A DNA stretch of 64,000 nucleotides, from the NCBI GenBank assembly GCA_963920665.1, contig OY987268.1, positions 17,548,501 to 17,612,500 on the forward strand, written 5' to 3'. Below are positions 1-64,000 of the stretch, one piece after another. The translations under genes were made by a program, and so were the position numbers. This DNA is from Straminergon stramineum (Eukaryota; Streptophyta; Bryopsida; Hypnales; Calliergonaceae). Position 1 is the stretch's first letter. Every line of letters begins with the position of its first letter. The notes under the pieces are model-generated. The model saw only the letters and a list, made by a program, of their open reading frames with translations, ran no database searches and was not told where the DNA came from.

Positions 1-720
1 GAGCTTTAGTAGATTATAAAAGGTGGAAAGTACCTTAGTTTTGAGTGAAACTTAGAGAGGTTGTAGATATTTTTTTTTTAATTTTCAAAATGGGTTTATT
101 TTTTTGATTTGGAGTTAGTATGTGAAAATTTTGGGCTTGAGAGTGAAAGAGTGAAGAGATACTTTTGGATTTTTATGAGAGTGAATTTTGAAGGGTCATG
201 AAAGGTGTACAATATTTTAAATTTGATTGAAACTTGGCGAGGTTGTAGATACTCATGTTAGCTTTCCAAAATATATTTATTTTCTTGGTTTGGAGTTAGT
301 ATGTGAAAGTTATAAGCTTGAGAGTGAAGTATATGTGAGTTGCCTTTGAGTTGGGAAAGGTGAACTTTGTCCGACCATAAAAGTCGGACAGTACCTTAGT
401 TTTGAGTGAAATTTGGAGAAATTGTAGAACATTTTGTTAGCTTATCAGGGATATATCACACTCTTAGCTTGGAGTTTGAGAACATCCATGACACTCAATC
501 TTCTATCAAACACTTCTCCAAGGGGAGTTTATGGAGGATATGATTTTTTTTCTACTATTTTTTATGACATGTGATGTAAATTGAGACTCCATGACATCTT
601 TTGAGGTGTATATGGAGATGTGATAGTATTTTGGTTCATATGACAACATCTGGGGGTTTATTATTACGTTTGTGATCTTATATGACCATGGAATCTTCCA
701 TTATTTGGGCCACATCTAGT
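1..720. repeat. Dispersed repeat with internal ~180-bp tandem units
   Basis: The motif GGAGTTAGTATGTGAAA recurs at about 109 and 290, with a related start near 468, giving a period of about 180 bp. The stretch from here to about 780 is matched in reverse complement by 30060-30960, including the non-tandem flank (the 'ATGACATC...GAGACTCCATGACATC' and 'AAGGCCTCTCTACTC' segments). It is therefore one copy of a dispersed element whose other copy lies 30 kb away in inverted orientation. No coding potential is visible. Confidence 0.65.
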
Positions 721-1775
721 TGCAACTTGAAACCCCAGGTTTTTCCAAGGCAAGGCCTCTCTACTCAACAACGTGTTATCTTCTCCTTCCCTTCTCCAAT
801 CTATTCCTAATGGCTAACTTCTATTCCTTCTAATACTCTTCTACTCTAATTGCTAAATTTTACTTCCTCAACTCTATTCTAATAGCTAAATTCTATCCCT
901 CTACTCTATTCTAATTGCTAAATTTTATCCCCCTATTCTATCTTAATTGCCAAATCCTACTCCCTCTAGTACCCTGACACTAACCTACTCTATCTATTAA
1001 CCTCTACTTAGATTGATTTTTTATTCCAACTACCCTAGCCGAAATACCTAGTCTCTAGTAAAAAAAAACCCAGTCTCTGATCAAACCCAACCCACCCTTC
1101 ATACTAGCTGATATCAGGCCGCCAGTACTAGCTGTCGAGCTAGTCGCTGGTGTTGGTCTGTTGGTCCTAACTTGTTGGTGTTAGTGCCGATGCTAGCTAT
1201 CGTTGGTGTTGGGGCCGGTATTGAGTGTTGGCGCTAGTTGTGTCTGAAGCCAAAAAAGAGAGTTGAAGGTCTCCCCTCCTTCCGTAGAAAATTGCCTTGG
1301 AAGCTTAGATTTCTACCCCCATCAAGGGTTGGAAACGTTGAGCATAGGGCTCTAGGGGACGCTGCTTCCTTTGATCACTAGGACCTAGGACTGGTTCCTT
1401 TTGGATACTAAACTTTGACTTGTCCCCAATCGTTTAGGGAACTAAACTTTGGAGGTAAGTAATGCTTAGGATCAAAGCTTCGCCGTCGATTTGGATTTAA
1501 CACCAAATCTAGGACTTGGAGGCACCTAAAGTCTCAAGGCTCCACTATTACATAGAACTTTTAACACACAATCTAGAACTCTATAGACCTACAGTTTTTT
1601 CTCCACCGTCAATGAACCAAGAGCTTAGAGCTAGAGCTTACATGACATAAGACAGAGACACACTAGACCTAGTGACCACATAAAATGCGGTAAGAAGGGG
1701 CCCCAAGACCTCCTTCTACTTGCAACAACCACTCAAGATGGAGTAGGGGGTAGCAAGGAGAGTGAGAACTACCAT
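721..1775 (-). repeat. Probable internal region of a decayed LTR retrotransposon
   Basis: No gene is seen. The sequence has pieces matching (in reverse complement) the region downstream of the LTR at 10300-10900 and, in the same orientation, 18400-18950: the 'CAAAGCTTCGCCGTC' and 'CTAGTCGCTGGTGTTGG' type segments. It is thus probably the region beyond the minus-oriented LTR at 5133-2270. No gag or pol reading frame survives. Confidence 0.4.
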
Positions 1776-2190
1776 TATGAGAGTGAGAGTTGCCTAAGAG
1801 AGTTTGGTGCCAATCCAAACCTCTCCAATTGACAACAACATAGAGACTACTATGAGAGCAAGGACTACTAAAAGAGTTAGGTTCCAACCCAAATCTCTCT
1901 AAATGACAACAAGAGACCACAATGAGAGCAAGAACTACTAAAAGAGTTAGGTTCCAACCCAAATCTCTCTAAATGACAACAAGAGACCACAATGAGAGCA
2001 AGAACTACTAAGAGAGTTTGGTTCCAACCCCAACCCCTCCAAATGACAACAAGAAACCACGATGAGAGCAAGAACTACTAAGAGAGTTTGGTTCCCACCC
2101 AAATCCCTCTAAATGACAACAAGAGTCCATGATGAGAGCAAGAGTTATAAAAGAAAGCAAGAAAGAGCCACAAGAAAGCCACATTGCCAA
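1776..2190. repeat. 70-bp tandem repeat array, about 5 to 6 units
   Basis: The segment ATGAGAGCAAGAACTACTAA recurs at 1852, 1922, 1992, 2062 and 2132, exactly 70 bp apart, with a degenerate earlier unit near 1781. Each unit contains GTTCCAACCCAAATCTCTCT and AAATGACAACAAGAG. The minus-strand open frames here are only the translated repeat and are not called as a gene. It sits inside a retrotransposon relic. Confidence 0.8.
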
Positions 2191-2269
2191 AGTTCCAACA
2201 AGTGGATCCCAACAGACCCAAGTATAATGATGTATAAAAATGGGGGTGTTTGAGGAGAGAAAGGCGTCC

Positions 2270-3868
2270 CCTTTTATAGGAGGATGGATAGCTTCATTCC
2301 CCTCAAGATTATAAACCGGAGAACTCTGTTCTTCACGAAGGGAACTCTAAAAATCTAATTTTCTTACAAGAATTAGTTCCACATAAGATGTTGACTATTC
2401 TACGATTGTTTTGGGATTTACCCTATGTGTGAGGGTGTTGACAACTAAGTCTCCTCCTCACATGTGTCAAAGACTTTGTTCCCAAGCATGGGAACTTTAC
2501 ACAATCTAAATTTCTTACAACTTTCAAATCTATGTATAATGTTGACTATCTTTGAATTACGTCGGAATTTCTCCACGTGTGGGGGTGTTGACAACTAAGT
2601 CTCTTCCTCACATGTGTCGGGAACCTTGTTCCCAAGAATGGGAACGTCCTTCTTCCAATTCTCCAAGATTTAGGGCTTCAATTGCTCATTGACTTCTCCG
2701 GTTTTCTGTTGTCTACTTCTAATTTTTGGAGTTTAACTCTGATTGGCAAACAGATTGCGCCGTTGGCTCCAACAAGTCATTTAGAGTCGCCTAACCTCCC
2801 CTCCCCTTTTTCCTTTGCAAAAAATCCATCAAAACTTAGTACCATCCCCCGCCAAAAAAGTGTTAAAGATTTAACTTGTCGGTGTTGCCTTTTTTGAACA
2901 AGGTGACTGGCTAGGTTGATTTGGAAGGTCCAAGGGGGTAAAGACAGACCTTTCATCAACTATGTTTCAAACTCATACACTCCTGAGATGCCAATCAAAT
3001 CCTTGCCCGCATTGCCACGTTGTTAAATCTAGAGAGGATCTTCCAATTCAAATACCTCCCACTATCAAAATGTCACGAAACTTATCTGGGAGCCTTATTA
3101 ACATAAAAAAATTTAACCTAATTTTTAGTGAGATTTTACTGCCCTCCAAAAAATTTCCACAAATTTCCTGTAGTAGATTTCGATGGTTGACAGTTTGGAA
3201 AGAATATCTCCGCAAGTCAAAAAATTCCGAGACTTTTTGTGGGACCTCTCAAGGAGTCCCACAACAGTTGTGCAAGCTCATACTCTTATTTTGCACATGT
3301 AGAGGCACGGAGGATAAATCCCACCCTCCACTAATTACGTGGAAATAGGGAATCTTTCATATACGAGGGAATCTTGGCAAAGGGATTTCGCTTCTGATCC
3401 CCTAGCACACTCTAGTCCCCAATTCCAATTCCATACTTGGTACTCGAGAATTCTTCCATGAACTAGTCTTGGTATTGTAACTTCTACAAGGCTAATGATT
3501 AGGTCATTGGGCTCTATGGTTTCAATGGTGGGATGGGAAAACAGAGCCTACTCAGGAATTTCACGGGCTCCTCTCAAAGCAATTCTTAGCCAACTAGGCC
3601 TACTACTTAGTAGGTTGGGGCATAATAAAGCAACCACACTCAAATCTACTAATTTCTAGCGTTTGTGGTCCTAACCTATCTAAAGGTGGGAATCTAAGGG
3701 ATAACTAGACCTAAAATCTTAAAAGAGACCAAATACCTAATTTGGCATGTCACAACCTATTTTGGCCTCAAGCTCTTTTGGAGGCTTTTTACACCTAATT
3801 ACCTACTAAACTATGTAAAGCGAGAAAAAGAAAAGCTATGGTCCCAAATGACGAATTGAGAGCTTACA
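2270..3868 (-). mobile_element. LTR fragment, minus orientation (family A, copy C2)
   Basis: Read on the minus strand it starts TGTAAGCTCTCAATTCGTCA at 3868 and reaches a TATAAAAGG box at 2278-2270. Body segments match the better copies at 8551-9820 (plus) and 21687-20410 (minus): the 'TTTTGGAG.TTAACTC' and 'CTAATTTTTAGTGAGATTTTA' blocks. It abuts the neighbouring LTR at 3869, so one copy truncates or was inserted next to the other. Open frames at 2682-3348 are not coding. Confidence 0.55.
2315..2640. repeat. Tandem duplication of ~150 bp
   Basis: GGGTGTTGACAACTAAGTCT occurs at 2433 and 2583, and the surrounding text (TTGACTAT..., CACATGTGTC, TTGTTCCCAAG.ATGGGAAC) is repeated with the same 150-bp offset. 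It lies between the TATA-like box at 2270-2278 and the body of the LTR copy, so it lengthens this LTR relative to its relatives. Confidence 0.7.
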
Positions 3869-5133
3869 CACCCACCTCCTTTCATTCATCTAAGGTAACC
3901 CTATGACTTTGGATTTTTATCTTCATCTTCAAGGGTTTTCATCTCTACGCTAATCCGCAAACCTAACTTTTGGAGATTAACTCCAAATCAAAATCAAATT
4001 GCGTCCTTAGCTTCAAAAGGCTATTTTTAAAGCATATGAACCCTAGAGCTTTTCCTAACTACAAAATCTCAACAAAACCTAGCGCCAACTTCATGCCAAA
4101 ATCAAATAAAAATCCAACTTTGGGAGTTTGACTTTTTTTTATAAAAGCAACTAGCCTAGGCTCTTAAGTAGGTATGGGGGAGTAAGAATAGACCTATCTT
4201 TGACCTCATTCTGCTTTCATATGCTCCTACTCCCTTCGTCAACTCCGTGGTGAACTTTAATTTCTATTGGTTGTTGGAGAATCTCGTAAGTTTGGGTACT
4301 TCTGACTATCGGAATGTTTTGAAACTTGCTGGGGCGTCTTATTAATATAAAAAAAGCTAGTTTGATTATTAGTGAGATTTTACTACCACCTAGGTAATTT
4401 ATACGAATTTTCCATTGTAGATTTGGTTGTTTGGGCAATTGACCATCTAGAAAGGCATCTTTTGACTATTAGAAAATTCCAAAAGTTTTTTTGGAACCTC
4501 TCATGGAATACCACAACACATGTATAGGCTCATATTCTTATTCTACACATTGACCTAGGGGGGATAAAATTTGCCCCCTCATTTAAATATTGGTAGCTAG
4601 GGAATCTTTCACACCGAACGGAATCTTAGCAAATTGACTTCATTGTTGAGTTCTAAGCGTGATTTTAACCTATAGCCACCCTCCTTTAGTTATAGATTCC
4701 TATACGGTCTCATCTTGGTATTTTTAACTCCTGCAAGCCAACAATTGGGATTCTGTTATTTCATCGATGGAATAGGGAAACTAGAACTTATATCTAGGAA
4801 CTGACCTAAATACCTTATTAGGGTTCCCTCAACCAATTTTAGCCTAGAGATGTCTTTCTTAAGCGAAGTTTGAGCCAGTTGTGCCAATAACACATAATCT
4901 ACCTATTTACCACGATTAATCAAGTTCTAACCAATATACAAGTCATGGTTTGAGATATTCTAGCTATAATATTCTAATTCTAGACCAAATTCTATATTGA
5001 TATACAACACACTTATTTTGATTCTACATTCTTACGGAGGCTTTTTGTATATAAAACTATACTCAAAATAACAAAATAAGAAAAAAAATAAGAAAAAAAG
5101 GGTGAGTCCCGGGTGACAAATTGGGGGCTCACA
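3869..5133 (-). mobile_element. LTR fragment, minus orientation (family A, copy C1)
   Basis: On the minus strand it starts TGTGAGCCCCCAATTTGTCA at 5133. The whole 1.26 kb is collinear with 21687-20420: shared blocks are AGCCTAGGCTCTTAAGTAGG, TATGGGGGAGTAAGAA and CTCATTC..CTTTC.TATGCTCC. It ends just short of where the TATA box should lie, so the copy is truncated by the next LTR. No coding capacity is seen. Confidence 0.6.
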
Positions 5134-6609
5134 CATGGCTACTCACATTACAATGTCCAAATGAGTTATTATTATGTAATTTCAAAAAATTTACTAGATG
5201 CCATTCTACACAAAAAAAGATCTCTCATATATTGCAATATTCACACATTGACATCTTGCAATTTCAATGGTGAGATTCTTCAAGCAAGACATCTTAACCT
5301 TTTGAAACTTTTTTTCTTTGAAAAACATGAAAATTGAGTTCAAAAATGAATTGTGCAAGTTATCTTTTGGAAAAGATGCTCTATTTGCCCCCAAAATAAG
5401 ATTGTCCATTACTTTCACATAACAAGTCCAAATGGAATGAATTATAGCTTCCTATCTAGATAAAATCACAATCTAGAAGTAAAATTTTGATAAATCTAGT
5501 ACTAGACTACGTGATATCCAGGTTCACCAACCCTTGCTTAAAAGATTAATAGAAGTTTAGATATAAAAACTACTAGTGTGCCATGTGCCATGCCACAATA
5601 TTATAAAATAATATTAACCCCTAAAGGATTGAATGACCATTGAAAGTACACAAGTAATCTCGGGTAGGTTTGTATGAAGTCATTTTCTAATGGATGTTCT
5701 TCAAATTTTGACACAAGGTGTGAATATGTATCCCCTAAGTGGGAATATAATTTTTTTTCCAATCACTTGCCCAAATCAAAAGTTATGTTGCCCTAAACTT
5801 TTTTGGCAACTCGGGCAGCTTCGGGTAGCATGTGCAAAACACCTCTTCTACTTCTGAAATTTGGTAGGTATGTAAATTACATGATATAAGATGAAAATAT
5901 AAAAACAAATAAATATGTGTAGTGTATGAAATACCTATCCTATTTTTAGTCACATGTCTCTAGCTAATTTGTTTTTTAGCCATAAATCTAGACCAAAAAT
6001 TGATTACATGCCTAAAGGAATAGGATATGTTTTTCAAAAAATATATTCAAAACTGGTATTTCAAAGTGCATTGAGAAGAAATAAATTTTTTTTACTGAAA
6101 TTAAACCATACAAGAATTTAGTAAACTACTTTGAAAATGATAAACCTTGTACATTGCAAGATTGTGGGATTTGGAGTTAGAAAAAAATTATTTTGGATAG
6201 AGCCCAATGGAGGTCAACAAATTGTGACTCAACTTTGTAGACATCATTTGTATCATATATATACAACTTTAAAACATTTGACCATTGTATAGTTATGTTG
6301 TATGCCATTCTTTTAACATAGTTGAGGTCTTAACATATCCAACATCATCTTGCATTGAAACAATGTCCACAAGATGGTGACCACTCTTGCAAGATTTCAA
6401 TTCTAATTTTAGAACTAAAATGTAGAAAAACTAGGATCTCAATGATGATTGTAAGGCTTTCTTCAAAATCATGTACAATAGAGAAGTATCAAAAACAAAT
6501 CTAATGATTTTACACTAGAATTTGACCTCATGGCCCCCCCGAATTCTCTAACATTTTAAATGCAATGAGTAAAGCTAAATCAATTTTAGTTAGGTAGTTA
6601 GTTTTAAAT
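5134..6609. repeat. AT-rich debris with an orphan TTAA-CCCC element end
   Basis: No gene is seen. At 5614 lies a terminus TTAACCCCTAAAGG matching the piggyBac-like family. Around 5245-5480 there is a piece homologous to the interior of the 19400-20328 copy (AATGGTGAGATT, AAGATTGTCCATTACTTTCACAT, CCAAATGGAATGAAT). The parts are probably remains of one or two broken copies. No matching right end was found for the 5614 terminus. Confidence 0.4.
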
Positions 6610-7195
6610 TTAACCCCTAAAGGACCGAGGAACATTTTGAGCAGAAATTGTCAAAAACTGACACTTTTTAGGGCAGCAAGAAAAAACATGAAAAAAAAGT
6701 TGTTTTTTCAAAATTCAACTATACAAATTTGTACTAGACTTCTTTGGGAACATGTAGAAAAAAATTTAGAAACTTTGACCACACGGATTGAAAGATTATA
6801 ATGTTTGAAGTTAGGTGAAAAAGTTTTTTTTCAACCTTGCCTAACATGGCCTGTAAACTTTAACTCCTTCTAGAATGAGATTCGTACACTAAACATGGGA
6901 CTTTTTTAACATCCGCATCTTGCATCATGTAAGCTACACACCCGCCAAATTTCAAAATCATAGGAAGAGTTTTTCACATGCTGCTCAGAGCTGCCCAAGC
7001 TGCCCACAAAGTTTAGGGCAGCATAACTTTTGATTCGGGCACCTGATCAAGAAAAAAATTAGATTTTCAAGAAATGGGTGCATAGACACACATCATGTCC
7101 AAATTTCATGAACATCCGACCAAAAATGACTTCATAGGAACCTACCCAAGATTTCTTGCGTACGTTGAACAGACACTTGGTCCTTTAGGGGTTAA
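6610..7195. mobile_element. TTAA-flanked MITE, piggyBac-like termini (586 bp)
   Basis: The left end reads TTAACCCCTAAAGGACCGAG and the right end, 7177-7195, reads TTGGTCCTTTAGGGGTTAA. Both ends are CCCC/GGGG inverted repeats bounded by TTAA, the arrangement known for piggyBac elements (TTAA target site, CCY...GGG ends). No transposase frame lies inside, so the copy is non-autonomous. TTAA could instead be part of the inverted repeat rather than a duplicated target; the sequence alone cannot separate these. Confidence 0.65.
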
Positions 7196-8550
7196 CTTTA
7201 GAATATTGTATTAAACTACTATAGAAACATATAAAAAAATTGTCCTCTTTGCCAAAACTCTAAAAAAAACATTTTTTGCAAAGCCTTCTTATAATCGAAA
7301 TTTCATCCTTCAAAATTAATTGAAAAATTTCACGTGTTCTACACTTTGAGCATTTTCAAAATATACAAGAAATGGATTGAAAATACATAAATTTTATAAA
7401 AATATATTAGACTATGTATTTATGTTATCCAAAATAAAAGTAAAAAGACATATGCAATAAAACTAAAATACTAAATCTCTAATAGTTTTGAGATAAAATT
7501 GAAAAATGTGAATTCTAATAATAAGAATGACTTCTTAAATATTAACAATAATTTTCTAAAGGTTCTAAGCAATTTCTGAAAGGGATATTTAAAACTAAAA
7601 TTTTACACATCATTCTCCTTTATTACCTATATATATAACACAATATTATTCATATCATTCATTTCATGAATGATGATAGAATGATTCAAATAATTTGTTT
7701 TGAAAAGAATGACTCTAGGCATTTTCTCTCTCTCGATATAAATGTTTTTTCTATCAAAAATAAATTAAATAATATAATTAATTTATGAAAATAAATATTC
7801 TTTATTATTTGCATTGAGATCAAAATGAAAAAGCCTTATAGCTTTTGCAATATTTATAAAAATGACATGAGACAAAGCATTACTAATATGGCATGTAGAG
7901 CTATAGTAATGAGGACTTACCTATTAAAAAATCTTTTGTAGTTTCACCCATTTTTAGCCTATTTGTCTAAATTTCAAAAATATTTTATTGAAAATTCCAC
8001 AAGAGTTTAAAAATTATCATTTTGAAAGCAATACTAGAATTCCTCATCTTTATTTAACTTTGTAATGAATCAAATTAGATTATCTATTAGTTTAATTGTC
8101 CTAAGACTTTAGAATAAAAACATCCTATACAAAAGAATTATTTTTGATTTGAAAAAAGTATAAACATAATTCAAAGAAAAAGTGTGAAAACGAAATTTGA
8201 AGTTAATTTGATTACCTACATCAATCTAGGCTGAAATATTTCAAAAAAATCATTTTTTGGAAGTATAAATGGGGTTTGAAGTTTCATAAAAAAAATTACT
8301 GGATTTTATTGTGAGTATTTACACTTCTACTACTTTGTGGACAAATTACAAATGAAATCCACTATGACTTGTTGCACTTAGAAAACTATCTACAATATTT
8401 TATGCAATTTTTTTGTAGTAATCACTATATATTTTTTTCAATTGTTGATAATACAATCTCAAAAGCAACTTTTTTTTACATACATTCCTTCAATAGTAAA
8501 GTCTATAACAATGCAATTGAACTTCAATTTGTATGATCCATTTGGCTACT
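7196..8550. other. AT-rich intergenic sequence
   Basis: No gene, RNA or clear repeat is seen. The stretch is very AT-rich with short homopolymers and weak similarity to the interiors of the TTAA-flanked elements. Confidence 0.4.
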
Positions 8551-10640
8551 TGTGAGCCCCCAATTTGTCACTAGGGGTTCACTCTTTTTCTTTTCTTTTT
8601 CATATTTTGTCATTTTAATTTCACTTTATTATACAAAAAAATCCTAAAAAGAATGTAGAACCAAAATAGGAATGTCACATTCCAATATAGTATTTAGTCT
8701 AGTTTGAGAATGTTGTAGCTAGAATGGCCCAACCACGAGTTGTAAATAGGTTAGAACCCAACTAATTGGGGCAAATCAATCGATTATGAGTGATGGGCGT
8801 ATCAAGCTCAAAACCCCACATGAAGAGCACATTTCTAGGCTAGAATTGGTTGAAGGAACCTTAGTGAGGCATATGGGACAGTCCCGGAGATAGGTTCTAG
8901 TTTCCCCATTCCACCAACAAGATAGAAGAACTCTAGTTTGTTGGCTTGCATATGTGAAAAATACCAAAACAAGACCATGGAGGAATCTAAGTTTCAAGGG
9001 GGATGTTTTAGGGTGAAACCCATGCCTGGGAACCAATGGCAAAGTCGGTTTGCTAAGATTCCCGCTAGTGTGGAAGATTCTCCGGCCACCAATAATTAAA
9101 CAAGGGGGTGGATTTTGTCCCCCCTAGGCTGATGTGTAGAGTAAAAATATGAGCCTACACATGTATTGTGGGATCCCATGGGAGGTTCCACAAAAAATTT
9201 TGTAATTTTCTGATAGTCAGAAGATGTCTTTCCCAACGGTCAACTACCCAAACCTAAAAATGAAAAATTCCTGGAAATTCCCCAGGTGGTGGTAAAATCC
9301 CACTAAAAATTATCATAGCTTCAATTATATTAATAAGCTTCCTTGACAAGTTTCACGACATTCTGATAGTCAGAAGTACCCCAACCTACAACATTCCCCA
9401 ACAATTAATGGAAATTAAAGTCTATGGCAGGTTTGACTGGCGGAGTGAGAACATATGGAAGCAGGAATGGAGCGCAAGATGGGTCTTTTCTCACTCCCCC
9501 ATGTCTACTTAGGAGCCTAGGCTAGTTACTTTTGCCAGAAAAGTTAACCCCCCAAAGCTGGGATTTTCCCTGAGTTTTGGCATTAAGTTGATGTTGGGTT
9601 TTGTTACGATTTTGAAGATACAAAAGGGGGAAGGGGTTCCTATGCCCTAAAAATGGCCTTCTGAAGCCAATGGTGCAATCTGTTTGCAATTCGGAGTTGA
9701 TCTTCAAAAGTTAACTTAGTGGGCCAATATAGAATGAAAGCCTTGAGTTTTGGATGAAAATTCAAGAAGATAAGGTTAACTTAGATGAACGAGGAGAGGT
9801 GGGTGCCCGGGAAAGAATATAAAAGGGCACCCCTTCTCCTCTCTCACCACCCCTTTTTTGTGTAATTGGGTCCGTTGGATCCAATTTGTATTGGAAATTG
9901 TGGCACTTAGCTACAAACCTTGCAACGGTGTTTTTTGGGGCATTTTTGGCCATTGTTGTTGTTCTTGGATCTTGCAAGGTCTTTTAAAGGTCCCTTGCCT
10001 TCTCTTTTGATTGAGCATGGTACTAACTCTTCCAAGCTCGAGCTTGAAAACTTTTACTAACTTCCTAGGTTGCTAGAGGTTGTGGATGCTTACCTTTGGG
10101 AGGCCTATTTAGTCACTCCCCTTATTTCTCATGTACTAACCCTAGAGCAACCCCCCATATGACTAGTGATGCCACTTTGGGGGGCTTTTAGTTCAAGTTA
10201 TTGATGTTACTAACCCGTGTCGCTAGGCTTGAGTGTCCAAGTCCCTTCCTTTGTCTTTTGTCCTTGTCCCTAACGGTGACATGTTATTCCTTGGTTGAGA
10301 GGCACGAGGGTGTGAGGGTAGTAGGACCCACCGTACAGCAAAGCTTTGAACCCATAGGGTAAAAGAGTCCTTGTGGTATGTATAGTAGTGGGGGACAGTG
10401 AAGCTTTGAATCCCCTAGGGAGGGGAATCTTAGCAGTGTATGAAAAGGGGGGATGACAGCGAAGCTTTGAACCCTTTGGGGTAAAAAGTATTAACAGTGT
10501 GTTAAAACCACCTCATGGGAGAGCTGTGTGATCAGGTGGCCCCTCCCCCTACAAGATTTAGTTCCCCAAACACGTTGGGAACAAACCAAGTTTTAGGCCC
10601 CAAAAGAGTAGAAGTAGAAGTCAAAGTCGAGGGTAGAAAA
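8551..10640 (+). mobile_element. LTR of family A retrotransposon, plus orientation (copy A)
   Basis: It begins TGTGAGCCCCCAATTTGTCA at 8551 and runs through blocks that are the reverse complement of 5133-3869 and 21687-20340, including CTACTTAGGAGCCTAGGCTA at 9507. A TATA-type box TATAAAAGG lies at 9818-9826, about 1.27 kb from the start. This spacing is the same in copy B (21687 to 20418). The part after the box (to about 10640) matches copy B down to about 18700, so the LTR is about 2.1 kb. The exact 3' end is not fixed. No protein is encoded. Confidence 0.6.
9818..9826 (+). promoter_or_regulatory. LTR TATA box
   Basis: TATAAAAGG occurs at equivalent positions in three copies of the same LTR: here, 20418-20410 (minus) and 2278-2270 (minus). 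It is followed by a pyrimidine-rich CACCCCTTCTCCTCTC segment. Conservation at a fixed distance from the LTR start (1268 and 1270 bp in copies A and B) supports a retrotransposon core promoter. Confidence 0.6.
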
Positions 10641-12503
10641 TAATTAGAGAAAAATCAAGTGAGGTTGCCCCCCTTCAAGTCTGGCTTGCACTCGCAATCC
10701 ACGGACATGGCATGTCCAAGATCCCCTTAGCATTCGCAAAAAATCAGCAAACGCCCAAACTAGCCCAATACCCAGCCCACCAAGACCGTGATACCCGAAA
10801 GGCCAAACCCGGGCATCGAGCGGGGGGGGGCCGGTACCAACAATGACAGGCTGCCAACAAGCAAGGCAAGGGTCATTGGGGGTCAGGTCCGCTACTGGAG
10901 CTTACCGGGTGGGTCGTGTTGATATTGGAGTGTATTTGGGAATCGGAGTCCGCCATTGGGGTTCACTGGGTGGATTGGGGTCCACCACCGAGGTGTATTA
11001 GGGGGTTGGGGTCCGCTACTAGGGCTTATTGGAGAGCTAAGGTGAGAGAAAAAAAGGGTTGTCAAAAGGTGAGGTGGGGGAGAACAGAGGGCTATCAAAA
11101 AAGGGGAAAAGAGAAAAGGCCCAATAATCAAGGCGGAAGAAGAGAGGAGGTCTACAACAAATTCAACCACGCTAAGCAACCGTCGGGGTGGGGAATCCAA
11201 CCCCTCATCTCCCGCAAACCACCATCAAGGCAACAATCAAATGGACAAGAGGAAGGACAATTTAAAGGTTAGGAAGCAGAAGTAGATAAAGAAGGCAGGG
11301 GGAAATCCACAAGACTTACTTAGGCCTTTAAATTAGAAGTAGGTAATCACCCCAAGATTAAGTGTGAGATGTAAGTGTAGGACGTAAGAAGTAGCTCAAC
11401 TTGGAGGAGGGGATGAAACGTACTTAAGATTATCTTAGTAGGAAGATCAGAGTTAGTTGGTCCACCTTAGAGTGTGGAAGGAAAGAAAAGAAGGGAGGAG
11501 GAAAGAAATAGGAAAAAAATCGACAATTAAATCCTTGTACCAATTCATTAGAACAGAGGTCCATTGTTTCACGGCGTGGGAGTTCATGGTGGAGGAGGTG
11601 GAGCTTCCATTGGGCGCAAACATCGACTCGAGTTCTAAAGTGTGAGTTAAACCTCCTCCAAACTTTCCCTAGGGCTCTAACTAGAATTTAGTAGCTTGGG
11701 CCAAGGCCTACCCATAGGTCAGACCCATAGGACCATAGGTAGGTCATTTCCAAAGACATAAGCATAAGGAGGAAAGCCATGGCTTTCCAAAACCCTAAGG
11801 CACGCCCAAAATCTGGTGAAAATTGAGGAAGTTATAGCCAGATGAAGTTTAGGGTCAAATTGGATGAAGAATAGCTAAACTCTGTTTTTGACAGAGAATT
11901 AAACACATTAGGATGAGGCTCCCAATTAGGGTGCAGGGCCAAAGAGAAAAGTCGATTCCGAGTTATAGGTTAGGAGAAATTAGCGGATGAAGTTTGGATA
12001 AGGCTTGGATGAAAATTCGGTAGAAATCCCCAATCATGGTTCAACTCTAGATCTGGGTAGGGGAAATCCTTGTAAACCATCCCCCTAACTTTCGGGTCTT
12101 TCTGAATTGGGAACTAGGTGTAATTGGTGGATGAAGTTTGAGGAACCGAGTATTGGTCAACCTTCATCCACCCATAACTTTGGCTAGGAAGGTCGGATAG
12201 GGTTGAGTTTTATGTTCTTAGAAATGGCACAAGATGAACTAGAGGTTTCTTAGGTTAGTTCTACCCTGGTGTAGATTCCATCCAGATCATATAGCAAGCC
12301 ATTCATTCAGTCGGCCAAAACATTGGAAGTAGATTAAGCGAATCTTGCAAATTTGGGGTCACTTAGGCACTCAGTAAAAAGATTCATTGCTTGGAAGGCA
12401 CAATGGACCATACTTACACACCCAAAAGTAGGAGTCACTTAGTCAAAACCCAAAACTTGGTTGTGTTTGTGAATTACCAAGGGTAGGTAATTTGGCGCTT
12501 ACA
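10641..12503 (+). repeat. Internal region of retrotransposon copy A, non-coding relic
   Basis: It is GC-richer than its surroundings (10800-11300) and has short open frames on both strands, but none resembles gag, protease, reverse transcriptase or integrase. 11800-12480, with repeated TGGATGAAGTTTG motifs and ATTCATTGCTTGGAAGGCAC, is the reverse complement of 16740-17900 and is also found in 52590-53010. It ends with GGCGCTTACA at 12503, resembling another LTR start read on the minus strand (TGTAAGCGCCAAATTACC). Confidence 0.4.
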
Positions 12504-12534
12504 CACACACACATACACACACACACACACACAC

Positions 12535-12583
<49 letters not shown>
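12501..12583. repeat. Compound microsatellite (CA)n-(TA)n
   Basis: About 35 bp of AC repeats with one T interruption are followed by about 43 bp of uninterrupted TA repeats up to AATTTTATC. It lies directly at the apparent retroelement boundary. Confidence 0.95.
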
Positions 12584-12586
<3 letters not shown>

Positions 12587-13109
12587 ATCTTCTTAAAAAA
12601 ACATTTGAAATATGGTAATTACATTGTATGTCACCTAAAATTTGTCACTTAAAACAAGGATTTCCTATAGTGTGAACAATGCCAAGTAGTGGATTGTGAC
12701 AAAATTTGTGTTCCCTAAAAATCAAACATCCAAAAAGACAACCTAAACCCAAAATATATTAAATAATAATTTTTACTCATTATAACAAAGATACCATGTA
12801 AAATCCAAAAATGCCTAAGCCCTACAAACTCTTCTTAATAACTTGATAACCAAACATGGCATGGATAGTATACAAGCCTTATGCAAAAGTTACTTAATTT
12901 TCAACTTACCATGAGTTGTGTTTGACCATGAATGTCATTCTACATTTGCTAAAGAAAAGTCACACACATGACATCCAAAGAAAAAGAGTCTAGGATGCGT
13001 TTGTTGGGGGCAGTAGCCTCTTAGCAAAGGACTTTCAACTCTTTGATTTCAATTTTTTTTTCAAAATTACCACCAAACATAGGACATGGCAACCATCAAC
13101 CTCAAAAAG

Positions 13110-13430
13110 GCAAGAAGGCCACAAAACAATTTATACACTATAGCCTACTTCTTAATAATGCTCCCATCTATTCCTTTCAAATTTCCTCACTTGCTTGGTA
13201 TGACATGATTCATGCAAGAATGGCCACATAACACCATCTTCAAGACTTTCATGAAGTGCAATAAAGCTTGGAAAATGTAGTATGCTTGTCTTGCCTAGTT
13301 CGTAATAATACTCCCATCTATTCCTTTCAAATTTCCTCACTTGTTTGGCATGACATGATTCATGTAGGAATAGTCAAACATAACACCATTCTTAATACTT
13401 TCATCAAGTGCAACAAAGCTTGGCAATTAC
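13110..13430. repeat. Direct tandem duplication, 2 x 150 bp
   Basis: CTCCCATCTATTCCTTTCAA starts at 13161 and again at 13311. The following text (ATTTCCTCACTTG.TTGG.ATGACATGATTCATG, AACACCAT.CTT.A.ACTTTCAT.AAGTGCAA.AAAGCTTGG) is repeated with a few substitutions. The overlapping short open frames on both strands come from this duplication and are not called as genes. Confidence 0.8.
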
Positions 13431-13679
13431 TTGTTAGGAAGGATTTTTCTCTTCTTGGTGTTTTTACTTTGTTTTCAATAGTGGTGACTTGCAAATTACC
13501 AATTGCAACAAATCCCTGAGTTTTTGAAATATATGTTGTCCCTCTTCACTAGGACCGACACTATTGTTCATTATTTTCCTTCCTTCCTTCCTTTTTTCAT
13601 GCATGCAATCACTTTACCTATTATTATTATTTTCAAATTCTTTGCTAAAAGAGATAGTACGGAGTAATTGATAGAATTG

Positions 13680-14390
13680 ATGGGTGAAATGGGTCCACTT
13701 CCAGGCACCCATGCACAGTGGCATGGGCCATACACCTGAGTGTTTCCTCCAGTAGAAAGTATAGTACAGTACTGTAGTAATAATACAACAGACACAGAGA
13801 AATACATCATGTATTATGGTACCAATCTCTATCCTAATGTTCCATTGAATGATGGAGTGACAGACACACTGCCACCTGCGGCGGCTCTTCAGGAAATGGC
13901 AGCAGTGCATCATCCACCATGATCGCCGTCAATGCCAAACTGAAGCTGAATTCCTGGATATAGTCAATACCAAAGTCCTGGATTTCAGTGGAAGAGTGCC
14001 TGAATTTTGCAAAGAAGATGCCCCCGTTTGCTGGCGCGATGATCATGGATGGGAATGTTATCAATGGCAAGCTGCTCCTGAGACTGAATTTCTGTCGTGG
14101 TCTGGAGCCAACAGCAGTTTGTGTGTCCAGTTCCTTAAGTTAAGCTTGTCGCTTTGAATCCACCACATGTGTGGGTTCCAGAATCACTCAAGGCTCTGCA
14201 ATTCTTCCGTACAACATGGCTCCTTTTGTCTTTCTCCTTGCAAATGAACTCCGTCACCTGGCTCTTCCTTCCCAATACTTTTGAGCATGTGGGAGGCTGT
14301 GAATCAGTGGTGGGAATTTCACTCAACTGGCCCTGCTTTCACGGACACAACAACTCTACAAACCGACAGAATGCTACTGTAAGGTAGAAG
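13680..14390 (+). other. GC-richer gene-like island, possible host exon
   Basis: This island has near-balanced base composition inside AT-rich repeats. A plus-strand frame without stops runs from about 13863 to a TGA near 14158 (about 98 codons) and includes a segment reading CWRDDHGWECYQW. Other frames on both strands are also open for 60-100 codons, so the coding frame is not secure. I do not recognise the product. It could be an exon or UTR of a host gene, or a captured gene fragment; the duplicated sequence just upstream (13110-13430) does not help decide. Confidence 0.3.
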
Positions 14391-15149
14391 CACCCAAATG
14401 TAACAAGAGTTGTTCACAGACACCTAAAAAACAACTTAAATCCAAGGGCTTATGGACCCAAAGTAGATAAGTAGGGTTCTAAAGTAGACATGTGGGATTC
14501 CAAGAAGTTGTCACTCTTCCAAGAAGTAGACAATCATCAGCACTTGATCCAAGTTTAGAGTGTGTCACTTTTAGGTGTTTTTGTACCCGCTTTGGTGTTA
14601 GTCTAGTGTCCATGAATTCTATGTCCCAAAATATGTCCTAGAAAATACATACTTTGACATTTTAATTTGTAGAAAATAGGAAAAGCCATTTTCAACAAAA
14701 CTAAAAATTTGCCATTTGGGAGGACTTCTTGATGATGAGATTTGAGAAAAAAATGAGTTCAAAACTATCTCTATTGTTTAGAATTGTGCGCATAAGAGAG
14801 GCCTCTTTTCACAAACATGGAAGATATAAAATAATGAATTTTTAGATTCCCTTTGGTAGACACATGTATGCCTACTAAATTAATATACCATAGAAATTTC
14901 AACTGAAAATCACTAAGTGAAACCACTCAATAGTAAAAAAAACCCTAAATGTCAAAGTGTGACAAATTAACAAAATTGACTTTTAAATATAAAATGATTT
15001 TTTTTAATTTCTGAAAAATAAGGGATACAATAACAAGAAATATATCTAGAAAAAGATTTTATGGTTTTGAAATTGGATTCATAAATCAAAATTTATAGCG
15101 TTTCAAAATCAAAACGCAACAACATTGGCAAATATTTCTTGCAATCACC
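14391..15149. repeat. Probable MITE copy with right end TTTCTTGCAATCACC
   Basis: The right end at 15135-15149 matches the right end of the 59178-59909 element. Internal segments (GTGCGCATAAGAGAGGCCTC, ATAGAAATTTCAACTGAAAATCAC) resemble parts of the 57224-57947 copy. I could not find a clean left end. No gene is seen. Confidence 0.35.
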
Positions 15150-15399
15150 TAACTAGAAAATTTCTAATCAAGGGAAAATGTGAAATATCCAAAACTTGGA
15201 GTTTAATATTTCTCATGGATTTGACATTCCATGATTGTTTGAGAGGTTCAAGAAATTAAGAAAAGAGCCCAAGTTGATTTCATTTGAACATCATATGCTC
15301 ATGGTACACTAGTTAACTCATTATATGTTTTGAAATTTTGTTAGGAGTTGTTGCCACCATTAGTTTTAATACTTGTCAATGTTGGAATGCCATGAAATT

Positions 15400-15960
15400 T
15401 AGCCAAGTGCTCATTTATTCTAAAACAACCTTTCCTAATTTTTAGAGAGATTTTATTACTACTTGGGTAATTTCTATGAATTTTCCCATGTCAATAAACA
15501 AGGTTGACTTCTTAGGGAGCCATCTTTTGCAATTAAAAAAATTATGAAAAGATTCAGGTGGCTTCTAAGAAGCTCTCAATGGCTAAATGCCAATTTTTAC
15601 ATGTACCATGCATTTTTTTGCTGAAGGTATAAAATTAACTTCATTGTTTTAATTCCTTTGGGAAGGAATCATTCTTCTACTAGGGAATCTTTGTGAACCA
15701 ACTTTGCCATCAAGCTCCTAGTATGCTTTTAAGCTATAAAACCTCTCTCCAATCCTTAATCATGTAATCTTTGAATTGGTGGAATTTACCTACAAGAGCA
15801 AAAAGTGACTTTTCAAAATTCTTGTTGGTAGGATGGTGACCTTTATGTTGTCATGAAGTTTGTGGTTGGTCCAAAGAAGTATAGGGCTTTTGGTTGTGGT
15901 AGTGTTTGTTTGTAAAAGAACCAAAAATGCCTAGCTATGACTAAGAATACCTCAATTCCA
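15400..15960 (-). mobile_element. Decayed LTR fragment, minus orientation
   Basis: Blocks such as CTAATTTTTAGAGAGATTTTA, CTTGGGTAATTTCTATGAATTTTCCCATG and GAACCAACTTTGCCATCAAG align in order with 4365-4650 and 20930-21210. This may be the distal LTR of the element whose other LTR is 18700-21687. It is strongly diverged. Confidence 0.4.
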
Positions 15961-18699
15961 ACACCAACCCAATCACAATAGTTAATTAAAACCTATTTCC
16001 AACAATACGTGCTTTTAGATCAAATAGAACTTCACTATTACTATAGTAAATCCTCTTTTACCCAAAAACCTTCATAATATATTTACCACTCTTCCTCTTC
16101 CTCACCTATATCCTCTATCTATCCAACAACAACACCTCCAGTCTATTTTATTTTATTACCCTCTTCATACTTATTTTTTTTCTATTAAATTGAAAAAAAC
16201 CATTTAGAAAATGAAAAGCTAACTTAAAAATAAATATTAAACAACCTTTGAATTAACTAACTTGCAATTATGTAACTAATAATAAAATATAGAGATGCCT
16301 AATTTTAATTCATAAAACCCCACATCATGACAACGTGGGCCATCTAAATGTATTTCTAAGTTAAGACTTAGGGAGACAATTCCTACTTTAATCCTCTAAT
16401 TCTTATATTCTAACTTTCTATCACTTACCTAGAGGTTCTCTCTATTGTAATCTAAATTGGTTGTTATTATATATGATGGCCAACATAACCTAGAACTATT
16501 CCCAAATTTCTATTTGACCTTTAAACACTAGAAGATGAAAATGGAAGTACTTAAGGAACTTTTTAGACTTTTAGGATTAACACGCGATGAGTTGTTCTAT
16601 TGAACACATTTTGGGGTTTGTGTGTCAAGTTGTTTGCTTGACATTGCGTGTCATATAAGACAAGTTTCGCATATTGTGAGGACCAATTTATCTACCCTTG
16701 ATAAATCACGAGTACAACTAGGTTCTTGGATTTTAACTAAACAATTTCTACTTTTGGGTGTCTAAACATGGTCCATTGAACCTTCCAAGAAATGGATCTT
16801 TTTAAATTGCATAAGTGTACCCAAATGTGCGGAAATACCATAAAATGCAACTTTGAATGCAAAACTTAGGTAACAAGCTAAATGAAATAGGCCACTGTGG
16901 TTTTTGGTGAAGGACTAGTCAACAAGGAACTAACCCCACCAACTCCTATATGAATCTTTGACCTTTTTAAAAATATAAAATTTGTTCCAATCCAACCTTT
17001 CGAGCAAAAATTATGGGTGGATGAAGTTTGATTGCTAATTGGTTCATCAAACTTCATCCACAACTTAAGTTTAGTTCCTAATTCAAAATAACTTGAAATT
17101 TCATGGAGGTGCTTAAGAGGCTTCATTCTACCTGACCCTAGAGTTTGGTTGTAATTGGACACTTTTATGAATATTTCATCTAAACCTAAACTAAACTTCA
17201 TCCTTCTTTATCTTACTAGTTTTTAGTCTTTCCATAAGCGAGGGGGCTTTGTGAATTCTACTCATTATACCCTACAAGATTATGGTTCTAACTTTTCTAT
17301 TCTACTTGAACTTCTAAGCTTCTTATTAGGTTTCCATGATGTTCTAGTCTTGGTTTAACTTCTGTCAAATTAATATTTTTAATAGTTTCAAATTTTCTTC
17401 TTGTAGACTCTAATTCTAGCTTTCCATATTGATAAGACACTTGCTAATCAGACTTTCCTACTAAAAGTTCTTAATGGATGAAGTTTGACCACTAATAGGT
17501 ATTTAAAACTTCATCCACTAATTTCTTCTAATCTACAATCTGGAATTGATTTTTTCTTTTATCTATGACCTTTAATTATCAACCTCTTTCTAATTCTTTT
17601 AATTTGTCCCCAATTTTGACGTCTACCTAATCTTCATCCAATTTAAGTCCTAGACTTCATCTATTGATACTTTTCTCATTTTGATTATGATTTCTACTTA
17701 TCTTATGTTTCGAGAGAACTATGGACTTCTTCTCTAAGGTTTTGGAATTAAAAAATGACCTAACTTTTAATCCTAGGGGTTTGATTTGAGGCTAGGCCTT
17801 GACCAAGGTTAGTATTTACTAATTAGGTGGTTATATTGGGTGGATGGGTAAGGAAGGTTTTGACTTCATACCTCAAAAATGATGTCATTGATCATGCTTC
17901 TTGGGGGTGCTTCTTCCTCTACCAAAATTCCCATGACATAATGCAATTGATCACCGTTTTGATAAAGGGGTGAATTAATACAATGGTTGATCCTTTCTAC
18001 TCCTACCAACTTTATCCCTCTTTCTTTCTCTTCCCTTGTCTCCTTTTCTTTCTACCCAATTCCTCTTATCTCTTTGAAGTGGTTGAACTACTTTCGTTCT
18101 ACGTTTCTCGGCAAAATTAAGGATGCGATATTGTTTTTTACACCTTGAACTACCTCTTACATCTAGCATCTCGATAATCATCTATCCTTAATCCGATGGT
18201 CAAAAACAAGGTAGGGAGATTTCCCCTCTATCTCATCTTCTATGGTTCACTTTCTATCTAATCTCTACTAGTATTCTTCTACTTGTCATTCTTCCCATTT
18301 TCTTGACCCAACCTTACTTGCTTGTCTTTGTTTTGCTTCCTTCACTTGTGTTTTGCAAGAGTTGGGGGGTTGGCTTCCCCTCTCCAACACCGGATTATAC
18401 AGAGATTTTGAGGTTGTTTTTCCCCTTCTCTTTCTTTTGAACACTCCACTCTCCAAGCTCTCATCTTTAAGACTCTTGCTAATTTCCCAACTCCCTGGCC
18501 CTGATGGTGTCATTATTGGTACATGGCAACTAGGCTGGTGCTAATACATGTTGGGTCGGAGTTGCTACTCAATAGCTAGTTGTTGGTTGTTGGATTTGCT
18601 TGGTCGGTATCTTTTTCCCTATTTTTGTTAACAAACAATTAGATGAAGTAGAAAAGGGTTATAATTGATACACAAGGAAGTTAGGAAGTTAACAATCCC
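15961..18699 (-). repeat. Internal region of retrotransposon copy B, non-coding
   Basis: 16560-17900 is homologous in reverse complement to 11800-12480 (repeated CTTCATCCA motifs, CCTTCCAAGAAATGGATC). 18280-18620 resembles 1100-1260. The frames at 16878-17201, 17975-18181 and 18286-18544 are short and overlap on both strands, and none resembles a retroelement protein. The element appears non-autonomous or fully decayed. Confidence 0.4.
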
Positions 18700-21687
18700 C
18701 CCAAAAGTGAATTTCGGCTCACTAGGGGTTGTTTGTATGGCCCTATGAGTAATTCCCTCTTCTACTTTTAATTTGGACCCTATTGATCTTTTGGAGGCTA
18801 AAATTTAAATAGTTTCCAACATGTTTTGGAAACATAACTTTGGATGTGGACTTCCCAAGGGGTTAAGGTTTTACCATGAAGTGGCCTTAATACACAACTA
18901 AGACTCTTTCACCCTTAGGGGATTCAAGGCTTCGCTATGATTTCTACATTTAACACACAACTAACATTGTTTGACCCTTGGAGGTTCAAAGCTTCATCAT
19001 CTTGGTGAGAACTCCTAAGCCTTACACATGCTTGGACTTGACTTGAAGGCAACCAAACTAAATGTGGGGGAGAAAAGAGTACTTGAAGGACAAGGGTTAG
19101 TGAAACTTGGGTTAGTACGGCATTACCACTAAACCAAAGGCTTCCAAAAGAAGTATTGCCAAGACATATGGAAGTTTGCTCTAGGGTTTGTACAAGGACA
19201 AGGAAAGAGCCCCCAAAGATAGAACAACACCACATGCTCCTCTGAAGTTAATAGGAATGAACTCTCAAGGCTCTAAAAAGACTCTAAATGGTTAGCATGA
19301 AGGACACAAGGTGAGAAGGGCCCATAAGACCTCAAAAGCTCAAAAAAGAACAACAACGGTCTAAAAGTACCCCCCAAATCACCGTTCAAGGTTTCTGGCT
19401 TAACCCCTAAAGGACCAAGGCCATTTTTCTGTCAAAAACCACTCAAAACTGCCATTTTTGTTGTGTTCACCCATAAAATCCAAAAAAAATACTTTAAAAA
19501 ATCTAGCCATAGGATCTTGTACTTTACTTGTTCCAAACCACGTGGTAAAAATTTCATGGATTTTGACTGCATAGATTGAGAGATATTAGCATTCAAAGTT
19601 GGAAAAAGAAGTTTTTTTGAACATTGGCCTAGAATTTCAGATGACTTTGACCACCTTTTGTTGAAATTTTTTGCACTATGGATTGTGAATTTAAAAAATT
19701 TTGTGTTGAAAACTTGAGTTGATATTCCTGGAAAAAAATTTCAAAAGAAAAACTCTTGATTTTCATTCTCTAAAAAATTGTTAAGTAGAAGTAGGTCCAA
19801 GATTACATGAAAAACTAAATCATTAATAGCTCTAAGATGGGATTAAAACTCAATAATCCCAATGGTGAGATTGTTCTAGAAAACAAACTTCACTTTGTCA
19901 AACAATTTTAAAAAAAAATTGTGAATATTGCATTCAGTAATGAATCCTATAAGTTATTTTTTCAAGAAGATGCTTATATTGCTCGAAAAACAAGATTGTT
20001 CATAACTTTCACATCACTTATCCAAATGGAATGAATCAAAGATTCAATTGTTGATAAAAATATAATCTATGAGAAAGAAAAATCAAAATTTTTTTTTCTA
20101 ATCTTTTGTGGATTTATTTTTCTGCCCAGTGAAGTGTAAATTATGTTTAAGAAGGAAAAACTTTTGCTCCTAGGCATTGATTGAAATAAAAATTATATAC
20201 CCACGAAGCAAATCAATTTTTCTATCTTGTGGGAAAGTTTCAGAAAAATTCACTAAAAATTGAAGTCATAGGAACTTGCCTAAAATCCAATTTGTCTTCC
20301 AAGGGGACAATGGTCCTTTAGGGGTTAAAAATCCAAAAATTTCAATCATAAGTTGGACCCAACGGACCCAAATACAATAATGAAGGTGGTTTGAGAGGAG
20401 AAGGGGTGACCTTTTATACTCTTTCCAAGGCACCCACTTCCTCTCATTCATCTAAATAATCCTATCATTTTAAATTTTCATCTTCATCTTGTAGGATTTT
20501 TACTTTTTACATTGGTCTAAAAAACTAACTTTTGGAGATCAACTCCAAATCTCAAAAGGATTGCCCCATTGGCTTTAGAAGTTCCTTTTCGCTTGAAGCT
20601 TTCTCCCACCCTTTTTCCTAACTCCAAAATCTCGATGAAACAAATCGCCAACTTAATGCCAAAATTAGGTTAAAATCCAACTTTTGGATTTTGACTTTTT
20701 TGACAAAAGTAATTAGCCTAGGCTCTTAAGTAGGTATGGGGGAGTAAGAAAAGACCTATCTTTGACCTCATTCCACTTTCGTATGCTCCCAATCCACTGG
20801 TCAACTCCACCACAATTTTTAAATTATATCAGTTGTTGAGGAATCTTGCAAGTGCGGGCCTTTTTGACAATCAAAATGTCTTGAAACTTGTCAAAGCGTT
20901 TTATTAACATAAAAGAAGCTAGTCTAATTTTCACAGAGATTTTAGCGCCACCCGGGTAATTTCTATGAATTTGCTATCATAGGTTTCTACAATTGATAGT
21001 TCGAAAGAGCATCTTCTGACTATCAAAAAATTTCGAAATTTTTTGTGGAACTTCTCATGGAATCTCACAACACATGTGTAGGTTCAAAATTTTATTCTAC
21101 ACATTGGCGTAGGGAGAATAAAATCCACCCCCTTGTTCAAATATTGGTGTCTGGGGAATCTTTCACACCAGAGAGATTCTTGACGAATTGTCTTTGCCAT
21201 TGAGTCCCTAGCATAATTTTCATCGAAGTTCACCCTTCCTTGGCCATAGATTACTCTTCAATCTTGTCATGCTATAATATACTCCTATAAGCCAACAACT
21301 CAAGTTCGACTATTCTGTCTATGAAATGGGGAAATTAGAACTTATCGCCGAGAATTGACCTAATTACCTCACTAGGATTTCCTTGATCAACTTTAGCCTA
21401 GACATGTCTCTTGCATGTAAAGTTTGAGTCTATTCTGTCAATAATACATTAACACATACTCCTTCAATTTACCACAATTAAACAGGTTCTAACCTATATA
21501 CAAGTGGCAATTTGGGATATTCTAGTTATAGCACTCTATTTTTAGACCAAATGTTGTATTGGTATGTAACATATCTATTTTGATTCTACAGTCTTTTGGG
21601 AGGGCTTTTGGAATATAAAACTACACTCAAAATTACAAAATACAAAAAAACAACAATGAGTCTATAGTGACAAATTAGAGGCTCACA
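18700..21687 (-). mobile_element. LTR of family A, minus orientation (copy B), with nested element
   Basis: On the minus strand it starts TGTGAGCCTCTAATTTGTCA at 21687 and has its TATAAAAGG box at 20418-20410. It continues past the TTAA-flanked insertion (19400-20328) to about 18700, matching 9830-10640 in reverse complement. Without the insertion it is about 2.05 kb, agreeing with copy A. The TTAA element entered about 80 bp downstream of the TATA box, so it is younger than this LTR. Confidence 0.6.
19400..20328. mobile_element. TTAA-flanked element, piggyBac-like termini (929 bp)
   Basis: Ends are TTAACCCCTAAAGGACCAAG and GGTCCTTTAGGGGTTAA. It is full-length relative to the 53091-54023 copy (933 bp), with shared internal blocks such as AAAAACCACTCAAAACTGCC and CCAAATGGAATGAATCAAAG. 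It has no internal transposase, so it is a non-autonomous copy. It is nested in an LTR. Confidence 0.7.
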
Positions 21688-21711
21688 CATATATAAGACA
21701 ACCTTGTCGTA

Positions 21712-21860
21712 TAAGGCCTTATCTTAACAATAGAGACAACTTGAAATCTCACTTTAGTTATGATCCATAATGTAGAATGTAATAAGTGATTATTAAATTG
21801 AGACACTTCAATAAAATGAAATTCAAATATGTCGAGATTGAAAATAGAAAGTGTTTTATT
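21712..21860 (+). repeat. Second copy of the giant element's left terminus
   Basis: TAAGGCCTTATCTTAACAAT followed by GAGACAACTTGAAATCTCA, then TTAAATTGAGACACTTCAAT at 21794, aligns collinearly with 31853-31975 (AAGGCCTTATTTGTTAAATT ... TTAAATTGAGACAATTCAAT). The same order and spacing of the two sub-motifs indicates a related element end in the same orientation. I found no matching right end in the window. Confidence 0.55.
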
Positions 21861-22649
21861 TGAAAGTCAACCTTCAAGTTGACTTTATTAGACAAACGAA
21901 GGGGACTACTAGATGTGATGGACGTCGTGTTCATCGTGTTCTTGAGATGTTTGAGTGAACAACCATGAATACACTGCAATTGTAGGGACTTTTAATTAAC
22001 AAGCTAACACGATGTGAATCCTCTTTTTTATATTTTTTACTATAGATTGGACTACGAATGAGCAAAAGCAAAAAAAAAAATTTGAAGCCCAAGTAATACC
22101 TATAGAGCTCACAATTATCCTCCGAGGCTACAACTCTAGATGCACTTCATGTCCATCACTTGGACCGTTAGTCGACATTTTGGCATTTTTGTTACAAGCA
22201 ATGGGGAGGCTTCATGCAAATGGTTTGTCAACATGAATTTCCCTTTCAATATTATATTCATCATAGAAATGTCAATTAGGTTGAAGGATATAATATGTTT
22301 TAAACTTCAACCATACCTGATAAAGGATTTGTGAGGACAAAATATTTCAGAAGGTTTAAGAAGAATTTGTAATCTAATGTTTGTCTTTTCATTGAAAAAT
22401 CAAAAATTTCAATTTTTTTTGTGTTCTATTTTATTTTATTTTATAGAATTGCTTAAATCTTAGACATTGTATAAAATATTTTGTCTTTGTACAATCTCTT
22501 TAGAATGTGACTGAGGTTTGTGTAGGACCTAAATTTTTGTAGGATTAAGTGGTTAGTGTAGAATATACTCCAAGAAATGTAGCTTTGACATAGGAAATGA
22601 ATTCTTTTAAATTAAGAGTAATTGTGTGTGGTCTTCTAAGACTTGAATT

Positions 22650-23900
22650 TGGAGGAGCTAGTTGATATGCCTTCGTACAATTTGTCTTAGAGTATTCACA
22701 ACAAGTGGCTTTAAATGTCTAGAAACCAAGGAAATAATTTTTTTGATGCTACTTATGACAACAATATTTGTGCATGAATCCAAATGACAAATTGTAGAGC
22801 TTATTTGAGAGGCCATGCCTTTGGATCTAGTGCCTCAAAGGAGGATTTGAAGTTGAGAGCTACAAGATGAAGTGGAGATGCCAAGAAGATTTTAGAAGCA
22901 CTCAACACATTCTTTGGAGTTGAGAATGTTGGAACTTGCATATTCTATTTAGAGGGTGAAGAAATTTTTGGAAGCATGAAGAGGAAGTTGGACGTATCTA
23001 TAGCCTCTGAAAGAGACTTACATCACTTGGACAAAGTAAAATTTTTTCAATCACATGTTCAAACAAAGTCCACTAAGATATAGAGTCTTCTAAGGATGTA
23101 GAAACAAAAGTGGAGGCAAACATTGGTACTTAAGTAACAAGTGCTAACAAGAGCAATTGTAACACCTCAAAGTGGCATATTGCAAGGATTGGCCACAAAT
23201 CAAGCACCAAATGTCAAGTTCCACAAAGGGTTTTAGACATGAAGTGCATTGCCAAAATTGCTTGGGGACAGAAAGGAACACTGGCTCCAAACTACTACGA
23301 GAGAAAGGAAGATTATGGAAGTCGTTGCAAGGTGGTAGCAAATTTTTAGTTTTGTTGGTATGATATCGAACAATGTGTGAAAGGAACAAAGCGGAAATGG
23401 ATGATTGAATAGCTTGAAGTGTCAAAGATGTGGCATGTTTTGACAAAGACTAATCTAAGTTGGGAAGAGACTTTACTATTGTAGCATGTAGGCTTGTATT
23501 TGCAATAGCGACCTACATTGTCTCCACACCGTCTTTTCAACATGTCCAAGGCATTTTCAAACGTTTTGTGGAATCACCCCCTACCAACAAATATGGATGC
23601 ATACCCGACAACGAGGAATAATAGAACCATCTGTTGATTTGCAAATGTAGGCAATTTCAAAAGACAAATTCTAGGAGTGATCCATGACTATGCTTCCCTT
23701 TCTAAGATTAGGTACAATTGTATCCCTTGAGACTAGCTCAAAGCAAAATTAGAATGTGGACCAAATTACAATGGGTATGTTCCCAACTTGCACTTCACCA
23801 CATTTTGTGAATAAGACCATCTCTACAAGTAGAGGTCGTTAGTAGAATGTGAATTGCAAGCTCTTGTACTATTGGTACATATACTTCTACAAAATAGATA
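22650..23900 (+). pseudogene. Decayed coding debris, unidentified
   Basis: Plus-strand reading gives protein-like stretches interrupted by many stops and frame changes: about 22870-23085 (KKILEALNTFFGVENVG followed by FYLEGEE) and about 23400-23500 (KCQRCGMF, a possible zinc-knuckle or zinc-finger remnant). I do not recognise the family. It may be a transposon-borne gene belonging to the element whose terminus is at 21712, but no diagnostic motif is complete. Confidence 0.25.
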
Positions 23901-23949
23901 TCCACAAAGACAAGTTCATTCATGTCCAAGTTATAGCTTAATTGAGTTG

Positions 23950-25534
23950 AATCTTCTTCTTCTTTAAGTTAGGATCATTATCGTTTTAGAGTAGGCCTTG
24001 ACATGGTTTTGTAAGAATTCTATTTGTAGTGTAATGTTATGCATTGTTACTAGTGGAATGACTTGAACAATGTGGAATGAAAAATATGTTTGAATTTTCT
24101 ATATATTGATGTATGTGTTTATGGAGTATTTTTTTTCAACACATAGTACATAAATGCAATGCACCTACCACTCTGAAGTAGTAAGTAGTAATCTTAAATG
24201 AAAAAGAAATTGGATTATCCTTTTTTCATCTTTTCATTTCCATTTTAGAATCAAAAATTGGTTGCAGTATTGCAATCAATTTCTTAGCAATGTATGGCAA
24301 AAAAATAAAAATAAGAAATGATGATTCGAGCTTGCTCTAAATGACAAATGAAGTGCTTCAAATGTGAAGTCCATGGCAACAAAAGTCAAAACATTGGCCC
24401 CACAATGGGTTGCAGTACTGCAACCTATTTATTCACTTTAGAAAAAAAATTGGATTCTAATTTTTCATTATTTTCATATTTTTTCCTTCAATTGTTTTGT
24501 ATATTTTCCACTTGTCTTAAACTTTCAAAGTTTTCTTCCAATGAAAATATCAATTGAAAGCCTTTATATACAAATGAATAGCATTCCCCATTCATGGGTA
24601 TACCACCACAATAACTGTCAAAGATCCTAAATTTTACAAAAAATAAGAATTTTTTGTCTTTCAAAGATTTTTTCTTTCGAAAATGAAAAAATGAAAAAAT
24701 GAACTGAAATTCAAATTTGGGGCTCACAATCTCACTCTCCATACTCGAGGCTCACAGGCTCACTACTCTAGGCTTAGAGCTCACATGCAAGCGTTGTTGC
24801 ATTTTTTGGTCACATTGTATTCATGTTGTATAATTGTGATCTTCATATTATCTACAAGTTGTTTTCTAGTTGTGTGTATGCTTTAAGAGCATTGCCACCC
24901 ATTCCCCTCCAAATATGATTGGGGGAATGGGGTGGTTTGAGCCATGCTCCTCTCGGATGTCTTTTGTGCCCTAGTCATCCCCTTCCTCAAGACACGCCAA
25001 AACAAGTCAATCTAAAAGCATTGATGGCTTGGCAAACCAAGAAGCCAATCAACATGCCAATTGATTAAAAAAATACAAGATATGATGTGTTATGGCCTCT
25101 AAATCAAGAAACTGACAAGATCATTCAACAAACTAAGAAGGATGGTGGGGTTGGTGTCTTGTTGTTTGCCGAGAGACTTTTGGAGTGACTATGAGCCCTC
25201 AAGTTGGCACTTAGAACTCAAAGTTTTATTTTTTTTGGTTTTGTTAGTATTTTACCATATTTATATGCAAAAATGCATAAAAAGAGTGTTTGAGTGGTAT
25301 TTGGTGGAAGTCCCTACTAATACAATGAGGGGTCATCCTAGAGGTATGGAGTATATAAATTACTCCAATTTCATATTTCTAGTGCCTAGTTCAGAGTCTA
25401 AGAGGTCAATTAACTATTTCCAAGAGAATTAAGGGTCTCATTGTTAGTCAATCCTAGTGGCTATCCATGTTAAACTAAATCCTACAAATTCATGTGATAA
25501 GTTGGCTAAGTCTATTTTAGGTCTAAAGAGTCTA
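23950..25534. other. Intergenic, AT-rich, with a short perfect palindrome
   Basis: No gene is called. GGTTGCAGTACTGCAACC at 24408-24425 is a perfect 18-bp palindrome, with a decayed version at 24260-24277 (GGTTGCAGTATTGCAATC) 148 bp upstream. Open frames at 24348-24557, 24488-24742 and 25142-25432 are AT-rich and unrecognised. Confidence 0.4.
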
Positions 25535-26646
25535 TGTCGCCCCCCTTAGTGACACTTATCACCTTAAACTCACTTTCCAAACACTTAATACCTCAATGCC
25601 ACCAAGGTTCACGCTCTCCTAACACTGCACATGCCATGCACCCACAATGTTAGGTTCCAACTCAAGTCACGGGGTTCCCCATTCCTTCGTGACTCCCAAT
25701 CCTTTCCTTCCAATACTTAACTCCCACAAGACACCGGGCATGTCATTTGATGACATGGGGCGGAACTTCCATTGATGTCCAAGCACTCGGTGAGGCACTA
25801 CTCCTATCGGTGCTAACCGCCCTTGAATGGGACCCAACTCCCCACTAGGCCCAACCTAACTCATTTCGGGACTCACCAAACGGGACTCACACCATGGCCT
25901 AGTGTGGAGTGGGACACCACCCAACCGGTATCAAGGAGTGCACAAGCACTCCATGGTAACACACAAGTGGTGGTGAGGCTCCAACATTAACCTCACCACC
26001 CGGGGCCACTTAGGCTCACCATGGCACCATCCGGGAGTGAGGAGGGAGACCACCCCTCCTCATAGTACTCTCTGCGGGATTCGGCAGCCCCCCCCCCCCC
26101 TTGTATGTCAAGGGGGACTCCCAAACACCCTTTGGTTTTGGAAGATCACCCCGTTTCTCCCGATTCGCACTACTTTGGGACTCCCGAACTTCCACCCGGC
26201 ATAACTTTGCGTTCCGGGATCCAAATCGCACATGTGACCCCATTTTCGTCATCTACGCGACGCGTAGATGCCGATGGACTTCTCACTTGCTCCATTCGGA
26301 CAAGTACTCGCAAAGATATCGCCCTCCAAAGATTCGGGACACTCCCGGCGCGGCCAGGGCACTCCCGGCGCGACCGAGACACCCCCCAACTTTGAACGCC
26401 CATAACTTTTGACTCGCAAGTCCAAATCACGCATTCTTTGGACGGCTGGAAGCGTCTTCTCAAGACCTTTCCAAGCATGTATCACACGCCTCCAAATTCG
26501 TCCGGATCAGAGCGCTACATTGCTCTGATCGCTCGGGACTCCTAGTCCCCCTCACGTCATCTCTTGCAAGGCTTGAGGAGTCACCCTCAATGTCCCCCTT
26601 GCTCACCAAGGTGGCACGAGCAAGCCTTGTGATGAGGGTCGTGACA
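25535..26646 (+). mobile_element. Solo LTR with 5-bp target duplication GTCTA
   Basis: It begins TGTCGCCCCCCTTAGTGACA and ends GAGGGTCGTGACA, that is TG...CA ends with short inverted TGTC/GACA. It is flanked by GTCTA at 25530-25534 and at 26647-26651, a perfect 5-bp target site duplication. The same 1.1-kb unit lies in reverse orientation at 34377-35461. No internal region or second LTR lies next to either copy, so both are solo LTRs. Overlapping open frames inside it (26016-26485) are not genes. It contains the palindrome CATCTACGCG-A-CGCGTAGATG (26250-26270). Confidence 0.9.
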
Positions 26647-26651
26647 GTCTA

Positions 26652-27560
26652 ATATAAGTTAGCATCCAATTCGTAAAGAATTTGGATTGGTTAATTCTTA
26701 TTTGTAGGTAATTTAAAGAAGAATGATCCAATTTGCAAATAACGTGATGGGAGAATGACCGCAGTATAAAGAAATGTGTTTTTACTCTAAAAGCATGCCA
26801 GGAGCCAACATTGGAGCCGGTTGTTCCAAGTTTCCCAGATACAAGAATAATTTCTCCCTCGGATTGAAATTAAAAGGGAATTGTTATTGAATAGTGGAAT
26901 TTAGCTTCCCTATGAATAGTGCAAAGTAAAATGTAATGTTGCACTTTGGTTTTAGGAGCTTCCTAGAAGCTACCCAAGAAGTTTTGAATTTTACCGAAAC
27001 AATTACAATGACTCCATGGGAAGTCAACTACCTTTGAACATGGTCGTAAATTCCTAGGAATTAACCATGTTGTGGTAAAATCCCACTAAAAATTAGGATA
27101 GTGTTTTGTGTGCTATTAAAGTGTTCCACAAAGTTTAAAGACATTCTGACATTCCTAAGTACCAAAATTGACAACGGCATTGGACTTTTGAAGAAATTAT
27201 GACTTTATGGCGGGTTGACTGGTGTAGCAGGAGATGGCGGTGTCCAAATGACGTGAATCAGGGGTCTTTTTTTACTCCCATGAACCTTCTAAGTAACCTT
27301 GGCCAGACAATTTCCTCAAAAGAAACAAATTCCAAAAATTAGAGTTTTCATTTTTCTTTGGAGTTACCATAAGTTGATTTTACACTTACAAATGGTTGGG
27401 AAGAAGGGGGTAGGGGATCCTCTAGACGAATTTGGGTCTTCTAAACACAGTGGTGCAATCGTTTATTAATTTGGAGTTGTTCCCTAGAAGATAGAAAAGG
27501 TCCAGCAATATGTTTGACTTTTTTAGAGTAATTAGTAGTAATTCAAAATTAATTTCGCAA
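26652..27560 (+). mobile_element. Decayed family-A LTR fragment, plus orientation
   Basis: 27040-27500 is collinear with 9270-9700: TGGTAAAATCCCACTAAAAATTA, a TTTACTCCCATGAACCTTCTAAGTAACCTTGGCCAGA-like block, and a GGTGCAATC...TTTGGAGTTG block. It is diverged and no gene is seen. Confidence 0.45.
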
Positions 27561-29034
27561 ATATCTTTTGAAAAATCGAAGATTGGATTTGGGTAAGATC
27601 TCTTTTCTTGTGTAACAAGCCATCTTTTGTTCAAAGAAAGACAATTTAGAAATACTTTGGGTTAATTAGCAAAATATCTAGGTTAATTAGGGTTATTTTC
27701 AAAATATCTTTGGGAAAAGATCTTGGATTTGATGTATCCAAGATTTATTAGCTAAATGGAGAGGGTTCTAGAGAATTCTTTTATTAAACAAAGATTATTT
27801 TGGAAGTATATTATGATAGTTTAGGAAATATCTCGAGATCGAAAGTAAATGTTTTTCCATCGACAACTTACCGGGGAGGGGCCTGAGACAAGTATGAAAG
27901 GCCCTTCCCTTGAGGTTGTCGGTACCTTCATTCTTATATCCAACCTTTGCTTTCGTTTCTCCTGTGCTACCGGCATGGTCGGAGCATTGATCCAAGTCAA
28001 GATCTGACCTGACTTTCATTCTATTTCTTAATTTGTACACTTTGAAAGACGAGAGAGTCCCTTCAAAATGATTTCTATTTGATTTCTTTGAGTTCTTGAG
28101 GCTAAGCCTCTATTTGCTTTGATTTGTGAGAGTTTTGGAAGGGATAGACCTCCAAACTCTAATTTTGTTTAAGATTTCTTGAATACTAACAATTTGTACT
28201 CATTACAATAGAATTTGGTATTAATAGGCTTAAGACAACGAAGCTTGACTTTGTCAAAAGTTTATTAAATCAATCTTTGTCCAAAATTCGTTGTATAATG
28301 GAAATTGGGACTTTAATTACTAAAGTTTGGTTTAAACGCTATCATATGTACTTCCTTTAGTGATGAAATCTTGAATACTTTGAAATTTTGAGAAATTAAT
28401 CTTTAATGTTCGGTTTAAATACTGTCATGTATACCTCCTTTAAAGATTGAATTTTCAAAATACTGTTCTTTGATCGTTGACATCGTGTATACTTGGGGTT
28501 GCCTGCATATGGCGAAGCTTTAATTTTGGAATATCCAAAATTGACACCTTTAGAAGTGGTTTCAAGTATTTAAAGTACTTGAGACCATTAGAGAAATCTC
28601 TTCCTTTACATGCTTGAAAAATGCCTTGTATGTGGTAGTAATTGGGGACATTTGATTTCGTGAGAAGAATTAGAGAAAATTAGTCAAAGTTCTTTAGTTT
28701 GAATTCTTGATAAAACCTTTAGTAGTAGTTAGAAAAAACCTCAAAATTTAGCTTAGTTTTTCCCTTAGTTAGAGTTATTCCAAAATAGAGTCCCAATTAG
28801 ATTAGAACACTTTGGTTTGTTAGTTTAAATTTATTCCAAAAAGTACCCAAAAATTAGATTGTAGTTTAGAATTTTAGAAGTTGGAAAATTTCCCCCCAAA
28901 CCCCAAAACAACCCCATTGAATGTCATAGTTATAGTTAGTGAAAGTTTGCTTAGAAGTTGCCAAAAAAAATCCAAAAATTGATTAGTTTTAGTTAGGAAA
29001 TTAATTAAGCCTTTAAGTCTAAAAATTAGTTTTA
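27561..29034. other. Intergenic, decayed repeats
   Basis: No convincing gene. 28230-28560 has loosely repeated 'GGTTTAAAC.CT.TCAT.T' and 'TATACTT' phrases consistent with an old tandem duplication. The small minus-strand frame at 27795-28040 is unrecognised. Confidence 0.3.
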
Positions 29035-29322
29035 TTAATATTGAATTAGCCAGAATACATGGAATTTCAAAAATTCAGCAAAAGAGGCCATAATCAAGAT
29101 ACCATCAAAAGACAACACAAGAAGATTAGAACCAGAGTTGGAGAAATTTGTACGGGAACTAAACCAGAGGCCATCAAGGTTAGTTGAGAGGCCAAGGACA
29201 ACTAAGATCCCGAGTAAAGTGCCAAACGAGGTGATGAGCCGACGCCCAACTACGTCATGATACATGGCAATGGGCAATTGTTTGAACGGAGGGCAATAGC
29301 TAGGGGTGCAGAGAAGCTGCAC
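29035..29322 (-). pseudogene. Possible DUF4283-like retroelement gag fragment
   Basis: The minus-strand 95-codon frame reads PFKQLPIAMYHDVVGRR, then ITSFGTLLG and SSRTNFSNSGSNLLVLSF. This layout (hydrophobic-H-x-GRRI-x-G-x-LLG ... RTNFx..R/N-LL-V) recalls the DUF4283/gag-like domain of plant non-LTR retrotransposons. Conserved residues are incomplete and no reverse transcriptase is nearby. The identification is by resemblance only. Confidence 0.25.
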
Positions 29323-30059
29323 CGGGGAGCCTAGCTCAATCTAGAAGGCAGGTAGCCAATCCAACCCAACAAATCGTGAAGAAAAGCTAACTCATCCAGG
29401 AGCTGTGAAGGGAAAAACATAGCAAGGGCTAAGGTGAGTTTTGCAATTGTTATGGAAAATTTCAATTGAATGAAATTAATTTTAAACACTCATTGAAAAC
29501 TCATCAACTCACATCACTTTCATCAAATCTTAAAAACACAAAACGTAAAACAACAAATGAGAGAGTTGAAGAATTGAAGGGAAAGGTTGGAGACAAAAGG
29601 AAGAAGAAGAATCTAAACAATTAATAAGGTAAGAATCTCTTGGATTTTATTTGAAATTTTATTCTCATTACTATTCATTAATTTGTTGGTTAGTCATTAA
29701 TTAGGAATCCTATAAGAATTAGAAGGTTAGGCTTTGCTTAGGTTTTGTTTTAATAGGCTTAATAAGACAAGTAGATAAAGATAGAATGCCAACTAATATC
29801 TTTTGGATGATTAGGAAATTACAAAATAATTAGGATTTATTAGATTTGATTTGATTTAGCGGATTCAAAAGGTTTTGAGGTATTAAAATAATTTTTAATT
29901 AATTAAAAATTATTTTAAAAATACAACCAAAATTAATAAAATCCTATAACCATTAGTAGGAAAAGAAATTGAAATTGAAATACGACATTGAACAAGGATT
30001 AATTTCAAATGGCATGATGGATTAGTAAAATGGAGAATGAAGCGGGTTTCTACGAAACC

Positions 30060-30960
30060 ATTCATCTTGTAATCCTCGAGGACGGTGTCGAGTAGAGAGG
30101 CCTTGTCTTGAGAAAACGCAGGGCTTCTAGCTACAATTAAATGTGGCCCAAATAATGAAAGATCCTGTGGCCAAAGTCGCAAACATAACAATAAATCCCT
30201 CTAATGATGCCATATGAACCAAAATACTATCACCCTTCCATACACCCCTCCAAAGATGTCATGGAGTCTCAATATACTCCATGTATGGTAAAAAATTGTA
30301 GAAACAAAGTCATATCCTTCATGAACTCCCCTTGAAGAAGTGTCTGATAGTTGATTGAGTGCCACGTTCACTATACAACTTCAAACTAAGAGTGTGATAT
30401 GCCTCTGGAAAGCTAACAAAAATTTCTACAACCTCTCCAAAATTCACTCAAAACTAAGATACTATCTAACTTTTATGGTCATTCAAAAATCACCCTTTCC
30501 AACTCAAAGGCAGCTCACCTATACTTCACTCTCAAGCTCATAACTTTCACATACTACCTCCAAATCAAGAAAATAAACCCATTTTGGAAAGCTAACATGA
30601 ACATCTACAAGCTACCTAAGTTTCACTCAAATACAAGGTACTGTACACATTTCATAGCCTTTCAAAACTCACTCACTTGAAAACCCGAAAGTATCCCTTC
30701 ACCCTTTCACTCTTAAGCTCATAACTTTCTCATAGTACCTTGAAATCAAGAAAATAAACCCATTTTGAAAAGCTAACATGAATATCTACAAGCTCCCCAA
30801 GTTTCACTCAAACAAAAAGTACTGTCCACATTTCATAGCCTTTCAAAACTCACTCTCTTGAAAGTTTGAGGCAGCTTCACAACACTTCACTCCCAAACTC
30901 ATAACTTACACATACTAACTCCAAACTTCATGAGTGATAGCTTTTCGGAAACACAAAAAC
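30060..30960. repeat. Inverted copy of the 1-720 repeat, ~180-bp tandem units
   Basis: CCAAATCAAGAAAATAAACC and its variants recur at about 30560 and 30740, with further units starting near 30375 and 30909, a period of about 180 bp. The non-tandem flank 30060-30300 is the reverse complement of about 540-780. The open frames here (30355-30543, 30934-31137) are products of the repeat. Confidence 0.65.
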
Positions 30961-31852
30961 AAGATACACAATCTCTTAAAAATTAATTACCAAACTCTCC
31001 ATGTACAAAGTGCTATCCCCTCCCAAAGTGATAGCTTCCCTAAGCAAACAAGGAGGAGGAAGAAGATGATTCTCAACCTCATCCGCCACCTCAACTTCAT
31101 CCGCCACCTCAACCTCCATGCCATCCACTTAAGTTAGTGGATTTTGGCCACTGAGATGCCACATGGGCCATAATACCCACATGGGCTACTTCCTCTTCTC
31201 GATAAGTCTATCCATATCATCTACATGGATTTCTAATCCATTAAAAATAAAAATAAAAATAAAAATAAGAAAAAAGGTAAAACAAGCTTTACCTTTTGTT
31301 TTTACAACTTCAACTTAACTAACTAACATATTAAAATATCTTCTAGTATAGAAATCAAAGAACTAAATGTTTGTCAAATAGAGGTAAAAAAAAAGAGTTC
31401 AAGTGGAATATAACCCCATTTGTTTCTTGAAACTCTAGAAAAAAAAACCTCCAATTTAACAAACAATTATGCATTTTCACATAATGAACACATTTACAAT
31501 ACGACAACGGTATGATCGACCCCTTCATGGGAAAGGTACGTTAAAATTCTTCATATTTTGCTTTTTGAAATTTCAATTTGATTAAAATTTCACTTGATAG
31601 AATAAACCATGGAAAATTTTAGGAAAATTAGAAAAGATAATCAACATTTAAAAATTACAATTACAATTTAATTTAGAAAATAATCCAAAATTTAACCAAT
31701 CACAATTAGATAAACCTTATTTGAAATTTGGATGAAAAATTAATATTTCCATCCAAAATAATCAAGCAAAGGAATCTCAAAATTTTGGGAGAATTTAAAA
31801 TTAAAATTAATTAGAAATTATAATCATTCGTTAAACTAAGAGTTATTAATAA
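30961..31852. other. AT-rich flank left of the giant element
   Basis: No gene. It includes a short (AAAAAT)n stretch at 31243-31268 and a repeated CATCCGCCACCTCAAC at 31080-31115. Immediately before the element end the sequence is TTATTAATAAA, discussed as a possible diverged target duplication. Confidence 0.4.
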
Positions 31853-31876
31853 AAGGCCTTATTTGTTAAATTGAGA
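31853..31876 (+). repeat. Left terminal inverted repeat
   Basis: It starts AAGGCCTTATTTGTTAAATT and matches the reverse complement of 52252-52275 for 24 bases. A related sub-motif TTAAATTGAGACAATTCAAT recurs at 31924. The first 8 bases, AAGGCCTT, are themselves palindromic. Confidence 0.7.
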
Positions 31877-32402
31877 TAAGCTGTGGTCTCATTTTAATTC
31901 ACTTCTATATTTAGAAAACAAAAGAGTTCATTAAATTGAGACAATTCAATAAATTAAGACTTAAAAATGTCCAAGTAATTTTTTAATTAATTTAATTATT
32001 GCTATAAATAGTAGGAAGAAGCCGCATTCATCTTTTGAACATTTTTACTTCATTAAAAATATACACTTTAAATCATGCAAGATGTCATCAATTCAGACAT
32101 TTCTTGAAATTGAGAGGTGCATCTATGAAAGGACTAATCTTTAGGTTGTTGATACCAAACTTTAACATCTAAAACATCTTTATTACAAAACATTCAAATG
32201 AATACACTTAATGTAGAACATTCGAGAGAAATAAGAAGATAAAATATACTATTAATAGAAATCAACAATTGTAACACAATCAAACTACCCTAATAAAATG
32301 GACAAAATATATTTCTGCAAACATCTCAAAACATGTAAATGCAAAGTCCATGCCACTTCACACCCTACAACAAAAACTACTTATATACCTATACACTATA
32401 AT

Positions 32403-35400
32403 TCATCCTTCCGCCGTAGACTCATCATCGTCTGAATTAGCCTTGAAGGCTTCCACTGATGCTTTGATGATGTCAATTTGAAGCTTTGGAATTGCCACCC
32501 TTGGATCTAAAGTCCCCTCTCGCATACGTGGCTTCCAAGCGGTCATGATATAGTGTGTGCTCGACCATGTTGGGGTTATTGCTCGATCTTTACGCCACAC
32601 ATTCCCTTTTTTTGTGTCCCATCCATCATATGTTTCCATGTTAATGTGTCGATCTGAAGCTGGCGTCTAATATTGGATTTGGATCATATTCATATGCCCT
32701 GGATTTGGATTTGGATTCGTAATGGCTCTAGCAAGCCATAATGGCTTGGAGTCACCGTTAGCAGGCCGCACCACAACAAAATAACCTGCAAACGTATTGC
32801 GATTAACACGGAAAGAAGCACGAGGACGATCACGCCTTCGTTCAACAAAGGGTGCATCCTCTGCATCCCCTTCAGGTAGTGTACCATCCCTCTCCCTGCG
32901 TTCTTCCTCATCATGGATGATCCTCGAAGCCGGCCAAAATCCATGTAGTAATGTCTCACGCGGCTCTAGAGGTGCATCAAGAGTTGCTTGAACACCTTTC
33001 CAATACTCTTTTATAGGGCCATTTTTCCTCCTAAATTCTCTAGATTGGTCATCGTTTGCCATTCCGCTCCAGTGTACAATGAAACCATTCAAACCTCTCT
33101 TGATCTCATCGAGAGAACGCATCTTCTCCGGAACTAGAGGTGGTGGATCACCGCTTGGAAGTATTGGACGTCCGTCTTCAGTCTCAGACCACAAGCGAAT
33201 TCCTTTGCTATCCTCTGGCAACCATTTCTTGTCCGTACACAGATTTTTATACTCCATCAAAGGTCATCCACTAGAATCCATGTAAAACTTGAATTGCTGG
33301 GACCTAGAATGACCTTCCAAAAAATCTCCTCCTATGCCCAAATACCCATCTACATATCGCTTGAGATCAGGAACTTCCTCGATGAGATGAGGAATGACGG
33401 GATGCGTTTCGCAATCCATGAAGGATTTCATGAGTTTTGGAAGTGTTGGATAGTTGTTTGTCTTCAATTTAGTGCTCCACCAACCAAAAAGAGCGTCAAT
33501 GTCTTCATGAGTGTGCCCAACAATGAGGAAATTGATGTACACTTCGCAGAAAATCCCTTTGTATATAAGTAGGGAACAAAAAGCAAAAACCCATCTATTT
33601 TTATTGTCCCCTGATGCATTATCCAACTGCAAAGTCAATATTGGTGGTAAAGGTTGAGCTGGAATTGCTTCTCCCGGAGGAGGAAGGAGAGAGTCCAAGC
33701 AAATATCTGCCTCTTCCAAAATCGCCTTGGTTAATGTGGATTGCGTCTCCTTTTTAGAGAATAATTTGCGCAATGAATTCTTTGGTGGTTCATCAACATC
33801 ACGCAACAACTTTGCGATGGACCCGATGGTATGATTTGAAGTTTTCGGAAAAATGTCTAAACCGTAGTGTGCATATCGAACATCCCCATGCCCATGAGTA
33901 ATCATACCCGTAACTGCAATAAGCATTTTCATGTAGGAATCCGTTGATTTAGTTTTGTGAGAGAAGTGTGGAGAAGCGGTCTTGGAGTGATCCATTTTAT
34001 GATGGATAATGGTTAGCATCTTCTCAGGATATGTTTCAGAAACATGTCGATTTGCATAGTACAATTTTCTATAGGCCCTTTGGCCCACAAGGTGGGTATC
34101 CAAAGCAACGGTCCACCTCTCTTGCACGTACGAAAGGGGAGTGCATGCGCTCCTCAATAGCTTGTATCTATCACACAAGCCACATCTAGCGAAATTGTCT
34201 CCACGTGCTTTTGGAGCAAATTCTGGAAAAGAAGTACGTCAAATGTTGCTCAAGCCACTCAAAGAAATTGGTTGCAAATTTAAAGTTGCATTGGCCTCAT
34301 TGATTTTTGGTAATTGATCACTCCACCAAAATGCAGACGGCAAAACCATTGCAGGGACTTTCTCCCCTGATTCTAGTGTCACGACCCTCATCACAAGGCT
34401 TGCTCGTGCCACCTTGGTGAGCAAGGGGGACATTGAGGGTGACTCCCCAAGCCTTGCAAGAGATGACGTGAGGGGGACTAGGAGTCCCGAGCGATCAGAG
34501 CAATGTAGCGCTCTGATCCGGACGAATTTGGAGGCGTGTGATACATGCTTGGAAAGGTCTTGAGAAGACGCTTCCAGCCGTCCAAAGAATGCGTGATTTG
34601 GACTTGCGAGTCAAAAGTTATGGGCGTTCAAAGTTGGGGGGTGTCTCGGTCGCGCCGGGAGTGCCCTGGCCGCGCCGGGAGTGTCCCGAATCTTTGGAGG
34701 GCGATATCTTTGCGAGTACTTGTCCGAATGGAGCAAGTGAGAAGTCCATCGGCATCTACGCGTCGCGTAGATGACGAAAATGGGGTCGCATGTGCGATTT
34801 GGATCCCGGAACGCAAAGTTATGCCGGGTGGAAGTTCGGGAGTCCCAAAGTAGTGCGAATCGGGAGAAACGGGGTGATCTTCCAAAACCAAAGGGTGTTT
34901 GGGAGTCCCCCTTGACATACAAGGGGGGGGGGCTGCCGAATCCCGCAGAGAGTACTATGAGGAGGGGTGGTCTCCCTCCTCACTCCCGGATGGTGCCATG
35001 GTGAGCCTAAGTGGCCCCGGGTGGTGAGGTTAATGTTGGAGCCTCACCACCACTTGTGTGTTACCATGGAGTGCTTGTGCACTCCTTGATACCGGTTGGG
35101 TGGTGTCCCACTCCACACTAGGCCATGGTGTGAGTCCCGTTTGGTGAGTCCCGAAATGAGTTAGGTTGGGCCTAGTGGGGAGTTGGGTCCCATTCAAGGG
35201 CGGTTAGCACCGATAGGAGTAGTGCCTCACCGAGTGCTTGGACATCAATGGAAGTTCCGCCCCATGTCATCAAATGACATGCCCGGAAGGAAAGGATTGG
35301 GAGTCACGAAGGAATGGGGAACCCCGTGACTTGAGTTGGAACCTAACATTGTGGGTGCGTGGCATGTGCAGTGTTAGGAGAGCGTGAACCTTGGTGGCAT

Positions 35401-36342
35401 TGAGGTATTAAGTGTTTGGAAAGTGAGCTTAAGGTGGTAAGTGTTACTCAAGGGCGCGACATCCAATGTCCTCGTTTTGTGTAGCATTTTGTCAGCTTCA
35501 GGAACCACTAATGTCCGAAGTGTTGCAGTAGCTTGTACAGTATGTTTCCGTGGTTTTTTGGACCCCAAATTCCCATGCGCCTCTGCTTGCTTCCCATCCT
35601 TAGCCATCTCTTTGTACCTATAAAAGGTAGCTTTTGAAATCCCATGAATGGTCTACCATGCAGTGGGACACACTTCCCTCCCTTTCAAAGTAATCCACTT
35701 TTTGCTAGTAGGATCTTTGTGGATCTGCCTATGCACTTCAAGAAGACACTTCTTCCGAGCATATACCCCATCATTTACATGGAGTTCAGAACGAATGGCT
35801 TGAATTTGCCCGCGCAGAAAAGGTTGCAAACAATTGTTTGGACAACAAGTTTTGGTAGAGACTTCAATGATCGCTTGAGGAACCAAGAGGGTCTCTTTTT
35901 TGGGATAACTGAGCTCCATTCTCTCTCGAAAGCTTTTATAGGATTGAACCCCTTTACGAATTCTTCTATTCATAGCATTCATGGCCGTGTTATAAATATG
36001 CGTCTGGTCATGATCATACAAACTGACACTAAAGAGAAAAACTCGCTTGATGTGCCAAGAGTGAATTGACCACATCCACCCGGTTGGGACTTCTACCTCC
36101 CACAAGGACTGCGCAATTTGAACAGAAACTCGATCATCGCCAAGAGGCTTCCCGTCGCTGTCTACCACAACATCTAGATCGACACTTTATAAGACTGCAT
36201 TTGCGACATCGTCCCCTGCTTCATTACGGAGAGTGACTGGTTTAAAGTTCCACTTCGCACGAGGAATCCCGTCACATGTGCAAACACCAAGGTGTAACGT
36301 AGACACCGGGTTTGCAAAATCTTCAGGTCCGTGAATATCCAT
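32403..36342 (-). pseudogene. DUF7869/DDE-like transposase gene, interrupted by solo LTR and nonsense codons
   Basis: The ATG is at 36342-36340 and the natural stop TAA/TGA-type codon ends at 32403. Leaving out the LTR (34377-35461) and one 5-bp target copy gives one uninterrupted 950-codon frame (2850 bp). A helix-turn-helix-like segment (ISKATFYRYK) follows codon 230. A C-x2-C pair (CGLC) lies near residue 356. Transposase motifs are KMDHSK (about 420), LQLDNASGDNKNR (542-553) and VGHTHEDID followed by FGWW (578-590). In DUF7869 proteins these correspond to an RNase-H-like acidic core with the HxHED-D signature. Five in-frame stops occur at codons 52 (TAA), 230 (TAG), 338 (TGA), 663 (TGA) and 862 (TAG), with no frameshift. 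The expected role is element mobilisation; this copy is dead unless the stops are bypassed. Confidence 0.8.
34377..35461 (-). mobile_element. Solo LTR inside the transposase gene
   Basis: It is the reverse-orientation copy of 25535-26646 (1085 bp versus 1112; it lacks about 27 bp near 35284). On the minus strand it runs TGTCGCGCCCTTGAGTAACA to CGTGACA. Flanks on the minus strand are TTGGA and CTAGA, a 5-bp duplication with two transitions. Removing the LTR and one flank copy restores the reading frame exactly, which proves insertion into a pre-existing transposase gene. Confidence 0.9.
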
Positions 36343-38350
36343 TCTGCGGGCTAGAGCCAATTGGTGAATGAGAACAATTATCTAAGATACGTGAACAACA
36401 CATAATCGTCTAAATGTATCACACTCAATTTGAAACACAAGACTATATGAAATATACATTATACACAATCTATTTTGCAATATATTACAAAGAAAATTCA
36501 TATCCTCAAATCGATGTGAATTCTTAATCAATTGGAATTGTAGATAACACAAATCAAATTAGCTGACACACTAATCACAAAATACATATGTCCATCCTCG
36601 AACCGAAGATAGAGTAAAGAATTGTCTTTACCTCAGAATTTGTAACTACAAAATGTTTCCTTGTGAATAATTTCTAAATATATTTTTCATATGAAGTAAT
36701 AAATTCAGAAAGACTTCAAGCAACAACAAACAAATGATTGGTCCAATAATGTAAGGGAAATTTTGACTATTTCTAAATGACGTATAATGTGACTCTATTA
36801 ATTAGCAAGTTCTCCATGATATAGAAAGTAGAATGCAACTGTCCAATTTAGAAATGGGTATCGTCAACTCGACGATAATCATGTGTGAAACCAAAAATGT
36901 AAACCTTCCAACATTATCAGATAAAGAGCTTCTCGTCAATTACGAGATATACAACATACAACTTCTAAATATATAAATCTCACATTCATGACAAAATAGA
37001 TAATACTAATGTATTCCTAAATAAAATAAATATCATTGAATCCATGATAACAAAACCTATAAACGGACATAAAGGCTATCTTCAAATCTAAGATAATGTA
37101 TCAGAGACATTCCAAGGAATACCAACACAACATAGTCGAATAATGTACGGATGTATATTATCAATTTATAAAACAAATGAAAATGAAAGGATTATGCACA
37201 AAGTAAAGATGAGTACCACTGAGTCGACAATATCCTCCTGAGAAAACAAATATATTAACCTTCCTTAGTTATAATCTAACTAGGAATCCAATATAGCCTT
37301 ATCGATGATAGAGGTCATTCTTGAAAATGTGACTTATCCTCGAGTCGACGATACGACCATCAGACAAATACTTTTCTAAAATACTTTACAATTTATAAAC
37401 TAGGGATCCCAATTACGAGATTTAAATATCGTCGACTTGAGGATAAAACTTCTTGAAAAATAAACCTTCCATCATTACACTTTAAGATGAATATTGTCCA
37501 TTACAATATAAAATTGATATAATTCTTAGAAATATAAAACTAAGACCTATCCTCCTGTCGACGATAAGATCCACATATTACTAAATTAAATGGATATCGT
37601 CGACTCGAGGATATGATGGATGAGTCTCAAGAATGCAAACCAATATATCTTCTCTTGGAGTCCATGATTCTCAATTACATATTGAGTTCTCTTGATATTG
37701 TCGACTCAACGATATACTCTATATTGATATAATATAGGATCCTCCGAAAATTTCGGCGAAATGTTGGGAGACGTATTCCTCACCATCGCAATGATGCACA
37801 ACACCAACACTCGCATCGGACATAATAGCAATCAAATTTCTATGTTTCACTCTTTTGCTAATGAAACTACTAATTGAAAATCAATGGGATGTCCGGTACA
37901 ACAATAACAGGAAGTAGTGCGTACTCTACAAAGGATAAGTCAAAGCATAATACTACTTACCAGCAACTACAGTCAATGTACACACTCGTCTTCTTAAAGT
38001 CCCCACTATCTGAACAGGCCTATTGGAAACAAAGGAGGATTGGAAATGCGAAAAACAAAATGACGAAGCATCTTCTCAGTTAGAGGTGAGAAACTAAAAA
38101 ATGAGAACAATCAAATGGCGCGGCTGTGCAAGCAAAACACAGTTGCGATGTCAAAATTGCAAGGGAGAGAGCTTGAGCTTCCGCTTTCGAGGGGCGGGGA
38201 AGAATTGGCGCGGGAATTCAAATTCCTTGGAAATACATGGCATCTGACAATGTTTGTGGTCCATTTTCTGTGGCAGCACTTAAATGCCTCTTTATGTGCC
38301 GCTTTGTGCGAGCTTTGCGGCATAAAGATGCGGTTGAAGAATAAAAGTAG
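36343..38350. promoter_or_regulatory. Upstream region of the transposase gene with six palindrome copies
   Basis: No coding sequence is called. The region is AT-rich except for a GC-richer stretch at 38100-38340 whose frames on both strands (38111-38420) are unrecognised. It holds six 19-bp palindromes at 36859, 37335, 37427, 37548, 37595 and 37696, plus degenerate copies at about 36930 and 37214. Its position 5' of the minus-strand gene makes it the likely promoter side. Confidence 0.45.
36859..37714. repeat. 19-bp palindrome cluster A (6 copies)
   Basis: Copies at 36859-36877, 37335-37353, 37427-37445, 37548-37566, 37595-37613 and 37696-37714 fit TATCnTCGA-S-TCGAnGATA. For example, 37595 reads TATCGTCGACTCGAGGATA and 37696 reads TATTGTCGACTCAACGATA. 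Intervening sequence is not repeated, so these are dispersed binding-site-like units rather than a tandem array. Confidence 0.85.
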
Positions 38351-38364
38351 CCCAGAAAGGGTTT

Positions 38365-38516
38365 CTGTAATACCAGCCCAAAAAGGCTTCACTAAGACCA
38401 GCCAAAAAAGGCTTTACTAATACCAACCCAAAAGGCTTTACTAATACCAACAAAAAAAAAGTCTTCGCTAATACCAACAAAAAACAGTCTTTGCTAATAT
38501 CAACCAAAAAAAGGCG
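38365..38516. repeat. Short tandem repeat, six units of 23-28 bp
   Basis: AATACCA-(A/G)CC(C)AAAAAAGGCTTTACT units start at about 38369, 38394, 38419, 38442, 38470 and 38496. They lie in the central region between the divergent genes. The overlapping minus-strand frame at 38292-38543 (KPFGLVLVKPFLAGL-type) is a translation of the repeat and is not called. Confidence 0.75.
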
Positions 38517-38697
38517 TTCGTTTATAGTGTATCTGCTATTCATGTCATTGTTTTAATTTCTGTTCATGTGACTGTCATTAATAGGGGATTCCTAATAATT
38601 GCTTCTTTGCTTATACTTTGTCCAGTGTCCGAGTTTTTTAAAAAGTCCTTCCTTCGACGGTTTAGGATCCTAATTATGTGCAATGTAGGAATCACAC

Positions 38698-38725
38698 CTT
38701 AGGGTTTAGGGTTTTAGGGTTTAGG
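38698..38725. repeat. Interstitial TTTAGGG-type run
   Basis: Three to four degenerate units of TTTAGGG/TTTTAGGG occur in succession. Such short runs are common in plant intergenic DNA and fit a plant genome. It is too short to indicate a telomere. Confidence 0.7.
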
Positions 38726-38832
38726 ATTATGAACAATTCTAGATTTCTAGGAAAAAAAATTTGGAATCTACTAAGTTTCTTAGGAGATGCAATTTATGTG
38801 AAGTTCATCGCTTTATTGTACGAAAGTATTCT

Positions 38833-41800
38833 TTAACCCCTAAAGTCCCAATGTACTTATGGGGGACAACATGGATTTTAGGTACATTCCTATAAGCTCC
38901 TTTGTTAGTGTTTTTTTTAAAACTTTCTCGTAAGATATAAAAACTCATTAGCTTTGGGGGAATATAGTTTGTATTTCAATCAGTGTTCAGGAGTAGAAGG
39001 TATGCCAGAATAACCTAAAAATGGGGAGAGTGGGATGCAAACAAAATTTGTAAAAAATTGTTTGTTTTTTTAAAAAAAATTTATTCTTGGAGATTATATT
39101 TTTGTCTAAATGGGAAGCTTTGATTCATCCTATTTGGATTAGTGATATGATAGATATAGAGTTCCTTATTTACCAAACAATTGGACCGTCTTATTCAATC
39201 CAAAAATTTCTTTCACTGTGAATGCTAATACCTTTCAATGCAACATAGTCAATATATGTTTGTATTTAATTTTTGTGTTGAACTATAAAGTTGGGGGCAA
39301 GAGGAATTTGAAAATTGAGAAATTTAAAAATAAATAAAATCAGCAAAATTAAAGATCATGTGCCTATGCAGAGCTTGTATTCTACCAAGAATACAATACA
39401 AGAGTTTAGATATACATTGGGATGAGGAAGAATACTTGTATGAGTTGTAGAGGTTGCATGGAGGGTGACCAATGTAGCCGGTATGCAACAATTATAGCAA
39501 CTCCATTACAGCCCTACTCTTCTAATACAACTTCAATGTAGGCCTAGTCCTAAAGTTTCAATGATTTTTCAAAAACAAATGAAAAGGGTGCAAATTGTTT
39601 TTTAGATTTCCTTGGGAATATGAACTTTGGGCCTAGTTTGTTGATTTTCTAATTTTCGAATAGCATGATAACTTTCATTTATACCATGTTCTTATGCATT
39701 AAAATATAATGGTACTAATATGGTGAAAATTTCAGATTTTTTGAGTCTATTCACGATAAGTAAGAGTGTTTTTCATTTTTCTCTTAAGAATTTCACAATA
39801 ATTTGAAATAATCTCAAAGTAGAATTTCAAACCTCATTTGGGGCATAGTAGAATAATTTTTTTCAAAAAACTTGGATCTTTAAAAATTTGTGAAATGAAG
39901 CCAAGTTTCATTTACAAAAATGGATTTGAGATTTGAAGACTCGAATAAAAAGTTATGGACACATATCAAAGAGAATGTTTTTAATTGTCCAAAAAAATAT
40001 CTCTTCCAATCCCTCTTTGAAACTTTTCCATAACTTTGACCCTAAACCCTAAACCTCCAAAAAAAATTTAGAGATTAAACTTAGCTTAATTACCCACTTT
40101 TTTTTAGTTCAAAGTTTTTTGAAAGAAGGTATTCTACTATGCTAAAATGAGGACTAAAATTCTACTTTGAGCACAATTCCTGCATTTTGACAATGAGTGG
40201 TCAAGCTCTCATCTTCAAATTATCCCATACCCTGAGAGGATTCATGATGGACAATTCATTATTAAAGGATGTTCCCACCTCGATTTTGAGGAAAGGTTCA
40301 TTTAGAAACAATGCTAATGAAGTTGATGGGGACCTCAACTTCGACTTACTATGACGTTACCTTATAGCATGTCAAGATGTTTTGAAGTCCCCACAGTAGA
40401 AGTTGTGTCTCTAAATTATAGGGGAATGCCTCGGCTGAGTGTTGCTACAACAAACCTTATAGCATCACAAGATGTTTTGAAGCACATCCTAGCATCATAC
40501 CTTTCTACATTTGGATGACATGCATGTCAATGTTTTCACATACCTACACATGTGCTCCTATAAAATATTAAATCCTGCAAACCATAGAACATGTGAGAAC
40601 GTTCAAAAAAATTCATTGCTGGAATTACTCTTGTAATGAATGTTTGAAATTTTTTTTCATCGACATGTTTTTTTTCTAATTCTAGGATGGGGAGGAAGCC
40701 TAGGTCCTGGATAAAGAAGAATAAAGTAGAAAGGTGGAAGGATGTTTGGATTGAAGATCACAACAAATATGAATGTTTGTTTTGCAAATGTATCATACCC
40801 AACTTTTAATGATTGGTACATATATGCCTTTCAGGACCTCTTACAAATTAAATATTTACCATGTTTTAGTGCAAAAAAAGTTTTTAATAGTAACCCTTGA
40901 AAATTGCCTACAATATTTTTTAAAATAGTCAAGGGTATTGTATTGCCTACACAATGTCAAGCCTGAAATTTTATATCAACCATGAATAGTTAATTGGACA
41001 ATTAGGAATAAATAAAAATATTCATTTGGCATTGGAAATTTTGTGCCTAAAAACGATATGGTATTTCAAAGTTTATATCTAAATCACACAACTAACACTC
41101 AAACCCTGCAATTGACACTTGAATTGTGTACACTATTCAGTCAGATGAGTAATGACTAGAGGCCATCCATCAATTTTGTGACAATGGCCCTTCTCCAGGT
41201 ACACTTGACTTGTTCTCCAGGGTTGTATCTCACTATCCAATAATACGGATTGACTCCATGGTATATGAACAACTTATTTTAGAACCACCCTACACTTCCC
41301 AATTTATCACGTTCAACATTTTTTTCCACTTGGTGTTTTGACATTTTGAAATTGTACTTAACTACAATATGTATGATAGGAAATTTTTTTGCCTTCAATA
41401 TAGTCTCTTATTGTGGACCTATAGCCTATTGTATTCTCCTTTCATCAAAAGTATGGTGAAGTAGATGGTGACTGTCTCCAAACCCTCAAGCGTTAAGAGG
41501 TTAAGGGCCTTAAACTTTATAGATGACTTAAGAAAATAATGTTGCAATCTTTTTTAGCTAGTGCTAACCAATTTTTCGTTCAATGTAGAACAAAAGAAAA
41601 ATTTGAAATACTCTATAGATTCTTTGTCAAAAAGCATAAATCATACAAAATGTGTTGACTTCCAATGAGCACTTCCATTTTCTTACAAATTCATTATGTA
41701 ATGCATTTTCAAAATTTCCATGGTCAATAGTATGTCTTATAGGGAATACAAAATTAACCCCTGAACGTTGTGATGGATGTTTATTGTCCACTAAATGACA

Positions 41801-42588
41801 AGGAATTTTCCCCTATAGGTCAGAATTGCAACTATTCATCCTCAGAATTAGGGGTGGAATAGAAAGTTCTAAGGTGCATGATATCACATAATTTGAAAAT
41901 GACTGATTTCCATGGTCACCAACCCGACATTCAAAGGTTTACCCCTAAATGCCCTAGATACCAAAATGTTGTGTTTGCAAAACTTTGGAGTTAAAGAAAA
42001 CACTAACAATTGGCTATTTTGAAAAGCTTGTATTTCTGGAAAGTTCTCTTTGAGATTTACTTTTAGAATTACAAATCCGATTTTGAAAATGAATGATATT
42101 GATTTTTCTATCCAAGATTTTGTGCAAGGGTACCCATTGCAATCTTGACTTTCCATAGTGTTGAGGGCTCTTGGAAATGAGCCTCAAATACACTAGATCT
42201 TCGAGAAATAATCACATTCAAAATTCATTTAAAAGACATGTAGAGTATATTTTGAAAAGCCATAAATTGATTGGGGTTATGCATGTTAGGCCCTCTAATC
42301 TCATATTTTTTTTGGTCATCTATCAAACTTTTTAGATTTGACTTGTGAAAAGAGGATTGAAAGGCTTCACATCACTTTTCCAGTTTTAACACCCTCGTAG
42401 TCAAACATTATAATCTTTCACTGCATAAGTAATTTTTTTTTCCTATGTGATCTACAATATGTCTACATTGAATTTGTACGGTTACAATTAAAAAAAAATT
42501 GATACAACTTATCAAAATGTTGGCATTTTCTTCAATTGAGAGCAAATACCCCAAAACTCAAAACAAGCCTTGGGCATTTAGGGGTTAA
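38833..42588. mobile_element. Large TTAA-flanked element, piggyBac-like termini (3.76 kb)
   Basis: Left end TTAACCCCTAAAGTCCCAAT at 38833; right end CATTTAGGGGTTAA at 42575-42588. The first ~450 bp match the reverse complement of the 19400-20328 right side (GGACAACATGGATTTTAGG versus CCTAAAATCCAATTTGTC), and the last ~300 bp match the opposite side of that family. The middle (about 39280-42280) is not found in the short copies. It may be a longer version's interior or a nested insertion. It contains a 40-codon BED-like frame (40687) but no recognisable transposase. Confidence 0.55.
40687..40809 (+). CDS. Small ORF with BED-zinc-finger-like start, 40 aa
   Basis: The frame begins ATG at 40687 and ends TAA at 40807-40809. 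It has a basic start (MGRKPR, then KKNK) and then WKDVWIED, followed by KYECLFCKC. The W...Y-x-C-x2-C pattern resembles the first half of a BED-type zinc finger found in hAT-like transposases, but the C-terminal H-x3-5-H half is missing. It could be the first exon or a truncated remnant. It is short enough to be chance. Confidence 0.25.
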   Translation: MGRKPRSWIKKNKVERWKDVWIEDHNKYECLFCKCIIPNF

Positions 42589-42829
42589 AGAACTTATAGA
42601 ATAACCGCACCTCATGTTCGGATCCGAACGTGTAGGTTCGGCATCCATACAAGGGTTTGGGGAAATTGACGAACCTCCATACCAAGGCTGAGGTTCAGAA
42701 CCGGGGCAGTTGGTATGGTAGAGACCAAGGCTAAGGTTCGCAACCGAGGCGGTTGGTTTGGTGGAGACCAAACCTCCTTTGGCGGCTCGGCGTAGCCTTG
42801 GGAGGTCTTCTCTCTCCCTTCACTGTGTG

Positions 42830-43200
42830 TTGCTGTGTGAAGCTGTGTGAAGCTGTGTGAAGCTCGTTGTGTGAACGCTGTGTGAAGCTCGCTGTGTGAA
42901 CGCTGTGTGAAGTCGATGTGTGCAGCTTGCTGTGTGTGAAGTCAATGTGTGAAGCTCGGTGTGTGCAGCTTGTTGTGCGAAGCTCGGTGTGTGAAGCTCG
43001 GTGTGTGGAGCTCGCTGTGTGGAGCTCGTTGTGTGGAGCTCGCTGTGTAAAGCTCGCGAGTGTTGGAGCTTTGTATGAAGCTCGCTATGTGAAGCTCGCG
43101 AGTGTTGGAGCTTTGTATGAAGCTCGCTGTGTGAAGCTCGCGAGTGTTGGAGCTCGTTGTGTGAAGCTCGCGAGTGGTGGAGGAGTGCACAGGCAGCTCG
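42830..43200. repeat. GTGTGAAGCTCG-type degenerate tandem repeat
   Basis: Variants of TGTGTGAAGCTCG(C/T)TG recur more than 15 times, with a higher-order unit of about 54-59 bp (AAGCTCGCGAGTGTTGGAGC then TTTGTATG) repeated at 43052-43170. Several long frames cross it on both strands (42820-43320 minus, 42918-43241 plus). Their Ser/His/Thr- or Cys/Val-rich composition is simply the repeat translated, so no gene is called. Confidence 0.8.
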
Positions 43201-43952
43201 TGAGTTGCATGAGTGTGCATTCTGTTGGTGTGAAGTTGTGAGTTGAAGTTCGCATTCAACTGTGTAGTTCTGCAGTCTGTGCCACTTGACAGAGTTCCCA
43301 ACACTACACAACTTTGTCAAATTGGTGAGCTTTTTCTTTCTTTCTGACTACTTTTGCTAGTTATTCATGCATTGTTTGATTGTTTTGATAGTATTGCTAA
43401 TTTTCTTTTTAGAAGTGGCTTACTTGATAGTTGATTGTGCTTGAATGTTGGGCACTGCATTTTTTCCAAAGGCTTGGAATCACTCTGATTCCAATACTGT
43501 GGTTGCGCATTGACCAAGTAGAGGTGCTGTTGTTTCAGAATTGGGTTTCCGTTGTTGGGTTTGTTTAAGAATAGGGTTTTGATTGTTGGATTTTGGAATT
43601 TGTAGTTCTACTTTCATGAGTAATTGTTAGGAATAGGGTTTTGAACATATTTTCTCAAATGTGGTGCTCATGGGCGTTGCTGCATTTCACGTTGACTTCT
43701 AAAACAAAGTTGTATGTTTAAAAATCTCTGAGATTCCTTTTCTATGCTTACAGGTCTGTACTCCAATAAGGAAGAAGTGCCATTTCAATCTCCAAAAGCA
43801 TTCAGGAAGTTTATAGTACAGTGAGGTTTCAGGTATTCAATCTTATACAACTAAGTCTATGATTTAGGGTTTAAGAATCTCAGTTCAGTCTTAGTACACA
43901 ATTTTTGTTTGCAAATTCTCCAATTTTAGGTATTCGCTTATTAAAAAACACG

Positions 43953-44645
43953 TATCGTCGAGTCGAGGATACATTACAAACCTAGTGAACAAATTATTCT
44001 GTAGAGCCCACATATTTAGGGTTTTGATCATCAGAGAAACGTATCGTCGACTCGACGATACAATCATCCATGATAATCTTAACAAAAGTTTGATAACTAC
44101 GAAATTCGAATTCCCACATTCTCACCGAGGAATAACTCTGAAAATCCAATTAACAGAATATGCCGCCTCCCAGATCATTTCCCTTATCATCGAATCGACG
44201 ATACCCTCTTCGATAAAGAATTTAAGAAATGACATATTAGAAATTCATGAAAATACCTCAAATAGGTTTAGATCCCACTCGTATCATCGACCCGACGATA
44301 CGTTAATTAAAAATTAAAGATAAATCCACCTATCCAACGAGAAACCAACTACAAATTAATGATCAAAAGAAACATCTGGACGTCATAGTCATAAAATCTG
44401 ACTAATTTCATGCCTCTAATTCCAATATTAGAGTGAATAAATCACTAAGACATTAAAAATGAAGGTTAATGTTCATAGAAATCAATACCAATCTTCACAA
44501 TAATTTCAGCCAACACCCTCACCTAAATCCAGCTACCATTGAGTCAATCATTTTTATGCAACGCTTAGAAACCATCACCCAATTGTATGCCTAGTGAAAT
44601 TTCTCCTCTAGCAATCTAATTGAACTTGTCGTTGGATCGACGATA
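43953..44645. repeat. 19-bp palindrome cluster B (5 copies)
   Basis: Copies at 43953, 44042, 44185, 44282 and 44627. The 44042-44060 copy, TATCGTCGACTCGACGATA, is a perfect palindrome around its central base. The others differ at one to four positions. Further single copies lie at 46137, 46283, 47790, 48884 and 49067. Confidence 0.85.
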
Positions 44646-46114
44646 CCTCAATCTCTAACACATTCACACAAATCATTTGATAGGATCAAAAGATGGAGAA
44701 GCAAGATCTCTACGATTATTCCATAACAGCGCATCATTTTCAGCCATTCGTAAACCCCTTGAATGATGAGCCCTTCATCGATGAAATGGCAGATAGCTAC
44801 GGAATGCTGTGGGAGTTCAAAGATCATATCAGCACATGGACCTTTGGCGTGAACCGTTGGAGAAATTATGTCTATCTCAGATACTGAATTCAGGGAAAAA
44901 CAAGCTACCTACCTTGGAATATGAAAGAGAAGGTGACAGTGATTGAAGATCACCAGAGCAATTATGTTGTAATTGTACTCTGCGAAGTTGACGACAATGG
45001 AAACCAAAAAGACCACTGTCACTCCATTGTCATCAATGTAAATTCTTATTATGGGAAGTTTGATCTCGAGAACCTCATAACATTCTTGGAGGGGTCGCAA
45101 ATGGAGTCCCTTAATGAAGAATTTGAGAAATCTGGCTACGTTCCTTGGAAAAATGGCACTGCAAAATCCAATGGGACTAGGTTGCGCCGTATTTTCCAAA
45201 CTCTTGATCAATATGCATTGGCAAATGTCGAGCCTGCACCATCAATCGGTAGAAACCCCTTACAAGGCCAGAGAGGGGAATCTGAGAGTCGTCAACAAGA
45301 TGGATCTGGAGTCGGTGGTTCAGTGAGCAAAGCAACAAGACCAGGTCAGACGAAATCGGCAACAAGAAAGAGAGACAACACTTCAACAGAAGCCCCTCTC
45401 TCTAGTAGGAAGAAAAAGAGAAGTCTTCCAGGAGGAGTTGTAGGTGCTGGAAGTTCAAGGTCAGCGCTTACGACTGTATCGGTAGGTCCAGCATCCTCCG
45501 ATACTCCACAACCGGACTATGAGAAGTTTGCTTTAATTCAAAGAAACTTCTAGGCTAACCATAAGGCTTGTTTTTTACTCGGCCAGGAAACAGTATCCGT
45601 GGACATCAAATAGTGCATCCTGGCGAGTGATCAATATGTCATTCGAACACTGCAGAAGGATATTGTTGCTACTGTGAAGAATGAACTCATTCAACTGATT
45701 GACATGAAGCAGAGGCAGAAGGTCTGCCTTACCCCCGTCAATTCCCATAATCAACTTTTGAAAAAGAAGCTAGAGAAGCGGGAAGAAATCAAGAATGGAC
45801 GATTCATGATTATAAACGGTCAACACAGCATCACGGCTTCAAAAGAGCTTCAGAAAGGAGGTTGTGGAGAATCCCGTCGAGTAGAGCTTCAGACTTGGGA
45901 TGCTTTTATTGTCTGGACACTTAATCCAAACAAATTAAGAAACATCTCAAAATTCTACAATTGCACTAATCATTTGGATCATGCTCAACCAATGTGGGGT
46001 AACCAAATCATTAGCTGTCGAAACATCTAGCTCGCTTGCAAGCGCCCCACGGATGTTCGCTCTGAGGATTTAACTCAGAACAATAAAGCCGTCTTCAGCT
46101 TGACGAACTATAAG

Positions 46115-46367
46115 GTATGCAATTGGTCTTCCTCATTATCATCGAGTCGAGGATAACCTATTCGTTTCCTATGAGAATGTAAGTGTATATTGATAATATG
46201 GAATATGAATGACTCTGCGGTTTACTACTGTTTCGTGCATTATTTTATGTATGGACTATCTATGTTTTTATTGACATAGTTTTATCGTCGACCCGATGAT
46301 AGTATGAAAACAAATTCTATCGTTTCCATGATGGATGGTAACAGAATTATTGCATCGGAATGTGTAG
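46115..46367 (+). other. Intron 1 of the ParB-like gene, carries two palindromes
   Basis: Donor AAG|GTATGC and acceptor TGTAG|AG join exons in phase 0, giving TNYK followed by SFTDAIVERF. It is 253 bp and AT-rich relative to the exons. The 19-bp palindromes at 46137 and 46283 lie inside it. Confidence 0.6.
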
Positions 46368-47693
46368 AGCTTCACAGATGCAATTGTCGAGAGATTTCAA
46401 AATATTAATCCTGAAAAGGATGGTGCGTCAATCAAAGGGACCACGGATCTGAAGAATGAAATTTAGATCATCACCTTGCCCGATGCTCTTTGGGCGTTTT
46501 GGAATCGATTTCTAACAAAGCATTCCGAAGGCGAGCTGATGGAGCCAGTGTCCTTGAAACTGTTTAAGGAAATTAAAGGTTTCAAGATTAAAGCAATGTC
46601 CTTGAAAAGAGAGTTTTTCAAGCACTACGGATGGTTCACGGACATTGACTTTGGAGTTTTTGCGCAGCACCTGCTAGGTGAAACTCCGGGCCGTAAATCA
46701 ATATACCCAAAAGTCTCTGTGTCGAGAACAAAAATACTAGTTCCCAACAACATTGCGCATGGTGATTGGGTAGAGCAGAGGAAACGCAAGAAAGTTGTTC
46801 TACAGGATTTGATGGACTTCAAACCGTCTCTGAAGTTCATAGACAATGGCGGCGATGTCATTGATACGACTTGGAGAGCATGGAAGGTGAGGCACCGGTT
46901 TACTTCCACGTCGTGGGATTTCCTTCTCTCGCATCCTAGTGCTGAGTATTTTAAGAAACGTCTCGGGAACGATGCGTGGCGGAAGCAGGCGAAGGATCTT
47001 GACAAACAATTTCCGGAGGTCCTATATATGTTCAAGAGGTTTATGAAGCTGAAGTACCAACTTCCTAAACCTGCCGGAGGAGTGCAGGTACGAGGAATTG
47101 ACTTCATTGCCAAAGTGCTCGTCACCAGCACAAATTACACCTATCATCAACGAGAGGTTAACTTGGCTGTTCTGGATATTAGGGTGGTGCCACGATCAAA
47201 TCCAATTGATACGGAAAGCGCTATCGACCCCTTTCTGACTTTCCTTGACCAGAAACTAGAATCAAAAATGACTGAGCCTAATATCTGGCTCTTCATTCTT
47301 GGTGGGAAGGAGGACGTGAAGGCTATAACATCTTTTGCAGCTCTGAGGCTTCTTGGATATGACTCAATCATATCCACTTATGTCCCCAGTAGAGCAGAGA
47401 TGTTGAATAACGTGACGAATAGAGGAAAAGCACCGGACGTGCCGCTCCTCTTCCTTTTCAAAAAGGATAATGACTTTGCCACTACTGCCCGCATGTGCCT
47501 CAAATCAAAATATGACACACCTTCCGGCTATGTATACTATACTGATCCGTCCAAGAATACGGAAGCGAAGTGGAGGATACATCCTACTGAATTGCGGATG
47601 AAGTTTTATCTAGACGTACTCCAAGCCTTCGCAAAGCCAGATGAAAATGTTCTTGGCATCTATGCAGGACCAAAGTTCATGCTAGCTGCAAAG

Positions 47694-47884
47694 GTTAGTG
47701 TATCTTCTCTCTCAGAAATGATATTCTTGTATCTTGTATAGTTCATCAATTCTTCTTACTTTCTCTTTGAAGTACGTGCACTCCACTGTTATCCTCGGGT
47801 CGACGATAATATCATCTACGTTGAATATACATTCAAAATTGATTTAGAAATGCAAAATCTAAAATAATTGTGTGTGATCTGTAG
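47694..47884 (+). other. Intron 2 of the ParB-like gene, carries one palindrome
   Basis: Donor AAG|GTTAGT and acceptor CTGTAG|ATG join exons in phase 0 (LAAK followed by MFGVYFYG). It is 191 bp. The palindrome TATCCTCGGGTCGACGATA lies at 47790-47808. Confidence 0.65.
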
Positions 47885-48883
47885 ATGTTCGGTGTGTACT
47901 TCTATGGCTTCAATGACAGAGAAGATGCAAAGCCATACTCCAAAATCGCTCTCCTAGCGAATAAGATGGATAAGAATGACTTCTTGATTTCAAATTCACC
48001 TTATTCTCTACTGTACGATCGTCCCACAAACCGTGGACCTGTGGTCGTTCACTCCAACTCACCTCCATCGCCGCCCATGACATTGGAGTCGCCGCTCGAA
48101 AGTAATGTCGTGGGGAACCACTAGAGGGAAGCAGTTGGGCCACATGTAAGTATTGATCCTGGTGTTGAAGGAATCGATCAATTCGGGACAAACACATTCC
48201 AGCTTAACACATGGATGGACGCTCCTGCTATTCCGGTCGTATTGCAAACTCAACAACAGGACGAGGATCTTGAGACGGACACCGAGTTTGAAAGACATCT
48301 AGAGGAGCATGTTGGAGAGGAACGAGGGAGAGACTTTGAGGACGTTGTCATTACCGACGTGTTCGGATCCTAGGGGAATCGTGCAGCTGAAGAATCTAAT
48401 CCCTCAACAGGATTAGATAATCCCATCATCATAAGCGATGATGATGATATCGATCATCCGCACTCATCAGATGATGACGATGACGCAGATGGTGTTCCCA
48501 AGCAAGTCGAGCTAAAACCTGTCATCGCACCCTCTAGAGTGGTGGTGAAGGTCGAGAAGGACTGGTGGAAGAAAGATCAGGAAGCCAGGGAGAGGAGGAT
48601 AGCTAGGCAGAAGGAGTGGGAGGAAAAAGAAAGGCTGGTTGCTGAGCTACTGGCGGGCAACAAGGCTGCCAATGAGAAAATTACTGAACTCCAAGAGAAG
48701 TCGGATGCAAAATATGACGAGTTGCAAAGCCAGTTTGCAGTGCTCTTAAGTGCGTTGCAATCCCAGAAGAGCCAATCGCAGAGTTGTCCGATTACATTCT
48801 TTGTTCCGACTCCACAACCTCATGTGCCATCGGGTAGCGCTCCAGCCATGCAGGAAATAGCCCACTTGGTCAGTGGGCTGGCC

Positions 48884-49085
48884 TATCCTCGAGTTGAGGA
48901 TAAAGATGAGGCGGTCTCACTGGCACATGAAGACCTGGTTATCTCAACTCTAGCATCCCAGATCCCCAAGATTCCATCTCCAGATGAAGGGGCCTTCGAA
49001 GTATTGGTTCCTGAGGCTGCTCCTGACGTTGCTCGACAGGAAGACACCATTGAAGGAGATGAACATTATCATCGAGGTGACGATA
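48884..49085 (+). repeat. Two 19-bp palindromes inside coding exon 3
   Basis: 48884-48902 reads TATCCTCGAGTTGAGGATA and encodes YPRVED; 49067-49085 reads TATCATCGAGGTGACGATA and encodes YHRGDD. Both are in the same codon phase. They show the motif is kept or acquired even where the protein is encoded. Confidence 0.75.
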
Positions 49086-49711
49086 ATGTGGTCGAGGAGG
49101 CAGCACCAACTTCTACGGCTGAGCCTTATAATGCAGCGGTCTGTGAAGAATCACGTGAAGTCTGCGTCGAGGTGCAATCTCCCCTTTCTATGGAGGAAGA
49201 AAGGTTGGACTATGAAGTTGGTGATGAAGACCTTCTCGACTACGATCCGGAGGAGAGCGAGAAAGGAGAACCTTCAGCAGCAGAAGTGGCACCAGAGGAT
49301 CCATAAGGAACCGCTCACGTACAACCTTCTGACCCTTATGATTTCGATTGATTCCAAAACCTTGGAGTCATTCATGATTGTGTTCGATGATAGCAGCTAA
49401 GAAGTCCTCTACTAGTTATTGAATCTCATTTGTATCCATGCTTCATGACAGGATGTCATCGCTGCTACTTGATTGCTTGGCGTTGACGACGAATCTATCT
49501 GTGGCTACCATCCATGTACAATAGTGTAGCATTGTGCTCAGAGTAGTTTTCAATCAACTAGAGACGTTATAAAATTTTGTGGCTATAATATGAAGACTTT
49601 GTAAATTATGCCCAATTTCCATCGATTTGCACATTGATCTAATTGTCTTTGGCTTTCAATGTTTTTGTTGCTCAGCTGCACAAAAATAAAAGCGTGCACC
49701 ATCCGCTACTA

Positions 49712-51728
49712 ATGAAAGCACTTTCTAATGGGAGACCGCAGTCAATTAGGGGGACTGAATGCTTCTATCCACTCTCTAGATCTCCCGTTTCTGCATTTAA
49801 ACAGGTAACTCCATTTCTTTGTTGTTCTGTTTTCATTAGGTAGTAGCAGAGGGCGGGAGAGAAATCGTGCCCAGGAATGTGCCTCCCGGACTTCCTCCAC
49901 CGCAGAGGAAATGGCTGAACATTGTCTTCGACTTGAACGGCATACTCTACCATACTGTGATGAAGTCATACGGGGAGAAATTCAAACCGTACAAGCTCGA
50001 AGACAATGTTCTCTGCCACAGAAGTCCCACGATCATTGGACCCAAGGCGGTATTTGCTCGGCAAAATGTGGGTGAATTCCTCCGGTAGGTTTCAGCGATC
50101 GCGGATAGGGTCTTAGTGTGGACAACGATGTTGAAGCGTAACGCAGAACCCATCGCTGGACACCTATTCAACGGTTGTAGAGCACCCTACAATATACTCA
50201 GTCAGGAACAGTGCAAAAAGATAGAGTACTCCCCGAGAAAGTTCTATCATCTCGCTAAGAAAGTGCATTGTTTGAAAGTGCTCTCCGAGACCTTGTTCTA
50301 CAATCTGAGCAGAAGCACGTCCTTCACCTCGGATAATACGCTTCTCATTGATGACTCTCCGAACAAGAGTGTCTGCAATGAGAATGGGAATGCCATATTC
50401 CTAGACACTTGGATGCACCATAATCATAGAGACGATGTCCTCCTGGGGGAACTCGTGCCATGGCTCAAACGTCTAGATTCAAACTGCCAACCGGGCCAAT
50501 TGCAAACATATGTCGAGGAAAACCGCATTGGTTTGAATCCATTGGGAGTCGGGGACTACAAGGTGGAGTCATTCATAGACGGGATGAGAGAGTCCTCGAA
50601 GGTCATGGGTTCTAGATACGAACTTCCTGGCATGGGCTTAATCATAGAGCGAGGCCGACGTAGGAAGTACGCTGTAAAGTAGATTCTTTGTAGATGTGAG
50701 ATAACATTTTATGTATAGTCCTCAATTTGTATGCTACGATCTTTTGTAAATAATATATTGAGTTTGCATTTCCCTTGAATCTTTGCCATGGACTCGGGGG
50801 TTTACTCTACATGTCTCCCAGTCTCAATTGAAGATGCTTTTGCATTTGTTGGACGGAGGTAATGTGGGTGGGCTTGTTGATCATTTACGTACTACAGGTT
50901 GGAGGCGTTCACTTTGTTGAACCACCGAAAAGGCAACGGCTGACAAGAAGTCTACTCTCTGGATCGGAAAGATCCCTCTCCAACCCCTCGGAATCCGAGG
51001 GGGGGAATTACAACACCGCTCCGTATTCCAAACCGTACCTGCTGCGATCTGCTGTAGACATTGCATCCGCGGCCATAGACTATTCCCAGGGGGACATTGA
51101 AGACGGGGTCGTGGACAGCCCCCCGAGTCGCGAACCTGTGAGGACTCCCATATGCTCTCCACCGCCGTTTTAGCGAGCATCCTCGAGTCGTGGGAATTCC
51201 TTCTCGCCAAAACCGCGAACGGATGCGGCAACAAGTCGCAAACTAAAACTACCCTTGCATGAAGAGCCGGGACATCCTCGGCTCGAAGATGATGTTCCAA
51301 CTCCGTCTGCAGGTCCTAATGTCCGCATCGATGGATTGAAGTTGGCGGCTGCGTCGGAGGATGATAGAGGGGGGGTGTTACGGAAGCCGACTACTAATGT
51401 TACTGTTCGGAACGAGGATAAGCAACCTCGTCTCTCGCAATCTGCAGGAGCCAGACGATCTCCTTCTGCCAATAGTCTTTTTAAGCAACGAATTTGCAGA
51501 GAACATCGTCGTTCGCTAGACTCCAAAACAAGAAGGACTCCACTTCCGGACATAGATGCTGCCGAGGCGGCCTCCTCGAGGGTCAAGATCGCTTTCGGGT
51601 TCAGGGGCCCCCCAAGCCACTCAAAGGTCAAAGCGAAAGGAAAATGGAGCTCACAGCTTGAGCTTATGCGAGTCTTTGGGGGGGGGAAGTGGGCCACACT
51701 ATCATTCTCGACGTGAGGATATCTTTAA
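49712..51728 (+). pseudogene. FCP1/HAD-like phosphatase domain gene of the element
   Basis: Predicted exons are 49712-49804, 49840-50673 and 50898-51716 or 51728, about 581 residues. The HAD motif I region is NIVFDLNGILYHTV (codons 58-71). Motif II-like LVWTTMLKRNA lies near 122-133 and the late motif LLIDDSPNKS near 200-208, as in FCP1/NIF-type CTD phosphatases. The usual DLDxT is DLNG here: the nucleophilic first Asp is kept and the second is Asn, as in some plant FCP-like proteins. The C-terminal third is Ser/Arg/Pro-rich and unrecognised. In-frame TAG stops lie at codons 114 and 401. The first proposed intron is only 35 bp (GTAACT...TTCATTAG), so the 5' structure is uncertain. If active it would dephosphorylate Ser/Thr on a protein such as an RNA polymerase tail (inference). 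Confidence 0.65.
50674..50897 (+). other. Proposed intron 2 of the FCP1-like gene
   Basis: Donor GCT|GTAAAG (weak, no preceding G) and acceptor ACTACAG|GTTGG keep phase 0 and bypass the TAG at 50680. Without splicing the phosphatase would end at codon 311 and the Ser-rich downstream frame (50862-51716) would be separate. The spliced model joins KYA to VGGVHFVEPPKRQR. Confidence 0.4.
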
Positions 51729-52251
51729 AGGACTAGCAAAGCTCAAAGCATTGGAAACAGCTAGGAGCAATTGTACAGAAATAGACAAAGTAAAGATTTC
51801 GCCATCAACAAGTAAATCAAACCAGTAAATATTTCAAAGCACTTAGTTTTGAGGTACCCTTTACTATTAATAGTATAGTAAGTAGACATACAAATATACT
51901 TTCAGAAGTTCAATGCTTCATACACAAGAAACTGCTACATTGATTCCATTGAATCTTTCGCCTTCATAGTTCATTCACTACAAAGAATATTTACATACTC
52001 TTTTTGTATTAAACCGCACAAGTAATTCCAACTTACTCACTTTGAAATGACTCCCTTTCTTTGTACAGAGTACTTCACATCTTCTGTTGTATTGATGCAA
52101 TTATAATCTCATGTGTCAAGTCAATTGGGGCAGCTTGTTCAAGGCTTTCTATTGTTGTTACATGGCCGGCTCTACATATCGTTGGGTTCAACAACTCTTA
52201 ATTCGCTCAAGCTTTGCATCCATTTTTCAAAGTCTCAAAATTGTCATTTTG
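51729..52251 (+). other. 3' flank between the FCP1-like gene and the right terminus
   Basis: No gene is seen; about 520 bp, AT-rich. This mirrors the ~550 bp between the transposase stop and the left terminus. It would hold the 3' UTR and subterminal sequence. Confidence 0.5.
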
Positions 52252-52275
52252 TCTCAATTTAACAAATAAGGCCTT
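52252..52275 (-). repeat. Right terminal inverted repeat
   Basis: Read on the minus strand it starts AAGGCCTTATTTGTTAAATT and matches the left terminus over 24 bases. Next to it, inside the element, CAATTTTGAGACTTTGAAAAATG (minus strand) resembles the left subterminal segment ending AAGACTTAAAAATG. Confidence 0.7.
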
Positions 52276-53090
52276 ATAAATGAAAATTTAATTTGTTAGA
52301 TTTTTAAACCAAATTTCATTCATTAATAACTTTTCATTAGGAATTTAGGTTTTTGGTGTCTTACCTTGTTGGGAAGGTAATTTCTGAGTTTTCATTTTAA
52401 GAAACATAAAACCCTAAAAAACCATAATTTTAGAATAGAAACTTTGATTTAAATTAGAATAGAAGATAATTAAAAAGAATTTCTAAGGAATCTTTAAGGA
52501 ATCATCTAAATTAGGAATCAAATTAGAGAATATTTTAAAGATTCTAGAACCTATTTTCATTTAAAAAATACTTTGATTTTAAGTGAGAAAAGGTTGGATG
52601 AAGTTTGATCTTAATTTGGATGAAGTTCTTTAATTAGTGGTCAAATTAGGTTTAGTCTTAGAATTAGGTAACTAACGTAATTAAAAACCTCAACCCTAAA
52701 ATTTAGATTCATTTTGATTAGTTTTACTATTTTTAATTCATGGATGAAGGTTGTGATGTAGTTTAGAGATCAATATTTCATCCATTCATTTCTTTTATTA
52801 GGAAAGTTAGAATTTAACTTGCTTTATCATTCTGGAAAGGGCAAATTACATTCTACAAGTTAGGTTAGATTGATTTTAGTTTGAATTCATCTTTTGATTA
52901 GTTATTTGATTTAGTTAACCATAGTTTTAAAAATTAGGATTTACATGATTTAAGTTCAATTTGGATATTTAAAAACAAAGTGTCCATTGCTTGGAAGGCC
53001 CGAATTGAACTTAGATTAGAAAAATCCTAAGGAAATTGATTTAAGAGGCCATTAGAACCCGTGTGCAAGTTTTAACTCGAAGGGTGGAGT
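52276..53090 (+). repeat. Retrotransposon-internal relic
   Basis: GGTTGGATGAAGTTTGATC and GTCCATTGCTTGGAAGGC match the repeated motifs of 11800-12480 and (in reverse) 16740-17900. No gene is seen. Confidence 0.4.
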
Positions 53091-54023
53091 TTAACCCTAA
53101 AGGACCATTGTCCCTTCAAGGGACAAATGAGATTTCGGGCAGGTACCTATGGTCTCAATTTTTGTCCTGATTTTTTGAAATTTTTTATGAAGATAGAAAA
53201 ATTGATTATCTTCGTGGGAATATAATTTTTTTTTCATTTGGTGCCCGGGAACAAAAGTTATGCCCAAATAAGCTCAAAACAGGGGAGAGGGGGCAGTAAA
53301 AAAAAGTTTCAAAAATTTGAATTTTTTTATTTTTTATTTTTTTACCTTATAGACTGTATTTTTTTCTACACGGAAAGCTTTGATTCATTCCATTTGGATT
53401 TGTTATGAGAAAGTTATAGACAATCATGTTTTTCGGGCACTTAGAGCATCTTCCTGAAAAAATAACTTGTAAGATTCATTTTTGAATGCAATTTTTACAA
53501 TTTAAAAAAAAAAAAAAGGTCCATATCATTTGAATTGCCTTATAGAACAATCTCACCATTGAGATTATTGCATTTTAATTCCATCTTAGAGATATTAATA
53601 ATTTAGATGTTCCTTCTATCTTGTACCTACTTCTACTTAATAATTTTTTAAAGAATCAAAATTAATTACTTTGGTATTTTATTTTTTTTCCTAGACTCTC
53701 AACTCAATTCTCCACCTTAAAGATTTAAAGCTCAAAACTCTGTAGTGCAAAAAATGAAAGTTAAGAAGGTTCAAAGTCAAATAACCTAGTCCCGCAATGT
53801 GTGGAAAAACTTGTTTTCTTTACTTTAAACGCAGATATCTTGCAATCTATGCGGTCAAAATTTCCGAAATTTTTTCCACACATTTTCATACTACTTAGGT
53901 ATAAGATCCTATGGTTAGATGTGCAAAAAACTAAAAACTTCAAATTTTTTTACTCTTTGCTCTAAATATGGCAGTTTTGAGTGTTTTTTTACAGAAAAAA
54001 GGCCTTGGTCCTTTAAGGGTTAA
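53091..54023. mobile_element. TTAA-flanked element, piggyBac-like termini (933 bp)
   Basis: Ends are TTAACCCTAAAGGACCATTG and CTTGGTCCTTTAAGGGTTAA. It is the reverse-oriented counterpart of 19400-20328 with similar length and internal blocks (CCATTTGGATT, CACCATTGAGATTATTG). No transposase inside. Confidence 0.7.
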
Positions 54024-55445
54024 AACACTCATAGTGACTAGTCTCTTTTCGTCCTTGGTTGGGTCTGTAGTGGGGCATGTATTGGAGACCAGCTACACCG
54101 TGGACCGGGCCAGAGAGCTTCCTAGTGAATGGATGGCAATGCTCTAAGTATATGTATTATATTATTATAGCTATAGGGCAAGTTCCATACATTGATGCTG
54201 AATAATTATTTTAAGTTGAAGAATAGATTAGGCATTCTAAATTTTCATTTAAAAAGAATCAGAATTAAATTCAAAAATGAATCAAAATATTTGGCGACCA
54301 TACTACATAGCTTCAAAAGCAATTTAATTGGTATACATAGATATGAGAAGACAAGATATTTATACAAATGGGGTAGTAGTAGGTTAATCAACTCATATAG
54401 GATATATAAAGTTAGATTAGTAGAAGTTCAACCATTCATAGTTAAGTCAAATAAAAAAAGGAATTATCTTCAACATAGAATTTTAGACCTCATTTAAACA
54501 TAGTAGAAGAATATTTTTCAAAAACTTTGAATTAAGTTAATGTGAAAAAACAAAATAACTATCATTTCCGAAAAAGTGTTTGAGATTTCAATCCTCCAAT
54601 CAAAGGTGATGAACAAAGTTTAGAGAGGGGTTGGAAGGGACATTTTCTTTGACATTTTGAAACATCCCTGTTGAATTTTTTCCATAATTTTTTTTGAGGT
54701 TCAATATCACAAAAGGTTTTTTGGAGTTCAAATTTTTTTAAAGTTATTCTACTATGCCAAAATGAGATTTAAAATTCTACTTTGAACACAATTCTTATGT
54801 TCTAACAAAGAGCAGTTAAGCTCTTATCTTCAAATTATCCCATTCCCCTTGAGTATTCATGACAAACAATGAATTTATTGTAAAAATGACCTCTCCATCT
54901 AGCATTCTCACAAAATGACAATGGAGTATCAGTGATTCCTTTTCTTTGCCATAAAAAAATTCTTGATGGTAGATGGTCAAATTGTCAAATAATAGATTAG
55001 TAAGGTAGTGTAGAATACCCATGATTGCACTAAACTTTATTTGGCTATTTTGGACTTTCCGGCTAATAATTACTGTTTTTTTACAACATCTTAGACATTT
55101 AATTCTTGTTGATTTGGGCACTTTTTCTTCTTCAATTTCTTTCAACTTTCTTTAAAACTCTACAACATGGTAATTAACATAGCATCCCCCTAAAAGAAAA
55201 AAAAAAGAAAAAATACCAAAATGGTATGGTTTAGAAAAAGGCTTAAGAAAGTTATATAATTCTAAAGTTCAATTTATATGTCTAACAAAAACTAATATCC
55301 CCCCTAGAAAGTATGGTTGTTCACTCATAGTTGGTAAAAAATTACACTTAGTGACTAGTGCTAGGCATGGGAGTCACTATAATTTGATCAGCATCTCGGT
55401 TATGAATATTATTGTTTCAAATCAACCTTAGAGGTTTAGGGTTTT
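54024..55445. other. Intergenic, unrecognised
   Basis: No gene is called. A GC-richer patch lies at 54060-54150. Around 54480-54860 the text resembles 39790-40220 (GACCTCATTT..ACATAGTAGAA, ATTCTACTATGCCAAAATGAG, TTGAACACAATTCTTATGTT), so the middle of the 38833-42588 element has a second copy here. The 101-codon frame at 54192-54497 is very AT-rich and unrecognised. Confidence 0.4.
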
Positions 55446-56106
55446 TTAACTTCTAGAGTCTCAAGGCCTTTTTTCCATCAAAAACCACTTAAAAGTGCCA
55501 TTTCTATTGTAAAGAGCAGAAAAATTTATACTTTTTTTCCATATCTAACCATATGATCTTACACTAGACTAGTGTCAAAATATGAGGAAGAAATTTTAGA
55601 AACTTTGACTAGGTAGATTGCAAGATATTTGCATTTAAAGTGAAGAAAAACAAGTTTATTTGTACCTCACTTCACTAGATTTTTTGACTTTAAATCTTCT
55701 TAACATAAATTTTTTGCACAATTAATCGTGAATTTCTAATTTTTTAGGTTGAAGAATTGAGTTGAGAGTCTAGGAATTATATTGTCATAAAAGAACTTCA
55801 TTTTCACACATGAAAAAATTGTTCAGTAAAAGTAGGTTCAAGATTGAAGGGAAAACTAAAGTTACCCGTTAATATCTATAAGATGGAATTGAAACACACT
55901 AATCTCAATGGTGCAATTGTTCTAGCAAGAGATCTTATCCTTGTGAAATTTTTTTCTTTGAAAGGTTGTGAAAATTGAGCTTAGAAATAAATCCTAGACA
56001 TGGTTTCTAGTGTCATGTCATGTCGGGATGTTAGGATGTCCATTGGAATGTCAACCTTCAACCCTAGCGTTGGACAAGATAGAATCTAGATGAAAATAGT
56101 TGTAAT

Positions 56107-56325
56107 TTGGATGGCCAAGATCATTCAGCAAACGACTCGATAATTTTAGAGTTTTGGCAATGCGACCAACTGACCATCTACAATGATGGACAAGGTATTG
56201 AACCGAAGGACACAGAAGACGAATTTAAGTCATGTAACGGACTTCATCAATGCTTAGATTTAAAAATAAATAAAATTTTGGCACTCTTGACTGTTGAAGA
56301 ATATGTGCAAGCTGAAGCACACTGA
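56107..56325 (+). pseudogene. Possible GHKL/HATPase-domain gene fragment
   Basis: The 72-codon frame reads ANDSIILEFWQCDQLTIYND, then GQGIEPKD. The hydrophobic-x-I-x-(D/N)-x-G-x-GI pattern with a preceding AND segment resembles motifs N and G1 of Hsp90-like ATPases (MORC, histidine-kinase or sacsin/NOV type). Nothing downstream continues the fold. It may be a transduplicated host exon inside the 2.4-kb insert. Confidence 0.25.
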
Positions 56326-57223
56326 CTGCAAACAGGGAAAGAAGAAGAATACATACACAAATTCCATGCTTATACAAGCAATTATTTAAAAACATGAAAA
56401 CCTAATGCATTCAAAGTAAAATACAAGTTATTGTATGTAAATAAAAGGTAGATGGATAGAAAAAGAATATTATTATTGAAATTTTGTTCAATCCTATCTA
56501 GTCCAAGCCAAAATTGGTAAAAAACAATTATAGGGTGAGGAATAAGGTTCAAGTTTTCCACTTGCCTAAACTATGAAAATACATATTGCATATATTCTTA
56601 GACACTAAAATTTTGTAGCAAGGATACAAAAAGTCTTGGATGCTTTGCTTACATGACAATGAACATTGCTAACCTAATTGCAACATCACACATAATTAAA
56701 GAACAACAACACAAGAAAGGAAGAACTTTGCCCTTTAATATCTATTGATATGAATTGCTATAGGTGTGAACCACAAAGTTGATGATGTCTTCAGCAATCA
56801 ATCTCTAGTGTCTGGAAGTTGTGCAAATGGTCCTCATGCAATAGTGCACTATATCCAACTAAGTTTTCTGGGGTGAGGTCTTTGAATGCCCATGTGCACC
56901 AATGATCATTTGCAAGGAGATGTTGGAGGACCTAAAACCTGTAACTTCAATTGGACACCACTATTCAAAATCCTAAGAAGAATCATGAAGCAAACAAATG
57001 AAGGCACCATTTATGCAAAAACAAGTGAACAAACCACAATCGTAAATCCTAAATCATGTACAAACAAAGAACATAGAAGAATGTAGGCCAACTTCCAATG
57101 TGACTATGTGAATGTGCAACCTCTAATGTGAAACAAGATGCTCGCGAATGAAAAATTATGAGGAAGAGGATGAAACTCTCATGGGTAGGACTGGTCCATG
57201 TGAAAACAAAGAAACTACATGGG

Positions 57224-57947
57224 GGTGATTGCAAGAAAGACCAATACTATTTTGTGTCACATTTGGAATGATGGAGTTGTTTTGTACTATAACTTTTGAA
57301 GTATGAATCCAATTGACTTGAAATTTTTATTGGAGATGGATAACTTGATATTAATTGAATCCCTAATTTTTCAAAAAAATTCAAAAAACAATTTATAATT
57401 AAATTTCAATTTAGCTAATTTGTCACACTTTGCAATTTAGGATTTTTTAGTACTAGGGAGTACCCAAAACTAATGATATAGAGATGAAATTTTTGTAGTC
57501 TATTCCCACACTAGTCAAGCATGTGTCTACCAAAAATCACTTAAAAAAACATTATTTTATGTCCTCTATGTTCATGCAAACAGGGCTCTCTTGCGCACGC
57601 AGTTTTGAATATTGAAAATGGTTTCAAGATCATTCTCTTGGTTAAATATCTTCATTGTAAAGTCTTCCCAAATTTCCAATTTTTAGTTTCTTTGAATTTT
57701 TTTTTCTATTTTTTAAAAATTAAAATATAAAAGTACCTATTTTCATGAGATTTTGCACTTTTCTAGTTCTCCTACTTAGAGAATTTTTCTATGCTTTTCC
57801 TTCCTAGGGTACCTTCTTCTTAAAGGTAATTAAACATATTTCTTATATTTTTTTTAAATTATTTTTCTAATTATACAATACTCCCGAAAAAATCATGAAT
57901 ATTGTGCGAAATGCTACAAAAACCAGACAATCTTTCTTGCAATGACT
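57224..57947. mobile_element. MITE, termini GGTGATTGCAAGAAA (724 bp)
   Basis: Left GGTGATTGCAAGAAAGACC and right TCTTTCTTGCAATGAC form an inverted pair. Length and internal order match the 59178-59909 copy. It is nested in the 2.4-kb insertion, so three insertion generations are stacked here. Confidence 0.55.
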
Positions 57948-59177
57948 CATGGAGACTACAATTTGCACCAACCTCAAATCCCACAACCATTGGAATTTTA
58001 CAACACCCACACATTTCCACTATAGGCACATCAAGCCAAAAACATTCCCCACTAGTCCACAAGCGCAGAATTCAAAATGAAGACAACAATTACAATATTC
58101 TTTAACCACCCTGCTAAACCACTAATTATCCAACTGAACCTTTTAAGCAATTTTAGAGGGATCCAATGTTTGGCATCCTATTTTCTTTCTACTATACACA
58201 AAAATGTAGGAATTTTTCAGTCCCCTACAATATATATAATCAAGCTATATTATCAATACTCTAGTAGATCTAACAAAAGTACAAATTTTTCCTTCAACAA
58301 ATTAAATTGACCCTACATTAATTCACATATTTTTCTATTGCGTCAATAGTCTCCCCCCCTTAAGTGACAGACTTTCCAATGCAAAATGCCTATGTCATGT
58401 CATGATAGAAAACCCTGATCCTACTAGTTATTTTTTTGTAGAAGATGTTCTAATTATCCAAAAAAAAAAGATAAATTGTCTACAATGTTCACATATCAAA
58501 TCCAAATGGAATGGATCAAAGCTTTTCATGAAGATAAAAATAAAATCTATAAGAAAAAAATTTTAAACATAAATTTTGAGTTTTTGTGGGATATAATCCA
58601 CTAGAAGAAACTAACGTTGGTTTCAAAAAAATTTAGTTGACGTAGAATTCCGTTTTCTGCCAAAAAACGCAATTTTCTATGGTGCCATAATTTTTCCTCC
58701 CAAAAATTTATTGAAATAAAAACTATATTTCCATCAACCTCATGCATTCTTCTATCTTCACAAAAAGTTTAAGAAAATCACAACAAATATTGAGACTATA
58801 GGAATGTGCCCAAATCCATTTTGTCTCTTAAGGGGACAATGGGGCTTTAGAGGTTAAACTTGACTTCATACCATTACCATGAATGCAATTCAAAATACTA
58901 GAGTATCATTAACATATTTTGAGAACTTGAAATGTGTCAGTAGCTATAGTAGTGGTTTTGAGTACAACTACTACAATTTCATGAATTCCCATTGGAGTGG
59001 AAGAATTGCAATATTGAAAATTATTTTCTACACTACTTGAGATTCTGAAAAGTACTAGATCTTGACGCTCATTCCTATTATTAGTCTTGTGTTAGATTTT
59101 TGAGCTAAATATACAACAACTAGAATTTTTGTAGTTCGTTCGTGTACTAGCTTGAGTCAGTTGAGTGCTAGCATGCA

Positions 59178-59909
59178 GGTAATTGCAAGAAACACTTGTC
59201 CTATTTCTTGTCTTCTTGCCCTTGGACAAGTGGTTTTGTGCTCATAACTTCGGCATCCTTCGTTCACTGGGCATGAAATTTGGAAGGAAGGTAGATTTAG
59301 AAGTTTCAGACATTCCCTAATTTTTTCAAATTTTTTCACTATTTTTAACCTGCCCCAGATTGAATGTCTATTTTAGCCATTTGGGGGGATTTTAGTTCTA
59401 TTTTCAACCCAAAAATGTGAATTGGAAGCCACAAATTGAATATATTAGAGGGTTATTAACTTTTCAAAGATTGGAGAAGAGTTTTAGTGAAAATAGCAAC
59501 ATGTCGGTTGTGCATATGGGGTCAAAGTGACCGTCCTTTGCACAAAGGCTACTAAGAGGGAAAACCTTTTCTACATGAATTTTTTGGTGCAATGGGAGTG
59601 CAATCTTCTCTAGCAAAATGCCTTTTTTAATGGAATTTTTTTTTAATTACTAAAAATGAAAAAGTCAACACACCCTTTTTTTGCTCTTTTTTGTTGCTAG
59701 TAGCTTTTGTAGTACTCTATAATAGTCTATAGTACTATATAATATTAAATCAATGATTTAGATTCCAAGGCACTGAAATCGACGGTTTAGATTTACAAGC
59801 ACACTACTGACGCGTGAAATTGATAGGTCTTTGTAGTACTCCCAATCTTGCGGCCAAAAACTACAATTTTGATAAAAAAAAAAAATGTGAAGTGTTTCTT
59901 GCAATCACC
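59178..59909. mobile_element. MITE, termini GGT(A/G)ATTGCAAGAAACACTT (732 bp)
   Basis: Left GGTAATTGCAAGAAACACTT and right AAGTGTTTCTTGCAATCACC are inverted repeats with one mismatch in 20. Flanks CATGCA and CATCCA may be a diverged target duplication. No coding sequence inside; the minus-strand 60-codon frame at 59157-59339 crosses the end and is not called. Confidence 0.65.
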
Positions 59910-61521
59910 CATCCATGAATCAATAATTGAACAGTCTTGGTTGATACCATTGGATACATCGATTTGGTACACATTTCTAAGAGTTGAAATTCAAAAGAAT
60001 TCATAGATGACCACAAGGCATTCCTAATCTTATTAACACCTTTGTTTCTTTGTTCAAGGACATTCTAGAACCAATGATATCTTTTGAAAATGAATATCAT
60101 CACCCATCTAATATCTCCAAAATCCAACCAAAGGCAATACTAGTAGTAAACCCTATGTATCCCGCTTCAAGCTTGTGGATGTTTTCTTGCATTGATACTT
60201 TAAGAATTAAGGTAGTCCAAATTCCCCAAATTGCGAAGATGTATTACAAAGCTCTCAAAAAACAATCAAAGTTTATGATTTATAGTTCATATCTATACAA
60301 TTGGATCAATTAGTTCACCAAATAATATTTTTCAATAAAATTTGGAGCCCCCAAATCCCAAATTGAAAATTCCTTCTAAAATTGATTGTAGATTGAATAT
60401 TTGTAATTTCTCTAGAATTTTTTCCATTAAATTAAAAAATTTCCATTAACATAGTAAGTTATGATTTGTGAAGATTCTTTTTTTTAAATGTATTCAGTTT
60501 GTTTTTGAAGGGTCATCTTTTGAATTGAAAATGTTAGTTTTTGAAGCTAGACCTACGAATACCTTCTACATTATAGAATATTTGCAAATCAAAATCTTCA
60601 TAATCTATACCATACAAATAATAAAGAACTAACACAAGAATCTTCCAAGAAATCAATGGATGGAGAAATGCATTTTTGTGTACTTGTAATGTTTTTGCAA
60701 TCATCTATTGATTGAAAAGTGACCACTTGGGCCTTAAGGGGATAATGGAACAAAAATACAAAACTATGATGATTTTTATTGCTTAAAAAAAATTTATTTC
60801 ATAAGACTTCCTTAGAAAAATGAAACCAATGCCTATATCAATGATAGTAGGAAGCTTTCAAAAATTCAAAAATCATTTCCAAACTTGGGGGTAATTGATT
60901 ATAGTTTTAAATTATAATGGAGTAACAACAACTCTACAATAATTCATTTGAAAACCAAACAATTTTCAATTCTTATCTTTCCATCCTATTCAAAGACTTC
61001 TTTAAGAATAAATTTTTACCTTAAAAATCATCTTGACCATTTTGATTGAAGTGTTATGAAAATTTGAATTCATTGCATCAATTTAGTTGGAATATTGGCA
61101 GTTTTTTGTACTTCTAATTGCACGACATTTGGAAGTATTCTACATCCTTCATCTATCTCTTAAAATTGGTGCACAAGTATTTTTGTTTTGAAAGATTTAA
61201 GTCTCGTAGTGTAAATATTTCATACCAAATCAAAATTTGCTACACCTATTGGGCATCATTAAAAAATGGTTTTATTTTCACTCCAATACTAATATCATGT
61301 AATCCGTGAGACCAATATACAAGGAGGAATTGCACAACAAGAGAAATAATCTTTGTTTCAAACAAACTCTTTGAAGTTTGTATGTAAAATACATGAAAGG
61401 TAAAGTGGTTCATTCCAAGTCACTTTAGAAAGTTTTGAAAAATAAGAAAATATGGATAGGTACTAAAATGAGCATATTAGCATTTTGAACTTGATTTTTT
61501 TGAAAATATTTTATTTTTAGT
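59910..61521. other. Intergenic, AT-rich
   Basis: No RNA, clear gene or repeat boundary is identified. Frames at 60050-60313 and 61118-61309 are AT-rich and unrecognised. Confidence 0.35.
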
Positions 61522-61825
61522 ATGGTCAATTTCATTAAAATGGTAGTATTCTAATGCCATTTTTCAAACCGTGGAGTCTAAACTCTAAAAGGAACAACTA
61601 AGACTATTATAGATTTCAGTCATCTAAGACACTTATAGATCTCAGAAATCTAGAAATAGTATGGGTTTTAGACCATGCAATTTAAACTATCTATGACATG
61701 TCTAGATTTTAAACATCTAGGACAAGTTTAGATTTCAAACCATGCCAAAGTCGTAAAATGGACCATCAATTTACTAGAATACCACTAATTTATTGGAACA
61801 CCTCCATTTTAATGAAATTGACCAT
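61522..61825. mobile_element. 304-bp MITE with TAGT target duplication
   Basis: The 22-bp ends beginning ATGGTCAATTTCATTAAAAT are perfect inverted repeats (61522-61543 and 61804-61825). TAGT flanks both sides (61518-61521 and 61826-61829). The interior has loose ~50-60-bp repeats of the CTAGATTT.AAACCATG kind. No coding capacity. Confidence 0.75.
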
Positions 61826-61829
61826 TAGT

Positions 61830-62788
61830 ATTCAACTCTTTTGTGTAATTATCTTGTAATATTTCTTATTTTATTTTCAAGAGTTCATATAACTATCAAT
61901 ACTAGCTCTATTTAGCACAAAATCATCATGTATGCTTTTCAACTACTTCAAGACAAGAAGCACAATGGCTGTCACAAAAGACCAAAGGTATAAAACTGAA
62001 TATTTGTTGGAAGACATGAATATCCATATGACACATGAACAAGCTATGAAGTTATCTTTAGTTTGCAAATTTTTCATCCAACTATCAATAATTTACTATT
62101 ATTTGTCTTAGAAATCCTATTCATAATTTATATTATTTATTCTAATATTTTCCTTCTATTACCAATGTTTTAGACCTTATTTTTATTAATATCACTCATG
62201 TTCACTAAAATTAAACCTTTTAATATAATTTTTGAAGTTTTTGTCTACAAAACAAGTTAAATGCAATCCTATTTTAGTTTCCACATTGTTTTCAAAGAAG
62301 AAAAGATGCCCTCTAATTACAATCCTCCCTAAGATATTCACTATATACTTTTGATTGTTCTTCTAGAAAAGACATTTGATTGTGTTTATGAAAATATCTC
62401 ATATGCATGTACTTCATGGTGTTATAGAAGACCAACCAAAATCAATCATGCACGTTTGGAGATGAAGAATTTGGTAACTCATATTCAAAATTTTCATTGT
62501 TTACAATAATAGACAATTTCAATATCCAAATGCTTTTCCAAATTAATACATGGCTTTCAAACTGAGTCTTGTACAATCTTTCTTAAACTTGAAATAAATG
62601 TCATATATAAATACTCTAATAATTCCTTTCCTTCATAAATTATAAACACAACAATATTATTAGTAAGAACTCACAGAAAATCTCACCGATTTCAATGAAG
62701 AGTGCCCCCCCTCAAGCCGGGTCCGTTGCACAATTCCATGGAAAAATTCCGATTTCCCCACATCATTTGTTCCAGGTTGGCCGATTCT
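61830..62788. other. Intergenic, AT-rich
   Basis: Nothing supportable beyond AT-rich sequence. A GC-richer patch CAAGCCGGGTCCG is at 62712-62725. Confidence 0.35.
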
Positions 62789-63018
62789 ACACTAAATAGT
62801 GAAATTAGGTTGCCTTAACAATTAGATTGACTTACCCCCCAAAAGGTACTTTACAAGCCATCAAAGTCAACAAAAATTTCTACATATATTTCCATTTGTA
62901 CAAATGAAGGTTCATGAATTTGAATTACAACAACACCTAATTCAAAACTAGTGTATTTTTGTAATGTAATATTAAGTATTTATATAGTGTGGGGCAACCT
63001 AATTTCACTATTTAGTGT
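62789..63018. mobile_element. 230-bp MITE with perfect 26-bp inverted ends
   Basis: 62789-62814, starting ACACTAAATAGTGAAATTAG, is the exact reverse complement of 62993-63018. If TA is the target, the element proper starts CACTAAATAGTG, itself a perfect hairpin palindrome, with TA on both sides (62788-62789 and 63018-63019). This would fit a Tc1/mariner- or Stowaway-type non-autonomous element, though the terminal sequence is not a known family to me. Confidence 0.75.
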
Positions 63019-63084
63019 AAGTGCATGGAAGCGAGCCTGGAAGTCCGCTCTTCTCAATATCGTACTGTAGATAAAATCGAACAT

Positions 63085-63770
63085 TCGGTCTCCGAGAATG
63101 GAGATTCTCGGCTCGAACCTGTGTGTCCTTTCCGAACTTAAATCTATCGTTACTTTGTAGTTTTGTACAACCTACCAATGAAAGGCATCTAGCAGAATCT
63201 GGTTCCATCAAAGGCTGCAATGAGATGCTTGGTGTTGAGGCAGATTCTTAAAATGGGCCCAGGAGCAAGACCAAGAATATTATACAAAAGAGGACGAATG
63301 GGAGGCCCTTCTAAAAACCGTCCCCGAGGCAGGAGAGCAGGAGGGTGGGGTCCAAGGACCACGCTGCTGGCTCCCTTTAAAACGGGAGCTCCAGCGACTT
63401 CATTCTCAAGTTCCAGGCCACCAAGAAGTTGTCTCTTGTCTCTTGTCTCATCACTCGTATTGGCCGTGTTTTGTTGTAGGGTCCCAGTCCGCTCCTGGGC
63501 CAGCACTCCCCTTGTCTTGTGACCCAGCCTCTACTTCACTTGGGCTGTAAGAGTGTGGCACCTTTACTTACCCAGAGCCTCGGCAAGGGAGTCAGTCTGT
63601 ACTTCAGTTATTTTCGGACTCTGTTACGTACACCAGATCGATCGTTGAAATATTGTTACATTTGCTGCTACCTTGGTGTTCACTCAATTCTTCAGGAGTG
63701 ATGAAGAACCTGGTTTTGTGTCAGCAAATGTCACCCTCGGACCCTGGGTTAGTTTCTGGTAAGTTATCTG
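63085..63770 (+). other. Possible host gene exon(s) at the window edge
   Basis: GC-richer segment with a plus-strand 100-codon frame (63220-63522) rich in Arg/Gly/Pro (GPGARPRILYKRGRMGG) and a further frame at 63519-63701. A strong donor-like site TTTCTG|GTAAGTTA occurs at about 63758. It could be coding or a transcribed leader; the product is not recognised and the gene would continue beyond the window. Confidence 0.3.
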
Positions 63771-64000
63771 GGAATTTGGTTACAGATATGAATGAATGAC
63801 AGCGAGAGAGAGCACGTTGGAATGCGTGCATGCAACGAGCATGGATTTGTTCTTGCGTGCCCTCTCCCGTCGTCATTGATCTTGTCTATGATTTATAACC
63901 ACCGTTTCTTTCATGATTCTGCTTTATTATTTATTTCGATTGATTCTATTGTCAATTTTGTGGAAGGTGTGATCGGATTCACTCGGGTTTGAAGCCGCAA

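Follow-up and report, generated by a model that had tools for sequence, protein, structure and literature searches.

VANDAL transposons encode a transposase and further proteins, and their short motifs cluster in noncoding DNA, both intronic and upstream (available portion of PMC5735166); the layout of VANC targets has been published for Arabidopsis (available portions of PMC5735166 and PMC10398659). Fungal TIR transposons carry TET/JBP dioxygenases, a DNA-modification enzyme beside the transposase, as described in the available portion of PMC12730594, in whose main text DUF7869 has 0 occurrences.

Judged from its sequence, the interval 31853-52275 of the window (the whole 64-kb stretch of DNA that was analysed) is a large DNA transposon, now dead and probably of moss origin, with the following features in order of position.

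31849-31852: ATAA, left copy of a possible 4-bp target site duplication
31853-52275: whole transposon, 20,423 bp, between two exact 24-bp inverted ends
31853-31876, plus strand: left terminal inverted repeat, 24 bp, AAGGCCTTATTTGTTAAATTGAGA
32403-36342, minus strand: DUF7869 transposase gene, broken by one 1.1-kb insertion and, in two aligned pieces, by 5 in-frame stops
34377-35461, minus strand: insertion within the transposase gene, 1,085 bp, TG...CA ends, solo-LTR-like
36859-37714: six palindromes upstream of the transposase gene, at 36859, 37335, 37427, 37548, 37595 and 37696
38829-42592: nested element, a later insertion, 3,764 bp, 23-bp imperfect inverted ends (TTCTTTAACCCCTAAAGTCCCAA)
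43953-44300: four palindromes upstream of the ParB/methyltransferase-like gene, at 43953, 44042, 44185 and 44282
44693-46114, plus strand: exon 1 of the ParB/methyltransferase-like gene, NGQHSITASKELQ motif, 4 in-frame stops
46115-46367, plus strand: intron 1 of the same gene, palindromes at 46137 and 46283
46368-47693, plus strand: exon 2, helical domain and N6-adenine-methyltransferase-like domain, 1 in-frame stop
47694-47884, plus strand: intron 2, palindrome at 47790
47885-49306, plus strand: exon 3, methyltransferase-like part continued, then an acidic and coiled tail, more in-frame stops
48884-48902: palindrome in exon 3, 1 deviation, in the reading AYPRVEDK
49067: palindrome in exon 3, 3 deviations
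49840-50682, plus strand: FCP1/NIF-like phosphatase gene, PF03031, one in-frame stop
50900-51716, plus strand: low-complexity ORF, possibly a further exon of the FCP1-like gene
52252-52275, minus strand: right terminal inverted repeat, same as the left copy
52276-52279: ATAA, right copy of the possible target site duplication

The inverted termini, originally predicted to be identical over 24 bases, agree at 24/24 positions, are the sole two matches to AAGGCCTTATTTGTTAAATTGAGA that a window-wide search allowing three mismatches gives, and are absent from all of 100 shuffles. ATAA abuts both ends in this one copy, where chance agreement of a 4-mer is 0.0084 per fixed comparison, and all 11 of the window's ORFs of at least 150 aa (stop-to-stop frames, excluding ORFs that run off the window) lie between the ends. 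Subtraction of the nested 3,764-bp and 1,085-bp insertions leaves ~15.6 kb, the size that had been anticipated. The expected spacing of about 550 bp between each gene end and its terminus is found on the left, where the transposase stop (near 32405) lies ~552 bp from 31853; on the right it holds for the last low-complexity ORF (51716; ~559 bp), but not for the FCP1-like stop (~1.6 kb). A short motif that forms part of the terminal repeat, TAAATTGAGA, recurs near the left end (31867-32115), with 5 of its 22 window matches (up to one mismatch) falling within 263 bp of that end; these are candidate transposase-binding repeats.

A target duplication was sought at the flanks of the nested element and none was seen; for the 1,085-bp insertion, a search for a clean target duplication also found none. 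The nested element contains a folded-back pair (39813-40171), and separate tandem repeats of ~25 bp (38353-38511) lie ~300 bp to its left. Upstream of the ParB/methyltransferase-like gene, an array of 14-bp TGTGTGAAGCTCG-type units occupies 42823-43184.

The leftward gene is a DUF7869-type transposase as predicted, its joined minus-strand ORF pieces matching PF25273 with E=1.8e-42 (145.6 bits against a cut-off of 26). A model of the protein resembles DDE transposases/integrases: its acidic residues D423, D426, D549 and D591, invariant across 39 aligned sequences, map to helix 588-603 and to strands 417-425 and 543-549 or the positions directly following them, and three conserved acidic residues are found at the places expected of a DDE/RNase H enzyme. 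Like the cores of Mos1/Metnase and retroviral integrase, the protein has conserved acidic residues and, in the model comparison, what appears to be an RNase H-like core; unlike them, it has additional N- and C-terminal parts, of which the C-terminal one matches PWWP chains (rows 32 and 40 of that comparison). A PDB sequence search with the protein gave no match at E up to 1. No mention of DUF7869 was found in the literature searched, a scope with most subscription journals outside it, so that absence is unproven; given this absence from the searched literature, the element would set a transposon around a domain family without an assigned role.

Two genes run rightwards on the plus strand (44693-49306 and 49840-50682), again as foreseen. 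The three exons of the first join in frame at GT...AG sites, and exon 2 models as a degenerate N6-adenine methyltransferase, in which the catalytic DPP[YW] is replaced by D-x-R in 27 of the 28 relatives with letters at that place and the SAM-binding loop FxGxG by G-x-K in 25/25. Going by these motifs, the protein looks like a conserved pseudo-enzyme that is catalytically dead. The earlier label "ParB-like" stands for one motif, NGQHSITASKEL, which aligns with the phage GHxR motif (hhalign P=0.26), but not for a scored domain, the ParB domain of Pfam being matched by 0/24 members, and it leaves out that the gene is also methyltransferase-like. PHROGs, Pfam and PDB sequence searches with this protein returned nothing usable, tblastn of exon 2 against phages gave no match, and viral contigs held no relative of either it or the transposase and no exact palindrome. 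Two PDB rows obtained with the A1 profile, arginine methyltransferases at E ~0.5, were discarded as not usable.

The second gene matches PF03031 with E=5.5e-14 (52.6 bits against a cut-off of 21.8), which bears out its description as an FCP1-like phosphatase. Its first motif in this decayed copy reads DLNGIL, not the DxDxT that is the catalytic motif of FCP1/NIF phosphatases. Among the pieces scanned (exon 3 without its first 490 bases), Pfam cut-offs were passed by DUF7869 and NIF only. The notion of unusual cargo genes needs revision: the ParB/methyltransferase-like gene is better read as core, because its exons recur in relatives, many with intron palindromes. Pfam shows the FCP1-like gene to be genuine, and it is a candidate member of the same unit.

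Four coding pieces align without frame change (473/474, 442/442, 294/299 and 654/654 codons) and contain 10 in-frame stops, each explicable by one C-to-T or G-to-A transition and two of them also explicable otherwise; exon 3 and the FCP1-like gene carry further in-frame stops outside this comparison. Of the 18 palindrome deviations in the window, 11 are CpG transitions, a pattern of wear that, together with the stops, would fit an element that had been methylated and silenced. Relatives with open frames exist for both the transposase and the ParB/methyltransferase-like gene.

When the end of exon 1 plus exon 2 served as the query, 61 relatives were listed, with 29-83% identity over the aligned part; the full-length ParB/methyltransferase-like protein found none, probably because the databases keep most relatives as separate exons. 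Contigs of identical size, 46,150 bp (P0001, P0124 and P0158), carry the transposase and both tested exons of the ParB/methyltransferase-like gene; we take these from that identity to be one contig and regard it as strong evidence that the two genes are linked; two further sizes near 0.5 Mb common to both gene lists, 460842 (P0016 and P0162) and 493283 (P0079 and P0138), are weaker evidence. This comparison covered 92 of the 120 listed transposase rows (all except P0101-P0120, three rows placed on Ceratodon records of chromosome size and five that lack a contig) and 61/61 rows of the other gene. The original prediction of one mobile unit is supported by the 46,150-bp contigs, by the agreement of the two ends and by what may be a 4-bp target duplication. 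Clusters of 647 member sequences (P0013, transposase) and 700 (P0134, ParB/methyltransferase-like gene) hint at high copy number, and their similar sizes at one genome in which both genes have multiplied together.

A diverged copy, L001 (CADCWO010000074.1; 41% in exon 1, encoding P0172), is filed under a Synechococcales metagenome bin and its protein is in UniRef, yet the gene has a spliceosomal-type intron. Because of this intron a bacterial origin was set aside in favour of eukaryotic contamination, and the contig is, from its sequence, probably moss DNA binned into a cyanobacterium. Aligned at the nucleotide level with 36301-49400 of the window, it shares no more than the palindrome and two short stretches of coding sequence. 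TG-rich DNA lies at ~1021-1300, upstream of its copy of the ParB/methyltransferase-like gene.

The palindromes are 19-mers with the consensus TATC(G/C)TCGA-N-TCGA(G/C)GATA, in a TATCGTCGACTCGACGATA and a C/G version. That the family is limited to the interval, as had been claimed, is borne out by TATCSTCGASTCGASGATA, whose 15 window matches at up to three mismatches (0.03 expected) all fall within 36859-49085, inside the element. Ten of the 15 lie between the divergent genes, three in the introns of the ParB/methyltransferase-like gene and two in its exon 3, where the site at 48884 either belongs to an intron that has escaped recognition or lies within coding DNA; those nearest the ends are 5.0 kb from the left and ~3.1-3.2 kb from the right.

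As the relatives are stored as ORFs running into the intron, their tails were checked for the capacity to encode the palindrome. Of 52 intron tails 33 were long enough, and 19 of these fit the palindrome better than all 300 shuffles, while 14 did not; among the tails of at least 19 bases, 21/37 hold it, at 24 sites (up to one mismatch, positions 5, 10 and 15 free). At 21 of these 24 sites the bases at positions 5 and 15 are able to pair (G/C, C/G or T/A), against 11.4 in shuffles, of which 0 of 10,000 reach 21, although the statistic is inflated by relatedness (three sites are near-duplicates) and some arms rest on ambiguous codons. The relatives nevertheless show three different arm pairs. 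L001 has five palindromes, all of TATCCTCGA type; four stand upstream, and the fifth, in intron 1, is already counted among the tail sites through P0172. In the tails of the six most distant relatives (11 to 60 residues) no palindrome was found, and in the window only 4/15 have pairing arms, the others being mixed or altered. Symmetry retained through changes of sequence implies that a dimer recognises the palindrome. A parS-like partition role for the palindromes and the ParB-like protein was considered and set aside, since partition is superfluous for a transposon in the nucleus and the case for ParB is weak.

The explanation we favour, and to which we would give slightly less than an even chance as a whole, combines a dead DUF7869 transposon, a ParB/methyltransferase-like dimer on the palindromes and anti-silencing. 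The DDE-type DUF7869 transposase would move the element by acting on the 24-bp inverted ends, and a homodimer of the ParB/methyltransferase-like protein would bind the palindromes, its dead methyltransferase domain presumably serving DNA binding, not methylation. Once bound, the protein may counter host silencing by keeping the promoters and introns of the element open, the role that VANC plays for VANDAL transposons. What the sequence comparisons document is the ends and the genes, the presence of both genes in relatives, the altered state of both catalytic motifs and the covariation of the palindrome's arms. Anti-silencing is favoured because the palindromes keep away from the ends and lie instead within introns and upstream of the two divergent genes, a placement that matches the layout of VANC targets.

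The palindromes could instead be the transposase's own binding sites, used for end assembly or for autoregulation of the divergent promoter. Many transposases bind internal repeats, and 6/15 palindromes lie upstream of the transposase gene; however, the outermost 5.0 kb on the left and 3.1 kb on the right are free of them, the motif repeated near the left end is another one, TAAATTGAGA, and relatives have palindromes in both introns of the ParB/methyltransferase-like gene, so we consider this unlikely. It is also unlikely, slightly more so, that the ParB/methyltransferase-like protein is a repressor or autoregulator, DndB/DGQHR-like and acting on its own operator palindromes, that limits transposition: operator-like palindromes do stand upstream of both divergent genes and of the gene in L001, and the NGQHS motif resembles those of DGQHR/ParB-type proteins, but repeated intron sites would be unusual for a simple repressor. 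That two unrelated loci or elements stand side by side between coincidentally matching ends, as the age of the copy, its interruption by other insertions and the so far single-locus link of the FCP1-like gene to the other two might suggest, is highly improbable in view of the exact 24-bp ends with 0 chance matches, the 11/11 ORFs inside them, the single contig size (46,150 bp) common to the transposase and both tested exons, and the same palindromes beside both genes.

The anti-silencing explanation extends to a broader proposal, which we regard as somewhat doubtful: that sequence-specific anti-silencing arose independently in a lineage of bryophyte transposons, which turned a ParB/adenine-methyltransferase of phage type into a catalytically dead dimeric binder of a promoter and intron palindrome, protein and palindrome changing together between families. 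A dead methyltransferase under constraint together with a covarying intron palindrome makes a clear, testable case of the way in which a transposon may resist silencing by its host in early land plants, and if protein and palindrome do change together, the families would be ready-made protein-site pairs for sequence-specific epigenome tools.

No such element was found in literature searches for a ParB/adenine methyltransferase with a transposon and for bryophyte transposon palindromes, which covered titles and abstract starts among the matches listed, without Repbase and most subscription journals. Like phage ParB-type DNA methyltransferases, the candidate protein appears to join, within one gene, a ParB-type motif at the N-terminus to a beta-class-like N6-adenine methyltransferase part; unlike them, it has changed catalytic motifs and eukaryotic introns, and there is no significant sequence similarity between the two (hhalign P=0.26 and 0.31). 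The fungal TET/JBP transposons, as presented in the available portion of PMC12730594, offer a parallel of principle, with a different enzyme and one that here appears inactive by motif. As in the VANDAL (MULE)/VANC system of Arabidopsis, an element-specific motif lies in introns and upstream DNA (available portion of PMC5735166); unlike that system, the transposase here is DUF7869 and not MULE, no VANC-type domain is among the Pfam matches of the scanned pieces, the motif is a palindromic 19-mer with covarying arms in place of the same-orientation 9-mers described for VANC in the published parts available, and the candidate protein is, by its motifs, a dead methyltransferase. By analogy, the element appears most like VANC anti-silencing in Arabidopsis, but built from other parts.
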